Assembly (NCBI RefSeq): GCF_001403795.1
Contig: NZ_CXSU01000005.1
Span: 589,597 to 653,596 of the forward strand
Direction of reading: 5' to 3'
Length of the DNA: 64,000 nucleotides
Origin: Jannaschia donghaensis
GTDB taxonomy: Bacteria > Pseudomonadota > Alphaproteobacteria > Rhodobacterales > Rhodobacteraceae
The notes under the pieces were generated by a model. It was given only the letters and a program-made list of their open reading frames with translations. It was not told the origin of the DNA and did no database searches. This document shows, in pieces, positions 1 to 64,000 of this stretch. Within the stretch, counting starts at the first letter, position 1; every line of letters begins with the position of its first letter. Both the position numbers and the translations under genes were made by a program.

Positions 1-194
1 CCAGGCGGTGGGGCCTGAACGGTTGCGGGAGGCTGCAGCGGGGTGCGCCCCGTCAGCTGCGCCTCCCGCCGGGCGATCACTTGGTCGGGTGTGTCGAAAC
101 CGGCCCCCCGTGACCCGCTGTCGGGCAACGGCGGCGCGCAGGCGGCCAGAAGGATCGCGGCCCCAAGGCCCAAGGATATCTTGATCGGTCGCAT
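1..194 (-). CDS. Putative lipoprotein, N-terminal part only
   Basis: Reading on the minus strand from an ATG at 194, the protein opens with MRPIKISLGLGAAILLAACA. This is a short positively charged n-region, a hydrophobic core and a lipobox ending in LAAC, so it should be a lipid-anchored envelope protein cleaved before Cys19. After the lipobox the sequence is Pro/Gly-rich (APPLPDSGSRG) and continues through a charged stretch (DQVIARREAQ) into another proline-rich segment. The gene runs off the left edge of the window, so about 64 residues are visible and no stop is seen. It lies 30 bp downstream of gatA on the same strand. The function is unknown; the lipoprotein call is firm, the role is not. 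Confidence 0.6.
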   Translation of the reverse strand, partial: MRPIKISLGLGAAILLAACAPPLPDSGSRGAGFDTPDQVIARREAQLTGRTPLQPPATVQAPPP

Positions 195-224
195 GTCTGC
201 CTCGGCGTCAGTCTTTTGTGGACC

Positions 225-1706
225 CTACCACCACTTGGACGGCTGCGCCACGAAGCCCGCACGGTCTTCAAGACATTGTGCGACGTTCAGCAATTCACCC
301 TCCTGCCAGGGTTTCCCGATCAGTTGCAGCCCAAGCGGCAGGCCACGCGCGTTCTGACCCGTGGGCACCGCGACACCGGGCAACCCGGCAAGGTTCACGG
401 TCACGGTGAATACATCGTTGAGGTACATCTCGATCGGGCTGAAATTCGCACCCAATTCGAACGCAGCCGACGGTGTGGCCGGTGTCAGGATGGCGTCGAT
501 TCCGTCGGCGAAAACGCTTTCGAAATCCTTCTTGATCAGGGTGCGCACCTTGCGTGCGCGGTTGTAGTACGCGTCATAGAACCCCGCCGACAGAACGTAG
601 GTGCCGACCATCACACGGCGCTGCACCTCGTCGCCGAAGCCTTCGGCGCGGGTCTTTTCGTACATTTCGGTAATGCCGTCGCCCTGGCCAATGTCGGCGC
701 GGTGACCGAACCGCACGCCGTCATATCGCGCCAGGTTCGACGATGCTTCGGCGGGCGCGATCACATAATATGCGGGCAGGGCGTATTTCGTATGTGGCAG
801 GGAGATATCGCGGATGTCCGCCCCCGCGTCGCGCAACATGGCGATACCGTTCTGCCACAGCGCCTCGATCTCCTCGGGCATTCCGTCCATGCGGTATTCC
901 TTCGGAATGCCGATGGTCTGACCCTTGATGTCGCCCGTCAGCATCGCCTCGAAATCCGGAACAGCGAGATCGGCGGAAGTGCTGTCCTTCGGGTCGTGGC
1001 CCGACATGGCCGTCAGCATGATGGCCGCGTCGCGCACGTTGCGCGTCATCGGCCCCGCCTGGTCCAGGCTGGAGGCGAAGGCGACGACGCCCCACCGCGA
1101 ACACCGCCCATAGGTCGGCTTGATGCCGGTGATGCCGGTGAACGCGGCGGGCTGACGGATCGACCCGCCGGTGTCGGTGCCCAGTGCGGCCAGACACAAG
1201 CGCGCGGCGACGGCGGCGGCGGACCCGCCCGACGACCCGCCGGGTGTCAGCGCCGCATCCGAATTGCCCGCCTTCCAGGGGTTCACGGCGTTGCCGTAGG
1301 TCGACGTCTCGTTCGATGACCCCATGGCGAATTCGTCCATGTTGAGCTTGCCCAGCATGACCGCGCCCGCGTCGAACAATTGCGATGTGATGGTCGATTC
1401 GTACTCGGGCTTGAACCCTTCCAGAATGCGTGATCCGGCCTGCGACGCCACGCCCTTGGTGCAGAACAGGTCCTTGACCCCGATCGGGATGCCGCACATC
1501 GCGGGTGCGTCGCCGGCCTTGATCCGCGCGTCCGCCGCCTTGGCCTGATCGCAGGCGATGTCGGGCGTGTGGTGGACGAAAGCGTTGAGCGCGCCCGCCC
1601 CCTCGATCGCCGTCAGATGCGCGTCGGTCAGCTCGGCGGCGGTGGTTTCGCCGGCGCGCAGGGCATCGCGGGCCCCCGCAAGGGTCAGATCGGTCAGCTG
1701 GGTCAT
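225..1706 (-). CDS. gatA: Asp-tRNA(Asn)/Glu-tRNA(Gln) amidotransferase subunit A
   Basis: This is the amidase subunit of GatCAB. It releases ammonia from glutamine to convert mischarged Glu-tRNA(Gln) and Asp-tRNA(Asn) to Gln-tRNA and Asn-tRNA in the cytoplasm. The 493-residue product has the complete amidase-signature Ser-Ser-Lys triad: Lys78 in GVKDLF, Ser158 in the GGSSGGS loop, and the nucleophile Ser182 in GTDTGGS. Length matches the family (about 480-495). The start ATG at 1706 overlaps the gatC stop by four bases, so the two are translationally coupled. gatB is not adjacent, which is common in this group. Nothing is truncated or odd. Confidence 0.97.
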
Positions 1707-1990
1707 TCGACGACTTTCGGCACGGCGAAGAAGCCTTCGCGGGCATCGGGGGCATTGGCGAGCACGGCCTGCGGCTGGCCGCCATCGGTCACGACATCGG
1801 CGCGCCGCTTCAAGCGTTGGGGCGTGACTGATACCATCGGCTCCACACCTGTCACGTCGACTTCCTGCAATTGCTCGATAAACCCCAGGATCGCGTTGAA
1901 TTCGGTGGCCAGGGGGTCCAGCCGGTCTTCCGGGACGGCGATACGGGCGAGTTTCGCCACGCGTCGCGCGGTTTCCTTGTCGATGGACAT
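1703..1990 (-). CDS. gatC: Asp-tRNA(Asn)/Glu-tRNA(Gln) amidotransferase subunit C
   Basis: This small GatC subunit (95 residues) wraps around GatA and stabilises its contact with GatB. The product begins [20 protein letters not shown], typical of the family, and contains the conserved core [20 protein letters not shown]. The reading frame is open for a further 43 codons upstream, but that extension is low-complexity. The ATG at 1990 has a GGAGG ribosome site about nine bases upstream and gives the normal family length, so I take it as the start. It is the first gene of a gatC-gatA pair whose stop and start overlap. Confidence 0.95.
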
Positions 1991-2125
1991 CGGCCTGCCT
2001 CCGGGAGGTGTTTCGCTTGGGCGCGGTCTAACGCCGGCGGCAGGCGGGTTCAATACGGGCCGCGCGGCAGTCGAGACCCCTTGCGCATCCGGTCCGTCCG
2101 GGGGTATTTCAATGTCCACCGGCGC

Positions 2126-2196
2126 GCGGGCGTTGTGTAATGGTAAGACCTCAGCCTTCCAAGCTGATGACGCGGGTTCGATTCCCGCCGCCCGCT
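2126..2196 (+). tRNA. tRNA-Gly (anticodon TCC)
   Basis: A cloverleaf can be read by eye. The acceptor stem is GCGGGCG (2126-2132) paired with CGCCCGC (2189-2195). The anticodon stem TCAGC/GCTGA encloses the loop CTTCCAA with anticodon TCC, and the T arm is GCGGG-TTCGATT-CCCGC. The discriminator is T at 2196, normal for tRNA-Gly. The D stem has one G-G mismatch. CCA is not encoded. It reads GGA codons. It lies in the gap upstream of gatC on the opposite strand. Confidence 0.95.
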
Positions 2197-2222
2197 CCGG
2201 TCCTTCCCACTTCGACGTGGCG

Positions 2223-2396
2223 TCAGAGCCCGACCAGTTGACGCAGGTTCGGCAGGATCAAAGCGGCCACGATGCCGACCACCGCGCCGATGGCCAGTCT
2301 GCGCCCGCGGTCGCTGGCGGCGGGCGATACGGCGGCAAGCCCCGCGCAGACAGCCGCATAGAAGACAATCGCGACAGGATCGATGACGGTGTACAT
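2223..2396 (-). CDS. Small membrane protein, 57 aa
   Basis: The 57-residue product starts [20 protein letters not shown] and has two hydrophobic stretches, about residues 5-22 and 34-50, separated by a basic turn (SDRGRR). It therefore probably forms a helical hairpin in the inner membrane. An in-frame ATG 54 bases upstream would add a polar segment without a membrane helix, so I prefer the ATG at 2396. The gene lies between tRNA-Gly and the divergent ABC exporter. No family is recognised and no function can be assigned. It is short, so it could still be a chance ORF, but the two-helix pattern argues for a real protein. Confidence 0.55.
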
Positions 2397-2525
2397 GGCG
2401 CGTCCCCTTGGGTCAGCTTTGCCTGCCCGCGATTGTGCGTCAATCTGCAACCGGGGTCTAGCGTTTGGGAAACTTGCACCGCCTGCGCGGCACCGTTACC
2501 TGACCGTGGACGCCCGGAGGACCAG

Positions 2526-4307
2526 ATGGCAGAGATCGCAAAGGAATCCGACCGCGAAAGGTCGAAGCAGATCGGCAGCCTGCGCGCCTTGACGCCGTTC
2601 TTCCGGCCCCATCTGGGTATGGTCTTTGCCTCCATCGCAGCGCTCGTGTTGACGGCCTGCGTATCGCTCGTGCTGCCGCTGGCCGTGCGCCGCGTGGTCG
2701 ACGGGTTCGAGGCGGGAGAGGCCGCCCTGCTGGATCAATATTTCGGGGCCGCCCTGGTGATCGCGGGCCTTTTGGCCCTGGGCACGGGGCTTCGGTATTA
2801 TCTGGTCACGCGGTTGGGTGAACGGGTCGTGGCCGATATCCGCAAGGCGGTGTTCGACCGGATGATCCGCATGTCGCCCAATTTCTATGATGGCATCCTG
2901 ACGGGCGAGGTCCTTAGCCGGATCACGACAGACACGACGCTTTTGCTGTCGGTCATCAGCTCCTCCGTTTCGGTCGCGCTGCGCAACATGCTGATCTTCG
3001 CGGGCGGTCTGGCGCTGATGCTCTGGACGGCGCCGAAACTGGCCGGGATGGTCCTGCTGATCGTGCCGGCCGTCATCGTTCCGATCATCGTACTGGGCCG
3101 CAGGCTGCGCACGCTGAGCCGGGAAAACCAGGATTGGATCGCGGAATCCTCGGGCCGCGCATCCGAATGGCTGCTGAGCGCGCAGACCGTTCAGGCCTAT
3201 ACCTTCGAGGGGGAGGCCGCGGGCCGCTTCGACGAGGTGACGGAGAAGTCCTTCCGCTCCGCCAAGACGCGCATCGCGGTGCGCGCCGTCATGACGATGA
3301 TCGTGATCTCGCTGACCTTCGCGGGAATCGTCGGCGTGCTCTGGATCGGGGCGCGCGACGTGCGCGCCGAGGTGATGACCGTCGGAGAGCTGATCCAGTT
3401 CCTGATCTATGCGATCATGGTGGCGGGATCGGTTGCCGCCCTGTCCGAAATCTGGGGCGAGCTTCAGCGGGCGGCGGGGGCGACCGAACGTCTCGTCGAG
3501 CTGTTGGAGGTGGAGGACGACGTGACCGACCCCGCGCAGGCACAGCCCAGACCCGCGGGGGAGACGGTCCGGTTCGAAAACGTCACCTTCCGCTATCCTA
3601 CCCGGCCGGAGGTCAAGGCGCTGGACGGCGTGACCCTGACCGTCGCGCCCGGAGAGACGGTCGCGCTGGTCGGGCCGTCGGGTGCCGGAAAATCTACGGT
3701 GATCCAGCTTCTGCAACGGTTCTACGACCCCGATGAAGGTCGCGTTACGCTGGGCGGGACCGACCTGCGCGACATGGACCGCGCCGCGTTCCGGGTCGAT
3801 ATGGCGCTTGTCCCGCAGGATCCGGTGATCTTCGCGGCCAGCGCGCGTGACAACATCCGATTCGGCGACCCCGACGCGACGGATGAACAGGTGGAAGCCG
3901 CGGCCCGCGCCGCCGCGGCCCACGGCTTTCTGATCGATCTGCCGCAGGGCTACGACACGTATGTCGGCGAACGCGGCGTCATGCTTTCGGGCGGGCAGAA
4001 GCAGCGGATCGCCATCGCCCGTGCCATCCTGCGGGACGCGCCGATCCTGTTGCTGGACGAGGCGACATCGGCCCTGGATGCGGAATCCGAGCGCGCGGTC
4101 CAGGACGCCGTTGCCGACCTGGCCCGCGACCGGACGACCATCATCGTCGCGCACCGTCTGGCCACAGTGAAACAGGCCGACCGCATCGTCGTGATGGAAG
4201 GGGGCCGCATCGCCGCCCAGGGCACCCATGATGAGCTGGTGGCCCAGAACGGTCTCTATGCGCGGCTGGCGCGGTTGCAGTTTACGGATGGGATGGCGGC
4301 GGAGTGA
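2526..4307 (+). CDS. ABC exporter, fused membrane and ATPase domains (MsbA/ABCB type)
   Basis: This is a 593-residue half-transporter that should dimerise in the inner membrane and export a lipid, drug or other hydrophobic compound. Residues about 25-315 hold the six-helix ABC exporter membrane domain. Residues about 355-590 are the nucleotide-binding domain, with Walker A GPSGAGKST near 383, signature LSGGQKQR near 487, Walker B ILLLDEATSALD near 507 and the H-loop IIVAHR near 539. All catalytic motifs are intact. The open frame extends far upstream, but MAEIAKESDR at 2526 follows an AGGACC ribosome site and gives normal family length. Its stop overlaps the start of a 79-residue gene. The substrate cannot be inferred. 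Confidence 0.93.
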   Translation: MAEIAKESDRERSKQIGSLRALTPFFRPHLGMVFASIAALVLTACVSLVLPLAVRRVVDGFEAGEAALLDQYFGAALVIAGLLALGTGLRYYLVTRLGERVVADIRKAVFDRMIRMSPNFYDGILTGEVLSRITTDTTLLLSVISSSVSVALRNMLIFAGGLALMLWTAPKLAGMVLLIVPAVIVPIIVLGRRLRTLSRENQDWIAESSGRASEWLLSAQTVQAYTFEGEAAGRFDEVTEKSFRSAKTRIAVRAVMTMIVISLTFAGIVGVLWIGARDVRAEVMTVGELIQFLIYAIMVAGSVAALSEIWGELQRAAGATERLVELLEVEDDVTDPAQAQPRPAGETVRFENVTFRYPTRPEVKALDGVTLTVAPGETVALVGPSGAGKSTVIQLLQRFYDPDEGRVTLGGTDLRDMDRAAFRVDMALVPQDPVIFAASARDNIRFGDPDATDEQVEAAARAAAAHGFLIDLPQGYDTYVGERGVMLSGGQKQRIAIARAILRDAPILLLDEATSALDAESERAVQDAVADLARDRTTIIVAHRLATVKQADRIVVMEGGRIAAQGTHDELVAQNGLYARLARLQFTDGMAAE

Positions 4308-4543
4308 CGGGAAACCAGACGGACGTCGCGATGATGCCTCTTCTGGACGAAGGCGTTGATGTCTGGCGACCGGTCGATGTCGAGAAGGTCGGGGACGGCC
4401 GTCTGCGCGTTGCCGATCAACCCTACAATACCGAAGTCGAGACGTGGATGTTTCCTCCTGGCTCGATCGTGCGCTTCCACTACCGCGCATTCGCGGGTGA
4501 CACGGATAATGAACGTCTCACAATCCTACCTGAAGAGGCCTGA
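4304..4543 (+). CDS. Conserved-looking hypothetical protein, 79 aa
   Basis: A GTG start at 4304 overlaps the TGA of the ABC exporter (GTGA), which suggests translational coupling. The 79-residue product is acidic and soluble, with no signal peptide or membrane helix. Its pattern of short hydrophobic strands (VDVWRPVDVEKVGDGRLRVA, then TWMFPPGSIVRFHYRAF) suggests a small beta-barrel-like fold. I do not recognise the family. The coupling implies it is made with the exporter, but a shared function is only an inference. Confidence 0.6.
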   Translation: MTGNQTDVAMMPLLDEGVDVWRPVDVEKVGDGRLRVADQPYNTEVETWMFPPGSIVRFHYRAFAGDTDNERLTILPEEA

Positions 4544-4649
4544 AACCCTATGTCGCCGTAGCGTTCGGCTTGCACCCTATCCCCACAACCTTCATCTTAT
4601 GCGACAACGAACCGCGGACGGGAGCTGCGGGCGATAGGGGAGGACGACC

Positions 4650-6539
4650 ATGGCATCATTCGCCAACAAGCAGGACATCCTGGACATCGAGGCCGCCGAG
4701 CCATGGGAGACGGCGCAACCCGCGCAAACCCTGCATGAGCTGCTCAGCCAGACCGCCAATCGGTTCCCGGACCGCCCGGCGATCAGCTATCAGCTGTTCT
4801 CGGGGCCGAAAGATCCGGCCGAGACGCTGACGTGGAAGCAGTTTCACGGTCAGATCACCCAGGCGGCAAACCTGTTCCGCTCGCTCGGCGTGTCCGAAAC
4901 CGACAGCGTCGCCTATATCCTGCCCAATGCGACCGAAACGGCGACCGTCCTGATGGGGGCCACCGTCGCGGGCATCGCGAACCCCATCAACCCCCTGCTG
5001 GAACCCGAACAGATCGGCGCGATCCTGCGGGAAACGGGGGCCAGGGTCGTCGTGACCCTGCGCGCGTTCCCCAAGACCGACGTGGCGCAAAAGGTGGCCG
5101 AGGCGGTCAACCTGGCCCCAAACGTCGAGACGGTTCTGGAAGTCGACCTGCACCGTTACCTGACTGGCTTGAAAAAGCTGATCGTCCCGCTGATCCGGCC
5201 CAAGGCCGAGGTGAAGCACAAGGCCCGCGTCCTGAACTTCACCGCCGAGATGAAGAAACATCCGTCCGACAAGCTGACCTTCGCGGACAGTTCCGGCGAC
5301 CGCGTCGCCGCCTATTTCCACACCGGCGGCACCACGGGCATGCCCAAGGTCGCGCAGCACACCTATTCGGGCATGATCTATAACGGCTGGGTCGGCCATC
5401 GCCTGCTGTTTTCCGAACATGACGTCGTGATGTGCCCGCTTCCGCTGTTCCATGTCTTCGCCTGTCACGTCATCCTGATGGCGATGGTGGCGTCCGGCGC
5501 GCATGTCGTTTTCCCCACGCCGCAGGGCTACCGGGGGGAAGGCGTGTTCGACAACATGTGGAAGCTGATCGAGCGGTGGAAGGTCACGTTCCTCATCACC
5601 GTGCCGACGGCCATGTCCGCGATGATGCAACGCCCGGTCGACGGCGACATCAGCACGATCAAGACGGCGTTCTGCGGCTCCTCCCCCCTGCCGGTGGAGT
5701 TGTTCAAGCGGTTCGAGGAGACGACGCAGGTCAAGGTCGTCGAAGGGTACGGTCTGACCGAGGCGACCTGTCTGGTCAGTTGCAATCCGATCGACGGCGA
5801 GAAGAAGATCGGATCGGTCGGCGTCCCGTTCATGCACACGGACGTCAAGATCCTGATGGACAAGGGCGATGGGCCGGTTGAATGCGCCTTGGACGAGGTG
5901 GGGGAGATCTGCATCTCCTCCCCCGGCGTGCTGGCCGGCCGCACCTATACCGAAGTGGCCAAGAACGCCGACCTGTTCCATTACGGCACGCACCTGCGCA
6001 CGGGCGACCTGGGTCGCATGGACGAAGATGGATACCTCTGGATCACGGGCCGCGCGAAGGACCTGATCATCCGCGGCGGTCACAACATCGACCCCGCGGA
6101 AATCGAGGAGGCGCTTGCCGGGCATCCGGCGGTCGGCATGGCCGGTGCCATCGGTCAACCGGACGCTTTCGCGGGCGAATTGCCCTGCGCCTATGTCGAG
6201 CTGGTCGCCGGGGCCAACGTCACGCCCGAAGAATTGGTCGACTACTGCAAGACCCACGTCCACGAACGCGCGGCACAGCCCAAATACATCGAAATCCTGC
6301 CCGAATTGCCCAAAACCGGCGTCGGCAAGATCTTCAAGCCGGACCTGCGCAAAAGCGCGATCACGCGTATCTACGACGCCGCCCTGACGGATGCGGGGGT
6401 GAATGCGCGCGTGACCTCGGTGGTCGAGGACAAGAAGCGCGGCCTCGTCGCGAAGCTGGAGAAGACCGGCGACGTCGAGGAGCGGGAGGTGGTGGCGGTC
6501 ATGGGCAATTACACCCGTCCCTGGGACTGGGCCGAATAG
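4650..6539 (+). CDS. Acyl-CoA synthetase (AMP-forming, long form)
   Basis: This is an ANL-superfamily adenylating enzyme that would activate a fatty or other carboxylic acid to its CoA thioester with ATP. At 629 residues it is long for the family. It has the AMP-binding P-loop FHTGGTTGMPK near residue 223, the A5 motif VEGYGLTEATCL, the A7 motif TGDLGRMDEDGYLWITGRAKD near 450-466 (TGD to RAKD), and the C-terminal catalytic Lys motif PKTGVGKIF. It resembles the roughly 630-residue group of AMP-binding proteins common in alpha- and gammaproteobacteria whose exact substrate is unsettled. It is a single gene, with a hairpin 22 bases past the stop. Confidence 0.88.
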   Translation: MASFANKQDILDIEAAEPWETAQPAQTLHELLSQTANRFPDRPAISYQLFSGPKDPAETLTWKQFHGQITQAANLFRSLGVSETDSVAYILPNATETATVLMGATVAGIANPINPLLEPEQIGAILRETGARVVVTLRAFPKTDVAQKVAEAVNLAPNVETVLEVDLHRYLTGLKKLIVPLIRPKAEVKHKARVLNFTAEMKKHPSDKLTFADSSGDRVAAYFHTGGTTGMPKVAQHTYSGMIYNGWVGHRLLFSEHDVVMCPLPLFHVFACHVILMAMVASGAHVVFPTPQGYRGEGVFDNMWKLIERWKVTFLITVPTAMSAMMQRPVDGDISTIKTAFCGSSPLPVELFKRFEETTQVKVVEGYGLTEATCLVSCNPIDGEKKIGSVGVPFMHTDVKILMDKGDGPVECALDEVGEICISSPGVLAGRTYTEVAKNADLFHYGTHLRTGDLGRMDEDGYLWITGRAKDLIIRGGHNIDPAEIEEALAGHPAVGMAGAIGQPDAFAGELPCAYVELVAGANVTPEELVDYCKTHVHERAAQPKYIEILPELPKTGVGKIFKPDLRKSAITRIYDAALTDAGVNARVTSVVEDKKRGLVAKLEKTGDVEEREVVAVMGNYTRPWDWAE

Positions 6540-6561
6540 AGAGCTGACGGCGCGTTGAAAC

Positions 6562-6591
6562 ATCCACGTCGGACGCATATCCGACGTGGAT
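6562..6591. terminator. Perfect 12-bp hairpin between convergent genes
   Basis: ATCCACGTCGGA (6562-6573) and its exact complement (6580-6591) flank a 6-base loop. The hairpin lies between the stops of the acyl-CoA synthetase (+) and the cold-shock gene (-) and can serve as a terminator in both directions. No long T-run follows on either side, so its strength is uncertain. Confidence 0.6.
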
Positions 6592-6627
6592 CACCCATGG
6601 ATCATACCTGGAATTTGTCGCAGATCG

Positions 6628-6837
6628 TCAGTCGAGCGCGACAAGCTCCGATGCTGATGACCGGCCGTCCCGACCTTCGCGCATCTCGAACTGGATCTTC
6701 TGATTGTCCCGCAATCCGGTCAGCCCCGCGCGTTCGACGGCCGAGATATGGACGAAAATATCCTTACCCCCGTCGTCGGGCGCGATGAAGCCGAACCCCT
6801 TGGTCGTGTTGAACCATTTCACGGTGCCAGTGGCCAT
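6628..6837 (-). CDS. Cold-shock domain protein
   Basis: This is a 69-residue single cold-shock domain, an RNA/ssDNA-binding OB fold acting as an RNA chaperone. It begins [20 protein letters not shown] and carries both nucleic-acid-binding motifs, RNP1 (KGFGFI) and RNP2 (IFVHI). The open frame continues 62 codons upstream, but the start at 6837 is fixed by homology to the family's invariant N-terminus and by a GGAGACACG ribosome site. The 170 bases before it, shared with the divergent ArsC-like gene, probably contain a long 5' leader, as is usual for csp genes. Whether it is cold-induced cannot be seen. Confidence 0.95.
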
Positions 6838-7008
6838 GACCGTGTCTCCTCGGTATCGTCCCGCCCGCAACACGCGGCGGCGTGGTCCGCGACGAAACCG
6901 GGCATATAACGGCCCGATTTCATCGCGGACGTACCGATGGAAACGATATGCCGTAGGGTCCGTCAAGACCGCTGTCCAAAATGTGAAACCACGAAACCGG
7001 AGGATCAG

Positions 7009-7344
7009 ATGATCGTTCTGCACGGCCTAAAGGCCTGTGATACCTGTCGAAAAGCACTCAAGGCGCTTGCCGCCTCGGGCGCAGACGTGCGCTTGCGCGA
7101 CCTTCGGTCCGACCCGGTCACCGCCGACGAGGTGGCGGCTTGGTCTGCTCATTTCGGCAGCAGCCTGCTCAATACGCGATCAACCACATGGCGCGGTCTG
7201 GATGAAGACACGCGGCGGCAGGATCCGGTCGTCTTGATGACGGCACATCCCGCGCTGATCAAGCGACCGGTGATCCAGACGCCAGCTGGGCTTCACCTGG
7301 GTTGGACACCCGAGACGCGTGCCGCATTGGACGTTGGTGGCTGA
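7009..7344 (+). CDS. ArsC/Spx-family thioredoxin-fold protein
   Basis: This is a 111-residue protein of the arsenate reductase/Spx family. It begins [20 protein letters not shown] with a CxxC pair (Cys10, Cys13) at the end of the first strand. Downstream it has the family's RSTTWRGL and [11 protein letters not shown] segments, the latter with the conserved Lys-Arg-Pro. Such proteins are thiol-disulphide reductases or regulators; arsenate reduction itself is not implied, because no other ars gene is near. The start at 7009 follows a strong GGAGGATC ribosome site. Its stop lies four bases from the end of the convergent 983-residue envelope protein gene. Confidence 0.85.
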
Positions 7345-7347
7345 GCT

Positions 7348-10299
7348 TCAGCTGTTCGGCAGGGTGAGGGCCACGTTCCGTCCGCCCCGCTGATACACAA
7401 CCTGCGTATCGCCGATGGCCGTGACGCGGCCCCGGTCCAACCGGTCGCCAACCTCCACCTTGACGTAACGCCCGTTGGCCAGACGCACCAGGGCGCGGCG
7501 CGCGTTGGGCCGACCGTAGATGCCGATGACGTTGATGTCGCGCAGGCGGATCGCATTTTGTTGTGTGGCCGCGCGCGCAACGCTGCCGCCGGCGGACCGG
7601 ATCGTCTGACTGCTTTGTGCGGCGGCGGGTGTGGGTGCGGGTTGCGTGCTGGCGGCGGCGGGGGTCGCCTGTTCGCGGCGTTGGGTGACGATGCGCGCGG
7701 CGTCCCGTTCGACGGACCGGGGCCGGGTCTGCGGACGCTCCGACGCGGCAAGTGCCAGGGCCGACGTCGGACCGCTGGCGGGGGCCAAGGTGCCCGTTCC
7801 GGCCGTGGCTTGACTGGCCAGCGATGCGACGGCCGCCGCGGCTGCCGCCTCAACGGCGGCGGAGCGTTCGTCCGATGCAGCTGCCGCCGCGACCCGGGCG
7901 GCTTCGGCGATCTGCTCGGCTGCGGCGTCATTCACGGTCTCGGGACGTTGTGCCGGCCGGGTCCGCGTCAGTTCCTCTCGGGTGAAGCCGCTGGCAATCT
8001 GCGGCGTGTCGTCCGCAGGTGCCGGGATGGAACCTGCGTCGGGTGTTGCCGTTTCGGGCCGTTGCACGGGTTGGGTCCGGCGCAACGCGGCGCGTTCCGG
8101 CGTCTCCTCCGGCTCGACCTCGGGGATCGCCGCCTCGGGCGCCGCAAGGGGCGCGAGGGTCGTGCTGGCACGCTGCACGGGCACGACGCCGGGGCGCCCC
8201 GAAAACACGGTATAGCCACCGGGCGCGAGCGTTCCATCCGCGCTGGCCGTCACCAGCGACTCGTCCGGTGCCGCGACGGGGGGGGGACCGCTTTCGACTT
8301 CGGTTTCCGCCACGGCGTCGGACCGGGGCGTTGTGGTACCGTCGACGTCAGGGGCGACAGCGACCGGCGCGTCGGGCGCGGTCTCGGGGGTCGCATCTTG
8401 GGTGACATTCGGGGTGGGCGACGCCGGGCCTTCCTGAACCGGGGCCGGATCGGGTGTCACCGCCGGCGGCAGGGGGCTGGTCTCGGTCTCCGCCAAGGCC
8501 TCGTCGACCGACGCGATGACGACGTCGCCGCCCTGGGGGACCGCGACATCCGGCAGAGCCGGGCCTTCGTCGAATGTGCCGGCTGTTTCGAAGGTTTCGG
8601 GCGCGGCTGTGTCATCGGTCGATACCGTCCCGGTTTCGCCGGTGCCTTCTGCGTCTTCACTACGAAGGGCGGCCACGCCCGCTTCCCCAATTGGGATCGG
8701 CGGCGCGACGATGGCATCGGTATCGGCAAGGCCCGGACCTTCGGTGGAAGTATCCGGCTGCGTCGTCGGCAGCAGGCTTGCGACATCATCATCGATGCGG
8801 GTCGCATCGGTTTCGGCGGTGCCGTTCGGTGCCGGCAAGGGGACGAGGGGGGCCGTCGTTGCGGGGTCGGTCGCCACGACCGTCGCAGCGCCGTTGCCCT
8901 GCAGCACTGACCAGATGGCGACGATTGCCATGAGCGCGAGTAGGGACAGCGTCAAATACAGACCAAGTTTGGCACCGCCGCCCTTGCGTGGGCGCGCGGC
9001 CTTCTCTCGCATCAATCCCGGCAGGGCCAGGGCGGCGGCCTCCAGATCCTGATCTTCCGCGGCAATCGGGACCGGGCCGGCATCTTTTGCGTCGGCCGCC
9101 GTCCGGCGGAACCCGAAGTTCGGCACGACCGGCCTGGGCGTCTTGACGCGCGCGGCGACTTTGGGGGTGGGGGCTGTCTCCGGAGGGTCCTGCGGCGCGG
9201 TCGATGCCTCGACCTTGATCGCGGGTAAGACTGCAATGGGCGAGTCTTTCGCTGGCGGGGCCTGGATCGGTGGCTCCGTCGACGGGTTCTTGAGCACCGT
9301 CGGCGGCACCGGGCCGGACAGACGCGGCGTGATCCGGCCGGACCGGACAGCGCCGGGTGCTGCTTTCGCCGGTGGATCGGCGTGTCGGCGCGTGCTGAAC
9401 GCGGGCAGTGTCGGCTCGGGCCTGCCAGAGTCAAGAAGCGAAAGCGGCGGAGTTTCGGGCGGCAAAGGCGCCGGGATATCGTCGTCGATTGGATCGGGCT
9501 CCGAAGGCTCCGTCGGCTCGATCAGGGCGGCCGGCATGACCGAGGCGGGCGGTGTGGGCGGATCAAGCTGCGCCAGCGTCTCCTCGAATGTCGGCGCGTC
9601 AGGGTCTTGCGCAGGCTCCGCATCGGTTGGGGCTGTATCATCAGGCAGTGCGACCGGAACCGCGACGTCCGAGGCATCGGAGGGCGAAGCGTCGGCGGGT
9701 TCCGCCGCGTTGGTGTCAGGCTCATCGACGCCATCGTCGGACATGGCGGGCGCATTCGGGGCGGGAATGACGTCGAAGCCATCGTCCACATCCAGAACCA
9801 GACGCTCCCCCTTCAGAAGGTCGGCGGCGATACCGGTGGGTCCAAACTGCGGCAGGCCGGGATAGGTCGCATCCGTCGGATTGCCCATCACCGCGATCGG
9901 TTGAAAGCCAAAGCCAGCGGCGAATTCCTCCGCCTCCATCAGCGTTTCGAGGGCGACGACGGCGACCTGCAACCGGTCGCCCTTCTGGACGTAATCGAAA
10001 GCCAGATCCTCGATGTCATAGGGCGTACGCCCGCGCAGAAGCGTCCGGATCGTCACCTTGGGGTCGCGGTCGTCGCGTTCGAGTGAGGTGAACAGAAGCT
10101 GGCTGTCCGGGATGATCAGGATCGTGGTGAAATCCTCACCAACGCGCGCGGCGCATCTTGCCCGCAGACGGGTCAACCCGTCGGCCATGTCGGCGGCGTC
10201 CAGACGCACGATGCCTTCGCGCCACCAGATCCCGTCCCCCGCACGGGACAGCACGGCAATGCCGTCGAGCGAGAGGTCGAGTGCGATCTGTGGTGTCAT
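7348..10299 (-). CDS. Large single-span envelope protein, PilM/GspL-like N-terminus and PilP/GspC-like C-terminus
   Basis: This 983-residue protein has four visible parts. Residues 1-180 look like a folded cytoplasmic domain (IALDLSLDGIAVLSRAG, ILIIPDSQLLF, LLRGRTPYDIEDLAFDYV), reminiscent of the actin-like fold of PilM/GspL. Residues 180-445 are acidic and Pro/Ala/Thr-rich. One membrane helix follows (LYLTLSLLALMAIVAIWSVL, about 447-466). A long disordered Pro/Thr/Ala periplasmic linker contains repeated TRPAQRPET-like units. Residues about 910-983 form a compact domain (INVIGIYGRPNARRALVRLA, VKVEVGDRLDRGRV) like the PilP/GspC homology region. No other type II secretion or type IV pilus gene is nearby. 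The domain resemblance is by eye and moderate; the function is unknown. Confidence 0.75.
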   Translation of the reverse strand: MTPQIALDLSLDGIAVLSRAGDGIWWREGIVRLDAADMADGLTRLRARCAARVGEDFTTILIIPDSQLLFTSLERDDRDPKVTIRTLLRGRTPYDIEDLAFDYVQKGDRLQVAVVALETLMEAEEFAAGFGFQPIAVMGNPTDATYPGLPQFGPTGIAADLLKGERLVLDVDDGFDVIPAPNAPAMSDDGVDEPDTNAAEPADASPSDASDVAVPVALPDDTAPTDAEPAQDPDAPTFEETLAQLDPPTPPASVMPAALIEPTEPSEPDPIDDDIPAPLPPETPPLSLLDSGRPEPTLPAFSTRRHADPPAKAAPGAVRSGRITPRLSGPVPPTVLKNPSTEPPIQAPPAKDSPIAVLPAIKVEASTAPQDPPETAPTPKVAARVKTPRPVVPNFGFRRTAADAKDAGPVPIAAEDQDLEAAALALPGLMREKAARPRKGGGAKLGLYLTLSLLALMAIVAIWSVLQGNGAATVVATDPATTAPLVPLPAPNGTAETDATRIDDDVASLLPTTQPDTSTEGPGLADTDAIVAPPIPIGEAGVAALRSEDAEGTGETGTVSTDDTAAPETFETAGTFDEGPALPDVAVPQGGDVVIASVDEALAETETSPLPPAVTPDPAPVQEGPASPTPNVTQDATPETAPDAPVAVAPDVDGTTTPRSDAVAETEVESGPPPVAAPDESLVTASADGTLAPGGYTVFSGRPGVVPVQRASTTLAPLAAPEAAIPEVEPEETPERAALRRTQPVQRPETATPDAGSIPAPADDTPQIASGFTREELTRTRPAQRPETVNDAAAEQIAEAARVAAAAASDERSAAVEAAAAAAVASLASQATAGTGTLAPASGPTSALALAASERPQTRPRSVERDAARIVTQRREQATPAAASTQPAPTPAAAQSSQTIRSAGGSVARAATQQNAIRLRDINVIGIYGRPNARRALVRLANGRYVKVEVGDRLDRGRVTAIGDTQVVYQRGGRNVALTLPNS

Positions 10300-10391
10300 G
10301 CTTAGGCCTGCCAGCGTGAGAACTCACTCGAAGCGAGCTCATTTACACCGACTGTAAGTCACGGGGCGCGGCATGAAAAGCGCGGTCCGCA

Positions 10392-10458
10392 ACTCGGCAG
10401 CCCCTCGCCGAGTGGCCGCCGGGGCGGGACGCGGCCCGCACCTGAAAGGCGGGCCGCG
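10392..10458. terminator. Two tandem strong hairpins after the sulfhydrylase gene
   Basis: ACTCGGC/GCCGAGT (10392-10398 with 10407-10413) and CGCGGCCCGC/GCGGGCCGCG (10430-10439 with 10449-10458) are perfect inverted repeats. They lie just past the stop of the O-acetylhomoserine sulfhydrylase gene and upstream of the large envelope protein gene. There is no T-run, so they may terminate transcription weakly or stabilise the 3' end of the mRNA. Confidence 0.45.
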
Positions 10459-10475
10459 ACCGATTTAGCGAAGAC

Positions 10476-11765
10476 TTAGGAGACCTTGGACAGCGCCTGC
10501 TCCAGATCGGCGATAAGGTCGTCGGCATCCTCGATCCCGATGGAAATGCGCACCACGTTCGGGCCGGCACCTGCCGCCTCCTGCTGCTCGGGCGACAGCT
10601 GGCGGTGGGTGGTGGAGGCGGAATGGATGACGAGGCTGCGCGCATCGCCGAGGTTGGCGACGTGGCTGAAGATTTCGAGGTTGTCGACGAACTTGACGCA
10701 GGCGTCGTAGCCGCCTTTGAGCGCCACGGTGAACAGACCGCCGGCCCCTTTGGGGCAGACCTTCTTGGCCAGCGCGTTGTAGGGCGAGGAGGCGAGACCG
10801 GCATAGGTCACATGGTCGACCGCGTCGTGCTTCTCCAGCCATCCCGCAACCGTCTCGGCGTTCTTGACGTGGCGGTCCATGCGCAGGGACAGCGTTTCGA
10901 TTCCGCATAGGGTATAATGCGCGGCCTGCGGGTTCATCGTCATGCCCAGGTCGCGCAGACCGACGGCGATACCGTGGAAGGTGAAGGCAAGGCCGCCGAA
11001 CGTCTCGTGGAACTTCAGGCCGTGATAGGCGGGTTCGGCCTCCGATAGGGACGGGAACTTGCCCGATGCGGACCAATCGAACGTGCCCGAATCCACGACG
11101 CAGCCACCGGTGACGGTGCCGTTGCCGGTCAGGTACTTGGTGGTCGAATGAACGACCAGGGTCGCGCCCATCTCGATCGGGCGGACGAGGTATGGCGTGG
11201 CGGTGGTGTTGTCGATGATCAGCGGCAGGCCCGCCGCATCCGCGATGTCGGCCACGGCGCGCACGTCCATGATCCAGCCGCCGGGGTTGGCGATGGCTTC
11301 CCCGAACACCGCGCGGGTGTCATCGTCGATGGCGTCCTTCACTGCGTCCAGATCGTCGAAGTCGACGAATTTGCACGACCATCCGAAGCGTTTGATGGTC
11401 TGGCTGAATTGCGTGACCGTCCCTCCGTAAAGCCGGGTGGAGGCGACGATGTTGCAGCCGGGCCGCATCAGCGGGAAGAGCGCCATGATCTGCGCGGCGT
11501 GCCCCGAGGAACAGCACACGGCCCCCGCGCCACCCTCCAAAGTGGCGATGCGTTCCTGCAGCACGGCCACGGTCGGGTTGGTCAGGCGCGAATAGATGAA
11601 GCCGACTTCCTGAAGATTGAACAGCGCGGCGGCATGTTCCGCATCGCGGAAGACATAGGCGGTGGTCTGATAGATCGGCGTCTGCCGCGCGCCGGTGGCC
11701 GGATCGGGGCGCGCGCCGGCGTGGATTTGCAGGGTGTCGAAGCCGTATTGGCGGGTCTCGGTCAT
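10476..11765 (-). CDS. metY: O-acetylhomoserine sulfhydrylase (aminocarboxypropyltransferase)
   Basis: This PLP enzyme of the Cys/Met metabolism family would make homocysteine from O-acetylhomoserine and sulfide in methionine synthesis. The 429-residue product starts MTETRQYGFDTLQIHAGARP. It has the family's CSSGHAAQIMAL segment, the VDFDDLDAVKDAI region, and the PLP-lysine motif VVHSTTKYLTGNG (Lys about 214). The Tyr/Arg pair (YSRLTNPT) near the N-terminus is intact. Length fits the O-acetylhomoserine group (about 425-435) better than the shorter cystathionine enzymes. The start at 11765 is chosen over an upstream ATG because it aligns with the family and follows a GGGAGAG ribosome site. Confidence 0.93.
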   Translation of the reverse strand: MTETRQYGFDTLQIHAGARPDPATGARQTPIYQTTAYVFRDAEHAAALFNLQEVGFIYSRLTNPTVAVLQERIATLEGGAGAVCCSSGHAAQIMALFPLMRPGCNIVASTRLYGGTVTQFSQTIKRFGWSCKFVDFDDLDAVKDAIDDDTRAVFGEAIANPGGWIMDVRAVADIADAAGLPLIIDNTTATPYLVRPIEMGATLVVHSTTKYLTGNGTVTGGCVVDSGTFDWSASGKFPSLSEAEPAYHGLKFHETFGGLAFTFHGIAVGLRDLGMTMNPQAAHYTLCGIETLSLRMDRHVKNAETVAGWLEKHDAVDHVTYAGLASSPYNALAKKVCPKGAGGLFTVALKGGYDACVKFVDNLEIFSHVANLGDARSLVIHSASTTHRQLSPEQQEAAGAGPNVVRISIGIEDADDLIADLEQALSKVS

Positions 11766-11832
11766 TGGTCTCTCCCTCGGAATTGCGCGCAAAGTAGCGC
11801 CGCCGGGGGGCGGGGGCCAGTGGCCTTCTGTC

Positions 11833-12348
11833 TCAGCGGGGACCCGCGCTGCCGACCCCGCGACGCAGGGCGGTGATGACGATGAAATCTTCCCGGAATT
11901 CGGTCAGCGACAGGCCGCCGTCGCCGTCGCGGTCCGCAAGCCTGCGCGCCAGTTGCAGGCCCGACGTGTGCTCCGCCACGCTGATTCCACCGTCCGCATC
12001 GGAATCCAGCAGATCGAACACCATCGTCACGGCGACCTCGAACTCTGCCTGCCGACCGCGGAAGGCCGCAAGCTCGGCAAAGCCGTATTCCCATTCCATC
12101 ATTTCCGCTCGCGTCAGCCGTGCATCGCCGTCCGTGTCCATGGAGGTGAAGACGTCCACACTGGCCAGATCCATCTCCTCCACGGAAATGGTGCTGTCGT
12201 GGTCGCGGTCGATGGCGACGCCGAACGCGTCGATGAAGGCGGTGCTTTGATCGACCATGGCGGCACCGCCCATCGGGTGACCCTCCTGTGCGGTGGCGGG
12301 CAGGGCGGTAAGGCAGAGGGCGAGGAGGGCGGCGACGGCGCGGAACAT
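11833..12348 (-). CDS. Secreted EF-hand calcium-binding protein
   Basis: This 171-residue protein has a clear Sec signal peptide (MFRAVAALLALCLTALPATA) and four EF-hand loops: DRDHDSTISVEE, DTDGDARLTRAE, DSDADGGISVAE and DRDGDGGLSLTE. Each has acidic residues at positions 1, 3, 5 and 12. It is expected in the periplasm or outside the cell as a Ca2+ sensor or buffer. The ATG at 12348 is preferred because it places the signal peptide at the N-terminus. A promoter covered by a perfect 16-base palindrome lies 25-53 bases upstream of the start, so expression is probably repressor-controlled. The partner protein is unknown. Confidence 0.88.
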   Translation of the reverse strand: MFRAVAALLALCLTALPATAQEGHPMGGAAMVDQSTAFIDAFGVAIDRDHDSTISVEEMDLASVDVFTSMDTDGDARLTRAEMMEWEYGFAELAAFRGRQAEFEVAVTMVFDLLDSDADGGISVAEHTSGLQLARRLADRDGDGGLSLTEFREDFIVITALRRGVGSAGPR

Positions 12349-12372
12349 GGAAAATCCTTTTGACTTGCCCAC

Positions 12373-12401
12373 CAGATAGGAAACTGAACCGATCGGTTCA
12401 A
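12373..12401 (-). promoter_or_regulatory. Promoter of the EF-hand gene with embedded 16-bp palindromic operator
   Basis: On the minus strand TTGAAC (-35, 12396-12401) and TATCTG (-10, 12373-12378) are separated by 17 bases. The perfect palindrome TGAACCGATCGGTTCA occupies 12385-12400, covering the -35 box and half the spacer. Size and layout are those of a TetR-family operator, but no TetR gene is adjacent. The divergent NDUFA12 gene starts at 12507. Confidence 0.65.
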
Positions 12402-12506
12402 TTCGCATTTCCGCGCAGACCCGCCGCATCCGCGCACAGACGGCCGCCACCTTGACCGCCGGGCGTGTCGGTGTAGGAGAGTGGGAACGACCGAACGGAG
12501 GTGGAC

Positions 12507-12884
12507 ATGGCCGGATTCTTCAAGCGTCTCGTCGGCTGGTGGGACGGGCAGAGCTTCGGCACTGCCCTGTGGACCTGGCGTTTCGGCACCCGCGTCGGCG
12601 AAGATTCCGACGGCAACGTATATTTCCGCAACGACGACGACAGCCGCCGCTGGGTGCATTATGCAGGCGACAACGACGCCAGCCGCGTTCCGGCGGAATG
12701 GTTCGGGTGGCTGCACAAGATGTACGCTATGCCGCCGACCGAAGATCCGATGCTGCACAAGACATGGGAAAAACCGCATAAGCCGAACCTGACGGGGTCG
12801 GATGCCGCCTTCCTGCGCAAGGGGTCGCTGCGCCGCGCCGACGTCAAGCCCGCCTCCGACTATGAGGCATGGAACCCCGAGTGA
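12507..12884 (+). CDS. Complex I accessory subunit, NDUFA12/B17.2 family
   Basis: This is a 125-residue homologue of the mitochondrial complex I subunit NDUFA12 (B17.2), which alphaproteobacteria keep as an accessory subunit of NADH:ubiquinone oxidoreductase. It faces the cytoplasm on the peripheral arm. Visible family features are WTWRFGTRVGEDSDGNVYF near the N-terminus, RRWVHYAGDNDASRVPAEW and the C-terminal KPHKPNLTGS motif. The start at 12507 follows a GGAGGTGG ribosome site. Its stop overlaps the next gene (GTGA). The link with DUF2155, aat and accCB is a usual Rhodobacterales arrangement. Confidence 0.95.
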   Translation: MAGFFKRLVGWWDGQSFGTALWTWRFGTRVGEDSDGNVYFRNDDDSRRWVHYAGDNDASRVPAEWFGWLHKMYAMPPTEDPMLHKTWEKPHKPNLTGSDAAFLRKGSLRRADVKPASDYEAWNPE

Positions 12885-13270
12885 TCCGCGCGCTGACCGT
12901 TCTGCTGTTGCTGACCGCTTCGGCGGCGCAGGCCCAGGTACGTCTGGACACCGGGACGGCCACGCGCACGGGGCAGGGCCTGGGCGCGGTACTGCGCACG
13001 CTCGACAAGGTTTCGGGCGAAGTCGTGGACGTCGAAATGGCCATCGGCCAGACCATGGCCTACGGCGTCCTTCAGGTAACGCTGCACGAATGTCGCTATC
13101 CGTCCAACAACAGGGGCGGGGACGCCTTTGCGTTGATCCAGGTGGTCGATGCACGCGAGGTGAAGGAACTCTTCGCGGGTTGGATGATCGCTTCGTCCCC
13201 GGCGCTCAACGCGCTGGAACACCGCCGCTACGATGTTTGGGTTCTTAGCTGTCTGACCGCCAGCGACTGA
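12881..13270 (+). CDS. DUF2155 periplasmic protein
   Basis: This 129-residue secreted protein begins with GTG at 12881, overlapping the NDUFA12 stop by four bases. The N-terminus (VIRALTVLLLLTASAAQA) is a cleavable signal peptide. The body matches the DUF2155 family, with the strands AIGQTMAYGVLQVTLHECRY, AFALIQVVDAREVKELFAGW and a short C-terminal VWVLSC. Family members are found beside NDUFA12 in many alphaproteobacteria, but their job is unknown. A longer frame from 12869 would break the signal peptide pattern. Its last 43 bases overlap the convergent aat gene on the other strand. Confidence 0.88.
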   Translation: MIRALTVLLLLTASAAQAQVRLDTGTATRTGQGLGAVLRTLDKVSGEVVDVEMAIGQTMAYGVLQVTLHECRYPSNNRGGDAFALIQVVDAREVKELFAGWMIASSPALNALEHRRYDVWVLSCLTASD

Positions 13271-13884
13271 GGCATCGGGCCCTCCAGATCCGCGGTCCGG
13301 CCCAGAGCGTGGGTCAGCTGGGCATGATATTGCGCCCGCGAAATCTCCGCCCCGCCGAGTGATGCCAGGTGGTCCGTCAGGAACTGCGTGTCGAACAGCG
13401 TGAACCCCTGCTGTCGCAACAGCGTAACCATATAGGCGAGCGCGATCTTCGATGCGTCGCGGGCCCGCGAAAACATCGATTCCCCGAAGAACGCGGAGCC
13501 GAGCGTCACGCCATAGACGCCACCGACCAGCCGCTGGCCGTGATCGGCCCAGACCTCCAGCGAATGGGCAAAGCCCGACCGGTGTAACTCCAGATAAAGC
13601 GCCGCGATCTCCGCGTTGATCCACGTCTCCTCTCTGTCGGCACAACCGGCCAGGACGCCGCCGAAATCCTCGTTCAGGGTGACGACGAAGGGGGATTGCC
13701 CGACGGTTTTCGACAGGCTGCGCGACATGCGGAACCCATCCAGCGGCAGGACGCCACGCTGCTTGGGATCGACCCAGAAGATTTCGGGATCGTCGCGGCC
13801 TTCGGCCATCGGAAACACGCCGGAGGCATAGGCCATCAGCAAGGTTTCGGGCGTAATCGGGGGCATGTCGCGGGGCATGAACAC
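13228..13884 (-). CDS. aat: Leucyl/phenylalanyl-tRNA-protein transferase
   Basis: This enzyme adds Leu or Phe from charged tRNA to proteins with N-terminal Arg or Lys, feeding them into the N-end rule (ClpS/ClpAP) pathway. The 218-residue product has the family hallmarks YASGVFPMAEGRDDPEIFWV and PKQRGVLPLDGFRMSRSLSK near the N-terminus, and GGVYGVTLGSAFFGESMFSR in the catalytic core. Length is normal. Two Met codons stand close together (MFMPRDM); I use the first. Its 3' end overlaps the DUF2155 gene by 43 bases tail to tail, which may create antisense pairing between the two mRNAs. Confidence 0.95.
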   Translation of the reverse strand: MFMPRDMPPITPETLLMAYASGVFPMAEGRDDPEIFWVDPKQRGVLPLDGFRMSRSLSKTVGQSPFVVTLNEDFGGVLAGCADREETWINAEIAALYLELHRSGFAHSLEVWADHGQRLVGGVYGVTLGSAFFGESMFSRARDASKIALAYMVTLLRQQGFTLFDTQFLTDHLASLGGAEISRAQYHAQLTHALGRTADLEGPMPQSLAVRQLRTQTS

Positions 13885-13923
13885 AGGATAGGCGCTGCGG
13901 ACCAGGCTGAAAAGCCCGTTCGC

Positions 13924-14412
13924 TCAGGTCTCCACCGTGGCGGGCACGACCAAAGTCGGGAAGGCCGGGGGTGTCACGGGCCGGCCCCGCTGCGCTGGCG
14001 GTTTATCGCAGGACTTCGCGACATGGACGGCTTCGGCGGCGGCCAAGCGAACGTTGCCGGATTTGGCGACGAGTTGCGAGGCTTCGCTGCCGATGACCTG
14101 CGCCAGCGCGCCTGCGGGCCCGCCGATCAACGCGCCCAACGCTCCGGCGACGATGCCGGTGCTGGACGATCCGCTCTTTTCCGCCTGTGTACGCAGGGCC
14201 GCGCGCGATGCATCCAGACCCCGGCAGTCGATGGTCGTGAAGCGGTCCGCGAAAGTATCGAAATTACGCGCATCGCGGCCGTTGGCAAACAACGCATCCC
14301 CCGGTGGGACGCCCACGGACGCCGCCTTCTGCCCCGGCACCAAGGCCTCGCTGCAGGCGGCGGGGCCAAGTGCGAGGCTGAAGATCAGGACCCCAAATGC
14401 GTTTCGAGCCAT
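13924..14412 (-). CDS. Exported hypothetical protein with glycine-zipper-like segment
   Basis: The 162-residue product starts MARNAFGVLIFSLALGPAAC, a signal sequence ending in an imperfect lipobox (GPAAC). It may therefore be either lipid-anchored or secreted. The middle has a Gly/Ala-rich hydrophobic stretch (IVAGALGALIGGPAGALAQV) resembling glycine-zipper segments of outer-envelope lipoproteins. The C-terminus is proline-rich. The start lies 28 bases inside the 3' end of accC, so it is the last gene of the accB-accC unit. I do not recognise a family. Confidence 0.7.
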   Translation of the reverse strand: MARNAFGVLIFSLALGPAACSEALVPGQKAASVGVPPGDALFANGRDARNFDTFADRFTTIDCRGLDASRAALRTQAEKSGSSSTGIVAGALGALIGGPAGALAQVIGSEASQLVAKSGNVRLAAAEAVHVAKSCDKPPAQRGRPVTPPAFPTLVVPATVET

Positions 14413-15734
14413 TTTTCAAGCCAGTGAATGGTGTAGTTGCCCGATTGCACGTCAGGGTCTTCGCACAGGGCCACATGCAGCGGAATGGTCGTGTCCACGC
14501 CGTCCACGATCAACTCTCCGAGGGAGCGGCGCAGGCGGGCCATCGCCTCCTCCCGGTCGCGGCCGTGAACGATCAGCTTGCCGATGAGAGAATCGTAGTA
14601 GGGCGGGATCGAATAGCCATCATAGAGCGCGGAATCCATCCGAACGCCCAATCCGCCGGGGGCATGGTACTGCGTGATCCGTCCCGGCGAAGGCGCGAAG
14701 TTCGGCAGTTTCTCGGCGTTGATGCGGACCTCGATGGCATGACCGTTGATCTGCAACTCGTCCTGAACGAACGACATCGGCAGTCCGGCGGCCACGCGGA
14801 TCTGTTCGCGCACGAGGTCGACGCCGAAAATCGCCTCGGTCACCGGGTGTTCGACCTGAAGCCGGGTGTTCATCTCGATGAAGTAGAATTCGCCGTTCTC
14901 GTACAGGAATTCGATCGTGCCGGCCCCGGCGTAGTCGATGCGGGCCACGGCGTCGGCGCAGGTCTTGCCGATCCGCGCGCGCATCTCGGGGGTGATGGCG
15001 GGGCCGGGGGCCTCCTCGAAGACCTTCTGGTGACGGCGCTGCAGCGAACAGTCGCGTTCGCCCAGATGGACGGCGCCGCCCTTGCCGTCGCCGAAGACCT
15101 GCACTTCGATGTGGCGGGGCGTGGTCAGGTATTTCTCGATATAGACTTCGTCGTTACCGAAGGCGGCTTTCGCCTCCGATCGGGCCTGATGGAACGCGGC
15201 ATCCATGTCGCGTGCCGTCTTGGCCAGCTTCATGCCGCGCCCGCCACCGCCCGCCGTGGCCTTGACGATGACCGGATAGCCGATTTCCCCGCCGATCCGC
15301 TCCGCATCCTCGATCGTCGGCACGCCGCCTTCGGAGCCGGGAACGCAGGGCACGCCCAGATTCAGCATCGTGTCCTTGGCGGTAATCTTGTCGCCCATGA
15401 TGCGGATGTGTTCCGCCGTAGGACCGATGAAGGTGATGCCGTGATCCTGGAGCGCCTGAACGAAGTTCGCGTTCTCGGACAGGAAGCCATAGCCGGGGTG
15501 GATCGCCTCCGCCCCCGAAATCTCGCAGGCGGAAATGATCGCGGGAACCGACAGATAGGACAGCGTGCCCGAGGCCGGGCCGATGCAGATCGACTCGTCC
15601 GCCATGCGCACATGCATCGCGTCGGCATCCGCCGTCGAATGGACCGCGACCGAGGCGATGCCCATTTCGCGCGCCGCGCGCACGACACGCAGCGCAATCT
15701 CTCCGCGATTGGCGATCAGGATTTTCTTGAACAT
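14385..15734 (-). CDS. accC: Acetyl-CoA carboxylase, biotin carboxylase subunit
   Basis: This enzyme carboxylates the biotin on AccB with ATP and bicarbonate, the first half-reaction of acetyl-CoA carboxylase in fatty acid synthesis. The 449-residue product starts MFKKILIANRGEIALRVVRA. It contains the ATP-grasp glycine loop KATAGGGGRGMKLA, the metal-binding FIEMNTRLQVEHPVTEAI segment and the catalytic MNTRLQVEHP Arg. Length is exact for AccC (about 447-450). It follows accB with a four-base gap, so both are co-transcribed. Confidence 0.97.
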   Translation of the reverse strand: MFKKILIANRGEIALRVVRAAREMGIASVAVHSTADADAMHVRMADESICIGPASGTLSYLSVPAIISACEISGAEAIHPGYGFLSENANFVQALQDHGITFIGPTAEHIRIMGDKITAKDTMLNLGVPCVPGSEGGVPTIEDAERIGGEIGYPVIVKATAGGGGRGMKLAKTARDMDAAFHQARSEAKAAFGNDEVYIEKYLTTPRHIEVQVFGDGKGGAVHLGERDCSLQRRHQKVFEEAPGPAITPEMRARIGKTCADAVARIDYAGAGTIEFLYENGEFYFIEMNTRLQVEHPVTEAIFGVDLVREQIRVAAGLPMSFVQDELQINGHAIEVRINAEKLPNFAPSPGRITQYHAPGGLGVRMDSALYDGYSIPPYYDSLIGKLIVHGRDREEAMARLRRSLGELIVDGVDTTIPLHVALCEDPDVQSGNYTIHWLEKWLETHLGS

Positions 15735-15738
15735 GGGC

Positions 15739-16209
15739 TTACCCCAAGATCACGAGCGGGGCACCGAATTCAACGGGCGCGCCGTCTTCGACCAGGATGC
15801 GCGTGACCTTGCCGGCGCGGGGGCTGGGAATCTGGTTCATCGTCTTCATCGCCTCGACGATCAGCAGGGTCTGGCCTTCGGCGACCGTATCGCCGACCGA
15901 CACGAAGGCGGCCGATCCCGGTTCGGACGATAGGTAGACGGTGCCGACCATGGGCGAGGTGACAGCACCGGGATCTTGTGCTGGATCTTCCTGCGGGGCC
16001 GCTGCTGCGGCGGCGGGGGCCGGCGCGGCTGCCGGGGCGGCGACGGCATGCTGCACGGGGGCGGCGACCATCTGACGGGCGACACGAACGTTCAGGGCGT
16101 CGTCCTCGCCGTATTCGCGGCTGACTTCCAACTCGCTCAGATCGTTTTCGCGCAGAAGTTCGGCGAGGGCCTTGATGAAGGCGACATCGCTTTCGTGGTT
16201 CTTTGTCAT
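15739..16209 (-). CDS. accB: Acetyl-CoA carboxylase biotin carboxyl carrier protein
   Basis: This 156-residue carrier holds biotin on Lys122 in the VEAMKTMN motif and shuttles carboxylate between AccC and AccAD. An N-terminal helical part (residues 5-50) is followed by a flexible Ala/Pro linker (about 55-80) and the biotinyl domain (about 82-156) with the thumb region typical of AccB. The start ATG at 16209 gives the usual length and follows a GGAGACGGGA ribosome site. It is the promoter-proximal gene of the accB-accC operon. About 200 bases upstream hold no gene and no clear motif. Confidence 0.97.
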   Translation of the reverse strand: MTKNHESDVAFIKALAELLRENDLSELEVSREYGEDDALNVRVARQMVAAPVQHAVAAPAAAPAPAAAAAAPQEDPAQDPGAVTSPMVGTVYLSSEPGSAAFVSVGDTVAEGQTLLIVEAMKTMNQIPSPRAGKVTRILVEDGAPVEFGAPLVILG

Positions 16210-16414
16210 TCCCGTCTCCGCAGCCTGTTTCCTTCGCCCTTACCCCGGACAGGACGCGAGGGAAAGCATTTGCGAAGCGCGGCGGTCAATCCGGGGCGGT
16301 CGCCAAGGGACGGCAGGCGAAGTGGCTCGCCATTGGCAGACGACATCTGAATTCCCCAATGACATCACATAGAATGCGAACGGGTCGCGGGAGGATGCCG
16401 CGTCGGTGCCGATC

Positions 16415-16813
16415 CTATCGTCGTCGGTCCAGAAGGGTCAGCGTCGGTGGGATCATCGCGTGGCGAATTTCGGCGACACTGGCGAGGATGTTCTGCCTCG
16501 CCGCTTCGATGGGCGAACCCGTGGCGTCTGCTTCCGTCGCGGCGATCTTACGAGTGCGGCGAAGATCGGCGAGGACCAGGGCCGCGCCCGCCTCCAGACC
16601 TGCGATGGCGTCGGTGGAAGCGATGCGTCGGGCGGACATGGGTGCGGCACCATCGTCGATCCGGGTCGGACCGCCCGTTCGGATCCGGTCGGGCAGAGCG
16701 GCCCCCGACCCCATCGTATCCGGCACAGGAACGAGGGGCGTGGGCGATACAGGGGGCGGAATCGGTTTGAAAGTAGTCGGGACGTCGCGTGAACTGTTGG
16801 GCTGGATCTCCAT
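16415..16813 (-). CDS. Hypothetical protein, disordered N-terminus and helical C-terminus
   Basis: The 132-residue product begins MEIQPNSSRDVPTTFKPIPP, a Pro/Thr-rich stretch without a signal peptide. It ends in an Ala-rich helical part (about 60-125: DAIAGLEAGAALVLADL, AARQNILASVAEIRHAMI). The frame is open further upstream, but the ATG at 16813 has a GGAGGA ribosome site eight bases before it. It lies 97 bases downstream of a second low-complexity gene with the same architecture, so the two may be functionally paired. No family is recognised. Confidence 0.6.
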   Translation of the reverse strand: MEIQPNSSRDVPTTFKPIPPPVSPTPLVPVPDTMGSGAALPDRIRTGGPTRIDDGAAPMSARRIASTDAIAGLEAGAALVLADLRRTRKIAATEADATGSPIEAARQNILASVAEIRHAMIPPTLTLLDRRR

Positions 16814-16910
16814 ACCGAGTCCTCCGTTGCCGTTGATATCGACCGAAAGGGTGGCAAGAGAGTCTTTAGATTGTGTTAAAAGGGGACGCGGGATCGCGTC
16901 CCCCAATTCA

Positions 16911-17450
16911 TCACGCCGCGCGGTCGAGGGTTTCGGCCGATTGCGGCTCCTCACTGGCGCGCAGGGCCTCTACATCCCGGGTAAAGGCCTCGCGCGACGT
17001 GTTCCCGCCTTGCAACTCCTCCAGCATTTGGTCGGAGATGAGGTCCAAGCGTGCTGCCTCCGCATATCGCTTGGCCAGCGCCGCATCCAGGTTGCGCGCG
17101 AAGGCGAGATCGAGGCGTTGCGACTCGGAGATCACACTGTCGAGCGTGATGCTTCTGGCCTCCTCCACCGTCGGTTGCGCGACGTCCGATCTGACCGCAG
17201 TTGATGTGTCAGGCGGCGCTGAGGACCCGTTTTGCAAGGTATCGTTGCCGTTGGTCGTGCCGGGACCGGTTCCGGTCCCGTCCTCGCTGCCGACCGTGTC
17301 GGGCCCGCTGGCCGCGGTGCCGCCCGTTTCCGAGGGGCCATCCGCGTCGGTGGGGGCGTCGGGTTCGGACTGGGGGTCGGTGCTGTCGTCCGGTGGTGGG
17401 GGACTTGGACGGTTGAATGGCCCGGAGGCGATACTGCCGATTGTCGTCAT
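16911..17450 (-). CDS. Hypothetical protein, acidic Pro/Ser/Gly-rich N-terminus and helical C-terminus
   Basis: The 179-residue product starts MTTIGSIASGPFNRPSPPPP. About 85 residues of acidic, Pro/Ser/Gly/Thr-rich sequence follow, then a helical region (about 90-165) with heptad-like spacing of Leu/Ala (LDLAFARNLDAALAKRYAEA). There is no signal peptide or membrane helix. An upstream in-frame ATG exists at 17465, but the GGAG ribosome site lies between the two and fits the start at 17450. Its upstream gap holds the acs terminator. The neighbouring 132-residue gene has the same plan. No function is recognised. Confidence 0.6.
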   Translation of the reverse strand: MTTIGSIASGPFNRPSPPPPDDSTDPQSEPDAPTDADGPSETGGTAASGPDTVGSEDGTGTGPGTTNGNDTLQNGSSAPPDTSTAVRSDVAQPTVEEARSITLDSVISESQRLDLAFARNLDAALAKRYAEAARLDLISDQMLEELQGGNTSREAFTRDVEALRASEEPQSAETLDRAA

Positions 17451-17485
17451 TTCATGCTCCTGCATCTGAAGGTTTCGTACAGGGC

Positions 17486-17528
17486 AAAAAAAACCCCGCC
17501 GCGTGCCAATTGAAAGGACGCAGCGGGG
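17486..17528 (-). terminator. Rho-independent terminator of acs
   Basis: In minus-strand RNA a 10-bp stem (17519-17528 with 17494-17503, one G-U pair) is followed by eight U residues (17486-17493). It begins 39 bases after the acs stop. It closes the SBP-livHMGF-acs direction of transcription and insulates the two small genes beyond. Confidence 0.9.
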
Positions 17529-17566
17529 CCATATGGTGACGTGGTTAACTTATATGAATCAGACCT

Positions 17567-19516
17567 TTATCGATTCATCCGGTTCTCGATCAGATCATCG
17601 ACCACTGAAGGATCCGCCAAGGTAGACGTGTCCCCCAAGGTGTCGTGATCGTTCTCGGCGATCTTGCGCAGGATGCGGCGCATGATCTTGCCCGACCGCG
17701 TTTTGGGCAGGCCAGGGGCCCATTGGATCAGATCGGGTTTGGCGATCGGTCCGATTTCGGAGCGGACCCAGTCGGACAATTCCTTGCGCAACGCCTCCGA
17801 CGGCTCCTCTCCGCCCATCAGCGTGACATAGGCATAGATGCCCTGACCCTTCACATTGTGCGGATAGCCGACGACGGCTGCTTCGGCGACGGCCTTATGC
17901 GCGACCAAGGCGCTTTCGACCTCCGCCGTGCCCATGCGGTGCCCCGACACGTTGATGACATCGTCCACGCGCCCGGTGATCCAGTAGTAGCCATCGGCAT
18001 CGCGGCGACAGCCATCACCGGTGAAATAGTAGTTCTTGTAGTCCGAGAAATAGGTCTTCTCGAACCGCGCGTGATCGCCCCAGACCGTTCGCATCTGGCC
18101 GGGCCAGCTGTCGGCGATGCACAGCACACCTTCGGCGGCCGTCTCGTTGATTTCTTCGCCGGTCGTCGGCTCCAGGATCACGGGCTGGATGCCGAAGAAG
18201 GGCAGGGTGGCCGAACCGGGTTTGGTCGGTGTCGCCCCCGGCAGCGGCGTCAGCAGGTGGCCACCGGTTTCGGTCTGCCACCAGGTGTCGACGATGGGGC
18301 ATTTTCCCTTGCCGATGATATCGTTGTACCAGGTCCAGGCTTCTGGATTGATTGGCTCTCCGACGGTGCCGAGGATGCGGATGGAACTGAGGTCATAGGG
18401 TTCCACAAAGGAATTGCCCTGACCCATCAACGCGCGCAAAGCCGTGGGCGCGGTGTAGAACTGCGCGACCTTGTGCTTGTCGCAGACGGCCCAGAACCGG
18501 CCGGCATCGGGATAGGTCGGGACCCCCTCGAACATCAGGGTCGTGGCGCCGTTCGCAAGCGGGCCATAGACGATGTAGCTGTGGCCCGTGACCCAGCCGA
18601 CGTCAGCGGTGCACCAGAACACCTCCCCGTCCTTGTAGTCGAAGGTGTATTGATGCGTCATCGCCGCATAGACGAGGTATCCGCCGGTCGTATGGACGAC
18701 ACCCTTGGGCATCCCCGTCGATCCGGACGTGTAGAGGATGAAGAGCGGGTCTTCGGCGTCCATCTCTTCGGGCGGGCAATCGTTGGACACGTCCTGCTCG
18801 GCTTCGTGAAGCCAGATGTCACCTTCGGGGCGCAGCGCGACCTGTTGCCCGGTTCGCTTGACGATCAGGCACTTCACGTCGTGGTCCGCGTGCAGCAGCG
18901 CCTGATTGACGTTGTCCTTGAGGTTCGTCACGCGCCCGCCGCGCGGGGCACCGTCGGCCGTGATCACGACCTTCGCATCGCAGCCGTTGATCCGCGCGCC
19001 CAGGGCATCAGCCGAGAAACCGGCGAAGACGATCGAATGGATCGCGCCAATCCGCGCGCAGGCCAGCATGGCATAGGCCGCCTGCGGGATCATCGGCATG
19101 TAAAGGACGACGCGGTCGCCCTTGGTCACGCCCATGCCCTTGAGGACGTTGGCGAATTTGCAGACATGCGCGTGCAGCTGCTGGTACGTGATGTGCTGCG
19201 CTTTATCGTCCGGCGAGTCGGGCTCCCAGATGATCGCGGTTTGGGTGCCCCGGTCTTTGAGATGGCGGTCGATGCAATTGGCGGCGACGTTCAGGGTGCC
19301 GTCCTCGAACCACTTGATCGACACGTTGCCGGGCGCGAAGGAAGTATCCTTGACGCGGGTGAACGGCTTGATCCAATCGACGCGCTTGCCATGCTCGGCC
19401 CAGAACGCCTCGGGGTCCTCGACACTGGCTTGATACATCGCGTCATAGGTGGCGCGGTCGGCGTGGGCGTTGGCGGCCATCTCGGCCGAGGGCGGGTACA
19501 TCTGATCGTCGGGCAT
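17567..19516 (-). CDS. acs: Acetyl-CoA synthetase
   Basis: This enzyme converts acetate to acetyl-CoA through acetyl-AMP. The 649-residue product has the P-loop [11 protein letters not shown], the A5 segment [18 protein letters not shown], the acetate-pocket Trp of TWWQTE, the [21 protein letters not shown] hinge region (TGD to GRVDD), and the C-terminal [17 protein letters not shown] motif. The last contains the lysine that is acetylated in regulated Acs enzymes. Length is exact. It lies 58 bases downstream of livF in the same direction. An SLC5-type sensor kinase region with a ScfR-type regulator lies at the far side of the transporter genes, in keeping with acetate or short-chain fatty acid control. 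Confidence 0.96.
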
Positions 19517-19545
19517 GGGTCCTCCTTGGCCCTGCAGGGCCGGGT

Positions 19546-19564
19546 CGGGGGCGCGGGGCCCCCG
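19546..19564 (-). terminator. Short hairpin between livF and acs
   Basis: CGGGGGC and GCCCCCG form a perfect 7-bp stem around a 5-base loop, 10 bases past the livF stop and 30 bases before the acs start. There is no T-run, so read-through into acs with reduced level is more likely than full termination. Confidence 0.45.
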
Positions 19565-19574
19565 TGGTATCTAT

Positions 19575-20330
<756 letters not shown>

Positions 20331-20342
20331 CGGATGATCTCC

Positions 20343-21104
20343 TCAGTGGCCGCTGGACTCGCCCAGGTACGCTTCGCGCACCTTGGGGTGGCCCTTGATG
20401 TTTTCGGGGGTGTCCTCGACCAGCGGGGTGCCCTGCGCCAGCACGGTGATCCGTTCGGCCAGCGAAAAGACGACGTGCATGTCGTGTTCGATGATGGCGA
20501 TGGTGATCGGGCGGCTGTCCTTGATCTGCTTGAGCAGGTCGATGGTGTTGTTGGTGTCCGCCCGCGCCATGCCCGCCGTCGGCTCATCCAGCAGAAGCAG
20601 GCGGGGTTCCTGCGCCAGGCACATACCGATTTCCAGCCGCCGCTTGTCACCGCGTGACAGCGATGCGGCGTGCATGCCGCGCTTTTCGGCCATGTTCATG
20701 TCTTCGAGCATATGTTCTGCCTTGTCGACGATTTCGCCGTCGCGCAGCAGCTGCTTGTAGCCGTGCAGGGCGAAGGCCCCGTCGCGCTTGGCCAAGCAGG
20801 GGATCATCATGTTTTCCATGACCGTCAGGTCCCCGAAAATCTCGGGCGTCTGGAAAACACGGCTGATGCCCATCTGATTGATCTCGTGCGGCTTGCGCCC
20901 CAGGACCGACTGACCCTCGAAGGTGACCGACCCCGTGTCCGGGATCAGCTTGCCGACCAGGCAATTGAGCAAGGTCGATTTGCCCGCCCCGTTCGGACCG
21001 ATGATGGCGTGGACCGTCTGCTCGGCGATCGACAGGTTGACGTCGCCCAGGGCCTGCAACCCGCCGAAGCGCTTGCCGACGTTCTTGACCTCCAGAATGC
21101 CCAT
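20343..21104 (-). CDS. LivG-type ABC transporter ATPase
   Basis: This 253-residue partner ATPase of the same importer has Walker A GPNGAGKST, signature SLSRGDKRRLEIGMCLA and Walker B LLLLDEPTAGM. The signature is LSRGDKR rather than the canonical LSGGQ, a variant common in LivG-like proteins. It overlaps neither neighbour: the gap is 12 bases to livF and 3 bases to livM. It pairs with LivF to power the LivHM channel. Confidence 0.9.
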   Translation of the reverse strand: MGILEVKNVGKRFGGLQALGDVNLSIAEQTVHAIIGPNGAGKSTLLNCLVGKLIPDTGSVTFEGQSVLGRKPHEINQMGISRVFQTPEIFGDLTVMENMMIPCLAKRDGAFALHGYKQLLRDGEIVDKAEHMLEDMNMAEKRGMHAASLSRGDKRRLEIGMCLAQEPRLLLLDEPTAGMARADTNNTIDLLKQIKDSRPITIAIIEHDMHVVFSLAERITVLAQGTPLVEDTPENIKGHPKVREAYLGESSGH

Positions 21105-21107
21105 GGC

Positions 21108-22394
21108 TCAGTCCTCCGCCGATTTGCGTTGCTCGGCGGCTGCCGACTCGACCGGCTCCGCCTTCTTGTCGCGCCGGAACACCGTTGCGATCTTCTGAGT
21201 GCCCTGCACCAGACCGCCGGGCAGGAAGATGACGACCGCCATGAACAAAAGGCCAAGCGTCAGATGCCAGCCCTTGCCCACGAACGGGTAGATCAGGGTG
21301 ACGACGATGTCGGACGCTGTGTCGGGCAGGAAGGAAAACCACCCCTCAAGCGTGGACTTGTTGATCGTCGAGACGATGTTCTCGAAGTACTTGATGAAGC
21401 CCGCCCCCAGGATCGGCCCGATCAGCGTGCCAGCCCCACCAAGGATGGTCATCAGCACGACTTCGCCCGACGCGGTCCAGAACATCCGCTCGGCCCCGAC
21501 CTGCGTGTCCATCGCCACCAGAAGACCACCCGCCAGACCGGCATACATGCCCGAGATCACGAAGGCCGCCAGAGTGTAGGGCTTGGGGCTGATCCCGGTA
21601 TAGTTGAGACGGTTCTGGTTTGATTTGACCGCCCGCAGCATCATCCCGAAAGGCGAATTGAAGATCCGGATCGACAGGTAGAACGCGATCAGCATCATGA
21701 ACCCGGCCAGATAGTATCCGACATTGAATGTGAACGACCAGGCACCGAAGCGCAGCGTCTCGCTCGCCGCCATGTCCAGACCGAACAGGCTGGCGCGGGG
21801 CGTCTGGCCCGGCTCCAGCGCGCCGTCCAGGATGCGGGCGTCGAAGTATTGCAACTGCATCCCCGTCTCGCCGCCGGTGATCGGCGTCAGGACGGAATAG
21901 GCCAGAGCGAAAGACATCATCGCAAAGGCCAGCGTCAGGATCGAGAAGTAGATCCCCGACCGCCGCAGCGAGATATAGCCCACCAGCAGCGCGAACAGCC
22001 CCGCGACCACCATCGACGCGATGATCGACGGAATGACGTTCAGCGTCAGCAGCTTCATCGACCAGATGCCCGCATAGGACCCGACGCCGAGGAACGCGGC
22101 ATGCCCAAAGCTGAGGTATCCGGTCAAGCCGAACAGGATGTTGAAGCCGATCGCGAAGATACCGAAGATCACGAAGCGCTGCATCAGGTCCGGGTAACCC
22201 GCATTGAACTGCGCCATCGCGGAATTGCCGGGAAACGGGTTCAGAAGGAACGGCGCGAAGAGCGTCAGGGCGATGACCAGCAGGAAGATCGCAAAATCTT
22301 TCTTGCGCAGGCCAAGCGCGCCGCCGGTATTGGCCGTCTGGGCGCGCCGCGGCTGGGCGGCGGCACCGGGGGCCTGTTGGGTCTGGTCTGTCAT
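21108..22394 (-). CDS. LivM-type ABC transporter permease
   Basis: This 428-residue inner-membrane permease has about nine to ten hydrophobic segments starting near residue 30 ([19 protein letters not shown]). It carries the LivM signature region [17 protein letters not shown] and the ATPase-contacting EAA-like loop [19 protein letters not shown] polar N-terminal extension (about 28 residues, Ala/Gln-rich) and a charged C-terminal tail are present. It forms the channel with LivH. The gene is three bases from livG and four from livH. Confidence 0.92.
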
Positions 22395-22398
22395 GGTC

Positions 22399-23430
22399 CT
22401 ATTCCTCCATCACGCCCTTGCGGCCCATGAGGCCACGCGGACGGGTCAGCAGCACGATGATGGCCACGAGATAGATGATGATCTGGTTGATGCCCGGCAG
22501 CACGTCGAGGACTTCGGCCATGGACGCGAACGCCTCGATGATCCCGAGCAGGAACCCGGCGAGCACCGCGCCCGGCAAAGACCCCATGCCCCCCACCACG
22601 ACCACCACGAAGCTGAGCACGAGGAAGTCCATGCCCATATGGTAATTCGGTGAGTTGATTGGGGTGTACATGACGCCTGCCAATCCCGCGACGGCCGCGG
22701 CAATGCCGAACATGATGGTGAACCGCTTGTCGATGTCGATGCCCAGCAGGGTAACGGTTTCCCGGTCGGCCATCCCGGCGCGCACGACCATCCCGAATGT
22801 GGTGAACTGCAGGAAGGCAAAGACGGCGGCAATGATGACGGCGGCGAACATGAAGTAGATCAGACGCCAATAGGGATAGACGATGGAGCCCGCGTCGAAG
22901 CCCAGCATCAGCCCGAAATCGAAGCTGCCCACGAAGGCCTGCGGGGCCGGCGTCGGGATCGGGTTGGCCCCGTAGAAATACTTGATGACCTCTTGCAACA
23001 CGATGGCCAGGCCGAAAGTCACCAGGATCTGGTCGGCATGCGGGCGCTTGTAGAAGTGACGGATAAGGCCGCGTTCCATGGCGACGCCGATGCCGATCAT
23101 CACCGGAATGGCGAAGAGGATCGAAAGCGGCACCGCCCAGTCGATGATGGCCGCCCCGGTGTTCACGCCGAAAAAGTCATACATATAGGGGACTTGAAGT
23201 TCCAGCGGGTTGCCCAGAAAGTCGGTCCGGCTCTCGTCGACGACGGTGTGCGACAGGTTGAGCAATCTGGAAAAGGTGACGGCGCAGAACGCACCGATCA
23301 TGAAGAGCGCGCCGTGGGCGAAGTTCACCACGCCCAGCGTGCCGAAGATCAGCGTCAGACCCAGGGCGATGAGCGCATAGGCGCTGCCCTTGTCGAGGCC
23401 GTTCAGGAATTGAAGGATGATGGCTTCCAT
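22399..23430 (-). CDS. LivH-type ABC transporter permease
   Basis: This 343-residue permease begins [20 protein letters not shown] with the LivH signature ([24 protein letters not shown] spans residues 18-41). Later it has the coupling segment [20 protein letters not shown]. Around residue 55-95 there is a longer periplasmic loop than in classic LivH. It is separated from the binding protein gene by a 69-base spacer holding a strong stem-loop. That is a common device for making more binding protein than permease. Confidence 0.92.
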
Positions 23431-23461
23431 CGGAGGCCCCCCGGCGTTGTGGGATGGAGGA

Positions 23462-23489
23462 GCCGCCGCGCCGGTCGTGGCGCGGCGGC
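23462..23489 (-). terminator. Intercistronic stem-loop between binding protein and livH genes
   Basis: GCCGCCGCGCC (23462-23472) pairs perfectly with 23479-23489 around a 6-base loop. It lies 10 bases after the binding-protein stop. With no T-run it is probably an mRNA-stabilising or partially terminating element that sets the binding protein to permease ratio. Confidence 0.6.
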
Positions 23490-23499
23490 GGAGAGGCGA

Positions 23500-24879
23500 T
23501 CAGGCGCCCGGGTTACAGGTGCCGAGCGAACCGCCGGCGAACTGCGGGTGATCGGGCTCATAGGTGACCTGATCGACCGGGGTGGCCTCGACGATTTCGA
23601 CCAGGTCGAACTCGTTCTCGGGGTTCTCCTTGCCGCGCACGACCAGGACGTCCTTGAAGCACTGGTGATCGGCGCCACGGTACAGCGTCGGACCGTTGCC
23701 AAGGCCGTCGAACTCGTAGTCCTCCAGGGCTTCGCCGACGGCGCAGGGGTTGAAGCTGCCGGCGCGGGTCACGGCATCCGCATAGAGCAGGGTCTGCACA
23801 TAGCAGGTGTGCGCCGCCTGGCTGGGCGGGAAGCCGTACTTTTCGCCGAAGGACTTCACGAAGGCGTTGGTGCCCGAATAGCGGTCGCCCAGCTCGTTCT
23901 CCAGCTTCCAGTCCCAGTTCTGGGATCCGACGATACCGGCGATATTGGCGCCCGCACCACGTGCCATCAACTCGGAGTAGAGCGGCACGACGATCTCGAA
24001 CTTCTTGTCGCCGACCATCCGGTCGCGCAGGCCGAACTGCACCGCGTTGGTCAGCGAGTTGACCATGTTCCCGCCGTAGTGGTTCAGGACCAGAACGTCG
24101 GCGTCCGACTGCAGGACGGGCGCGATGTACGACGAGAAGTCGGTCTGGGTCAGCGGCGTCTTGACGGCGTTCACCGTCTCCCAGCCCATCGCCTCGGTCG
24201 AGGAGGTGATCGCCTCCTCGGTGGTGTAGCCCCAGTTGTAGTCGGCCGTGAGGTGATATGCCTTGCGGTCGCTGCCGTAGAGGTTGTTGAGGATCGGCGC
24301 GAGGGCCGCACCGGACATGTAGGAGTTGAAGAAGTGACGGAAACCGTTCGCCTTCTTGTCCTTGCCCGTGGTGTCGTTGGCGTGCGTGAGGCCCGCCATG
24401 AAGATGATCCCGGCTTCCTGACAAAGCGCCTGGACGGCCACGGCCACACCCGAGGAGGAGCCGCCGGAGATCATGATCGCGCCTTCGCGCTGGATCATCG
24501 ACTGGGCCGAGGCGCGCGCGGCGTCGGATTTGGTCTGTGTGTCGCCGGTGACGAACTGGACTTTCTTGCCCATGATGCCGGTGCCGTCGAGAACCTGCGA
24601 GGAGAAGGTCTGCATCATGCCGCCGTCGCCTTCACCGTTCAGGTGCTGGACGGCCAGTTCGAAGGCGCGCAACTCGTCGGCACCCTCGTCGGCGTAGGGG
24701 CCGGATTGGGGCACGTTGAAGCCCAGCGTGACGGTGTCGCCCTGGGGCGCGTTGGTGAAGCCGGTGTGGGCGTCGGCCCAGACCGCGCCGGTGAACAGCG
24801 TCGGAGTGGCGAGGCCGGCGGCACCTGCGGCGGCACCGGTCTTCATCACGCCACGGCGGGTGAAGTTCGATTTGGTCAT
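23500..24879 (-). CDS. Tat-exported substrate-binding protein of a LivFGMH-type importer
   Basis: This 459-residue periplasmic binding protein of the amide/urea/branched-chain (peripla_BP_6) family has an N-terminus (MTKSNFTRRGVMKTGAAAGA) with a twin-arginine pattern and a long Ala/Gly-rich h-region ending near VWADAH. It is therefore probably exported folded through Tat. Inside it has the family segments DTVTLGFNVPQSGPYADEGA and AIMISGGSSSGVAVAVQALC. The frame is open 35 codons further upstream, but only the start at 24879 puts the signal at the N-terminus. It is the first gene of the importer-acs unit. The ligand is unknown. Confidence 0.9.
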   Translation of the reverse strand: MTKSNFTRRGVMKTGAAAGAAGLATPTLFTGAVWADAHTGFTNAPQGDTVTLGFNVPQSGPYADEGADELRAFELAVQHLNGEGDGGMMQTFSSQVLDGTGIMGKKVQFVTGDTQTKSDAARASAQSMIQREGAIMISGGSSSGVAVAVQALCQEAGIIFMAGLTHANDTTGKDKKANGFRHFFNSYMSGAALAPILNNLYGSDRKAYHLTADYNWGYTTEEAITSSTEAMGWETVNAVKTPLTQTDFSSYIAPVLQSDADVLVLNHYGGNMVNSLTNAVQFGLRDRMVGDKKFEIVVPLYSELMARGAGANIAGIVGSQNWDWKLENELGDRYSGTNAFVKSFGEKYGFPPSQAAHTCYVQTLLYADAVTRAGSFNPCAVGEALEDYEFDGLGNGPTLYRGADHQCFKDVLVVRGKENPENEFDLVEIVEATPVDQVTYEPDHPQFAGGSLGTCNPGA

Positions 24880-25018
24880 TGAGACCCTCCCTGTTTTTGA
24901 GATGCCGCACATCCCCTCCCAGAGCGTGCGGATCGGACCCGTCGAGTTGACGGGATGTCGGCATAATGACGTTTGGAGGGTCAAATCTTCAATAAGGCTT
25001 CATCTGCGCTACGTTTTC

Positions 25019-25071
25019 TTGTAAATAAAATGACAGGTCGTGCGGGAAATTTGTAAATCCGTTATCCCGCA
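25019..25071. promoter_or_regulatory. Candidate operator region between the importer and the XRE regulator gene
   Basis: The AT-rich spacer of the divergent pair holds TTGTAAAT twice as a direct repeat (25019-25026 and 25051-25058). It also holds an inverted repeat TGCGGGA/TCCCGCA (25041-25047, 25065-25071) centred on the second copy. This is where a regulator such as the adjacent ScfR-type protein could act on both transcription units. Evidence is only symmetry and position. Confidence 0.4.
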
Positions 25072-25125
25072 GGTGCGAAAGATGACGCTGCGTCTGCAGC
25101 AATTTCAGCGAGTCCAAGAGGTTGC

Positions 25126-26412
25126 ATGCCCCGATCCATTCCCACGGGCCGCCGCATCCGCGAACGCCGACTGTCGCTCGGGCTCAAACAGGCCGCGCTG
25201 GCGACGACCGTTGGGATCTCCCCGTCCTACCTCAACCTGATCGAACACAATCGCAGGGCGATCGGCGGGGCCCTTCTGACCCGCCTGGCCGAGGCGCTCG
25301 GCTCCGATCGCGCGGCTTTGGCCGAAGGTGGCGATTCCGCATTGATCGAGGCGGTGCAGGCGGCCGGGGCCGCGGGCGGCGTGGCCGAGGGACCGCTGGC
25401 CGATGCCGCGACCCTGGCGCAGCAGCATCCCGCCTGGGCCCGCCTGATCGAGGCGCAGGCCGAGGCTATGGCCGCGCAGGCCCGCACGATCGAGGCGCTG
25501 TCGGATCGCCTGTCCCACGATCCGACGCTGGCCGAAGCCATGCACGAGTTGCTGTCCACGGTTTCGGTCGTCCGCTCCACCGCGTCGATCTTGGCGCAGA
25601 CGCCCGAAATCGACGCCAACTGGCGCGGGCGTTTCCACGCCAATCTGGACGCCGACAGTCGCCGCCTTGCCGATGGGGTGGAGGCGGTGATGGAGCTGTT
25701 CGACGGACGCGCCACCGACGGGGGGGAGCGGCTTTTGCCGTCGGAGGTGGTGTCGCGGTTCCTCGACGATGCTGGACACCGGTTTCCTGCCCTAGAAGAA
25801 CTGGGGACGTCGGCCATCGCGCCGCTGGTGGCCGGGCTGGCGGACCCGCAGGCCCGTGCATTGGCCGCCGATATTTTGCGCGGCGACGCCGAAGACGCCG
25901 CGCGCCTGCCACGGGAAGTGGTGGAGGCGGCGTCCGGCCCCGACGATCTGATTGCGGCGGCGGGTGGCGACCTTGCCCTGGTGCTTCGCCGCCTGGGCAC
26001 GGTCGATCCGGGGCGCGGGCTGGTCGTCTGCGACGCGGCGGGCGCGCTTTTGCGGCGCAAGCCGGTGGCGGGTTTTGCATTGCCGGTGATGGGCGCGGGC
26101 TGCCCGCTCTGGCCGATTTTCGGGGCATTGGCGCGGCCCGGACATCCCATTTCCACGGTGATCGAGACGCCGGACGGGGCTGTCTGGCGGGTCCATGCGG
26201 TGGCTCAGGCCGCGGTCCCGACGGGCTTTCGCGATGTGCCTGTCCTGCGGGCCACGATGTTGCTGACGCGCGCGGACGGCACGGGCGATGCTATGCCCGT
26301 CGGCCCCGGCTGCCGCGTGTGCCCGCGCCCCGCCTGCGCCGCACGGCGGGAGCCGTCGATCCTGACCGGGGGCGTCGCGCTGGACATGGCCCCCGTCACG
26401 GAGGACACTTGA
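25126..26412 (+). CDS. XRE-family regulator with C-terminal ScfR (short-chain fatty acid regulator) domain
   Basis: The 428-residue protein has an N-terminal helix-turn-helix (residues 5-60, GRRIRERRLSLGLKQAALAT, SPSYLNLIEHNRR). It has a central helical region and a C-terminal domain with the cysteine motif CRVCPRPACAARREP near 405-420. The N- and C-terminal features match regulators of the ScfR/RamB group that control acetate and short-chain acyl metabolism. The middle (about 130-195) looks like a HisKA dimerisation domain, including MHELLSTVSVVRSTASIL with His140 at the H-box position. It starts divergently from the importer-acs unit and leads a unit with a receiver protein and an SLC5-linked kinase, so control of acs is a reasonable inference. 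Confidence 0.85.
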   Translation: MPRSIPTGRRIRERRLSLGLKQAALATTVGISPSYLNLIEHNRRAIGGALLTRLAEALGSDRAALAEGGDSALIEAVQAAGAAGGVAEGPLADAATLAQQHPAWARLIEAQAEAMAAQARTIEALSDRLSHDPTLAEAMHELLSTVSVVRSTASILAQTPEIDANWRGRFHANLDADSRRLADGVEAVMELFDGRATDGGERLLPSEVVSRFLDDAGHRFPALEELGTSAIAPLVAGLADPQARALAADILRGDAEDAARLPREVVEAASGPDDLIAAAGGDLALVLRRLGTVDPGRGLVVCDAAGALLRRKPVAGFALPVMGAGCPLWPIFGALARPGHPISTVIETPDGAVWRVHAVAQAAVPTGFRDVPVLRATMLLTRADGTGDAMPVGPGCRVCPRPACAARREPSILTGGVALDMAPVTEDT

Positions 26413-26442
26413 GTCGTGAAATGACCGGAGGGGAGGCCGGGC

Positions 26443-26850
26443 ATGGTCGAGACGAACGATGGGACACCGCCACCGGGCCGCGTCCTTCTGATCGAGGATG
26501 AACCCAACATCGCGACCGCGATTTCTTTTTTGCTGGGCCGCGAGGGCTGGCGCGTCTCGACCCATTCCGATGGGGCCACCGCGCTGGATGCAGTCGCCCG
26601 ACATACACCCGATGTCGTCGTGCTGGACGTGATGCTGCCGGGGCGGTCGGGGTTCGACGTGCTGGGCGGCATCCGGGCGGGGACGGGCGACGTGCGCGCG
26701 GATCTGCCGGTCCTGATGCTGACCGCCAAGGGGCAGACCAAGGACCGGGAGCGGGCGGCGGCCCTGGGGGCCACGCGTTTCATGACCAAACCCTTTTCCA
26801 ATCAGGAGCTGGTCGCCGCCGTCGCCGATCTGGCCCGCGGCCCGGTATGA
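26443..26850 (+). CDS. Stand-alone response regulator receiver
   Basis: This 135-residue single REC domain has no output domain. The phosphoacceptor Asp is in VVVLDVMLPGRSG, the acidic pair in LLIEDEPNI, the conserved Thr in LMLTAK and the Lys in RFMTKPFSN. Such proteins act by protein contact or as phosphate relays. It is preceded by a GGAGGGGAGG ribosome site and overlaps the next gene by four bases. The obvious kinase partner is the SLC5-linked histidine kinase two genes on. Having no DNA-binding domain, it would need another protein, possibly the adjacent XRE regulator, to reach DNA. Confidence 0.92.
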   Translation: MVETNDGTPPPGRVLLIEDEPNIATAISFLLGREGWRVSTHSDGATALDAVARHTPDVVVLDVMLPGRSGFDVLGGIRAGTGDVRADLPVLMLTAKGQTKDRERAAALGATRFMTKPFSNQELVAAVADLARGPV

Positions 26851-27131
26851 GTGTGTCGCCGGACATCGGCACCGCCGCCGGCGCAGCGCAGCGTCGGGCC
26901 CTGCGGCGCGCGCGCATCGCCGACGCGCTGCGTCTGTTGCCGTTTCTGGGCCTGCTGCTGTTCGTTCTGCCCGATCTGGTGTTATCGGGCGGCCCCGCGA
27001 CGACCGGGGCAACGGCCCCTTGGCTGATCTATCTCTTTGCCGCGTGGATCCTTCTGGTGCTGCTTTCGGCTTGGCTGGGTCACCTGCACGCCCGCGCCGA
27101 GCGTGATGCGGTCGACCCGCAGGGGCGCTAG
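26847..27131 (+). CDS. Small two-helix membrane protein of the SLC5-kinase operon
   Basis: This 94-residue protein has a basic N-terminal cytoplasmic segment (AAQRRALRRARIADALRL) and two membrane helices (about 30-47 and 58-77), then a short charged tail. Its start overlaps the receiver stop (ATGA), and its stop is three bases before the kinase gene. Small membrane proteins of about this size often precede SLC5 transporters (as with the ActP/YjcH pair, DUF485). This one has the same placement, though I cannot assign it to that family from sequence. Confidence 0.75.
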   Translation: MSVSPDIGTAAGAAQRRALRRARIADALRLLPFLGLLLFVLPDLVLSGGPATTGATAPWLIYLFAAWILLVLLSAWLGHLHARAERDAVDPQGR

Positions 27132-27134
27132 GCG

Positions 27135-29801
27135 GTGCAACTGTCGCTGAATCTTCTGATCGCGCTGTCGCTTGTCTATGTTGTCTTCCTGTTCGCCGTG
27201 GCCTTCGCCGGGGAACGTCTGGCCGCACAGGGGCGCAGCCTGCTGCGCGGGCCGGCGATCTATACCCTGTCGTTGTCGATCTATTGCACGGCCTGGACGT
27301 TCTACGGTGCGGTCGGCTACGCGGCGCGCTCGGGGCTGGAGTTCATGACGATCTACCTTGGCCCCACGCTCGTCTTCATTGGCTGGTGGTGGTTCCTGCG
27401 CAAATTGGTCCGGATCGGGCGGGCCGAGCGCATTACGTCGATCGCCGACATGATTTCCTCCCGCTATGGGAAGTCGAATGGGATCGCGGTCCTGGTGACA
27501 TTGCTGGCCGTGGTCGGCACCACCCCTTACATCGCGCTGCAATTGCAATCGGTCACGCTGTCGTTCGGTGTCTTCGCCGCCCCCGGCACGCAGGCGGGCG
27601 ATCTGACCGGCCTGGCCTTTTGGGTCGCGGCGGGGCTGGCGGTGTTCACGATTATCTTCGGCACCCGCAAACTCGACACCGGAGAACGTCACGACGGCAT
27701 CGTCAGCGCCATCGCGGTAGAGGCCGTCGTCAAGCTGGTCGCGCTATTGTCGGTCGGCATCTTCGTGGTCTGGGGTCTGAACGGCGGTCTGGGCCCCACG
27801 CATCAGGTCATTGCCACATCGTCGCTGGCCGACTGGACGGCGGTGCCCGGCCGCTGGGCGGGGCTGATCCTGGTCTCTGCCGCCGCCGTGATCTGCCTGC
27901 CGCGCATGTTCCAGGTGCTGGTGGTCGAAAATTCGGACGACCGCCATGTGGCGACCGCGTCCTGGGCCTTTCCGACCTATCTTCTGGCGATGTGCATCTT
28001 CGTGGTGCCGATCGCGGCGACGGGTCTTGCGCGGATGCCCACGGGCGCGAACCCCGATCTCTTCGTGCTGACGCTGCCGCTGGCCGAGGGGCAGGGCGGG
28101 CTGGCGCTTCTGGCGTTTCTGGGCGGGTTTTCCTCCGCCACCTCGATGGTGATCGTGGCCGCCGTGGCGCTGGCGACGATGCTGTCGAACCATGTGGTCA
28201 TGCCGCTGTGGTTGGCGGTGAACGAACGGGGCGAAGGGCGGGCGTCGATCTCGGGCGACGTGCGCGGCGTCGTGCTGCGCGCGCGGCGTGCTTCGATCCT
28301 GATCGTCCTGGCGATGGGCTATCTGTATTTCCGAGCGACGGGGGGGACGGCGGCGCTCGCCTCTATCGGTCTTATCAGTTTCGTGGGCATGGCGCAGGTT
28401 CTGCCGGCCCTCGCCTTTGGCTTGTTCTGGACCGGGGCGACGCGGATCGGGGCGGCGGCGGGCATCGTGACGGGGTTTGTGGTCTGGGCCTGGACGATGT
28501 TGCTGCCTGTTCTTGCCAGTGACGCGGTCCTGGCGTCTGGCCCGTTCGGCATCGCGGTACTTCGCCCCGAAGGTCTGTTCGGGTTGACGGGCGATCCGCT
28601 GGTCACGACCGTCCTTTTGTCGCTGGGGCTGAATACGCTCGCCTTTTGCACCGGGTCGCTGCTGACGCGTCCCACCCCGATGGAGCAGTTGCAGGCCCCG
28701 CGCTTCGTGCAGGTCTTTGATCGGGCCGCCCCGCGGCGGGGTCGCCGCAGCGACGGCGCGCGGGCCGACGAGCTTCTGATAATGGCGCAGCGAATTCTGG
28801 GTGGGCGCGAGGCGCAGGCGCTTTTCGCGGGCGAGGCGACATTGCAGGGCCGCGCCGGCGACCTGCCGGAGACGACGCCCGACCTGTTGGAGCGGTTGGA
28901 GCGGCGGCTGGCCGGGTCGGTCGGGGCCGCCACGGCCCATGCGATGGTCACCGGCATCACCGGCGATGCCGCCGTTTCGGTCGAGGATCTGCTGGCCGTG
29001 GCCGACGAGACGGCACAGATCATGGATTACTCCGCCCGGCTGGAGGCGCAATCGGCCGAACTGGGCCGCACCGCGGCCGAACTGCGGGCGGTCAACGACA
29101 AGCTGACGGCGCTAGGGCATCAGAAGGACGCCTTCCTGAGCCAGGTCAGTCACGAATTGCGGACGCCCATGACCTCAATCCGCGCATTCTCCGAGATCCT
29201 GCGGGCCGAGGGGCTGGAGCCGTCGGAGCGGGCGCATTACGCCGGCATCATCTTGGAGGAAAGCGAGCGTCTGACCCGGCTTCTGGACGATCTGCTGGAC
29301 CTCAGCGTGCTGGAATCGGGGCAGGTCGTGTTGCATCCCGCACCGGTCAACCTGCGCCATGTGATCGACCGGGCGGTCACGGCGTCGGGCCGGACCGGCC
29401 TGGATATCACGCGCGACCCGTCGTCCGAGGACATCGTGCTGATGACCGACGGCGACCGGTTGGCGCAGGTCGTGATCAATTTGATCACGAATGCCGGCAA
29501 GTATTGCGACGCGGCCACTCCCGCCCTGCGCATCCAAGTGCGGCGCGACGGCGCGGAGGTGACGCTGGATTTCATCGACAACGGGTCGGGCATCGCCGCT
29601 GGCGATCGTGGCCTTATCTTCGAGAAATTCGCCCGTTTGAGCGATCAGGCCGCCGCAGGCAGCGCGGGCTTGGGTCTGGCCATCTGCCGGGAGGTGATGC
29701 TGCGCCTAGGCGGAGACGTCACTTATCTGCCGGGACAGGGTGGGGCGGCGTTCAGGCTGCGCCTGCCCGACCTCGAACCCGTGTCCCGCGCGGCGGAATA
29801 G
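27135..29801 (+). CDS. SLC5 transporter-linked sensor histidine kinase (CbrA/CrbS type)
   Basis: This 888-residue inner-membrane protein joins a sodium/solute symporter-like region (residues about 1-480, some 13 helices) to a histidine kinase. A helical linker at about 510-640 resembles the STAC domain. A coiled segment follows, then HisKA with VSHELRTPMTS (His673), then HATPase with the N box (VVINLITNAGKY), G1 DNGSGI and G2 GSAGLGLAI. In gammaproteobacteria CrbS and CbrA have this plan and control acs or carbon use. Here acs and an importer lie nearby on the other strand. It starts with GTG at 27135, three bases after the preceding stop. The ligand is unknown. Confidence 0.93.
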   Translation: MQLSLNLLIALSLVYVVFLFAVAFAGERLAAQGRSLLRGPAIYTLSLSIYCTAWTFYGAVGYAARSGLEFMTIYLGPTLVFIGWWWFLRKLVRIGRAERITSIADMISSRYGKSNGIAVLVTLLAVVGTTPYIALQLQSVTLSFGVFAAPGTQAGDLTGLAFWVAAGLAVFTIIFGTRKLDTGERHDGIVSAIAVEAVVKLVALLSVGIFVVWGLNGGLGPTHQVIATSSLADWTAVPGRWAGLILVSAAAVICLPRMFQVLVVENSDDRHVATASWAFPTYLLAMCIFVVPIAATGLARMPTGANPDLFVLTLPLAEGQGGLALLAFLGGFSSATSMVIVAAVALATMLSNHVVMPLWLAVNERGEGRASISGDVRGVVLRARRASILIVLAMGYLYFRATGGTAALASIGLISFVGMAQVLPALAFGLFWTGATRIGAAAGIVTGFVVWAWTMLLPVLASDAVLASGPFGIAVLRPEGLFGLTGDPLVTTVLLSLGLNTLAFCTGSLLTRPTPMEQLQAPRFVQVFDRAAPRRGRRSDGARADELLIMAQRILGGREAQALFAGEATLQGRAGDLPETTPDLLERLERRLAGSVGAATAHAMVTGITGDAAVSVEDLLAVADETAQIMDYSARLEAQSAELGRTAAELRAVNDKLTALGHQKDAFLSQVSHELRTPMTSIRAFSEILRAEGLEPSERAHYAGIILEESERLTRLLDDLLDLSVLESGQVVLHPAPVNLRHVIDRAVTASGRTGLDITRDPSSEDIVLMTDGDRLAQVVINLITNAGKYCDAATPALRIQVRRDGAEVTLDFIDNGSGIAAGDRGLIFEKFARLSDQAAAGSAGLGLAICREVMLRLGGDVTYLPGQGGAAFRLRLPDLEPVSRAAE

Positions 29802-29841
29802 CCACGCGTTTCACCGGCGTCGCAAGGCTTTGTTAACCCGA

Positions 29842-31059
29842 ATGTCGCAGACAGGAGATCGAACCGCACTCGTCCTGGATGTCATGCCACCCGATTCGTC
29901 TCTTTCTCCCCTGCGCCGCATGGCAGGGGGCCGCGCCGCAGGCGCCCCTCCCGCCGCGGACGCCCCGCCCGCGCCGGGGTTGGAGCGGGCGCTCGCCACA
30001 GCGGCGCTGCGGGTCGGCGACGGTATCGCCGGCCTGGGTCTGGGAACGGCCGATCGCTCCTCCAGACGGCTGGACGCTGCAGCGGCGTTCGAAGGGTTCG
30101 ACGAAAAGGCCCTGTGTCTGATGATCGACCCGCCGGACCTGACGACCGAAGAGGTGGCTGCGCATTCGCAGGACACGCTCGCCGCGCTGACGGGATTGAT
30201 CGTGCTGCCGCCCTCGGTGACGGACGCTTTGATCGAGGTGCAGACGATCGGGCGGGTGGACGGACCGGCCCGCGCCCCCCGTCGCCCGACCCGCATCGAC
30301 GCCGCTCTGGTCCAGCCTTTCGCCCGGTCTTTGCTGGAACAGGTCCGCCGCCTTGCCGCGTCCGACAGCGATGAGCCGAAGATCGGAAACCTGCGCACCG
30401 GCAGCTTCCTGGCCGGCCCCGAGTCGCTGTCGCTGGTTCTGACGGCGCATCGGTACCTGCGGCTGGATCTTGACCTGAAACTGGGTGACGGTGTGCGGTC
30501 CGGCACCATTTCCGTTCTGGTGCCGCTGGATGAGATGGCGCTGCCACAGGTCGGCGACGATATCGATCCGGAAGCGGGATGGAAAGCGTCGATGCGCGCC
30601 ACGGCGATGGACGCGCCCGTCTTGTTGCAGGCCGTCCTGCCGCCCTTGCGTTTGCCTTTGTCACGTCTTCTGTCCCTCAAGGTAGGCGACGTGATACCAC
30701 TGCCGCATCACGCGCTGGCCGAAGTCGCCCTGCACGGCGGATCGTCGGGCGTGACCGTTCCGGGACGCGCGTCGGTCCCGCGTGGCACGTCCCTCGTGGC
30801 GCGGCTGGGGCAATTGAACGGAATGCGCGCGGTCAAGATCGCGGCCCTTCCCGGCGAAACCGCCGGAGATCCGCAGGACGATTCCGCATCGGGCGAATTT
30901 GGCGGAATGCCGGGCCGCGTCGCGTCTCATCCGCCCGGCGACTTGCCTCCCGCTCCGGCACGGGAAATGGCCATCCCGGGTGGTTCTGCATCAAAGGCCG
31001 CCGATCCGCTGGACTTGGATGACTTACCGGATCTTCCTGGCTTGCCCGACCTGCCATAG
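29842..31059 (+). CDS. FliM/FliN-like flagellar switch C-domain protein
   Basis: This 405-residue protein has a FliM-like middle (ALCLMIDPPDLTTEEVAAHS; ARSLLEQVRRLAASDSDEPK) and a C-terminal SpoA/FliN-type domain at about 265-345 (LPLSRLLSLKVGDVIPLPHH, VPRGTSLVARLGQLNGMRAV). FliM-type proteins form the C-ring of the flagellar motor and bind CheY-P. The N-terminus (MSQTGDRTALVLDVM) lacks an obvious CheY-binding EIDxLL motif. The C-terminus ends in a DLP-rich tail (DLDDLPDLPGLPDLP). It is not beside flagellar genes but 41 bases behind a sensor kinase gene. It may be the cell's FliM or a divergent paralogue. Confidence 0.75.
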   Translation: MSQTGDRTALVLDVMPPDSSLSPLRRMAGGRAAGAPPAADAPPAPGLERALATAALRVGDGIAGLGLGTADRSSRRLDAAAAFEGFDEKALCLMIDPPDLTTEEVAAHSQDTLAALTGLIVLPPSVTDALIEVQTIGRVDGPARAPRRPTRIDAALVQPFARSLLEQVRRLAASDSDEPKIGNLRTGSFLAGPESLSLVLTAHRYLRLDLDLKLGDGVRSGTISVLVPLDEMALPQVGDDIDPEAGWKASMRATAMDAPVLLQAVLPPLRLPLSRLLSLKVGDVIPLPHHALAEVALHGGSSGVTVPGRASVPRGTSLVARLGQLNGMRAVKIAALPGETAGDPQDDSASGEFGGMPGRVASHPPGDLPPAPAREMAIPGGSASKAADPLDLDDLPDLPGLPDLP

Positions 31060-31125
31060 ATCGTCAGGCCGCAACCCTTGTGCAGGGTGCCCCCGTCTGC
31101 ATGCTGCACACAAAGGGAGGACGCC

Positions 31126-31902
31126 ATGACAGACACCATCACACCGACCGGGCTGCGGGGCAGGATGCTGGCCGGCGAAATGCTGGCCGGGACGTTCATG
31201 AAGACGCCGAACCACGTCACGCTGGAAATCCTGATCCTTGCGGGTTTGGATTTTGTCTGCCTCGACGCGGAGCATGCGCCGTTCGACCGCGCGGCCATCG
31301 ACGCTTGCATGGCGGTGGCGCGGGCGCGGAATTTTCCGGTGCTGGTCCGCATCGGGGACGGAAGCCCGGCACGCATTCTGGACGTGATGGACATGGGGGC
31401 CACCGGCATCGTCGTCCCGCACGTCGACAGCGTGGACAAGGCGCGGGCCATCGCGCGGGCGGCGCGGTTCGGGCACGGCGGGCGCGGCTATGCCGGATCG
31501 ACCCGCTGGGCCGGATATACGTCGCAGAAAATGCCCGATCTTCTGGCACGCAGTCGTGCGGAAACCATTGTGCTGGCGCAGATAGAAGAACCAGAAGGGG
31601 TGGACGCGGCCGCCGACATCGCCGCGGTGCCGGGGATCGACGGGCTGTTCACCGGGCCCGCCGACCTCAGCGTGTCGTATGGCCACGAGAGCGTCGACAA
31701 CGACGACCTGCGCGCGGCGATGGACAGCGTCGGTGCGGCCTGCCGGGCGGCGGGCAAGACATATGTCACTTGGGTTCCGGACGAGGCGACGGCGGCGGCG
31801 TGGCGGCACTACGGGTTCACCACCTTTGTCGTATCCTCGGAGCATGGCTGGATGCTGAACGGCGCGCGCGCCGTCGTGAAGGGCATCCACGATCTGAATT
31901 GA
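31126..31902 (+). CDS. HpcH/HpaI-family class II aldolase/citrate-lyase-like protein
   Basis: This is a 258-residue metal-dependent aldolase of the 2,4-dihydroxyhept-2-ene-1,7-dioate (HpcH/HpaI) family, with expected pyruvate-forming retro-aldol activity. Visible signatures are FVCLDAEHAPFDRAAID, VVPHVDS, the metal-site QIEEPEGVD, and GLFTGPADLSVSYG near the substrate loop. The N-terminus (RGRMLAGEMLAGTFMKTPN) is typical. The start at 31126 follows a GGGAGGACG ribosome site. The natural substrate cannot be told from sequence and no pathway partners are adjacent. Confidence 0.88.
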   Translation: MTDTITPTGLRGRMLAGEMLAGTFMKTPNHVTLEILILAGLDFVCLDAEHAPFDRAAIDACMAVARARNFPVLVRIGDGSPARILDVMDMGATGIVVPHVDSVDKARAIARAARFGHGGRGYAGSTRWAGYTSQKMPDLLARSRAETIVLAQIEEPEGVDAAADIAAVPGIDGLFTGPADLSVSYGHESVDNDDLRAAMDSVGAACRAAGKTYVTWVPDEATAAAWRHYGFTTFVVSSEHGWMLNGARAVVKGIHDLN

Positions 31903-32034
31903 CGTTCACGTCATGCGTCCGGCGCAAGGGGGAAATGCCGCACCTGCATTGGTAAATCGCCGCGTTGCCGCATAAGTCTAGGTCAACCAGAAGCGGTGGG
32001 GATCGCCCCGCCGCATTGACCCGGAGAAGACCCG

Positions 32035-32172
32035 ATGACCCATATCGACCTTGACACGATGGCAATTGAATCCCGCGCCCGCGCCCTGCGTGCCGCCTAT
32101 GTGCGCGACGCCATCGCCGGCCTGTTCGCGCGTCTGCGCGGCGTCCGCGCTTCGGGCAACGCCACCGTCTGA
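32035..32172 (+). CDS. 45-aa small basic protein of Rhodobacterales (RSP_7527-like)
   Basis: The ATG at 32035 opens a 45-codon frame: MTHIDLDTMAIESRARALRA, then a helical, Arg/Ala-rich C-terminus (YVRDAIAGLFARLRGVRASG). It is preceded by GGAGAAG and followed 22 bases after the stop by a hairpin terminator, so it is a stand-alone transcription unit. It resembles the tiny conserved Rhodobacterales proteins annotated as RSP_7527 family and, more loosely, DUF1127 small proteins. Function is unknown; small Arg-rich proteins of this type have been linked to RNA metabolism and stress. Confidence 0.75.
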   Translation: MTHIDLDTMAIESRARALRAAYVRDAIAGLFARLRGVRASGNATV

Positions 32173-32193
32173 GTCCGCCGCAACGGCGTTGCG

Positions 32194-32216
32194 AAGGCCC
32201 CCGCGTGGGGCCTTTT
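32194..32216 (+). terminator. Intrinsic terminator of the 45-aa gene
   Basis: AAGGCCCC pairs with GGGGCCTT around a short CGCGT loop, ending in TTTT (32213-32216). It closes the small-protein transcript just before the rRNA methyltransferase gene. Confidence 0.75.
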
Positions 32217-32246
32217 GCATGTCGGGCGAAGCGGCTAGGGGGGGCC

Positions 32247-33449
32247 ATGAGCAATGATACCCCCACCCGCCCCACGCTGCGCCTGAAACCCAAGGCGGAC
32301 GCCCGCCGCATTCGGCACGGGCATCCTTGGGTCTATCTGGACGATGTGGTGGCCGACCGCCGCAGCCGCGCGATCACCCCCGGCACGATCGCGACGCTGG
32401 AGGATGCGGACCGGACACCGGTCGCCACCGTCGCCGTCAACATGGAGAGCCGGATCGCCGCGCGCGTCCTGTCGCGCGACCCGGATGCAGTGATCGACGC
32501 GGGGGCGATCGCGGCGCGGATCAAGATCGCGCTGGCCCACCGCGACCGTCTGTACGCCGAACCCTTCTACCGCCTGGTCCACGCGGAAGCCGACGGCATG
32601 CCGGGTGTCGTGATCGACCGTTTCGGCGATGCCGCCGTGCTGCAGCCGAACGCCGCTTGGGCCGATGCCATGGCCGAAGACATCGCAGAGGCGCTGGTCG
32701 GTCTTGGGGTCGTTCACGTCTTGCTGAACGCATCGGGGCGGGCGCGGTCGATGGAGGGTTTGTCAGACGACACACGTTGGCTTCGTGGGGGCGTTGATGC
32801 GCCGATCGCCGTGCCGATGAACGGCGCGACCTACATGGCCGATCTGACCGGCGGCCAGAAGACCGGTCTGTTCTACGATCAGCGCCCGAACCACGCCTTC
32901 GTCGCCGGGGTCTCTCGGGGCGCGCGGGTGCTGGACGTCTTTGCGCACGTCGGGGGCTTCGGATTGGCCGCGCTGGCCGGCGGAGCGGTCTCGGCTCTGG
33001 CTGTCGATGGCAGCGCGCCGGCACTTGGACTGGCGCAGGACGGGGCCGCGCGGATGGACCGCACCGCGGACTTCACGACGCGCAAGGGCGATGCCTTCGA
33101 CTTGATGACCGCATTGGCCGAGGAAGGGGAGCGGTTCGACGTCGTCGTCGCCGACCCGCCCGCCTTTGCCCCGGCCAAACCCGCGCTGACGGCCGGCCTT
33201 CGCGCGTACGAGCGGGTGGCCCGGCTGGCCGCACCGCTGGTCGCGCCCGGCGGGTACCTTACCTTGTGTTCGTGTTCGCACGCCGCCGAGTTGTCGAAAT
33301 TCCGCGCGTCGAGCATTCGTGGGATCGGACGTGCGGCGCGCGAGGCGCAGCTGATCCACACCGGTTTCGCGGGCCCGGATCATCCTGTGCACCCCCAGCT
33401 TGCCGAGAGCGGATACCTCAAGACGCTGACGTTCCGGATGCTGGATTGA
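32247..33449 (+). CDS. Class I rRNA methyltransferase, RlmI family
   Basis: This 400-residue protein has a PUA domain at the N-terminus (LRLKPKADARRIRHGHPWVY), a linker with the family's MPGVVIDRFGD motif, and a Rossmann-like SAM domain with VLDVFAHVGGFGLAAL (SAM-binding motif I) and the catalytic-loop VVADPPAFAPAK motif. It should methylate a cytosine (m5C) in 23S rRNA, as E. coli RlmI does. Length is normal. The start at 32247 follows GGGGG. Its stop overlaps the TTG start of the PIN gene, so both are made together. Confidence 0.9.
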   Translation: MSNDTPTRPTLRLKPKADARRIRHGHPWVYLDDVVADRRSRAITPGTIATLEDADRTPVATVAVNMESRIAARVLSRDPDAVIDAGAIAARIKIALAHRDRLYAEPFYRLVHAEADGMPGVVIDRFGDAAVLQPNAAWADAMAEDIAEALVGLGVVHVLLNASGRARSMEGLSDDTRWLRGGVDAPIAVPMNGATYMADLTGGQKTGLFYDQRPNHAFVAGVSRGARVLDVFAHVGGFGLAALAGGAVSALAVDGSAPALGLAQDGAARMDRTADFTTRKGDAFDLMTALAEEGERFDVVVADPPAFAPAKPALTAGLRAYERVARLAAPLVAPGGYLTLCSCSHAAELSKFRASSIRGIGRAAREAQLIHTGFAGPDHPVHPQLAESGYLKTLTFRMLD

Positions 33450-33982
33450 AGGCGTTCCTCGACGCCTGCGTCCTTTATCCGACGGTCCTGCGCGAAATTC
33501 TGATCGGTTGCGCGCGGGCCGGGCTTTACCGTCCGCTCTGGTCGCCGCGGGTGCTGGAGGAATGGGCGCGGGCGGCGCGCAAGGTTCCCGATGGGGAGAT
33601 CTTTGCGCGCGGCGAAATCGCCGCGATGCGCGCGGAATTTCCCAAGGCCGAGGTCCGGCCCGGCGACGGCACGCAGGCGCGGATGTATTTGCCCGACCCC
33701 AATGACGTTCATGTCCTTGCGGCTGCGTCGGATGCCAGCGCGGATCGTCTCGTGACGCTCAACATCAAGGATTTCCCGCGCCGCGACGTGACGGCCGAGG
33801 GGATCGCGCTGCAAAACCCGGACGCCTTTTTGATGGATCTGTGGCTGGCCGACGATGCGACGGTGGCGCAGGTCGTCGAAGGCGTGCGTGCAACGGCCGA
33901 GCGCATCTCGGGTCAGGATCAGCCGTTGCGCCCGTTGATGAAACGCGCGCGCCTGCCGCGGCTTGGCAAGGCCTTGGGCTAG
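33446..33982 (+). CDS. PIN-domain protein coupled to the rRNA methyltransferase gene
   Basis: This 178-residue PIN-fold protein reads from a TTG at 33446 that overlaps the methyltransferase stop (TTGA). No ATG precedes the fold in this frame except far inside the upstream gene. The N-terminus (LKAFLDACVLYPTVLREILI) carries the first conserved Asp. Later acidic sites are in PDPNDVHVLAAA and the LVTLNIKDFP strand. The PIN fold is usually a metal-dependent ribonuclease (VapC-like), but no antitoxin gene is adjacent. It resembles the Rhodobacterales RSP_2648-type PIN family. Coupling to an rRNA enzyme suggests an RNA-related role. Confidence 0.8.
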   Translation: MKAFLDACVLYPTVLREILIGCARAGLYRPLWSPRVLEEWARAARKVPDGEIFARGEIAAMRAEFPKAEVRPGDGTQARMYLPDPNDVHVLAAASDASADRLVTLNIKDFPRRDVTAEGIALQNPDAFLMDLWLADDATVAQVVEGVRATAERISGQDQPLRPLMKRARLPRLGKALG

Positions 33983-33997
33983 GGCAGGGGCAGTATT

Positions 33998-36457
33998 CTA
34001 GGGCAGGGGCGTCAGTGTCGTGATGCCGACGGCCCCCGCGCGGGCCAGATCGGGGTCCAGGGTCATCGGAATGTATTCACCGCGTCGCCAAAGTTCGCCC
34101 AGATCGTCGTAGTGTTTGGACAATGGATGGCCCGATTGCCCGGTCGACGTGATGAACACGCTGCTTTCGGGGTCCGCGAAATCATAGACGCCCCGGTACG
34201 TCGCCGCATGGACGTTCAAAAACGGGTTGGGCAATTCGCCCCCCGTGCGCCCGCGTTGCAGCGTGTGATCGCCGCCCGATGTCGACTGACGGATGTTCAC
34301 AACCAGGCCCAGGCCCGGAATGTCGCCGAGGACGGGATGATCCGACCGCGCCTCGTGCGCGTCGCCCCAACGCCATGTCTCGACCCGTGCGCCGTAGCGG
34401 TCTTCTAGAAATTGCAGGGCGTCGTCCAGCGATTGGCGCGCGACGTCGGTGCAAGTCTCGGGTTGGGTCGACTGAATGACGTCGCACCAGGCCCCCGCGC
34501 CGCCGATGTCGCGGAACACCCGTTCGATGAACAGCGGCTCCATCCGGGGGTATTCGATGGCCAATGGGCCAAGATCGTCGCGGATCAGCCGCTGCTGTAA
34601 CGCCCGCATCCACGCGGTGTAGATCAGCGGCTCGGGCAGATGTTCCGACATTTCGCCGTTCCACGCGGCCAGAAGTTCCAGCGCGACCTGGCGGCGGCGT
34701 TCCGGTGTGCCCGGTTCGGCGGCATCGCCGGTAAACCAAAGGTCGCGCCCGATCAGCGGCAGAAGGCTGCGCGCGGTGATCGACACGGTGTCCAATTGCG
34801 CTTCGATCAGACTTTCGCGGGTGTGCACGGCGCGCGCCTGCATCAGCCGCTCCATCCGCTGCACGCGCTGGCTGTCGCCCCAATAGTGGCTGATGTGATC
34901 GGGGAAGAGCGCGTCGGTCGTCTTGTTGTTGGTATTGCCCAGAAGGCCCCCGTCGGGGTCCGACCAGACGGGGTTGGCATCGGCAGGTTTCATACCGCGC
35001 CAGCGGTTCGCCTCGATCCAGCCGGGCGACGGGATACGGCCCTCGGACTGATGCAGGTCGGTCCGGTCGGGTTGGCGCCCCATGATCGTCATGGCGATGC
35101 GGGTGCCGTCGGTCAGCATCAGGTTCTGCGCGGGGGCCACGAAATGCTGCGCGGCGGCCAGACCGTCTTCGATTGTGGCCGCGCGCATAAGCTCCAGCCC
35201 CGTGCGCATGGATGTGTCGTCTTCCGCAAGGGCGGTCCACGACAGGGCCGGAACGTGGCCCACTGGCGTGACTGTGCCCAGGTCGAATTGCCCCGCCGTC
35301 AGGACCGGCCCGTTCACCGTGCGTCGCTGGGTCAGGGTGACGGGGTCGGCGTCCTTGATGGCGATGATCGTCCGCTCGGTTTCAAAATCGGCCCAGCCAT
35401 CGGGAGTGCGATACTGCGTGCCGTTGTCGGGATTGATCTGCTCGATCAGCACGTCTTGGTCGTCCAGATAGGCGGAGGTCAGGCCCCAGCCCAGACGCTC
35501 CGTCCGTCCGGCCAGGACGATCGGCATGCCGGGGATCGTGGCACCGATAACCCCGCCGGTCGTCAACTCCAGCCGGGCCAGATACCAAAGGGTTGGCGCG
35601 CTGAGGCCCAGGTGCGGATCGTTGGCCAGAAGTGCGCCGCCGGCGGCCGCACGGTCGGGTGCTACGGCGAAAGCGTTGGACGCCCCCGCCAGATCGCGGT
35701 GCGGCACAGGCCAGAGAAACGGATCGGCGGTGTCGGCGGCGGCGAAGCGCGTGTCCTTCAGCGTCGGGAACAGGTCGCCGGCCAAGACAACCGTACCGTC
35801 GCCGGGCACATCGGGATGCAGATCGCGCAGACGTTCATCCGGAAGAATCAGCGAGGCGCGGGCGCGCAGCACCTCCTCTCCCAGATGGCCCGAAAGCTGC
35901 AGCGCCATAAGCTTGACGACCGCCAGACTGTCCGCCGGTTGCCAGGGCGCGACCTGAGGCTCGAACAGGAAAAACTCCGGCGCACCCCGGCCCGACGCTT
36001 CGGAGTTGAGGACCTTGACGCGCGCATTCACGCCATCCGCATAGGCCTCCAGCATGGCAAGCGTTTCGGGATCCTGCGCCGCGACGGACCGGCTGGCCGC
36101 GCGGTAAAGGCCCAGCCGGCGCATCAACTCGTCCGTGCGCAGCGTGCGCTGGCCGAAGATTTCCGACAGCCTGCCTTGGGCCGTGCGCCGCAGCAGCGTC
36201 ATCTGCCACAGCCGGTCCTGCGCATGGGCATAGCCCAGGCCGAAGAAAACGTCCCGATCCGTTTGGCCAAAGATATGGGGCACGTTGTGGGTGTTGCGCA
36301 CGATTTCCACCGGCGCGGTCAGGCCCGCCACCGCCTGTGTCGCATCGTAGTCGGGCAGGCTGCGCCCCGCCAGCCAGTACACGACCAGGATCGCCGCGCC
36401 TGCCAGAAGAAGGACGCCTGTCACGATGCGGAATGTCCAGCGGAACAACCGTTCCAT
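33998..36457 (-). CDS. Penicillin acylase-family N-terminal nucleophile hydrolase
   Basis: This is an 819-residue precursor anchored by one N-terminal membrane helix (LLLAGAAILVVYWLA, residues 16-30). The enzyme would mature in the periplasm by self-cleavage before Ser260 in AGASNAFAV, giving an alpha chain (about 230 residues after the anchor) and a beta chain of 560. The oxyanion/Asn region and the LLANDPHLGLSAPTLW segment are intact. Family members hydrolyse penicillins, N-acyl-homoserine lactones or other amides, so quorum quenching is possible but unproven. The open frame extends far upstream; the start at 36457 places the helix at the N-terminus. It stands alone. Confidence 0.9.
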   Translation of the reverse strand: MERLFRWTFRIVTGVLLLAGAAILVVYWLAGRSLPDYDATQAVAGLTAPVEIVRNTHNVPHIFGQTDRDVFFGLGYAHAQDRLWQMTLLRRTAQGRLSEIFGQRTLRTDELMRRLGLYRAASRSVAAQDPETLAMLEAYADGVNARVKVLNSEASGRGAPEFFLFEPQVAPWQPADSLAVVKLMALQLSGHLGEEVLRARASLILPDERLRDLHPDVPGDGTVVLAGDLFPTLKDTRFAAADTADPFLWPVPHRDLAGASNAFAVAPDRAAAGGALLANDPHLGLSAPTLWYLARLELTTGGVIGATIPGMPIVLAGRTERLGWGLTSAYLDDQDVLIEQINPDNGTQYRTPDGWADFETERTIIAIKDADPVTLTQRRTVNGPVLTAGQFDLGTVTPVGHVPALSWTALAEDDTSMRTGLELMRAATIEDGLAAAQHFVAPAQNLMLTDGTRIAMTIMGRQPDRTDLHQSEGRIPSPGWIEANRWRGMKPADANPVWSDPDGGLLGNTNNKTTDALFPDHISHYWGDSQRVQRMERLMQARAVHTRESLIEAQLDTVSITARSLLPLIGRDLWFTGDAAEPGTPERRRQVALELLAAWNGEMSEHLPEPLIYTAWMRALQQRLIRDDLGPLAIEYPRMEPLFIERVFRDIGGAGAWCDVIQSTQPETCTDVARQSLDDALQFLEDRYGARVETWRWGDAHEARSDHPVLGDIPGLGLVVNIRQSTSGGDHTLQRGRTGGELPNPFLNVHAATYRGVYDFADPESSVFITSTGQSGHPLSKHYDDLGELWRRGEYIPMTLDPDLARAGAVGITTLTPLP

Positions 36458-36559
36458 ATTCGTTCTCCGGGTTGGAACTTGCGGTGCGGCGCTCCGGTTG
36501 ACCCTGTGGGCCGGGGCCGATCTAACCCCCGGACGGCTTGGATGCAAAGGGAGGTCGGC

Positions 36560-37435
36560 ATGGCAAACGTGGCGTTTTTGGGGATGGGCGTGATGGGGGC
36601 CCCGATGGCGGGTCATCTGGCGGCGGCCGGGCACTTCGTGCAGGTCTACAATCGCACCGAAGCCAAGGCCGAGGCCTGGGTCGGCAAGCACGGCGGCGCG
36701 GCCGCTTCGACCCCGCATGCGGCGGCGCTCGGCTGCGATATCGTCATGGCCTGCGTGGGCAACGACGACGACCTGCGCAGCGTCTGTCTGGGCGGAGACG
36801 GCGCGTTCGCGGGCATGGCGAAGGGGTCGATCTTCGTCGATCACACGACCGTGTCCGCCGAAGTGACGCGTGAACTTGCCGCCGCCGCCGCCGATCGCGG
36901 CATCGCCTGGGTCGATGCGCCCGTGTCCGGTGGACAGGCGGGGGCCGAAAATGGCCAGCTCGTCATCATGTGCGGCGGGGCGCAGGCGGATTATGATCGG
37001 GTGGAGCCTGTGATGGCCTGTTTTGCCAAGCTGACCAAACGCATGGGCGACGTGGGCGCGGGCCAGTTGACCAAAATGGTCAATCAGATCTGCATCGCGG
37101 GCCTGATGCAGGGCCTGTCCGAAGCCATGACCTTCGCCCAAAAGGCGGGTCTGGACGGCGAGGCGGTGGTCGATGTCATCCAGGGCGGTGCCGCCGGATC
37201 GTGGCAGATGGTCAACCGGCACAAGACGATGCTGGCGGGCGAATACGACCACGGGTTCGCCGTGGACTGGATGCGCAAGGACCTGTCCATCTGCCTGGCC
37301 GAGGCCGAGAATATCGGTGCCCCCCTGCCGGGAACCGCGCTGATCGACCAGTATTACAAGGACGTCCAAGCCATGGGTGGCGGGCGGTGGGACACCTCGT
37401 CGTTGATGGCCCGCTTGGTCAAACTGAGCGAGTAG
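36560..37435 (+). CDS. NAD(P)-dependent beta-hydroxyacid dehydrogenase (HIBADH/GarR family)
   Basis: This 291-residue oxidoreductase has the N-terminal dinucleotide motif GMGVMGAPMAGHL (residues 8-20), the substrate loop DAPVSGGQAGAENGQL and the catalytic Lys in TKMVNQICIAG. Family members oxidise 3-hydroxyisobutyrate or reduce tartronate semialdehyde and related acids. The substrate cannot be fixed. The start at 36560 follows a GGGAGG ribosome site; an in-frame ATG six codons earlier lacks one. It is divergent from the acylase gene and ends seven bases from the GH13 gene. Confidence 0.9.
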   Translation: MANVAFLGMGVMGAPMAGHLAAAGHFVQVYNRTEAKAEAWVGKHGGAAASTPHAAALGCDIVMACVGNDDDLRSVCLGGDGAFAGMAKGSIFVDHTTVSAEVTRELAAAAADRGIAWVDAPVSGGQAGAENGQLVIMCGGAQADYDRVEPVMACFAKLTKRMGDVGAGQLTKMVNQICIAGLMQGLSEAMTFAQKAGLDGEAVVDVIQGGAAGSWQMVNRHKTMLAGEYDHGFAVDWMRKDLSICLAEAENIGAPLPGTALIDQYYKDVQAMGGGRWDTSSLMARLVKLSE

Positions 37436-37442
37436 CGCGCGT

Positions 37443-38975
37443 TCAGGACAGCCAGACCCCGGCGGCGCGTGCGGGCAACGCACCGTCCGCCGTGGCGGAG
37501 GCGAAGTCCGGGGCCGTCTCGACCGCGATGTCCTCCATCCCGAAGTTAAGGATAACTTTGGCCGATCCATAGGTCAGGTGTATTACATCGTCGTCGCGGG
37601 ACCAGTCCTTCAGCTTCAGCTTGCCCATGCGGTCACGCCGGAAGGCGAATGCCGCGCGATAGAACCGGAGGACGCTGTTCGCGTCGATGTGCTGCACCGC
37701 AACGGAGACGTCTTCGGGCCAATCCATCGGCAACCAGGGGGTGCCGGTCGTGAACGCTCTCTCGCCCCCTTCCTCCCACGGGATGGGAACGCGCGCACCT
37801 TCCCGCCCCGGCCCGTCGGGCCAGTAGAGCAGGTCGAGCGGGTCGGTTACGGCGGATTTTGCCAGGGCAGGTTGGGTCAATCCCAGCTCCTCCCCTTGGT
37901 AGATCAGAACCGGACCGGGGGCGGTGGCGAGCATCAATGCCAGGAATTTCGCGTCATGCGATGTGCCGTCGCCCGCCTTGCCCGCATGACGCGGTTGGTC
38001 ATGCGACGACAGCCACCACCCGATTCTCCCCGCGTCTTTGGCGCGCGTCAGCACGTCCGCATAGGCGTCCGCAGTCGCACCGGCTTCGGGCAGGTCGGTG
38101 GCATAGGCCGCGCTCATCCGCCCATCGGTTGCCAGACGTTCTGCCAGTTCGATCGACTGGTTGCCCGACGTGACCTCTCCGATCAGGAACGCATCGTCGC
38201 CGGCCCAGTCGCGCAGGTTGGTGACGAAATCGATTCCGTCGCCGGGCAGCAGATCAAAGCTGTGATCCTGATAGGTGTAGGGTACGAAATTGTCGCCCGA
38301 TACCTGCTCCTGCACCTTCGGATCGGCGACCGGATTGTCCTTGAGCGATGGATCGAACAGAAGCGATGTGACCGCGTCGATGCGGAACCCATCGACCCCC
38401 CGGTCGCGCCAGAACTGCATGATGGTCTTCAGCTCCTCCTGCACGTCGGTGTTGCGCAGGTTCAGGCTGGGTTGTTTGGACGTGAAATTGTGGAAGTAAT
38501 ACTGCCGCCGCACATGGTTCCAGGTCCAGGCGGGGGGGCCGAACTGCGACAGCCAATTATTAGGCTGGGTGCCGTCCGGCTTGGGATCGGCCCAGACGTA
38601 GTAGTCTGAATATTTCTCATCGCCCGCGATCGACCGTTTGAACCACGGTGCCTCGATCGACGTGTGGTTGAACACCTGGTCGATAAGGATGCGCAGGCCG
38701 AGATCGCCCGCGCAGGTCACGAGATTGTCGAAGTCCTGCATCGTCCCGAGGGCGGGATGGACCGACATGTGATCCGACACATCATAACCGCCGTCGTTCC
38801 AAGGCGAAGGGTAGAACGGCGACAGCCAGACCGCATCCGCGCCAAGGTCGGCGGCGTGGTGCAGCTTTTCGATGATGCCCCTCAGATCGCCGATCCCGTT
38901 GCCGGTCGTGTCGCGAAACGACCGGGGATAGATCTGATAGATAACGGGGGCGGCGGGCCAGGCGCGGTCGGTCAA
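37443..38975 (-). CDS. GH13 alpha-glucosidase
   Basis: This 510-residue cytoplasmic glycoside hydrolase of the oligo-1,6-/alpha-glucosidase group contains region I DQVFNHTS, region II DGFRIDAV with nucleophile Asp200, the acid Glu267 in LIGEVTSG, and transition-state Asp326 in SSHDQPRH. In region IV the usual Asn before His-Asp is Ser here. It has no signal peptide. It would release glucose from maltose, sucrose or similar sugars. No sugar transporter is adjacent; the neighbours are an unrelated dehydrogenase and an SDR. The length is slightly shorter than the typical 540. Confidence 0.9.
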   Translation of the reverse strand: MTDRAWPAAPVIYQIYPRSFRDTTGNGIGDLRGIIEKLHHAADLGADAVWLSPFYPSPWNDGGYDVSDHMSVHPALGTMQDFDNLVTCAGDLGLRILIDQVFNHTSIEAPWFKRSIAGDEKYSDYYVWADPKPDGTQPNNWLSQFGPPAWTWNHVRRQYYFHNFTSKQPSLNLRNTDVQEELKTIMQFWRDRGVDGFRIDAVTSLLFDPSLKDNPVADPKVQEQVSGDNFVPYTYQDHSFDLLPGDGIDFVTNLRDWAGDDAFLIGEVTSGNQSIELAERLATDGRMSAAYATDLPEAGATADAYADVLTRAKDAGRIGWWLSSHDQPRHAGKAGDGTSHDAKFLALMLATAPGPVLIYQGEELGLTQPALAKSAVTDPLDLLYWPDGPGREGARVPIPWEEGGERAFTTGTPWLPMDWPEDVSVAVQHIDANSVLRFYRAAFAFRRDRMGKLKLKDWSRDDDVIHLTYGSAKVILNFGMEDIAVETAPDFASATADGALPARAAGVWLS

Positions 38976-39004
38976 AGGCTGTCTCCTGCGGGCGGCGAAT
39001 GCGA

Positions 39005-39031
39005 AAGGCGCGCCCGGTCGGGGCGCGCCTT
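39005..39031 (-). terminator. Terminator hairpin of the SDR gene
   Basis: AAGGCGCGCCC pairs perfectly over 11 bp (39021-39031 with 39005-39015) around a 5-base loop and is followed on the minus strand by TTT. It lies 22 bases after the SDR stop and just upstream of the GH13 start. Confidence 0.75.
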
Positions 39032-39052
39032 GGAGCAGGACTTAGGCCGCTA

Positions 39053-39904
39053 TCATGCCCCGACGACCATGCCGCCGTTCGGATGCAGCGTCTGGCCGGT
39101 GTAGTAACTGCCGTCCGAGGAGGCGAAGAACAGATAGGCCGTCGCCACTTCCCACGGTTGACCGGCGCGACCCATGGGCGTGCCGGAGCCGAAATCCTCC
39201 ACCTGTTCGGCGGGCATGGTGCCGGGAATGAACGGCGTCCAGATCGGGCCGGGGGCGACGGAATTCACGCGAATGCCCTTGTCCGCAAGGTTCCCCGCCA
39301 GCGAACGGGAGAAAGCCAGCGAGGCCCCGCGCGTCATGGAATAGGTGATCAGCGACCCCATGCCGGCGAAGGCGTTCACGGAGGAAGTGTTGATGATGCT
39401 GGCCCCTTCCTTGAGGTGGGGGAGGGCGGCTTGGGTGGTGTGGAGGTAGGCTTTGATGTTGGAGGCCATCATGCGGTCGATCTTGTCTTCGTCGAGGTTG
39501 GCGAAATCCTCGTCGAGCCACTGCTGGGCACCGTTGTTGACCAAGATGTCGAGCTGGCCGTAGGCGTCGATGGTGGCCTGTACCGCCTTGTCGCAATTGG
39601 CTTTTTTGCCCAGATCGCCGGGGATCAGGATGGCTTCGGAGCCTTCGTCTTCGACAAGTTTCTTGGTCTTTTCGGCGTCCTTATCCTCTTCGAGGTAGGC
39701 GATGGCGATCTTGGCCCCTTCGCGGGCGTAAAGCACTGAAACCGCTCGACCAATTCCACTGTCACCGCCGGTTATGAGGGCGACTTTGCCCTTGAGCTTG
39801 CCGACGCCGGGGTGGCGGGGGGCGTAGTCGGGGGCGGGGTCCATCTTGTGCTCGTCGGCGGGCATCGCGTCCTGGTGCTGAGCGGGTATGTGCTTGGTTT
39901 CCAT
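39053..39904 (-). CDS. SDR oxidoreductase, glucose/ribitol dehydrogenase type, with altered active site
   Basis: This 283-residue short-chain dehydrogenase of the YghA/general-stress (GsiB-neighbour) group has an N-terminal extension with PRHPGVGKLKGKVALITGGD (residues 29-48), the cofactor motif TGGDSGIG, NNGAQQ and the Ser region INTSSVN. The catalytic motif reads Y188-S-M-T-R192 instead of YxxxK: the codon at 39329-39331 is CGC (Arg) where Lys is almost universal. It follows a GGAAATCTCCA leader and is a single gene. The substrate is unknown; activity may be reduced or altered. Confidence 0.88.
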   Translation of the reverse strand: METKHIPAQHQDAMPADEHKMDPAPDYAPRHPGVGKLKGKVALITGGDSGIGRAVSVLYAREGAKIAIAYLEEDKDAEKTKKLVEDEGSEAILIPGDLGKKANCDKAVQATIDAYGQLDILVNNGAQQWLDEDFANLDEDKIDRMMASNIKAYLHTTQAALPHLKEGASIINTSSVNAFAGMGSLITYSMTRGASLAFSRSLAGNLADKGIRVNSVAPGPIWTPFIPGTMPAEQVEDFGSGTPMGRAGQPWEVATAYLFFASSDGSYYTGQTLHPNGGMVVGA

Positions 39905-40117
39905 TGGAGATTTCCTGCGTTGGGAGGGGTTGCGAAAAGAACCCCTGCCGCCGCGGTTGGTTCCGACCAGCGCGGCGCGGGCGCCACGGTGCAGGGGACA
40001 TCGTGGGTGATCCACGGGTGATCTGCGGGTGATCCGGGGCGGACGTGGAATCGTTAACACTCCGCTAACCGCTCCGGCTCAGCTTGCCCCCTTTCACGGA
40101 CCACCGGAGGGGATGGG

Positions 40118-40501
40118 ATGACGACGAAGACGCAGCGGGACCGACGCTCGGAAATGGTCGGGATGATGACGCGGTTCCAATGGGACCTGGCACATGCGGC
40201 GACCCGCGACGCGATGGTGCCGGAGGCGTGGCGCGAGGTGTACGAGAAACGCTCGTCCAAGAAACGCAAGGTGAGCCTGTATCTGGACGAGGACGTCTAC
40301 AAGCTTTTCAAGTCGATGGGCGCGGGGATGGGGCCGCGCATGAACGTGGTCCTGGGCGCATTCGCCCGCGCCCGGCTTGCGGGCCTGCTGGACGGCGAGG
40401 ACTTGGTGGAGGAGGCGCGCGAGAGCTGGATGGGGGTGCCCAAACCCTCGATGGAGGAGTTGCGGGTGTTGCTGGAGAAGGTGGAGGCGGGGAAGCGGTG
40501 A
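40118..40501 (+). CDS. BrnA-like antitoxin/DNA-binding protein without a toxin
   Basis: This 127-residue protein has a basic N-terminus and a middle segment KKRKVSLYLDEDVYKLFKSM followed by MGPRMNVVLGAFARARLAGL. This strand-helix-helix pattern is that of BrnA and other ribbon-helix-helix antitoxins (compare the VSLRLD...INAVLRAY pattern of BrnA). It has an extra C-terminal helix. BrnA normally follows brnT, but no brnT or other toxin gene is adjacent. The ATG at 40118 follows GGAGGGGATGGG. It lies beside the start of the AT-rich nuclease island. Confidence 0.65.
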   Translation: MTTKTQRDRRSEMVGMMTRFQWDLAHAATRDAMVPEAWREVYEKRSSKKRKVSLYLDEDVYKLFKSMGAGMGPRMNVVLGAFARARLAGLLDGEDLVEEARESWMGVPKPSMEELRVLLEKVEAGKR

Positions 40502-40644
40502 GGGGGGTGCGTTTGGTCGTGCTGGGAGGCGGTGGCTTGGTCGAGGAGGCGCGGGCGGTGGGGGTGGGGAAGGTGTGGATGGTGAAGGTGTGGCCGACGG
40601 TGGCGAAGATCATGGCAGTATTGGAGGGGGGGAAGGACTGGTAG
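40498..40644 (+). CDS. Doubtful 48-aa ORF at the island edge
   Basis: A GTG at 40498 overlaps the stop of the BrnA-like gene (GTGA) and opens a 48-codon Val/Gly-rich frame (VRGVRLVVLGGGGLVEEARA ...) that ends at 40644. This is just where the sequence turns AT-rich. It may be a small coupled gene, the remnant of a gene cut by the insertion, or chance. Only the overlap supports it. Confidence 0.25.
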   Translation: MRGVRLVVLGGGGLVEEARAVGVGKVWMVKVWPTVAKIMAVLEGGKDW

Positions 40645-40680
40645 AGTTGAGCGGCAAATACGCAATTTTCCAATTTTATC

Positions 40681-42090
40681 TTATCCAAAGATATCTTCAG
40701 GCGGGGGACTCTCATCAAAAGTATCTCCCATAGAGAAGTCAACAACCATTGTGAAGCTTGGATCCTCTTCTTCGAGATCTACTACTCCAATCAAGTTTCT
40801 TACTTTTCTTGTCTTCTCGCCAATGGTGGTGTGCAGTAGTCTATCGTATAATTTCTTTGCAGCCATTTCGTCCAGAGTTACCCAGACAAAGGTGATCATG
40901 TCGAAGGGTCCAGCGCGAACCTCATAATGGGCTTTTTCGAGCAGTCGTCTGTAGCTGTTAAGGGTCCTTTTAGGGTCAAGTACAATTTTAACTTCGAAAC
41001 CAATAGTTTTTGTCTTGATCTTAGCCGTAAAATCTGGAAATCCGCTGCCGAAGTTTGGCTCTATTGATTCAAACCGATTTCGAAGCCAGTGGTAAACTGA
41101 ACGCTCTACTATCTCATGTCTTTGAAAGGCTTTATTTGCAGAGCGAGCACCCTCTACTCGAACACGCGAAACATTTCTTACCTCGTCAAGTGTCTCTTTC
41201 GATACTTCTGCCTTTAAGTGATCTTTCGTGTGTCTTAGGAACCCTTCTGGTTTGTACATGTGAAACGAGGAAATATTCCCCTCAAGAAGAGCTTCTTCAA
41301 CCAATTCCGGCCGCGGCCCGATGGTTTTTGGTCCGTCCATCTTTATTTTCAGCCACCAGTCATCCTTTGCATCATCGGTAACAAAGACGAGTGTTTCAGT
41401 GTCATTTTGTTTCGCATATTCAAGAATTTGATGCCAAATCAGATAGTCTCCATACCGACTTTTGTATTCGATTCCACCGTGAATAAAATGGTCTAATCCG
41501 TCTTTGCTTTTATTTTGATCTAGATATCCTGGCGGTATCTCCTTTGCGTACCGATTCTCGGCTTTCTTATATAGCGCTTCAACAGATTCCTGATTCGGCA
41601 TGGGCGAGCCGACACGGTTCTCAAAAAGTTGTTCGATCTTCTCTTTTAGGGTGTCTTTTCCGTTTAGTGTTTGCTGATTGCCCTCAATTACGTTCAGTTT
41701 TTCGAGGAAGTTTTCTGCGACTTGACTAATGCCCTCAATCAAGGGGGCAGGATCGATTAGAGAATGTCGGCGTTCTAGCTGAAGTTCACCTAGATCGGAT
41801 TGAATTTTTTCCTGCGTTTTTGAGATTAAATTTCGAACTTCTGAGAATCTCTTGTTTTGATCGGCGATGACTATCAAGCGTTTTCTTTGAAACTCAAGGG
41901 CAACATGGTGAGGAATCCAAATGCGATCCGATAGCTTTCCGATAGCATCTAATAGTTGATCGCGCGTTGAAGAGTGATAGCGATACAAGTTCAGAAGGAC
42001 GTTGGTATCAAACACGAACAAGGCTTCATCCCAGACCCTCTTGAAATCGGTTGGTGATCCTGGATCGTACTGCGGAAATAGGCCCTTCAT
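40681..42090 (-). CDS. PIN nuclease fused to a PD-(D/E)XK-type nuclease, AT-rich, putative defence protein
   Basis: The 469-residue protein begins MKGLFPQYDPGSPTDFKRVW. It has a PIN-like domain at residues 20-250 with acidic positions Asp28 (VFDTN), Glu66 (ALEF), Asp215 (RYGDYLIW) and Asp239/Asp240 (FVTDDAKDDWW). This resembles the PIN_8-type family, with a long charged helical insert at about 75-200. A C-terminal domain (about 320-430) has the PD-(D/E)XK pattern Glu329, Asp353 (GFPDF), Glu366 and Lys368 (FEVKI). The start at 42090 has GGAG nine bases upstream. Base composition is clearly AT-rich compared with both flanks, indicating recent gain. Two nucleases in one chain, no partner gene and a foreign origin suggest anti-phage defence. 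This is inference. Confidence 0.8.
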   Translation of the reverse strand: MKGLFPQYDPGSPTDFKRVWDEALFVFDTNVLLNLYRYHSSTRDQLLDAIGKLSDRIWIPHHVALEFQRKRLIVIADQNKRFSEVRNLISKTQEKIQSDLGELQLERRHSLIDPAPLIEGISQVAENFLEKLNVIEGNQQTLNGKDTLKEKIEQLFENRVGSPMPNQESVEALYKKAENRYAKEIPPGYLDQNKSKDGLDHFIHGGIEYKSRYGDYLIWHQILEYAKQNDTETLVFVTDDAKDDWWLKIKMDGPKTIGPRPELVEEALLEGNISSFHMYKPEGFLRHTKDHLKAEVSKETLDEVRNVSRVRVEGARSANKAFQRHEIVERSVYHWLRNRFESIEPNFGSGFPDFTAKIKTKTIGFEVKIVLDPKRTLNSYRRLLEKAHYEVRAGPFDMITFVWVTLDEMAAKKLYDRLLHTTIGEKTRKVRNLIGVVDLEEEDPSFTMVVDFSMGDTFDESPPPEDIFG

Positions 42091-42281
42091 GAAACATCTC
42101 CGTTGTTCTGCTGGAGGGCTAAGGTATGGCGCGCCAACACTTTTGGGCAGAAGTACATACCAGAGGCTACTATGCAATTCTAATGTTAGATAGTTAATGA
42201 AAGTGGATAAGTTGGCGGCCCAAGCTAACGGGCAGGCGCGCGCCGGCTTGGATGGTGGGACGGGTTGAAGGGTCGGGAATG

Positions 42282-42308
42282 AAAAAGGGCACCCCGAGGG
42301 GTGCCCTT
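42282..42308 (-). terminator. Rho-independent terminator of the pyrimidine ABC operon
   Basis: On the minus strand AAGGGCACCC and GGGTGCCCTT form a 10-bp stem around a 4-base loop, followed by five T. It begins 21 bases past the stop of the binding protein gene and ends the long 51.7-42.3 kb operon. It also marks the right edge of the AT-rich segment. Confidence 0.9.
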
Positions 42309-42329
42309 CGTAGCTAGTGAGACGTCGGC

Positions 42330-43319
42330 TTAGTTCAGCGCGGCATCCGTAATCACACTGGTCCAGGCCCCTTCGGGTGCCGCTGAGATCACCGGGTCCG
42401 ACCCACCGGCCAGCAGGGTGTCGACGGTGCGCTGGTAGTCGGCCTCGTCCAGCGAACCGTCGGACCCGGCGGTCAGTTTGGCGATCTCTTCCATCATGCG
42501 GACCTGCGCGGCCTCGGTCTGGGCGCCGGTCTCGTCGTTGTCGAGGATGATCTCGGCGGCCTCCTGCGGGTTGGCCTCGGCGTATTTCCAACCCTCCATC
42601 GAGGCGCGGACGAAGCGGGTCATCTTGTCGACGAAGACCTCGTCCTCCAGGTTCTCCTCCAGCACCCAGATGCCGTCTTCGAGCGTGGCGACGCCCATGT
42701 CTTCGTATTTGAAGGTGACGAGTTCATCGGGGCTGACGCCGGCGTCCAGCACCTGACCGTATTCGTTGTAGGTCATGGTGGAGATGCAATCGGCCTGGCG
42801 TTGCAGCAGGGGATCGACGTTGAAGCCCTGTTTGAGGACCGTGACGCCGTCGTCGCCGCCATCGGTCGGGATGCCTTCCTGCGACATCCACGACAGGAAG
42901 GGATATTCGTTGCCGAAGAACCAGACGCCGATGGTCTTGCCGCGGAAATCCTGCGGGCCGGTGATGCCGGTGTCCTTCCAGCAGGTGAGCATCAGGCCGG
43001 AGGTTTTGAACGGCTGCGCGATGTTGACGACCGGCAGGCCCTTTTCGCGCGCGGACAGGGCGGAGGGCATCCAGTTGAGCATGGCGTCGGCGCCGCCGCC
43101 GGCCAGGACCTGGGGGGGCGCGATGTCGGGGCCGCCGGGCAGGATGGTGACGTCGAGGCCTTCGGCGTCGTAGAACCCCTTGTCGAGGGCGACGTAGTAG
43201 CCGGCGAACTGCGCCTGGGTGACCCATTGCAGTTGCAGGGTGACGGTGTCGGCGTGGGCATCGGCGAAGGCCGGGGCGGCCAGCGCGGTCAGGGCCGTGG
43301 CGGCGATCAGGTGTTTCAT
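42330..43319 (-). CDS. NMT1/SsuA-type substrate-binding protein, probably for pyrimidines
   Basis: This 329-residue periplasmic binding protein has a signal peptide (MKHLIAATALTALAAPAFAD). The family opening (TVTLQLQWVTQAQFAGYYVA, LDKGFYDAEGLDVTILPGG) is that of NMT1/THI5-like proteins, which bind thiamine precursors, riboflavin or other heterocycles. It is the last gene of an operon with two permeases, an ATPase and pyrimidine-degrading enzymes. The likely ligand is therefore uracil, thymine, a dihydropyrimidine or a hydantoin-like compound. The ligand is inferred from context only. It is closed by a strong terminator. Confidence 0.88.
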   Translation of the reverse strand: MKHLIAATALTALAAPAFADAHADTVTLQLQWVTQAQFAGYYVALDKGFYDAEGLDVTILPGGPDIAPPQVLAGGGADAMLNWMPSALSAREKGLPVVNIAQPFKTSGLMLTCWKDTGITGPQDFRGKTIGVWFFGNEYPFLSWMSQEGIPTDGGDDGVTVLKQGFNVDPLLQRQADCISTMTYNEYGQVLDAGVSPDELVTFKYEDMGVATLEDGIWVLEENLEDEVFVDKMTRFVRASMEGWKYAEANPQEAAEIILDNDETGAQTEAAQVRMMEEIAKLTAGSDGSLDEADYQRTVDTLLAGGSDPVISAAPEGAWTSVITDAALN

Positions 43320-43348
43320 GAGTCTCTCCGTTGGTGGTGGGGCGGATG

Positions 43349-44290
43349 TTATCCCCGCCCTCTTTGTGATGGGTGCCAGAATGTCAGACGTTTCTCGATC
43401 AGGGCAATGATTCCGTACCAGAGGCTGCCGGTGACGGCGGCGACGGTGATTGCGGCCCAGACGGTGGGCAGGTTCAAGCGCCCGACCTCCGTGCTGATGC
43501 GGAAACCGAGGCCGAAGGTGGGGCTGCCGAAGAATTCAGCGACGATGGCCCCGATGAGGGCGAGGGTGGTCGCGATCTTCAGGCCGTTGAAGACGAAGGG
43601 CAGGGCGGCGGTGATGTTGAGCAGGCGCAGGGTCTGCGTCGGCGTGGCGCCGTAGGTGCGCATCAGGTCGCGCTGCATGGCGGTCGTATCGGCCAGGCCC
43701 GCGACGGTGTTCACGAGGACGGGGAAGAACACCATGACGACGACGACGGCGGCCTTGCTCTCCCACCCGAAGCCGAACCACATCACCAGGATGGGCGCGG
43801 TGCCGACGATGGGGAGGGCGGCGACGAAGTTGCCCACGGGGAGCAGGCCGCGGCGCAGGAAGTCGGAACGCGCGACGAGGAGGGCGGTGGCGATGGCGGC
43901 GGCGGAGCCGATAAGCCAGCCGGAGACGGCGCCCTTGAGGACGGTCTGGATCCAGTCGCCCCAGAGGATTGCGGTGTTTTCAGAGAGGGCGACGGCAATG
44001 GCGGAGGGCGGGGGTAGGATGACGGAGGGGATGGCGAACAGGCGGCAGGCCATTTCCCACAGGATGAGGAGGGTCAGGCCGAACAGGAGGGGGGAGGCGA
44101 TGGGGCCGAAACGGGTCCGGCTCAGGTATGTATTCCATTGCCAAAGTACGACCCAGACAATCAGGAGTCGGAGTATGTCCCATGCCGGGGCGGCAGCCGG
44201 GAACAGGAAGATTGGAATGGCCACAAGCGCGGTGCCGCCGACCCAGGGTAGCCAGTTCTGATTTCGACGGGCCCAGGACATTTCGCTCAT
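43349..44290 (-). CDS. ABC permease of the SsuC/TauC/ThiX type (second copy)
   Basis: This 313-residue inner-membrane permease has two extra N-terminal helices (LPWVGGTALVAIPIFLFP and WDILRLLIVWVVLWQW) before the usual core. The binding-protein-dependent transport motif is seen around the EAA loop (DLMRTYGATPTQTLRLLNIT). The ATG at 44290 overlaps the stop of the preceding permease gene (ATGA), which decides the start over a second ATG three codons later. With its neighbour it forms a heterodimeric channel for the operon's importer. Confidence 0.9.
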   Translation of the reverse strand: MSEMSWARRNQNWLPWVGGTALVAIPIFLFPAAAPAWDILRLLIVWVVLWQWNTYLSRTRFGPIASPLLFGLTLLILWEMACRLFAIPSVILPPPSAIAVALSENTAILWGDWIQTVLKGAVSGWLIGSAAAIATALLVARSDFLRRGLLPVGNFVAALPIVGTAPILVMWFGFGWESKAAVVVVMVFFPVLVNTVAGLADTTAMQRDLMRTYGATPTQTLRLLNITAALPFVFNGLKIATTLALIGAIVAEFFGSPTFGLGFRISTEVGRLNLPTVWAAITVAAVTGSLWYGIIALIEKRLTFWHPSQRGRG

Positions 44291-45294
44291 CCCGCCAACC
44301 CCATCCGCTTGAGCGTCACGCGCTGGATCACCCCGATCGTCGCCACCAAGAGGGCCGCGACGATGGCCGCGCCGAAGAGCGCGGACCAGATCTGCACCGT
44401 CTGGCCGTAGTAGCTGCCCGCGAGGAGCCGCGCGCCCAGGCCGGAGACGGCACCCGTGGGAAACTCGCCCACGATGGCCCCGACGAGGGCGGCGGCGACG
44501 GCGATCTTGAGCGAGGCGAAGAGATAGGGGAGCGAGGTGGGCAGGCGCAGGGTGAGGAGAGTGCGCAGGGCGGAGGCATTCCAGGTGCGCATCAGGTCGA
44601 GGTCTGACGCGGACGGCGCGCGGAGCCCTTTGACCATGCCGACGGTCACCGGGAAGAACGACAGGTAGGCGGAAATAATGGCCTTGGGCAGCACGCCCTG
44701 GATACCGATCGAATTGAGCACGACGATGATCATCGGCGCGATGGCGAGGATGGGGATGGTCTGGGACGCGATGGCCCAGGGCATGACGCTCAGGTCCATC
44801 AGCCGCGAATGGACGATGCCCACGGCCAGCGCGATGCCCGCCAGAGAGCCGATGAGGAAGCCGAGCAGCGTGGGCGCCAGCGTGATGCCCGCGTGGCGGA
44901 CGAGGCTGCGTTTGGACGTGACCTTGAGGCCCACCGTGCTGGTCCATAGCTCCTCCACCACCTGATGCGGGGAGGGCAGGCGCGGGCGGTCCTGGCCGAA
45001 GGCGCGGGCGACGGCCTGATCCGGCGTGGCGAGGGCCAGGGCGATGCCCGACATGTCCCGGCGTTCCTGCGCGGTGGCGGGGGTGACGGCGATGCCCTCC
45101 CGCTCGGCCAGCATCAAGGCGTTCTGCGCGTTCATCGGGATGCAGGCCAGATACCACAGCGCGATCAGCGCCGCGATCACCGCCAGGACGGGGCCGATCC
45201 GGTGGGGCAGGCCGCGCAGGGCCAGCGCCACCTTGCCCGAGCGGCCGATCCCGGCACCGGGGGCGGAGAGGGGGGTGTCGTCAATTGCCATCAA
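44287..45294 (-). CDS. ABC permease of the SsuC/TauC/ThiX type (first copy)
   Basis: This 335-residue permease has one N-terminal helix (VLAVIAALIALWYLACIPM), a periplasmic segment of about 75 residues, then the transport domain with EAA loop DLDLMRTWNASALRTLLTLR. It differs from its partner mainly in that long periplasmic insertion. Start and stop overlap both neighbouring genes by four bases (45291-45294 and 44287-44290), so it is translated as part of a tight chain. A heterodimeric pair of permeases is typical of pyrimidine and hydantoin importers in this class. Confidence 0.9.
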   Translation of the reverse strand: MMAIDDTPLSAPGAGIGRSGKVALALRGLPHRIGPVLAVIAALIALWYLACIPMNAQNALMLAEREGIAVTPATAQERRDMSGIALALATPDQAVARAFGQDRPRLPSPHQVVEELWTSTVGLKVTSKRSLVRHAGITLAPTLLGFLIGSLAGIALAVGIVHSRLMDLSVMPWAIASQTIPILAIAPMIIVVLNSIGIQGVLPKAIISAYLSFFPVTVGMVKGLRAPSASDLDLMRTWNASALRTLLTLRLPTSLPYLFASLKIAVAAALVGAIVGEFPTGAVSGLGARLLAGSYYGQTVQIWSALFGAAIVAALLVATIGVIQRVTLKRMGLAG

Positions 45295-45527
45295 ATCAAC
45301 CGTCCCGTTCCTCTAGGCGTTGTCTTATCGAGTTTTCCGTCGTCGACGCGCTTTTGTCCCGCCCACCTTGATTCAGATTGCCCCGTGCAGAATTCGTCGC
45401 CCGAAGACCGAAGACGCGCCTTTTGAGTATGCCAGACGTCTTTATGCAGATCGATGAGGCGTTCCGCACCCCGGACCGAGGTCAGCCGGTCTTCGATCAT
45501 GCTTGGCCGTCTTTCCCTCAATGTCAT
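45291..45527 (-). CDS. Doubtful 78-aa ORF linking GNAT and permease genes
   Basis: This frame starts with ATG at 45527, overlapping the stop of the upstream GNAT gene (ATGA), and stops overlapping the start of the permease (45291-45294). Such exact joints at both ends suggest a translated gene. The product is charged and basic (MTLRERRPSMIEDRLTSVRG ...) and matches nothing I know. The base composition is less GC-rich than its neighbours. It may be a short chance frame kept for translational coupling. Confidence 0.35.
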   Translation of the reverse strand: MTLRERRPSMIEDRLTSVRGAERLIDLHKDVWHTQKARLRSSGDEFCTGQSESRWAGQKRVDDGKLDKTTPRGTGRLI

Positions 45528-45976
45528 CGCGTCCACTCCAGCAGGACGTCCGGGACGCTTTCTTCGTTGTCGCCGTCGGTGCGGCGAAGTTCGGTGAACC
45601 CTTGGGCCGCGTAGAATGCCTGCGCGGCGGTATTGGGCTGATGGGTCCAAAGGCGCAGGCGGGTGTGGCGGGCCTTGGCATGGGTGATGAGGCGTGTGCC
45701 GGTGCCCGCGCGGGGCGGGTCGGCGTAGAGGGCGGTGATGCAGCCGTCCGCGTCGATGGCGACGAAGCCGTGCGGCGGATCGCCCGCGACCCAGACCTGT
45801 CGCTGCGTCCAGACCGTGTCGCGGTAGTGGCGGGCGACGTCTTCGGCGGTGTGGACACGGGGGTGCCAGGGCGCGGCGTCGATGAAGGCGTTGACCATGG
45901 CGGCGCAGGGGGCCGCATCGCGGGCGGTGGCGGGGCGGATCGCGCCCGGTTCGATCGGTGGCGTCATCGCCGCCAT
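45524..45976 (-). CDS. GNAT N-acetyltransferase, downstream copy
   Basis: This 150-residue GNAT-fold acetyltransferase has the acetyl-CoA loop in the region RAGTGTRLITHAKA and the C-terminal signature HQPNTAAQAFYAAQGFTEL. It acetylates an unknown amine. It resembles the next upstream GNAT gene (shared PNTAA and FY..QGF/EGF pattern) and probably arose by tandem duplication. It overlaps that gene by 13 bases and the following ORF by four. Its role in an importer operon is not evident; it may modify a catabolic amine or an imported compound. Confidence 0.85.
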   Translation of the reverse strand: MAAMTPPIEPGAIRPATARDAAPCAAMVNAFIDAAPWHPRVHTAEDVARHYRDTVWTQRQVWVAGDPPHGFVAIDADGCITALYADPPRAGTGTRLITHAKARHTRLRLWTHQPNTAAQAFYAAQGFTELRRTDGDNEESVPDVLLEWTR

Positions 45977-46389
45977 TCCATCACCAGCTCCGGCACGCCA
46001 TCATCGCCCGGCACGTCGCGGTCGATAATGCGAAAACCTTCGCGTTCATAGAAGCGGTGGGCGGCGGTGTTGGGCATGTGGGAGTTCAACGTCAGGCGGT
46101 CGCGGCCCTGTTTGACATGGGTCAGGAGGCGTTTGCCGATGCCCGCGCCGGGGGTGGCGGCGTAGAGCCCGAAGATATGGTCCCCCTCGGCCTTCATCGA
46201 CAGATAGCCGAGTGTGGTGCCAGCGTCGTCGGCCACCCAGGCGTCGCGGACGGGAAAACCGTCGCGCATGATCCGTTCCAGCCGCGCCCGGCCCGGCCCT
46301 TTGGGCATCCACTCGGTCGCCGCGAACCAGTCGTCGACGATCCGCGCGCAGGCGGGGGCGTCGTCGGCCGTGGCCCGGCGGATCATCAT
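45964..46389 (-). CDS. GNAT N-acetyltransferase, upstream copy
   Basis: This 141-residue GNAT acetyltransferase begins MMIRRATADDAPACARIVDD, has the cofactor loop TPGAGIGKRLLTHVKQG and ends FYEREGFRIIDRDVPGDDGV. Start and stop overlap the neighbours (46386-46389 and 45964-45976). It is the closer homologue of typical small GNATs with DUAL N-terminal strands. Together with its copy it lies between the 58-residue membrane protein and the permease genes of the pyrimidine importer operon. The substrate is unknown. Confidence 0.85.
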   Translation of the reverse strand: MMIRRATADDAPACARIVDDWFAATEWMPKGPGRARLERIMRDGFPVRDAWVADDAGTTLGYLSMKAEGDHIFGLYAATPGAGIGKRLLTHVKQGRDRLTLNSHMPNTAAHRFYEREGFRIIDRDVPGDDGVPELVMEWRR

Positions 46390-46562
46390 GGCGCGCCCCG
46401 GTGACGCCGCCAGATGCGCCAGAGCGAGGAGAGGATGACGAAGAGGGCGACCGTGTTCAGGAGCGTGCGCGCCGGCATGTCGGCAAAGCCCGCGCCCAGC
46501 AGAAACCAGAGCGCGACAGCGATGACGATGACGTCGGCGATGGTCTGCGCCCGAGGGGTCAT
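46386..46562 (-). CDS. 58-aa membrane protein of the importer operon
   Basis: The 58-residue product begins MTPRAQTIADVIVIAVALWF. It has two membrane helices (about 8-27 and 33-50) and a basic tail (WRIWRRHRGAP), so the ends are likely cytoplasmic. Its start overlaps the ATPase stop (46559-46562) and its stop overlaps the GNAT start (46386-46389). These overlaps support it as a real gene. No family is recognised. Confidence 0.65.
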   Translation of the reverse strand: MTPRAQTIADVIVIAVALWFLLGAGFADMPARTLLNTVALFVILSSLWRIWRRHRGAP

Positions 46563-47332
46563 GCGGTTTCCATGCCTTCGCGCAGGCCTTCGCGGACGCG
46601 GTGGGCGACGGCGAGGAATTCGGGGGTGTCGCGGATGTCGAGGGGGCGGTCGCGGGGCAGGGGGCTGTCGATGACGTCGGTGATGCGGCCGGGGCGCGGG
46701 GACATGACGACGATCTTGGTGGAGAGGTAGACCGCTTCGGGGATGGAGTGGGTGACGAAGAGCGTGGTCTTGTTGGTGCGTTTCCACAGGTCGAGGAGTT
46801 CTTCGTTCAGGCGGTCGCGGACGATTTCGTCGAGCGCGCCGAAGGGTTCGTCCATCAGCAGGATCGGGGCGTCGAAGGCCAGCGCGCGGGCGATGGAGGC
46901 GCGCTGCTGCATCCCGCCCGAGAGTTGCCAGGGATATTTGTTGGCGAATTTGTCGAGCTCGACCAGTTCGAGGACGGCGTCGATCCGTTTCGCGCGGTCG
47001 GCCTTGGCGTAGCCCATGATTTCGAGCGGCAGGGAGATGTTCCTGGCGATGGTGCGCCAGGGGTAGAGGCCGGCGGCCTGGAACACGTATCCGTAAGCGC
47101 GTGCTTTCCTCGCGTCGTCGGGGGACATTCCGTTCACGGTGAGTTGGCCGTTTGTGGGGGTCTCGAGGGCCGCGACGCAGCGCAGGAAGGTGGTCTTGCC
47201 GCAGCCCGAGGGGCCGATGAAGGAGACGAATTCGCCTTCGGCGATGTCGAGGGTGATGTCCGAGAGCGCGTGGACGGGGCCGTCGGGGGACGGGAAGGTG
47301 AGGTCGAGGGATTGGGCGGAGATTGTGGTCAT
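46559..47332 (-). CDS. ABC importer ATPase (SsuB/TauB/ThiZ type)
   Basis: This 257-residue ATPase has Walker A GPSGCGKTT, Q-loop VFQAAGLYPWRT, signature LSGGMQQRASIARALA, Walker B ILLMDEPFGALD and H-loop TLFVTHSIPEA. It powers the two SsuC-type permeases 1-2 kb downstream. It matches ATPases of nitrate/sulfonate/taurine and pyrimidine importers. The first ATG (47332) gives the family start MTTISAQSLDLTFPSPDGPV. It is followed within the operon by a 58-residue membrane protein and two GNAT genes. Confidence 0.93.
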   Translation of the reverse strand: MTTISAQSLDLTFPSPDGPVHALSDITLDIAEGEFVSFIGPSGCGKTTFLRCVAALETPTNGQLTVNGMSPDDARKARAYGYVFQAAGLYPWRTIARNISLPLEIMGYAKADRAKRIDAVLELVELDKFANKYPWQLSGGMQQRASIARALAFDAPILLMDEPFGALDEIVRDRLNEELLDLWKRTNKTTLFVTHSIPEAVYLSTKIVVMSPRPGRITDVIDSPLPRDRPLDIRDTPEFLAVAHRVREGLREGMETA

Positions 47333-47428
47333 TGATTTGTATCGTGTGTCCGGGTTGGGCAGATCGCAAGGGCGTAGGGTGAGTGGACCCCACCGAGGCG
47401 CGGGTCGTCGTGTCGGGGTTCGACCATG

Positions 47429-47884
47429 CTAGACTTTCTGGTCAACATTGCCGCTGCGCGGATCGGTTTGTCCGACGCCGAGACCGAAGAAGATGACTGC
47501 CCCGATGAGTCCGAGTACGGGTGCGCCTGCAAGGGAGATGTACGTGTATATGTAACGCGCGCCCGGTCCAACTTGGTCGAGTCCGCGCCCATAGACATCC
47601 AACAGGAATCCGATACTGATCACAGCGATCGATGAAAGGCATCCGCTGGCAAAATATCTCCAGAAGCCTTTCGCGCGGCGGCAAAGAACAGCATAGGCAA
47701 ATACGCTGATCACTGTGACGGGGATCGCGAGTGCTACAGCTATTTCGAGAAGTTCGACGAACAGCGGAAGTGGTGGGAAAGCGAGAGCTCCTGATCGAAC
47801 GAGTTCATCGATAACGACAAATCCGAATAGGGCCATTAATAGCGTTATCACGACGGCCGCAATGAAACGTAGTACCTGACCCAT
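47429..47884 (-). CDS. Four-helix membrane protein, unknown
   Basis: This 151-residue protein has about four hydrophobic segments (VLRFIAAVVITLLMALFGFV; EIAVALAIPVTVISVFAYAV; YFASGCLSSIAVISIGFLLD; APVLGLIGAVIFFGLGVG) and polar ends. The base composition is less GC-rich than in the flanking genes. It lies between a bL12-like small gene and the importer ATPase. The ATG at 47884 places the first helix at the N-terminus; an upstream ATG at 47959 would add a basic tail. Its position next to immunity-like genes may be meaningful, but no family is recognised. Confidence 0.6.
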   Translation of the reverse strand: MGQVLRFIAAVVITLLMALFGFVVIDELVRSGALAFPPLPLFVELLEIAVALAIPVTVISVFAYAVLCRRAKGFWRYFASGCLSSIAVISIGFLLDVYGRGLDQVGPGARYIYTYISLAGAPVLGLIGAVIFFGLGVGQTDPRSGNVDQKV

Positions 47885-47933
47885 CAAAGCCCCGCCGGAA
47901 TATATAAAGGGTCGCGTTCTAAATCTGATTGTC

Positions 47934-48164
47934 TCACTCCGGCCATGTTCGATCTGCACCTACGTCTTCGCTGCGTCTTACCGCGCGGCGATATCCGCGA
48001 TAGTCAAATGAGTAGTAGGCTTGCTCCATCAGGCTCTTACCGGCGGAGAGGCCAAGGCCGAAGCGTGCCCTCAGCATCTTTACTGCGTTAATATTGCCGC
48101 CTTCTAAGAGAAGTTGGTGTAACTCTTCTCGGACTTCCAGGGGAAGATCTTTGACATGCTTCAT
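47934..48164 (-). CDS. 76-aa protein with bL12 C-domain-like fold
   Basis: The 76-residue product (MKHVKDLPLEVREELHQLLL ...) has a helix-strand-helix segment INAVKMLRARFGLGLSAGKS. This mirrors the ribosomal L7/L12 C-terminal pattern (IxVIKxVRxxTGLGLKEAKxLV). It is too short and diverged to be a ribosomal protein. Similar short domains occur as stand-alone hypothetical proteins near toxin-immunity loci. Its start abuts the hydA stop. Base composition is slightly less GC-rich than the enzymes around it. Confidence 0.6.
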   Translation of the reverse strand: MKHVKDLPLEVREELHQLLLEGGNINAVKMLRARFGLGLSAGKSLMEQAYYSFDYRGYRRAVRRSEDVGADRTWPE

Positions 48165-49628
48165 TCAAACCCCCGCCGGAATGTTCATCGGGTCGCGTTC
48201 GATCTTCCTCGGCGTGTTCAGCGCCTTCCACTTGCTCAGCGCCGAGTGGGCGCTCGCGAAGGGCTTCCGCCGCACGAACTTGCCACGACCCGGCTGCGGC
48301 TGGCTGTTTTGGCCGTGGGCCCAGATGACGTCGCCGCGGCTGAGGGTGTAGCGGGGGGCGGCTTTCAGCTCCATGCCTTCGAAGACGTTGTAGTCGATGA
48401 TGCTCTTCTGCGTGGCGACGGAGACGGTGCGGTGGATGGACGGATCCCAGACGACCACGTCGGCGTCGCCGCCCACCGCGATGCCGCCTTTCATCGGGTA
48501 GATGTTGAGGATCTTGGCGATGTTGGTGGAGGTGGCGGCAACGAATTCTTCGGGGGTCAGGCGGCCCGTCTCGACGCCGCGGGTCCAGAGCATCGCCATG
48601 CGCTCTTCGAGGCCGCCGGTGCCGTTGGGGATCTTGGTGAAATCGTCCAGCCCCATGCGCTTCTGCTCATCCGAGAAGGCGGCGTGGTCGGTGGCGACGA
48701 CCTGGAGGGAGCCGGACGACAAGCCCGCCCAGAGGCTGTCCTGGTGCATCTTGTTGCGGAAGGGGGGGCTCATCACCCGGCGCGCCGCGTATTGCCAGTC
48801 CTTGTTGAAATACTCGGATTCGTCGAGCGTCAGGTGCTGGATCAGCGGCTCGCCGTAGACGCGCATCCCCTTCTGGCGGGCGCGGCGGATGGCTTCGTGC
48901 GCCTGCTCGCAGGAGACGTGGACGATGTAGAGGGGCGTGCCGGCGGCGTCGGCGATCATGATGGCGCGGTTGGCGGCTTCGCCCTCGACCTCCGGCGGGC
49001 GGGAATAGGCGTGGGCCTCGGGGCCGGTCTGACCCTCGGCCAGCAGTTTCTCCTGCATGGCCTGCACGATGTCGCCGTTCTCGGCGTGCACGAGGGGGAG
49101 CGCGCCCAACTCCGCGCAGCGCTTGAAGGAGGCGAACATCTCGTCGTCCTCCACCATCAAGGCACCCTTGTAGGCCATGAAGTGCTTGAACGTGTTGATG
49201 CCGCGGTCCTTCACGACGGCCTCCATCTGTTCGAAGATGGTCTCGTTCCAGCCGGTGATGGCCATGTGGTAGGAGATGTCGGTGCAGATCTGGTCCTTCG
49301 ACTTCCGGTCCCAATCGTCGATGGCGTTCAGGAGGGAGCCATCCTCGCCCGGAAGACAGAAATCGACCAGCATCGTGGTGCCCCCGGCGGCGGCGGCGAA
49401 GGTTCCGGATTCGAAGGTCTCGGCGGCCGTGGTGCCCATGAAGGGCATTTCCAGATGCGTATGCGGGTCGATGCCGCCGGGGATGACATAGGCGTCGGTG
49501 GCGTCGATGGTCTCGTCGCCCGAGAGGTTCTCGCCGATCTGGGCGATGGTCTCGCCCTCGATCAGGACATCGGCTTTCCATTGGCGGTCGGCGGTGACGA
49601 TGGTGCCGTTCTTGATGACTTTGGACAT
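48165..49628 (-). CDS. hydA: Dihydropyrimidinase (D-hydantoinase)
   Basis: This enzyme opens the dihydropyrimidine ring (dihydrouracil to N-carbamoyl-beta-alanine) in reductive pyrimidine degradation. The 487-residue amidohydrolase has the metal-binding GIDPHTHLE (His56, His58), the carbamylated Lys154 in MAYKGAL, later His ligands in VHAENGD and VHVSCEQAHEAI, and the final Asp in ATDHAAF. Length and motifs are complete. It follows two small membrane and lipoprotein genes, and the upstream operon start holds the carbamoyl hydrolase. With PreTA further on, all steps to beta-alanine are present. Confidence 0.95.
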   Translation of the reverse strand: MSKVIKNGTIVTADRQWKADVLIEGETIAQIGENLSGDETIDATDAYVIPGGIDPHTHLEMPFMGTTAAETFESGTFAAAAGGTTMLVDFCLPGEDGSLLNAIDDWDRKSKDQICTDISYHMAITGWNETIFEQMEAVVKDRGINTFKHFMAYKGALMVEDDEMFASFKRCAELGALPLVHAENGDIVQAMQEKLLAEGQTGPEAHAYSRPPEVEGEAANRAIMIADAAGTPLYIVHVSCEQAHEAIRRARQKGMRVYGEPLIQHLTLDESEYFNKDWQYAARRVMSPPFRNKMHQDSLWAGLSSGSLQVVATDHAAFSDEQKRMGLDDFTKIPNGTGGLEERMAMLWTRGVETGRLTPEEFVAATSTNIAKILNIYPMKGGIAVGGDADVVVWDPSIHRTVSVATQKSIIDYNVFEGMELKAAPRYTLSRGDVIWAHGQNSQPQPGRGKFVRRKPFASAHSALSKWKALNTPRKIERDPMNIPAGV

Positions 49629-49631
49629 AAG

Positions 49632-49823
49632 CTATCCTCTTTTACTGGTGTAGGAGCGGATCGTCCGCGCCAATCCATAGAGGACGATGACGGGAAGAAT
49701 AGTCATCGCGGCCGCAAGAAGCAGAGATGCTCCCGACTGACTCGCGGCGAAAGCGCTGAGAAACAGCCAGACAATGCAAGTTGCGATCAGAAGCCAATAG
49801 ACAATTTCGCCAGTCATCTTCAT
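49632..49823 (-). CDS. 63-aa membrane protein of the operon
   Basis: The 63-residue product MKMTGEIVYWLLIATCIVWL... has two membrane helices (about 7-27 and 33-53) and a basic C-terminus (RSYTSKRG). It stands three bases before hydA and 15 bases after the lipoprotein gene, both in the same direction, so it is likely translated. No family is recognised. Confidence 0.5.
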   Translation of the reverse strand: MKMTGEIVYWLLIATCIVWLFLSAFAASQSGASLLLAAAMTILPVIVLYGLARTIRSYTSKRG

Positions 49824-49838
49824 GTTAGTGTCCTTTCG

Positions 49839-50129
49839 TTACAGGCAGTACTGCGTTCCGCGCGGGATCAGAACGGGAAAGACCTGACCCTGGTATTCGT
49901 AGCCGTAGCAATTGTCGGCCACCCGCACGTCCTGCGTGTTCACGCCGCGCGGCAGCAGGCGTGTGACCGCGAAGGGGATGGGGGCCTCTGTGACGGCATA
50001 GGTCTGGGGGTCGGGCACCGGACCGTTCGCGGTGGGTAGGGCGCAGGCGGTGATGAGGAACGGCAACACGATGGCCGAGATCACGGCACGGCGGGGTATG
50101 CGGAACTGGACGCGGTCTTGATTGTACAT
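49839..50129 (-). CDS. Small lipoprotein
   Basis: The 96-residue product has a basic N-terminus (MYNQDRVQFRIPRRAVISAI), a hydrophobic core and the lipobox LITAC, so it should be lipid-anchored at Cys29. The mature part is about 68 residues with two further cysteines (DNCYGYEYQG and YCL at the end) that could form a disulphide. It lies in the pyrimidine operon four bases after the next upstream gene. Function is unknown. Confidence 0.65.
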   Translation of the reverse strand: MYNQDRVQFRIPRRAVISAIVLPFLITACALPTANGPVPDPQTYAVTEAPIPFAVTRLLPRGVNTQDVRVADNCYGYEYQGQVFPVLIPRGTQYCL

Positions 50130-50132
50130 GGT

Positions 50133-50444
50133 CTATTCTTGCTCCAGCGACATGAGGGTTCGCGCGCGGAGGAGTGCGGCCGCGCTCCAGTCGCCTATTT
50201 CGATTTCGGGTTCGCCTTCGAGCGTGGCGACTATTTCTTCGAGCGCCAAACCCCATTCGCCAACGAACATGAACCGGTCGGCATAGCCGAGAGCCCGGTT
50301 GGGTGTCTGTCCCCGCACGCAGATAACGAGGTCTGTCATGGCATCGGCGACCTGTCGGTCGATGGGATCGTCGGCGGACCCGCCGGGAGTGCGTCCGACA
50401 CCGTTCGGCAGGAGGACCTTCGACCAGTCGGCGGCACCGTTCAC
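50133..50444 (-). CDS. MafI-like small protein
   Basis: This 103-residue acidic cytoplasmic protein has a helical centre YADRFMFVGEWGLALEEIVA. The VGEWGLALE pattern is the most recognisable feature of MafI-type immunity proteins, which neutralise MafB polymorphic toxins. No mafB-like toxin is visible in the window, so it may be an orphan immunity gene or an unrelated lookalike. Its start overlaps the stop of the carbamoyl hydrolase (50441-50444). It belongs to the long operon by position. Confidence 0.6.
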   Translation of the reverse strand: MNGAADWSKVLLPNGVGRTPGGSADDPIDRQVADAMTDLVICVRGQTPNRALGYADRFMFVGEWGLALEEIVATLEGEPEIEIGDWSAAALLRARTLMSLEQE

Positions 50445-51700
50445 GCCACCACCTCCGCCGTCTCAACCACCGCGTGCAGCAAGACGTCGGCGCCGGCGCG
50501 AGCCCAGTCCTTGGTGATCTCCTCGGCCTCGTTGTGCGACAGGCCGTCGACGCAGGGGGTCATGATCATCGCGGTGGGACAGACCCGGTTGATCCAGCAG
50601 GCGTCGTGGCCCGCGCCCGAGATGATGTCCATGTGGCTGTAGCCCAGGCGTTCGGCGGCGGTGCGCACGGCCGTCACGCAGCCTTCATCGAAGGCGACGG
50701 GGTCGAAGCCGCCGACCTTCTCGAACTCGATCTCCATTTCCATGGCGTCGGCGATCGCCTGGGCTTCGCTGCGCAGGCGCGCCTCCATATCCTCGATGAC
50801 CGAGAGGGTGGGGGAGCGGAAATCGACGGTGAAGACGACCTTGCCGGGGATCACGTTGCGCGAATTGGGGTGGACGTCGATATGGCCTGCGGCCCCGACG
50901 GCGTGGGGCGCGTGGCTGAGCGCGATCTCCTCCACCTTTTCCAGAATACGCGCCATGGCGAGGCCGGCGTTCTTCCGCATGGGCATCGGCGTGGAGCCGG
51001 TGTGGCTGTCCTTGCCGTGGACGGTGACTTGCGTCCACGACAGGCCCTGACCGTGGGTGACGACGCCGATGTCGCGGCCTTCCGCCTCCAGGATGGGGCC
51101 TTGTTCGATGTGCAACTCGAAGAAGGCGTGCATGTCGTCCTTGCGCGCGCCCACCGCCTCCTCCCCGCGCCAGCCGATGCGGTCGAGTTCGTCGCCGAAG
51201 CGTTTGCCCTCGGCATCGCGTTTGTCCTCGGCCCAGTCTTGCGTGTGCACACCCGCGAAGACGCCGGAGGCCAGCATGGCGGGGGCGAAGCGGGTGCCTT
51301 CCTCGTTCGTCCAGTTGGTGGCGACGATGGGGTGTTTGGTCCGGATGTTCAGATCGTTCAGGGTTCGGATCACCTCCAACCCCGCCAGCACGCCCAGAAC
51401 GCCGTCGTATTTGCCGCCCGTCGGCTGCGTGTCGAGGTGGGAGCCGACGTAGACGGCCGGCGCATTCGGGTCGGTTCCGGGCCGCGTGGCGAACATGTTG
51501 CCGATCGCGTCGACACCCATGGTGCAGCCCGCGTCATCGCACCACTTCTTGAACAGGTGACGGCCTTCGCCATCGGCATCGGTCAGGGTCTGGCGGTTGT
51601 TGCCGCCCGCGACGCCGGGGCCGATCTGCGCCATCTCCATCAGGCTGTCCCACAGCCGGTCGGGGTCGACCTTGAGGTTCTGTCCCGCGCTGGCTGTCAT
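50441..51700 (-). CDS. Beta-ureidopropionase-type N-carbamoyl amino acid hydrolase
   Basis: This zinc amidohydrolase of the M20/HyuC-AmaB family would hydrolyse N-carbamoyl-beta-alanine to beta-alanine, CO2 and ammonia. The 419-residue product has the metal ligands in VGSHLDTQPTGG (His, Asp), NEEGTRF (Glu pair), FELHIEQGP (His) and GLSHNEAE (His), and the dimer-domain GSTPMPMRKNAG segment. The start at 51700 is fixed by the family N-terminus (VDPDRLWDSLMEMAQIGPGV). The 147 bases upstream hold operator-like palindromes and the divergent rutR-like gene. It is the first gene of the long operon. HyuC-type L-carbamoylase activity is also possible. Confidence 0.92.
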   Translation of the reverse strand: MTASAGQNLKVDPDRLWDSLMEMAQIGPGVAGGNNRQTLTDADGEGRHLFKKWCDDAGCTMGVDAIGNMFATRPGTDPNAPAVYVGSHLDTQPTGGKYDGVLGVLAGLEVIRTLNDLNIRTKHPIVATNWTNEEGTRFAPAMLASGVFAGVHTQDWAEDKRDAEGKRFGDELDRIGWRGEEAVGARKDDMHAFFELHIEQGPILEAEGRDIGVVTHGQGLSWTQVTVHGKDSHTGSTPMPMRKNAGLAMARILEKVEEIALSHAPHAVGAAGHIDVHPNSRNVIPGKVVFTVDFRSPTLSVIEDMEARLRSEAQAIADAMEMEIEFEKVGGFDPVAFDEGCVTAVRTAAERLGYSHMDIISGAGHDACWINRVCPTAMIMTPCVDGLSHNEAEEITKDWARAGADVLLHAVVETAEVVA

Positions 51701-51719
51701 CCGAAACCCCCTTGAGATT

Positions 51720-51766
51720 TTGACCATCCGGTAAAGCGACGTTACCAGAGGTTTGACATCGGTCAA
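51720..51766. promoter_or_regulatory. Candidate RutR-type operators between the hydrolase and rutR-like genes
   Basis: The divergent spacer holds TTGACCATCCGGTAAA (51720-51735), which matches the E. coli RutR consensus TTGACCA-NN-TGGTCAA at 12 of 14 fixed positions. It also holds TTGACATCGGTCAA (51753-51766), an inverted repeat TTGAC/GTCAA, with GGTAA/TTACC (51730-51734, 51742-51746) between them. The adjacent regulator is a RutR homologue, so autoregulation and operon control from here is likely. Confidence 0.6.
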
Positions 51767-51847
51767 CTGTGCCGCGACTTCTGGGGGCACGCAACGGCGT
51801 CTGCCGAAAATACGGGCAATGTTTCGCCCCGCCGCCCGAGGACGGAC

Positions 51848-52459
51848 ATGCCCGACGACACGACCCGCATTCAGAAGAACCGCCGCGCGCAGATCCTGGA
51901 GGCGGGGCTGGACGTGTTTTCGGCCGAAGGGTTCAATGGGGCCACGTTGGACGGGATCGCGCGGGCCGCCGGTCTGTCGAAGCCCAATCTGCTGTATTAC
52001 TTTCCGTCCAAGGAAGCGGTGTATGTCGCGCTTTTGAACGGGCTGCTGGACACCTGGCTGGACCCGCTGCGCGCGCTGGACCCGGCGGGCGATCCGGTGG
52101 AGGAGGTGCTGGGCTACGTGCGGCGCAAGCTGCACCTGGCGCGGGATTATCCGCGTGAAAGCCGCCTGTTCGCCGGAGAGATTCTGCGCGGTGCCCCGCA
52201 GTTGCAGCCGGAGCTTTCGGGGACGTTGCGCCGTCTGGTCGACACCCACGCGCGACAGATCGGGGACTGGATGGCGGCGGGACGGCTGGCGACGTCGGAC
52301 CCGCATCACCTGATTTTCTCGATCTGGGCGTTGACGCAGCATTACGCGGACTTCGAGGTGCAGGTGCGGGCGGTGCTGGGCGCGGAGCGCGACCCCTGGG
52401 CCGAGGCGGAGCGCGAGGTGCAGGCGCATTTCGCGCGGGTCCTGACGCCGACCGGCTGA
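51848..52459 (+). CDS. rutR: RutR-like TetR-family pyrimidine-responsive regulator
   Basis: This 203-residue TetR-family repressor has an N-terminal HTH (residues 10-55: ILEAGLDVFSAEGFNGATLD, AAGLSKPNLLYYFPSKEAVY). The rest follows E. coli RutR closely (the segments LLDTWLDPLRAL, YPRESRLFAGEILRGAPQL and PHHLIFSIWALTQHYADFEV have obvious RutR counterparts). RutR binds uracil or thymine and releases DNA. It stands divergent from the carbamoyl hydrolase operon and close to preAT, so it should control pyrimidine use. Orthology to RutR is by eye but strong. Confidence 0.88.
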   Translation: MPDDTTRIQKNRRAQILEAGLDVFSAEGFNGATLDGIARAAGLSKPNLLYYFPSKEAVYVALLNGLLDTWLDPLRALDPAGDPVEEVLGYVRRKLHLARDYPRESRLFAGEILRGAPQLQPELSGTLRRLVDTHARQIGDWMAAGRLATSDPHHLIFSIWALTQHYADFEVQVRAVLGAERDPWAEAEREVQAHFARVLTPTG

Positions 52460-52513
52460 CGGTTCACGGCTCCGAAACCTTTTGCCACTAGCGTCGCGGC
52501 AAGAGGTGTGGAC

Positions 52514-53566
52514 ATGGCAAGCAGTTATAGCGTTCTCGTTTATTCGGCGCTCAACCTGACCGGGGCTGACGGGCAGCAGGCGTTTGAATCCGACACGATC
52601 GACGGCTCCTTTTCGGGCGAGGGGCCCTATACCACCGGTCAAGAGGACGCCTCCCGGCTGACCATCGACGATAACGACGAGGGCGAAGACGGACAGGTCT
52701 TCAACGACGGCGTGAGCCGGGCGCAGTTTACCGAAAACGATATGACGTTCACGTATATCGGTGCGGATGGAGAGCCTGTCACGACGACGTTTCCCGCCGG
52801 CACGCAGATTCAGTCGGAGTTTTCGACGACGATGACGTCGGGCTATACCGTGCACGGTCTGCGCCTGCGCGACCCCGAAACGGATGAATGGGTCACCGCC
52901 GGATACTATCTCGAACCGCCGCCGGGGGGCGATCCGACGCCGCCGCCGGGAACCAATCTGGGTGAACCGAACGGTTGGAACGACCAGGGGCACAAGACCA
53001 TGGGGCCTCAGTGCCTGATGGCCGGCACGATGATCGCGACGGCGCTGGGCGATCGCGCGATCGAAACGCTGCGGGCGGGCGACATGGTCCGCACCGATCT
53101 GGGTCTGGCCCCGCTGATCTGGACCGGGCTGCGGGTGCTTCCGGTTGTGACCCTGCGTGGCAGGCCGGACTGGTGGCCGATCAGGATCGCGGCCGGGGTT
53201 CTGGGCAATGACCGACCGCTTTGCGTGTCGCCACAGCATCGGGTGCTGCTGCATTCGGCGCAGGCCGCTCTCATTTTTGGCGCGGACCAGGTTCTTGTTC
53301 CGGCGCGCGCCCTTGTCGCGGCGAATGTCCCGCGGGTCGCACAGCCCTGTCCGACGGAGCGGGTGATCTACTGCCACCTGGCGTGCCGACAGCACCGTCT
53401 TGTCCGCGCCGCCGGAGCGTGGGTGGAAACCCTGCTCGACGGGGACGAGATGGCGGGCGGGGCTGCGATCCGGGGCGGTGCGGCGCGCCCCTGCCTTACC
53501 GTTCGGGAGGCGAAGACCCTGCTTCGATGCGACGGCGGCGTGCGCATGCCGCAGCACGTCGCCTGA
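52514..53566 (+). CDS. Hint-domain protein
   Basis: This 350-residue protein has an N-terminal region (1-160) rich in Asp/Thr/Ser with beta-strand character and a Pro-rich linker (EPPPGGDPTPPPGTN). A Hint (Hint_2-type) domain of about 165-320 starts at Cys167 in CLMAGTMIATALGDRAIETL, with the internal SPQHRVLL His motif. Hint domains self-cleave in inteins, hedgehog and some bacterial secreted proteins. No signal peptide is obvious, and the N-terminus (MASSYSVLVY) could be a non-classical secretion target. Many Rhodobacterales carry several such proteins with unknown targets. It stands alone. Confidence 0.85.
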   Translation: MASSYSVLVYSALNLTGADGQQAFESDTIDGSFSGEGPYTTGQEDASRLTIDDNDEGEDGQVFNDGVSRAQFTENDMTFTYIGADGEPVTTTFPAGTQIQSEFSTTMTSGYTVHGLRLRDPETDEWVTAGYYLEPPPGGDPTPPPGTNLGEPNGWNDQGHKTMGPQCLMAGTMIATALGDRAIETLRAGDMVRTDLGLAPLIWTGLRVLPVVTLRGRPDWWPIRIAAGVLGNDRPLCVSPQHRVLLHSAQAALIFGADQVLVPARALVAANVPRVAQPCPTERVIYCHLACRQHRLVRAAGAWVETLLDGDEMAGGAAIRGGAARPCLTVREAKTLLRCDGGVRMPQHVA

Positions 53567-53599
53567 TGCATAGGCCCGATGACATCCGGCGGGCGGGCT

Positions 53600-54904
53600 T
53601 TATTCCGCGGCCACGGCACCCGGATTGTTGGGGTGCGTCGTCCAGTCGGCGGGTTTCGCCTGCACTTCGCGGCCCGTGCGCGGATCGACGGTGCCGGCCT
53701 GCATCGGAACCATTGTGATGCAGTTTTCGACCGGGCAAACCTCCACGCACAAATTGCAGGCCACGCATTCATCGTCGATCACGGAAAATGTGCGGTCTGC
53801 GGACATGGCGATGGCCTGGTGCGACGTGTCCTCGCAGGCGGCGTAGCAGCGGCCGCAGGAGATGCAGGCGTCTTGGTCGATCTTGGCCTTGGCGACGTAG
53901 TTGAGGTTCAGGTACTGCCAGTCGGTCGTGTTCGGGATGGCGGCCCCCCTGAAGTCGTCGATCGACGTGTGACCCTTTTCATCCATCCAGCGCGACAGGC
54001 CGGAGATCATCTCCTGCACGACCTTGAAGCCATAGGTCATGGCCGCCGTGCACACCTGCACGTTGCCGCAGCCCATGGTGATATATTCGGCCGCGTCGCG
54101 CCAGGTGGTGATGCCGCCGATGCCCGAGATGGGCATCCCGTGCGTGGCCGGCGCGCGGGCGATTTCCGACACCATCGACAGGGCGATGGGCTTGACCGCC
54201 GGGCCGCAATAGCCGCCGTGGGTGCCCTTGCCGTCGATGCTGGGGTGCGGGGACATCGTGTCGAGATCGACCGAAACGATGGAGTTGATCGTGTTGATGA
54301 GGCTGACGGCATCGGCCCCGCCGCGGCGCGCGGCTTCGGCGGGTTTGCGCACGTCGGTGATGTTGGGGGTCAGTTTCACGATCACGGGCTTGGAGTAATA
54401 TTGCTTGCACCAGCGGGTGACCATTTCGATGTATTCGGGGACCTGGCCCACGGCGGCACCCATGCCGCGTTCGGACATGCCGTGCGGGCAGCCGAAGTTC
54501 AGCTCGATCCCGTCGGCGCCGGTGGCCTCCACCTTGGGCAGGATGTCTTTCCAGGCCTGTTCTTCGCAAGGAACCATGATCGACACGATCATCGCACGGT
54601 CGGGCCAGTCTTTCTTGACCCGCGTAATCTCGTCCAGGTTGGTCTGAAGGTCCCGGTCGGTGATCAGCTCGATGTTGTTGAGGCCCAGCACGCGGCGGTC
54701 GGCCCCGTGGATCACGCCGTAGCGGGGGCCGTTCACGTTGACGACGGGCGGGCCCTCGGACCCCAGCGTCTTCCAGACGACGCCGCCCCACCCGGCCTCG
54801 AACGCGCGGCGGACGTTGTATTCCTTGTCAGTGGGCGGCGCGGAGGCGAGCCAGAACGGGTTGGGGGATTTGATGCCGAGGAAGTCGGTGGTCAGGTCAG
54901 CCAT
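53600..54904 (-). CDS. preA: NAD-dependent dihydropyrimidine dehydrogenase, subunit PreA
   Basis: This catalytic FMN subunit reduces uracil and thymine to dihydro forms with electrons from PreT. The 434-residue product has the FMN barrel typical of DHOD-like enzymes (residues 1-320, with LNFGCPHGMSERGMGAAVGQ and VKLTPNITDV). A C-terminal ferredoxin domain carries two [4Fe-4S] motifs, CISCGRCYAACED and CVACNLCVEVCPVENC. Length is normal. preT lies 1.4 kb away on the same strand, separated by an Fpg glycosylase gene and a hypothetical gene, which is unusual. Confidence 0.95.
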   Translation of the reverse strand: MADLTTDFLGIKSPNPFWLASAPPTDKEYNVRRAFEAGWGGVVWKTLGSEGPPVVNVNGPRYGVIHGADRRVLGLNNIELITDRDLQTNLDEITRVKKDWPDRAMIVSIMVPCEEQAWKDILPKVEATGADGIELNFGCPHGMSERGMGAAVGQVPEYIEMVTRWCKQYYSKPVIVKLTPNITDVRKPAEAARRGGADAVSLINTINSIVSVDLDTMSPHPSIDGKGTHGGYCGPAVKPIALSMVSEIARAPATHGMPISGIGGITTWRDAAEYITMGCGNVQVCTAAMTYGFKVVQEMISGLSRWMDEKGHTSIDDFRGAAIPNTTDWQYLNLNYVAKAKIDQDACISCGRCYAACEDTSHQAIAMSADRTFSVIDDECVACNLCVEVCPVENCITMVPMQAGTVDPRTGREVQAKPADWTTHPNNPGAVAAE

Positions 54905-54956
54905 GGGATGTCTCCTGTGCCGTTTTGGAGGGTTGGATGGGGAAGGGCGTCGCGGG

Positions 54957-55745
54957 TCAGGGTGGGGGTTGATGGCCTGCGCAGAAATAACTGGTGCGGC
55001 CCCCGACCTTGGCCGTCTGGATCTGCCCGTCGCAGCGCGAACAGGCCCGGTCCGTTTCGCGTCGATGGATCAGCCAGGCGTCGGGCAATTCGCCGTAGTC
55101 GGCATCGACATCGCAGACGGAGGTCAGGGTACGACGGGACGCGGTGTAAAGGTCTGACAGGGTCCTTTCGGACAGGTCGGTGCCCTTGGCGGTCGGATGC
55201 ACACCGGTCTGATACAGCGTCTCATCCGCCCAGAGATTGCCGATCCCGGCCAGTTTTTCCTGCGCCATCAGCGCCGATTTGACGGCCCCGCGGCTGCTGC
55301 CGATGCGGTCGACGAAGGTGGCTTCGTCGATGTCGAGCGCGTCGGGGCCCAGATCGTGGGCCGCGATTTCGGTATCCGGGTCGTCCACGACCTTGACCCA
55401 GCCGAATTTGCGCGGATCGCGGAACGCCATGCGGCGGTCGCCCTCGAACCGGACGATCAGGCGGGCGTAATCGGGGGCCGCGTCGTCTGCGTCATACAGG
55501 CGGACCGACCCGGCCATGCCCATGTGCAGCGCCATCCACGGCCCCGAGGCCGCGCCGGCGAAGAGATATTTGCCGTGACGCCGGGTTTTGGTGAACTGCC
55601 CGCCTGTCAGAGACGCGCGGGCGTCGGGGTCGGGCAGATCGACGTGCGCGGTGTCGTTTCCCAGCTCCACCGCTTCGATCGTGCGGTGGAGCGCGCCGCC
55701 CTCGATTCGTCGGCGCAGGGCCTCGACCTCGGGCAGCTCCGGCAT
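54957..55745 (-). CDS. Fpg/Nei-family DNA glycosylase inside the preTA unit
   Basis: This 262-residue formamidopyrimidine-DNA glycosylase family protein has the catalytic N-terminus PELPEVEALRRRIEGG with Pro2 and Glu3, Lys59 in RRHGKY and the H2TH-region GIGNLWADETLYQTGVHPTA. Its zinc finger reads C-x2-C-x16-C-x2-H (Cys235, Cys238, Cys255, His258): the usual fourth Cys is His, and the finger has the conserved Arg250. It would remove oxidised bases from DNA. The genes on either side encode the dihydropyrimidine dehydrogenase subunits, so it may deal with pyrimidine damage or simply be carried along. Confidence 0.88.
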   Translation of the reverse strand: MPELPEVEALRRRIEGGALHRTIEAVELGNDTAHVDLPDPDARASLTGGQFTKTRRHGKYLFAGAASGPWMALHMGMAGSVRLYDADDAAPDYARLIVRFEGDRRMAFRDPRKFGWVKVVDDPDTEIAAHDLGPDALDIDEATFVDRIGSSRGAVKSALMAQEKLAGIGNLWADETLYQTGVHPTAKGTDLSERTLSDLYTASRRTLTSVCDVDADYGELPDAWLIHRRETDRACSRCDGQIQTAKVGGRTSYFCAGHQPPP

Positions 55746-55746
55746 G

Positions 55747-56292
55747 TCAGGCGGCCGGTTCGGGCGTGGGGGCCGCGGCGTTCAAACGGGCGGTCGCCGC
55801 GTCGCGGGTGGCGTCGTCAAAGCCGTCGGGGTGACGCAGGATCACCGCTTCGCTGGTCATGTCCTGCAGCCCGCGCGCGATCAACGTGTCGAAGGCGGTA
55901 TAGTCGGCGGTCGCGGTCGGAAAATCGGTCAGGGCGTTCGCGGCCCCCGATTTCGTCATCTTCATCCGCGTGCGGGTCAGGCGCTTGGCCTTGCCCAATT
56001 CTTCGCGGACCAGCTGTTCATAGGCAAAGATGGTCTGGAAGGTGTCATGCTCCAGCGTGCCCGGCTCCACGTCCGTCGTGTCGTCCGTCTGGACCAGAGC
56101 CAGGCGGCGCAGGGCGGCGTCGCGGACGGGCGGAACGCCCATGCGGTCGGCGTTGGCCATCAGATTGCGGAGTTTGTCGACGTCGTCCATCGACTCGACG
56201 CGTGCCAGGGCGGCGTCGTTTCGGGCGGCCAGCTCCTTGTCGGTCAGGGCGGCGGGCTTGGGGGCGGGGGGGGGCGTTTTGGATTTGCTCAT
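55747..56292 (-). CDS. Hypothetical protein between preT and the Fpg gene
   Basis: This 181-residue soluble protein has a basic Pro/Ala start (MSKSKTPPPAPKPAALTDKE), a helical middle (RVESMDDVDKLRNLMANADR, TFQTIFAYEQLVREELGKAK) and an Ala/Pro tail. There is no signal or membrane segment. It overlaps the preT stop by four bases (56289-56292) and ends two bases before the fpg start, so it is coupled to both. No family is recognised. Confidence 0.65.
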   Translation of the reverse strand: MSKSKTPPPAPKPAALTDKELAARNDAALARVESMDDVDKLRNLMANADRMGVPPVRDAALRRLALVQTDDTTDVEPGTLEHDTFQTIFAYEQLVREELGKAKRLTRTRMKMTKSGAANALTDFPTATADYTAFDTLIARGLQDMTSEAVILRHPDGFDDATRDAATARLNAAAPTPEPAA

Positions 56293-57620
56293 GGGGCAGA
56301 TTGTGTCAGCGACGCGTGGATGTCCATCGCGGCGTCTCGTCCTTCGGCCACCGCCGTCACGGTCAGGTCCTCTCCGCCGCTTGCGCAGTCGCCGCCGGCC
56401 CAGACATCGGCGAGGGACGTTTTGCCGCTTGCGTCGACGGCGATCTTGCCGCCGTCGAGCGTCAGGCCTTCCATCGTTTCGAGTTTCTGACCGATGGCGC
56501 GCAGCAGTTGATCGGCGCGCAAGATCAGCGTCTCGCCGGTCGGTTTCGTGTCCGTATCGACATATCCCAGCTCTACCTCGCGCAGCTGCGCATCCCCGCG
56601 CAAGGCGACGGGGACCACGCCGAACATCAGGCGCACGCCGTGCGTCGCGGCCAGATCCTGCTCGTACCGGCTGGCGGGCATCTTCGCCTGATTGCGGCGA
56701 TAGGCGATGGTGACCGTCTCGGCACCCAGCAGTTTGGATTGCACGGCGGCGTCCACGGCCGTCATGCCGCCGCCGATGACGACGACGTGCCGCCCGACGG
56801 GCAGGGTGGTCAGATCGTCGGTCTGGCGCAGGGTGGCGATGAAATCGACGGCGTTTTCGGTGCCCGTCATGTCTTCGCCGTCAAGACCCAGCGCGCCGAC
56901 GCCGCCCAGCCCGATCCCCAGGAACACGGCGTCGAAATCGCTCCGCAAAGCCGAAAGCGTCAGCCCGTCGCCCAGCGCCTTGCCGGTCTCGACGGTGATG
57001 CCGCCGATCTTGAGCAGCCAGTCGACTTCGGCCTGGGCATAATCGTGGGGCGTCTTGTAGGCGGCGATGCCATATTCGTTCAGGCCGCCCGCTTTGGGGC
57101 GCGCATCGAACATCGTGACGGAATGGCCGTGCAGCGCCAGCCGGTGCGCGGCCGCCAATCCGGCGGGGCCGGCCCCCACGACGGCGACGGATTTGCCGGT
57201 GTCGGGCGCGCGGGTGAAGGGGTGTTCGCCGTCCGCCATCATGGCGTCGGTGGCAAAGCGTTGCAGGCGGCCGATCTCGACCGGTTTGCCTTCGGCGACT
57301 TCGCGCACGCAGACCTGTTCGCACAATGTCTCGGTCGGGCAGACGCGGGCGCACATGCCGCCCAGGATGTTCTGATCGAAGATCGTCTTGGCCGCCGCTT
57401 CTTCGGTTCCCGTGGCGATCTGGCGGATGAACAGGGGGATGTCGATGTCGGTCGGGCAAGCCGTCACGCAGGGCGCATCGTGGCAGAAATAACAGCGGTC
57501 GGCGGCGATCGTCGCTTCGTGCGATGTCAGGGCCGGGTGCAGATCGGCGAAGTTCTTCGCCAGGTCCTCGGGGCCGAGGCGTCCGGCGCGGATGCCGTCA
57601 AGGCGCAGTGCTTCGGTCAT
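56289..57620 (-). CDS. preT: NAD-dependent dihydropyrimidine dehydrogenase, subunit PreT
   Basis: This glutamate synthase beta-like flavoprotein takes electrons from NAD(P)H for PreA. The 443-residue product has N-terminal cysteine clusters (CYFCHDAPCVTACPTDIDIP and GGMCARVCPTETLCEQVCVR) for Fe-S centres. Two Rossmann motifs follow: VAVVGAGPAGLAAAHRLALH and HVVVIGGGMTAVDAAVQ. The C-terminal VWAGGDCASGGEDLTVTAVA segment binds FAD. Length is normal. An operator-like palindrome lies 63-78 bases upstream of its start, in the spacer shared with the DUF1330 gene. Confidence 0.95.
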   Translation of the reverse strand: MTEALRLDGIRAGRLGPEDLAKNFADLHPALTSHEATIAADRCYFCHDAPCVTACPTDIDIPLFIRQIATGTEEAAAKTIFDQNILGGMCARVCPTETLCEQVCVREVAEGKPVEIGRLQRFATDAMMADGEHPFTRAPDTGKSVAVVGAGPAGLAAAHRLALHGHSVTMFDARPKAGGLNEYGIAAYKTPHDYAQAEVDWLLKIGGITVETGKALGDGLTLSALRSDFDAVFLGIGLGGVGALGLDGEDMTGTENAVDFIATLRQTDDLTTLPVGRHVVVIGGGMTAVDAAVQSKLLGAETVTIAYRRNQAKMPASRYEQDLAATHGVRLMFGVVPVALRGDAQLREVELGYVDTDTKPTGETLILRADQLLRAIGQKLETMEGLTLDGGKIAVDASGKTSLADVWAGGDCASGGEDLTVTAVAEGRDAAMDIHASLTQSAP

Positions 57621-57682
57621 GTATCCCTCCGGTAGAGCGGCGTGCCGTATTGTCTTGCCAAGAGAGTGCCCGAACCGCAGAA

Positions 57683-57698
57683 TTTATCAACTGGTAAA
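57683..57698. promoter_or_regulatory. Candidate pyrimidine operator between preT and DUF1330 genes
   Basis: TTTATCAACTGGTAAA fits the RutR-like pattern TTGACCA-NN-TGGTCAA at 11 of 14 fixed positions. It shares the GGTAAA half-site with the motif at 51720-51735. It lies 63-78 bases before preT and 20-35 bases before the DUF1330 start. Location and shared sequence make it a plausible site for the rutR product on both genes. Confidence 0.5.
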
Positions 57699-57717
57699 AT
57701 TTCGGCAGGAGAGAACG

Positions 57718-58011
57718 ATGCCCAAGGCCTATTGGGTGGCGCATGTCACCGTCACCGATCCGGACCCCTACGGCCTCTATGCCAAGGGCGCGACGGAGGT
57801 GTTTTCCAAGTGTAATGCGCGGGTTCTGGCCCGTGGCGGAAGGGTCGTCGGGTTGGAGGGCGAAAGCCGTCCGCGCAACGTCATCATCGAGTTCGAAAGC
57901 CTGGAGGCGGCGCAGGCCTGCTACGATTCGCCCGAATATCAGGCAGCGCGCGAACACCGGATCGGGGCCGGTGAGGCGCAGATCATGCTGCTTGAAGGGG
58001 TGGATGACTAG
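57718..58011 (+). CDS. DUF1330 protein
   Basis: The 97-residue product MPKAYWVAHVTVTDPDPYGL... is a dimeric alpha+beta-barrel DUF1330 protein. Visible features are YAKGATEVFSKCNARVLARG, RPRNVIIEFESLEAAQACYD and SPEYQAAREHR. Family members appear near catabolic genes but have no settled reaction. The ATG at 57718 follows AGGAGAG. It is divergent from preT, and the two may share regulation through the palindrome in between. Confidence 0.9.
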   Translation: MPKAYWVAHVTVTDPDPYGLYAKGATEVFSKCNARVLARGGRVVGLEGESRPRNVIIEFESLEAAQACYDSPEYQAAREHRIGAGEAQIMLLEGVDD

Positions 58012-58088
58012 GCGGCGCGGGCGCCGTGCCGCAGGCGTTCGGCCATAATCCGCCTTGAGACGCACGGGCCGGTTTCCTACAAGCGCGC

Positions 58089-58712
58089 ATGACACAGAAT
58101 GACGAACCCAGCCTGATCCGCCTGGCCCGCGAAAGCGGCGCGCAGGTTCAGCCCGAGCCGCTGGACCTGGGACTGCGGGTCCGCGACCTGCGCAAGGCAC
58201 ATGGATGGACGCTGGAACAGGCGGCGCGTCAGGCCGGGTTGGCCCGTTCGACCTTGTCCAAGATCGAGAACGGGCAGATGTCGCCCACCTTCGACGCGCT
58301 CAAGAAATTGGCGACCGGGTTGGAGATTTCGGTGCCGCAGTTGTTCACCCCGCCGTCGAAGGCGCAGGTGATGGGGCGGCGGGACGTCACGCGGCACGGC
58401 GAGGGTCGGACGCATGTGACGACGACCTATGAACACGAGCTGCTGGCCGCGACAATCACCAAGAAGTCGATGCTGCCGTACCGCGCGCGCGTCCGGGCGC
58501 GATCGTTCGAGGAATTCGACGGCTGGGTCCGCCACGACGGAGAGGAATTTCTGCTGATCCTGACGGGCACGGTGCGGCTTTTCCTGGAATTCTACGAACC
58601 CGTCGAAATGAAGCGCGGGGACAGCGCCTATTACGACGCGTCCATGGGCCACAACGTCATCTCTACCTCTGCCGAGGATGCGACGATCCTTTGGGTGACC
58701 AGTCTGGCTTGA
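58089..58712 (+). CDS. XRE-family regulator with cupin domain
   Basis: This 207-residue regulator has an HTH at residues 28-85 (LGLRVRDLRKAHGWTLEQAA, STLSKIENGQMSPTFDALKK) and a C-terminal cupin (about 130-205: WVRHDGEEFLLILTGTVRLF, KRGDSAYYDASMGHNVISTS). Regulators of this type sense a small ligand in the cupin pocket and often repress nearby transport or amino acid catabolic genes. It stands alone between the DUF1330 gene and a divergently oriented secreted protein gene. The ligand and targets are not visible. Confidence 0.9.
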   Translation: MTQNDEPSLIRLARESGAQVQPEPLDLGLRVRDLRKAHGWTLEQAARQAGLARSTLSKIENGQMSPTFDALKKLATGLEISVPQLFTPPSKAQVMGRRDVTRHGEGRTHVTTTYEHELLAATITKKSMLPYRARVRARSFEEFDGWVRHDGEEFLLILTGTVRLFLEFYEPVEMKRGDSAYYDASMGHNVISTSAEDATILWVTSLA

Positions 58713-58721
58713 CCGGAGTCG

Positions 58722-59108
58722 CTACAGGTCTGGCGTGATCAGGGCGTTGCCGTAATATCGCTTGAAGTCGAACCCTTCGATCCGAAGGTTCGGATAGCGG
58801 GCCACGACATCGTGGAAAGCCTGACGCCGGGCTTGGCCTTCCGCGTTGCGCACACCGTGGCGCAGGCTGAGGTGCGTCAGATGGCGTTTGTATGCCCGCG
58901 TATAGAGCCAGTACTGGTTCGGGGTCAGCGCCGCCGCCGCTTCCTGCCCGTTGAAGACGATCCGCATCCGGGCGCTGCCGGCGTCGGTCGTGTTGGGCGC
59001 GTCGAGCCAGAGATAATTGGTGTTCGGGTTCGTGACCGGGCTGACCGTCTGATGCGCCACGGCCGGCAGGGCCAGGACGATCGCGGCGGCGGTCAGGACG
59101 GCCCTCAT
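58722..59108 (-). CDS. Secreted hypothetical protein, 128 aa
   Basis: This protein begins MRAVLTAAAIVLALPAVAHQ, a signal peptide cleaved near AVA-H. The mature part of about 110 residues is soluble and has no cysteines. It includes NPNTNYLWLDAPNTTDAGSA and LTPNQYWLYTRAYKRHLTHL. It overlaps the stop of the upstream 115-residue gene by four bases (59105-59108). No family is recognised. Confidence 0.65.
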   Translation of the reverse strand: MRAVLTAAAIVLALPAVAHQTVSPVTNPNTNYLWLDAPNTTDAGSARMRIVFNGQEAAAALTPNQYWLYTRAYKRHLTHLSLRHGVRNAEGQARRQAFHDVVARYPNLRIEGFDFKRYYGNALITPDL

Positions 59109-59452
59109 GTCTTGCGTCCCATGGGTGTGGCGGGGGTGTTGTCGTCGCCGAACCGGCGGTCGTCGGCCATCGCGTCTTCCCCGTCGGGGATGTAGTCCCC
59201 GCTGTCGCGCACGGCTGCATTGTCGTGGACGGGCGCGGCATAGGCATCGGCGGGCAATGGCCCGGCCAGAAACTCGTGCAGGGCCTGCTGCGCTTCGGCC
59301 GGGTCGGTGCCTTGCAGGACGGCGATGCGCTGGGCCAGCACGGCGGTCGAGCCGTCGGCGTCCGCCAGATCGGCATCCTTGAGGTCGGGATAGGCCGACA
59401 GGATCGGGTCGCGGAACGGCACCCAGTCTTTGGCGAAATCTTCACGGCTCAT
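59105..59452 (-). CDS. Hypothetical protein, 115 aa
   Basis: The 115-residue acidic protein begins MSREDFAKDWVPFRDPILSA, without a signal peptide. The first half is helical (TAVLAQRIAVLQGTDPAEAQ); the second half is Asp/Pro/Gly-rich and likely disordered. The frame is open further upstream, overlapping nothing useful, so the ATG at 59452, after GGAAACACC, is taken. It overlaps the next gene's start. It is 67 bases downstream of the patatin gene. Unknown function. Confidence 0.6.
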   Translation of the reverse strand: MSREDFAKDWVPFRDPILSAYPDLKDADLADADGSTAVLAQRIAVLQGTDPAEAQQALHEFLAGPLPADAYAAPVHDNAAVRDSGDYIPDGEDAMADDRRFGDDNTPATPMGRKT

Positions 59453-59519
59453 GGTGTTTCCTTTCGTTCTGGTGAGGAAACGCGCCGGGTCGCGCCCGGT
59501 TCCTGCGGGGCGGGCGTGC

Positions 59520-60533
59520 TCAGCTGAACATCTCTTCCAGGTCGACGGTGGAGCCTTCGCCGATCTTGTCGAAATCCCGGTCCAGAAAGACATCGGCCGC
59601 CCGGTGACCCGCATCGCGCAGCTGGGCCATGACGATAGGGTTGGCGACGGTCTTGGTGGCGACCGAGAGCTGCCGCATCAGGGGATCGTCGGCGATCATA
59701 TGGACCAGCACGTCCTTCATCACGCCTTCGGGGATCTTGCCGGTCCGCACCAGCCGTTGCACGAATTCGATGGCGCGCATTTCGCGCAACAGGGATGTGT
59801 TGAAGCTGATTTCGTTGATGCGGTTCTGGATGTCGCGGGCCGTGACGGGCAGTTCCGGACGCTCCAGCGGGTTGATGTTCACCACGAGGATGTCGCGCGG
59901 CAGGTCGGGCGCATACAGCGGGAACAGCGCCGGGTTGCCGGTATAGCCACCGTCCCAATAATGCTCCCCTTCGATTTCCACGGCCGGGAACACCGTCGGC
60001 AGGCAGGCGGAGGCGAGGATCGCGTCGATCCCGATCGCCCCGCCGGTGAACAGCTTGATCTTGCCGGTGCGCACGTTGGTGGCACAGATGTGGATCTGCG
60101 GCCCGCGGTCCGAGCAGACCGCCTCGAAGTCGAGCCCGGCGACGATCTTGCGCAGCGCCGTTTCGTTCATGCTGCCCGTCATGTAAGGGGAGACCGCGCG
60201 GCTGAGGCCGTCGGACATCTGATAGAGCGGTGACATTTCGATCGCGTGGCTTATGGCCAGCGGCGAAAATGCGGCCAGCCATGGGGCCAGACGTTCGTCC
60301 GTCAATGCCCCCACGTCGGTCCAGAGATTTTCGAGCGTGTCGCGCGCCAGATCGCGGCTGCCGCGCGCCAGGCCGCTTTTGACGGCCGCCCCGTTCAGTG
60401 CGCCCGCGCTGGTGCCGGACATGCCCGCAATCTCCAGCCGGTCGTCGGCCAAGATGCGGTCCAGGACACCCCAGGTGAAGGCCCCGTGCGCGCCGCCGCC
60501 CTGAAGGGCCAAGTTGATGCGTTTGGGTGTCAT
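59520..60533 (-). CDS. Patatin-like phospholipase
   Basis: This 337-residue patatin-family lipid or ester hydrolase has the oxyanion loop GGGAHG (12-17), the nucleophile elbow GTSAG with Ser42 and the catalytic Asp194 in DGGYTG. No signal peptide is present, so it acts in the cytoplasm or at the inner face of the membrane. Patatins next to bdhA in other alphaproteobacteria have been considered for intracellular polyhydroxybutyrate granule use, which is an inference here. It overlaps the upstream AhpD-like gene by four bases. Confidence 0.9.
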   Translation of the reverse strand: MTPKRINLALQGGGAHGAFTWGVLDRILADDRLEIAGMSGTSAGALNGAAVKSGLARGSRDLARDTLENLWTDVGALTDERLAPWLAAFSPLAISHAIEMSPLYQMSDGLSRAVSPYMTGSMNETALRKIVAGLDFEAVCSDRGPQIHICATNVRTGKIKLFTGGAIGIDAILASACLPTVFPAVEIEGEHYWDGGYTGNPALFPLYAPDLPRDILVVNINPLERPELPVTARDIQNRINEISFNTSLLREMRAIEFVQRLVRTGKIPEGVMKDVLVHMIADDPLMRQLSVATKTVANPIVMAQLRDAGHRAADVFLDRDFDKIGEGSTVDLEEMFS

Positions 60534-61096
60534 TGTAGGTCTCCGGCGCTGTTGCGCATTGTTTGAAGGTCGCAGGCCGTCGCGTGGCCCATGGCGCGCT
60601 TGATGCCCGGCAAAAGCGCCGCGCCGTTCATGGCAAAGGACAGTTCGATCAACCCGCGCTGGCCGTAGAAATGCGCCACCTCGGCCCGTGCGTCCGGGTC
60701 GTCGATGCGGTCCCGCACGACGGCATCCGACAGGCGGATGATCGCGGGCAGGGGGGCGGGCAGGTCGGGGTCGGCGCGCAGGATCGCGTCGATGGTCGCG
60801 GGTGTCAGCCCGGCCCGACGGGCCAGATTGACCTCCGCCTGCACGCTGGATCCGCAATCGGCGGCCAGCGCACCGCGCAGACGGGCGGCGGCATGGGCGT
60901 CGGCGGGCAGATGATTGACCGGATCAAGAAATCCGAAGATCCGGTTGTAGCGCCGCAAAAGGCCCGGCCCGGCGTTCGCGATCGCGCGAACATGGGCCAG
61001 CGAGACGCCCAGCCGCGCCTCTGCCCGGTCGATCATCAGCAGCGAGATGCGTTTGGCGACCGTGGGCTTGGGCGCGGGTGGGATGCGATCAACCAT
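60530..61096 (-). CDS. AhpD/carboxymuconolactone decarboxylase-like protein
   Basis: This 188-residue all-helical protein has the core LRGALAADCGSSVQAEVNLA and AGLTPATIDAILR, the usual AhpD-fold helix pattern. The CxxC pair of true AhpD is incomplete: only one Cys in DCGSSVQ. Thus peroxidase-reductase activity is uncertain and a carboxymuconolactone-decarboxylase-like role is also unproven. Its start overlaps the pentapeptide gene by eight bases and its stop overlaps the patatin start. The ATG at 61096 is used; upstream frame lacks a plausible start. Confidence 0.75.
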   Translation of the reverse strand: MVDRIPPAPKPTVAKRISLLMIDRAEARLGVSLAHVRAIANAGPGLLRRYNRIFGFLDPVNHLPADAHAAARLRGALAADCGSSVQAEVNLARRAGLTPATIDAILRADPDLPAPLPAIIRLSDAVVRDRIDDPDARAEVAHFYGQRGLIELSFAMNGAALLPGIKRAMGHATACDLQTMRNSAGDLQ

Positions 61097-61475
61097 CGGC
61101 CCATTTTGCCAAAAGATCGGTAATCGATATGCCGTCGATCGTGGCACCCGTATAAGTCGCGTCGCTGATTGCAACGTCCGTCAGGTTCACATCCGACATC
61201 CGCGCGCCCGTCATGTCGGCACCGGTGATCGCAAGGCCGCTCAGATTGGCATGGTCCACCGACGCGCCGGACAGGTTGACGTCATGCAAGACGGCCCCCG
61301 TCAGGTTCGCATCGTCGAACCGTAGTCCGGTGGCGTTCACATCCCGGAAGGACGCGGACATCAGGTGGCTGTCGTGGAAGACGGCGTCGCGCAGGCTGAC
61401 CCGCAGGAACGACGATCCGTCGAGGATCCTGTCCTTGATGTCGAGCTTGTCGCGCCCCGCCCCCGGCTCGGTCAC
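61089..61475 (-). CDS. Pentapeptide-repeat protein
   Basis: This frame from a GTG at 61475 overlaps the bdhA stop (61472-61475) and yields 128 residues. From about 20 to 120 it contains roughly 20 successive A(D/N)LXX-like units, for example DANLTGAVLHDVNLSGASVD and HANLSGLAITGADMTGARMS. Such units fold into a right-handed four-sided beta helix. Pentapeptide proteins are often DNA mimics or scaffolds, but function cannot be predicted from repeats. The GTG is chosen because of the tight overlap; an alternative internal start would shorten the N-terminus only slightly. Confidence 0.85.
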   Translation of the reverse strand: MTEPGAGRDKLDIKDRILDGSSFLRVSLRDAVFHDSHLMSASFRDVNATGLRFDDANLTGAVLHDVNLSGASVDHANLSGLAITGADMTGARMSDVNLTDVAISDATYTGATIDGISITDLLAKWADG

Positions 61476-62245
61476 ATCGCGGTCCAGCCGCCGTCGACGC
61501 TGATCGTGGTGCCGGTGATCTGTGCCGCGTTGTCCGAACACAGGAACAGGGCGGTGCCGCCCAATTGGTCCGTGGTGGCGAACTCCTTGCTGGGCTGACG
61601 CTCCAGCAGGACTTCCTTGACGGCCGTCTCGCGGTCCATGTCGTATTTCTTCATGGTGTCCGGGATCTGTTCCTCGACCAGCGGGGTCAGGACATAGCCG
61701 GGGCAGATGGCGTTGGCGGTGATCGGCTCCTGCGCGGTTTCCAGCGCCACGACCTTGGTCATGCCGACGATGCCGTGCTTGGCGGCCACATAGGCGGATT
61801 TGTAGGGCGACGCCCGCAGGCCATGGGCGGACGCGATGTTGATGACGCGGCCCCAGCCCGCCTTGCGCATCATCGGCAGCGCGGCGGCGGTGGTGTGGAA
61901 CGCGGATGACATGTTGATCGCGATGATCGCGTCCCATTTGTCGGCCGGGAATTCGTCGATGGCGGCGACGTGCTGGACGCCGGCGTTGTTGACCAGGATA
62001 TCGCAGGCCCCCGCCTTCTGGATCAAGCTGCGGGCGGCGTCGCCCTTGGACATATCGGCCTGGATATAGCGGACGTCGACGCCGTGCTCCTTGGCCAGAT
62101 CGGCGGCCAGCGCGTGATCTTCCTCGGTGTCGGAGTAGGAGTTGATCACGACGTTCAGGCCGGCACCGGCGAAACTGCGCGCGATGCCCAGCCCGATGCC
62201 CGAATTCGATCCGGTGATGACGGCGGTCTTTCCACTAAGCGACAT
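61472..62245 (-). CDS. bdhA: 3-hydroxybutyrate dehydrogenase
   Basis: This 257-residue SDR oxidises D-3-hydroxybutyrate to acetoacetate with NAD+ in PHB and ketone body use. It has the cofactor motif TGSNSGIGLGIA, NNAGVQHVAAI, the catalytic Ser in INIASAHG and the intact YVAAK motif. The family-specific ending ITGTTISVDGGWTAM is present. Length is as in other BdhA proteins. It is the first gene of a four-gene unit with pentapeptide, AhpD-like and patatin genes. A promoter with an early terminator lies upstream (62383-62494). Confidence 0.93.
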   Translation of the reverse strand: MSLSGKTAVITGSNSGIGLGIARSFAGAGLNVVINSYSDTEEDHALAADLAKEHGVDVRYIQADMSKGDAARSLIQKAGACDILVNNAGVQHVAAIDEFPADKWDAIIAINMSSAFHTTAAALPMMRKAGWGRVINIASAHGLRASPYKSAYVAAKHGIVGMTKVVALETAQEPITANAICPGYVLTPLVEEQIPDTMKKYDMDRETAVKEVLLERQPSKEFATTDQLGGTALFLCSDNAAQITGTTISVDGGWTAM

Positions 62246-62382
62246 AACGTCAATTTCCCCTCTGGATGGTTCGCGGACTGGACCACGAATGCTGCGTCTG
62301 CGAAAGGTAGGACCTGTTTCGACGCTGTCGATAAGCGGATGACGCGCATGTCGCGGGGCCGGGCACGGAAATCGGTTAGCCC

Positions 62383-62459
62383 AAAAAAAAACGCCGGCAC
62401 AAGGCCGGCGCTAAGTCATTGAGGCAGGTTTCATACAGGCAAGAAACCTATCGAGCAGT
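62383..62459 (-). ncRNA. Candidate small RNA or bdhA leader attenuator
   Basis: This is a 77-base minus-strand segment from the predicted transcription start (about 62459) to nine U residues (62383-62391). It carries a first hairpin AGGTTTC/GAAACCT (62443-62449 with 62426-62432, 10-base loop), then a single-stranded stretch, then the terminator stem CGCCGGC/GCCGGCG (62404-62410, 62392-62398). A seven-codon frame (MKPASMT, then stop) sits between the hairpins and may be a leader peptide. No larger gene fits. It may be a stand-alone sRNA or an early terminator in front of bdhA, 138 bases upstream. The remainder of the 62246-62571 gap holds no gene I can see. Confidence 0.6.
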
Positions 62460-62465
62460 GCCCTT

Positions 62466-62494
62466 GTTATAGCGGTCCCTGCCACCGAGTCCAA
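62466..62494 (-). promoter_or_regulatory. Sigma-70-type promoter of the candidate sRNA
   Basis: On the minus strand TTGGAC (-35, 62489-62494) and TATAAC (-10, 62466-62471) are separated by exactly 17 bases. It is the best-formed promoter in this spacer. Transcription would run toward bdhA through the hairpin and terminator at 62383-62459. Confidence 0.65.
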
Positions 62495-62571
62495 GCGAAA
62501 GTTTCAGGAGCGTCGGCGGGATGTTTCGATTAAACATCAAATCGAACAGGACCTTACCAAGAGGCAAGACA

Positions 62572-64000
62572 ATGATCGGACAGCGTTTCCGGCGAATCGG
62601 CATCCGCATTTTTGCAAAGATTGCAATTTTAGCGGTAGTTAGCGGGCCTTCCGCCGTGTTCGCACAGGCCCATGGAATCGCGCTTTACGGCGATCCGGCG
62701 CTGCCTGCCGACTATACACATCTGCCACAGGCCAATCCCGATGCGCCCCGGGGCGGAACTTTTTCCGACGGTCAGGTCGGCAGTTTCGACAGTCTGAACC
62801 CCCATATCCAGCAGGGAAACACGCCCTGGCAACTGCGATTCCTGGCCTACGAATCCCTTCTGGGGCGGGCCTACGACGAGCCGTTTACCCTGTACGGCCT
62901 GCTGGCGGACAGCGTGACGGTCAACGACGCGCAGACGGAAATCACCTTCACGCTGCACCCCGACGCGGCGTTTTCGGACGGCACGCCGGTCACGGTCGAG
63001 GATGTCATCTGGTCGTGGAACATTCTGGGGCAGGAAGGCGCGAACGGTCGCTATCGCAGCGCCTTCGCCAAGGTCGAAAGCGTCGAGGCCGTGGGCGCGC
63101 GCGGCGTCCGCTTCACCATTCCCGAGCCCGACCGCGAACTTCTAATGACGCTGGGCTTCCGCCCGATCATGAAGGCGGCGCAATATGCCGACGATCCATC
63201 GGCGTTTTTCCGCTCGGGCGTCGACAACATCCCGATCACGACCGCGCCCTATGTCATCGACACGGTCGATCCCGGCCGGTCCGTCGTGCTGAAACTGGAC
63301 GACGATTACTGGGGCGCGGACCTGCCGTTTCGGCGCGGCACCAACAACATCGAAACCATCCGGATGGAATTCTTCGGCGACGCCACCGCGCATTTCGAGG
63401 CGTTCAAGGCCGGAGAGTTGTCCACCATGCGCGAAACGAATGCCGCGCGCTGGGCCCGCGACTATGATTTCCCGGCCGTGCAATCGGGCGAGGTCGTCCT
63501 GTCGGAGGTGCCGCACCAGCGCCCGTCGGGCATGACCGGTCTGGTCATGAACACCCGCCGCGCCCCCTTTGACGACTGGCGCGTGCGCGAAGCGATGATC
63601 CAGGCATTCAACTTCGAATATGTGAACGGCGTCATCAACGCGGGGGCGCAGCCGCGCATCACCAGCTATTTCTCGAATTCGCCCCTGGGGATGGAGCCTG
63701 GGCCGGCGCAGGGCCGGGTGGCCGAATTGCTGACGCCGCTGTCCGATACCCTGCTGCCCGGCACGCTGGACGGATACGACCTGCCGCAGACCGATGGATC
63801 GGCCGGCAACCGCCGCGGCCTGCGCGCCGCCTCCCGTCTGCTGGAGGAGGCAGGATATACCGTGGAGGGCGGCGTGCTGACCGGGCCGAACGGTCCCGTG
63901 CGGTTCGAGATCATGGTGCCGCAAGGATCGTCGGAGGTGGCGTCCATCGTCGACATCTATGTCGAGGCGCTCAAACGTCTCGGCATCGACGCCCGCGTCG
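62572..64000 (+). CDS. Peptide/YejA-type extracellular solute-binding protein, N-terminal part
   Basis: This is an SBP_bac_5-family binding protein of an oligopeptide-type ABC importer, cut by the window edge after about 476 residues, so no stop is visible. The signal sequence follows the start MIGQRFRRIGIRIFAKIAIL. The mature part shows YGDPALPADYTHLPQANPDA, RGGTFSDGQVGSFDSLNPH and FTLHPDAAFSDGTPVTVEDV. The HGIALYGDPALP and LNPHIQ features point to the YejA/microcin C-type group. An in-frame ATG 17 codons upstream (62521) exists, but the AGAGG before 62572 and the signal position favour the latter. Permease and ATPase genes presumably follow beyond the window. Confidence 0.88.
   Translation, partial: MIGQRFRRIGIRIFAKIAILAVVSGPSAVFAQAHGIALYGDPALPADYTHLPQANPDAPRGGTFSDGQVGSFDSLNPHIQQGNTPWQLRFLAYESLLGRAYDEPFTLYGLLADSVTVNDAQTEITFTLHPDAAFSDGTPVTVEDVIWSWNILGQEGANGRYRSAFAKVESVEAVGARGVRFTIPEPDRELLMTLGFRPIMKAAQYADDPSAFFRSGVDNIPITTAPYVIDTVDPGRSVVLKLDDDYWGADLPFRRGTNNIETIRMEFFGDATAHFEAFKAGELSTMRETNAARWARDYDFPAVQSGEVVLSEVPHQRPSGMTGLVMNTRRAPFDDWRVREAMIQAFNFEYVNGVINAGAQPRITSYFSNSPLGMEPGPAQGRVAELLTPLSDTLLPGTLDGYDLPQTDGSAGNRRGLRAASRLLEEAGYTVEGGVLTGPNGPVRFEIMVPQGSSEVASIVDIYVEALKRLGIDARV

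Follow-up and report, generated by a model that had tools for sequence, protein, structure and literature searches.

A solitary, AT-rich gene in the window (the whole 64,000-nucleotide stretch of Jannaschia donghaensis DNA analysed here) encodes a protein in which a PIN_8 core is followed by a C-terminal domain of predicted PD-(D/E)XK-type fold. The available data are best accounted for by a conflict gene that stands alone and moves horizontally, most probably an abortive-type anti-phage factor, a reading to which we assign a probability of roughly one half. For the C-terminal domain we favour a role in recognition or docking, because the fold is kept while catalytic residues are lost, and because relatives carry repeats, a UvrD Tudor domain or an IF2_N domain in this place.

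Table 1 Features of the window gene and of the genomic slot that holds it
Feature	Position	Strand	Basis
PIN_8 and C-terminal PD-(D/E)XK-fold protein (predicted), 469 aa	40681..42090	minus	ORF, Pfam, model
PIN_8 domain, residues 24-263 (D28, E66, D215, D240)	41302..42021	minus	Pfam, residue conservation
C-terminal domain, predicted PD-(D/E)XK-type topology, residues 328-455	40726..41109	minus	Model, Foldseek, profile family of 19 tails
D353 ... E366-x-K368 motif	40987..41034	minus	Complete in 5/19 relatives of the domain
BrnA-like gene flanking the slot	40118..40501	plus	BrnA_antitoxin E 2e-7
Degenerate copy of the brnA-like 3' end, edge of the variable slot	40502..40644	plus	Alignment to second brnA fragment of L142
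NMT1/THI5-like substrate-binding protein gene (transporter gene), other slot flank	42330..43319	minus	Pfam NMT1 E 2.2e-37; same-genus orthologues

A solitary gene of deviating composition

The window gene begins with an ATG, with a GGAG 7 nt ahead of it (found by eye), and its frame is open over all 469 residues; as every motif residue is also present, a pseudogene was rejected. The initial annotation had described the gene as AT-rich and transferred-looking, and the composition bears this out: GC content falls to 0.43 in 41001-42000 against about 0.65 around it, and GC3 is 0.42, compared with 0.80-0.90 in four neighbouring ORFs. It is the sole PIN_8 match found in its own 13-contig genome. 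Upstream lie about 240 nt of intergenic DNA, including the terminator-like end of the transporter gene, and no small ORF was found there; the downstream neighbour is the BrnA-like gene, which is convergent with the window gene. No recognised defence island or prophage was seen in the surroundings looked at.

A constant PIN_8 core

The N-terminal half matches PIN_8 (PF18476, 'PIN like domain') from profile position 1 to 227 of 227, with an E-value of 2.6e-63 and 214.4 bits against a curated cut-off of 26.1; the general Pfam PIN model reaches E 0.0016, below its own cut-off. For comparison, 100 ORFs with a core match were kept (nine duplicates dropped, the window protein included, one split gene counted as two pieces), and exclusion of three partial pieces left a core set of 97. 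D28, E66, R180, P187, G188, D191, D215, K242, D244 and E266 are invariant in 97/97 cores and position 240 is D in 93 and E in four (L039, L111, L112, L115), figures that are to be read with the knowledge that most core loci came from a viral-contig scan whose patterns included E66, T238, D240, K242 and D244, so that the constancy of these residues is inflated, while D28 and D215 were absent from the patterns and hence not selected for. Position 239 is D in just 64 of the 97. Of the PIN acidic residues first proposed, D28, E66 and D215 thus stand, and within the pair given as 'Asp239/240' the near-constant D240 is the meaningful one. Because the PIN site hardly varies, the PIN domain is, as judged from these alignments, the putative effector of the window protein.

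Predicted fold of the C-terminal domain

AlphaFold2, given a 47-row alignment (14 rows full length, 33 trimmed to the PIN part), returned a model of the window protein with a mean pLDDT of 89.5 and a pTM of 0.77. The modelled PIN part comprises residues 24-292, and a largely helical stretch separates E66 from D215. From residue 298 follow a long helix, strands at 343-345, 354-358 and 361-369, a helix at 373-393, a strand at 398-405, a further helix and two strands. The first six of these elements have the PD-(D/E)XK order of helix-strand-strand-strand-helix-strand, and the three residues named in the initial annotation are where it had put them, with D353 immediately preceding the second strand and E366 and K368 within the third.

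A Foldseek search against the PDB gave 498 matches at E <= 10, of which not one was as good as E 0.001. PaqCI, a type IIS restriction enzyme, heads the list (E 0.02, probability 0.96), and among the best 50 of the 498 are the small subunit of R.BspD6I, Holliday-junction resolvases (Hjc/Hje), XisH-type and RecU-like proteins, HincII, OkrAI and a bunyavirus polymerase that bears an endonuclease, all of which we take to be PD-(D/E)XK members; the same best 50 also include Argonautes as well as unrelated chains that superpose poorly. The Foldseek viral library matched proteins of the Mrr and restriction-like kinds, along with a phage protein labelled 'PIN like domain'; here too, no match reached E 0.001. 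As these scores are weak, the assignment rests on topology, on the position of the motif and on the make-up of the weak match list. Taken together, the model supports a PD-(D/E)XK-type fold, as a prediction with weak library scores.

Sequence searches did not name the domain. Beyond about residue 330, Pfam, NCBIfam, PADLOC and PHROG gave no credible name at E <= 1, and the proposed PD-(D/E)XK nuclease found no sequence match in Pfam; one NCBIfam match in this part, at E 0.35, was rejected as noise. Sequence searches of the PDB with the protein, the 47-row profile and a C-terminal profile yielded nothing meaningful and no PD-(D/E)XK chain. When 18 members of the domain were compared with Pfam, nine families appeared with one member each, at E 0.055 or worse, and to our knowledge none of the nine is a PD-(D/E)XK family. 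Folding of the C-terminal 170 residues as a single sequence reached a pLDDT of 39. PADLOC 2.0.0 gave one weak match to the window protein, REase_II (E 0.007, residues 44-158), which is probably spurious.

Erosion of the catalytic triad

An iterative profile search from six members, with a threshold of E 0.001 against best shuffled tails of E 1.0, 0.011 and 0.057 in three rounds, collected 20 tails, of which 19 remained after linker trimming (two of them, L029 and L031, look like one sequence). The complete D353/E366/K368 triad occurs in the window protein, L002, L011 and the distant relatives L012 and L014. The other 14 are without one or more of its residues, with the reservation that distant rows may be misaligned: Arg replaces Lys in L109, L041 has the E and K with the Asp perhaps two columns off, and the remaining 12 tails miss one or more residues. 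On a tree of the 97 cores, a minimum of 13 changes is needed for tail class (three states), seven for domain versus not, six for repeats versus not and, among domain rows, three for intact versus eroded; this is a quick tree with SH-aLRT support only and 31 of 92 inner branches open, and its tail classes follow strict cut-offs, so that L022, which joined only untrimmed, was scored as other.

These patterns bear on a dual-nuclease reading, in which the protein would need two activities, the PD-(D/E)XK domain recognising and cleaving the DNA of an invader and the PIN domain cleaving RNA. The initial annotation had seen two nuclease domains in the chain. The PIN core, the predicted PD-(D/E)XK-type fold and a triad present in this copy agree with it, as do the four further proteins with a full triad, two of them distant, and the restriction enzymes at the head of the Foldseek list. 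However, the triad is incomplete in 14 of the 19 relatives and other members are without such a domain, which does not fit the fixed pairing of RNA-cutter and DNA-cutter originally suggested; we consider this reading unlikely. As the triad is eroded and the C-terminal part replaced in many members, the latter is better read as an exchangeable accessory module, which in the window copy may still be catalytic.

Replacement and divergence of tails

Tails diverge or get replaced faster than the core. Among 83 pairs with a core identity of 0.50-0.97, which overlap and whose loci were picked by core similarity, median identity is 0.56 in the core and 0.23 in the tail, and the tail lies below the core in 81; these identities stand without a random baseline, and the tails of L081 and L086 score 0.23 though blastp finds no match between them. 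This last pair (L081:5918-7851 and L086:5869-7769) comes from closely related prophages, with DNA identities of 94% and 92-93% in the flanks and 85.5% in the PIN core. Homology ends 32 nt into the tail and restarts at the last base of the stop codon. A similar DNA gap is found in L058/L053, L082/L089 and L086/L063; the tail proteins still align in the first two (E 1e-24 and E 2e-13) and not in the third. In L047/L045 similarity stops in the tail and returns only far downstream, in L073/L076 the alignment runs through the tail, and the close pairs L075/L092 and L016/L015 have kept their tails. Several tail pairs are diverged homologues rather than replacements. These mixed outcomes indicate that fast divergence and replacement both occur.

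The content of the tails varies as well. In a self-match test for repeats, 10 of 98 tails were positive, including L056 with a short acidic run only and L003 with a weak signal. Near-perfect tandem repeats with units of 12-20 residues fill much of the tail in L025, L026, L040, L062, L091, L113, L018 and L019, and repeat unit and copy number vary between close relatives. Among three unlike members scanned, tail domains were found in two: a PcrA/UvrD Tudor domain in the Cohnella protein (E 6.7e-17) and an IF2_N domain in L112 (E 4.4e-7), with only a sub-threshold zinc-ribbon match in L115. The UvrD Tudor domain contacts RNA polymerase, and IF2_N belongs to a translation factor.

The genomic slot and the neighbourhoods of homologues

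The transporter gene that flanks the window gene is present in 13 of 14 same-genus genomes searched, and no DNA match to the PIN gene was found in the corresponding stretch of 13 same-genus genomes. Three of these 13 (G1039, G1037, G1036) carry the brnA-like gene together with other AT-rich cargo, which in G1039 is a 467-aa AlbA_2 (Schlafen) protein (L142:2304-3707, GC3 0.44) without a PADLOC match and in the other two consists of ORFs without a Pfam match. In G1042 and G1044 the flanks are just about 0.6 and 0.8 kb apart and brnA does not align, the slots of G1034 and G1045 hold other sequence, and in the remaining six genomes the far flank did not align. The degenerate brnA copy at the slot edge aligned to the L142 fragment with a score of 77, compared with 35 or less in 50 shuffles; at the right-hand border, six comparisons scored at or near shuffles. 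Both the window (40118-40644) and G1039 (L142:3630-4296) thus have a BrnA-like gene with no BrnT seen beside it and, after it and next to the cargo, a second, degenerate version of that gene's 3' end. In G1034, the 3' end of the other-flank transporter gene is present twice (L143:5322-5540 and 7198-8990).

With a BrnA-like antitoxin gene adjoining it, the window gene could instead be the toxin of a toxin-antitoxin pair, or a plasmid or prophage maintenance gene, and not a phage sensor. PIN is the fold of VapC toxins, and at five loci the PIN_8 gene is directly preceded by a small ORF from a single family, which looks Cas2/VapD-like (L018:2843-3139, L091:4519-4833, L113:1093-1401, L056:5696-5989 and L051:5508-5918; the L018 copy had no Pfam or PADLOC match). 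The window gene, however, has no such upstream ORF, and the BrnA-like gene lies on the opposite strand and, in G1039, G1037 and G1036, beside unrelated cargo. Because it accompanies other cargo in relatives, it is not taken as a partner, and as an antitoxin it was rejected, being convergent with the PIN gene and not tied to it. We judge the toxin reading quite unlikely, and with the upstream side empty the original description of a single gene without a partner is upheld.

Four of the nearest chromosomal homologues likewise stand alone and are AT-rich (GC 0.42-0.47), with serS, pckA, pnp and ffh as their neighbours; a fifth, L159 (GC 0.39), belongs to an AT-rich stretch that also contains DUF1444 and HNH genes. 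A resolvase gene adjoins the Sulfitobacter homologue. L022 (GC 0.38; other ORFs there 0.61-0.69) is located in a prophage, where it separates genes for tail completion from genes for the baseplate; we take the gene order of this prophage to be P2-like. In ten loci scanned for tRNA genes as insertion sites, the sole tRNA lay about 5 kb away from the homologue, in L156.

Other homologues have company. On Ruegeria and Pseudosulfitobacter plasmids, a short-tailed PIN_8 gene comes after genes for an ATP-binding protein, a helicase and a hypothetical protein; the Ruegeria helicase carries Mrr_cat, and an LmuA-like gene follows PIN_8. L016:1470-8928 and L015 may represent a conflict operon of HATPase protein, ResIII/Mrr_cat helicase, hypothetical protein and PIN_8. 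The Rhizobium homologue is followed by a DUF2971 gene that weakly matches the PADLOC candidate PDC-S31, and the Streptomyces homologue has a type IV-like restriction gene and an AbiU-like one in its vicinity. As some members belong to multi-gene operons, not all PIN_8 proteins act alone.

Sporadic distribution and mobile carriage

The distribution is sporadic, as a transferred defence gene had been expected to show. The window protein was found in 5 of 394 same-family genomes and, class-wide, in 3 of 385, its own included in both; the other four family genomes hold a whole copy (G355), a copy split over two frames (G317), a partial copy where a contig begins (G089) and a fragment that contains a stop (G056). 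The G317 homologue (L156:7634-9024), which lies beside pckA, may owe its two reading frames to decay or to an assembly error. PF18476 was matched at E <= 0.001 in 9 of 295 genomes in the family and 14 of 299 phylum-wide (own genome included), with 7 and 12 passing the cut-off. A scan of genome contigs gave three loci, in Sulfitobacter undariae (53%, residues 1-457), Pseudoalteromonas and Cohnella, the latter two with matches confined to the PIN part.

The family is also carried on mobile elements. Sixty-five plasmid records match, two of which cover 80% of the query, and at least six of the 40 listed among these 65 are shorter than 6 kb. Viral contigs gave one match with the single protein and 97 with a 13-row alignment, of which 80 were kept. 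Annotated phage records held no match to the whole protein at E <= 1e-5, and the tail alone had no match among plasmids at E <= 0.1. Of 5426 E. coli genomes compared at blastn sensitivity, one contained L017, the homologue on an E. coli plasmid. The two homologues adjoining pnp and serS could speak for an RNase with a housekeeping or stress function, but this reading was rejected as highly improbable, given the sporadic presence, a GC content that is low against the host and a different position in each genome.

A proposed model of a fixed nuclease with exchangeable tails

For the preferred reading, an abortive-type anti-phage factor, we infer that RNA is the substrate, that the protein is autoinhibited, that the tail does the sensing and that the gene pays its way through defence. 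Specifically, the PIN_8 domain would be the effector, probably an RNase that is silent in healthy cells, and the C-terminal domain would be the exchangeable part that senses or docks on an invader product. Such sensing would release or direct the PIN domain. In the window copy, DNA is the probable ligand of the PD-(D/E)XK-fold domain, which may also have kept the ability to nick or cleave it.

More speculatively, PIN_8 proteins might be widespread single-protein immune receptors of bacteria, prophages and small plasmids, which combine an unchanging PIN nuclease with a C-terminal recognition module that is hypervariable and can be swapped cassette-like between otherwise closely related elements. 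The window module would then be a captured PD-(D/E)XK nuclease, in most relatives en route from an enzyme to a pure recognition domain. If tails set recognition, the trigger of an immune nuclease that works as a single protein would be directly revealed by natural pairs such as L081/L086. The presence in some conflict proteins of a nuclease fold without an active site would then also make sense, the fold being retained for binding. A cutting domain that stays the same while its tails are exchanged would, moreover, make a natural modular switch.

Comparison with known systems

A published precedent is DS-3, a one-protein PIN defence of E. coli with a split-form PIN ribonuclease domain and no antitoxin, whose catalytic mutants lose defence, according to the accessible portion of the report (PMC13092281). 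By the description given there, the window gene resembles it in being single and without an antitoxin gene, and its PIN_8 domain is likewise split, by a helical stretch; that portion mentions no PD-(D/E)XK domain for DS-3 (PMC13092281), and the window protein has a predicted one. With DS-3 already published as a defence that consists of a single PIN protein (PMC13092281), there is less room to call the window gene a new type of system. A literature search by the PIN_8 family name, with subscription papers and preprints outside its scope, found no defence paper.

The PIN_8 profile itself is wholly covered, and since the Pfam match ends at residue 263, a tail of about 170 residues falls outside the family description. 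With PD-(D/E)XK nucleases (PaqCI, Hjc/Hje, XisH, RecU-like) the window domain shares the predicted order of elements and the placement of the D and E-x-K, but it differs in having no sequence match, a best fold E-value of 0.02 and a triad mostly eroded in its relatives. VapC-type PIN toxins have the PIN fold and acidic site in common with the window protein, which is set apart by its long, largely helical stretch between E66 and D215, its C-terminal tail and the lack of a detected antitoxin gene. Finally, as an analogy only, the arrangement resembles the specificity modules of restriction systems, in which the enzyme is fixed and the recognition part varies between close relatives.
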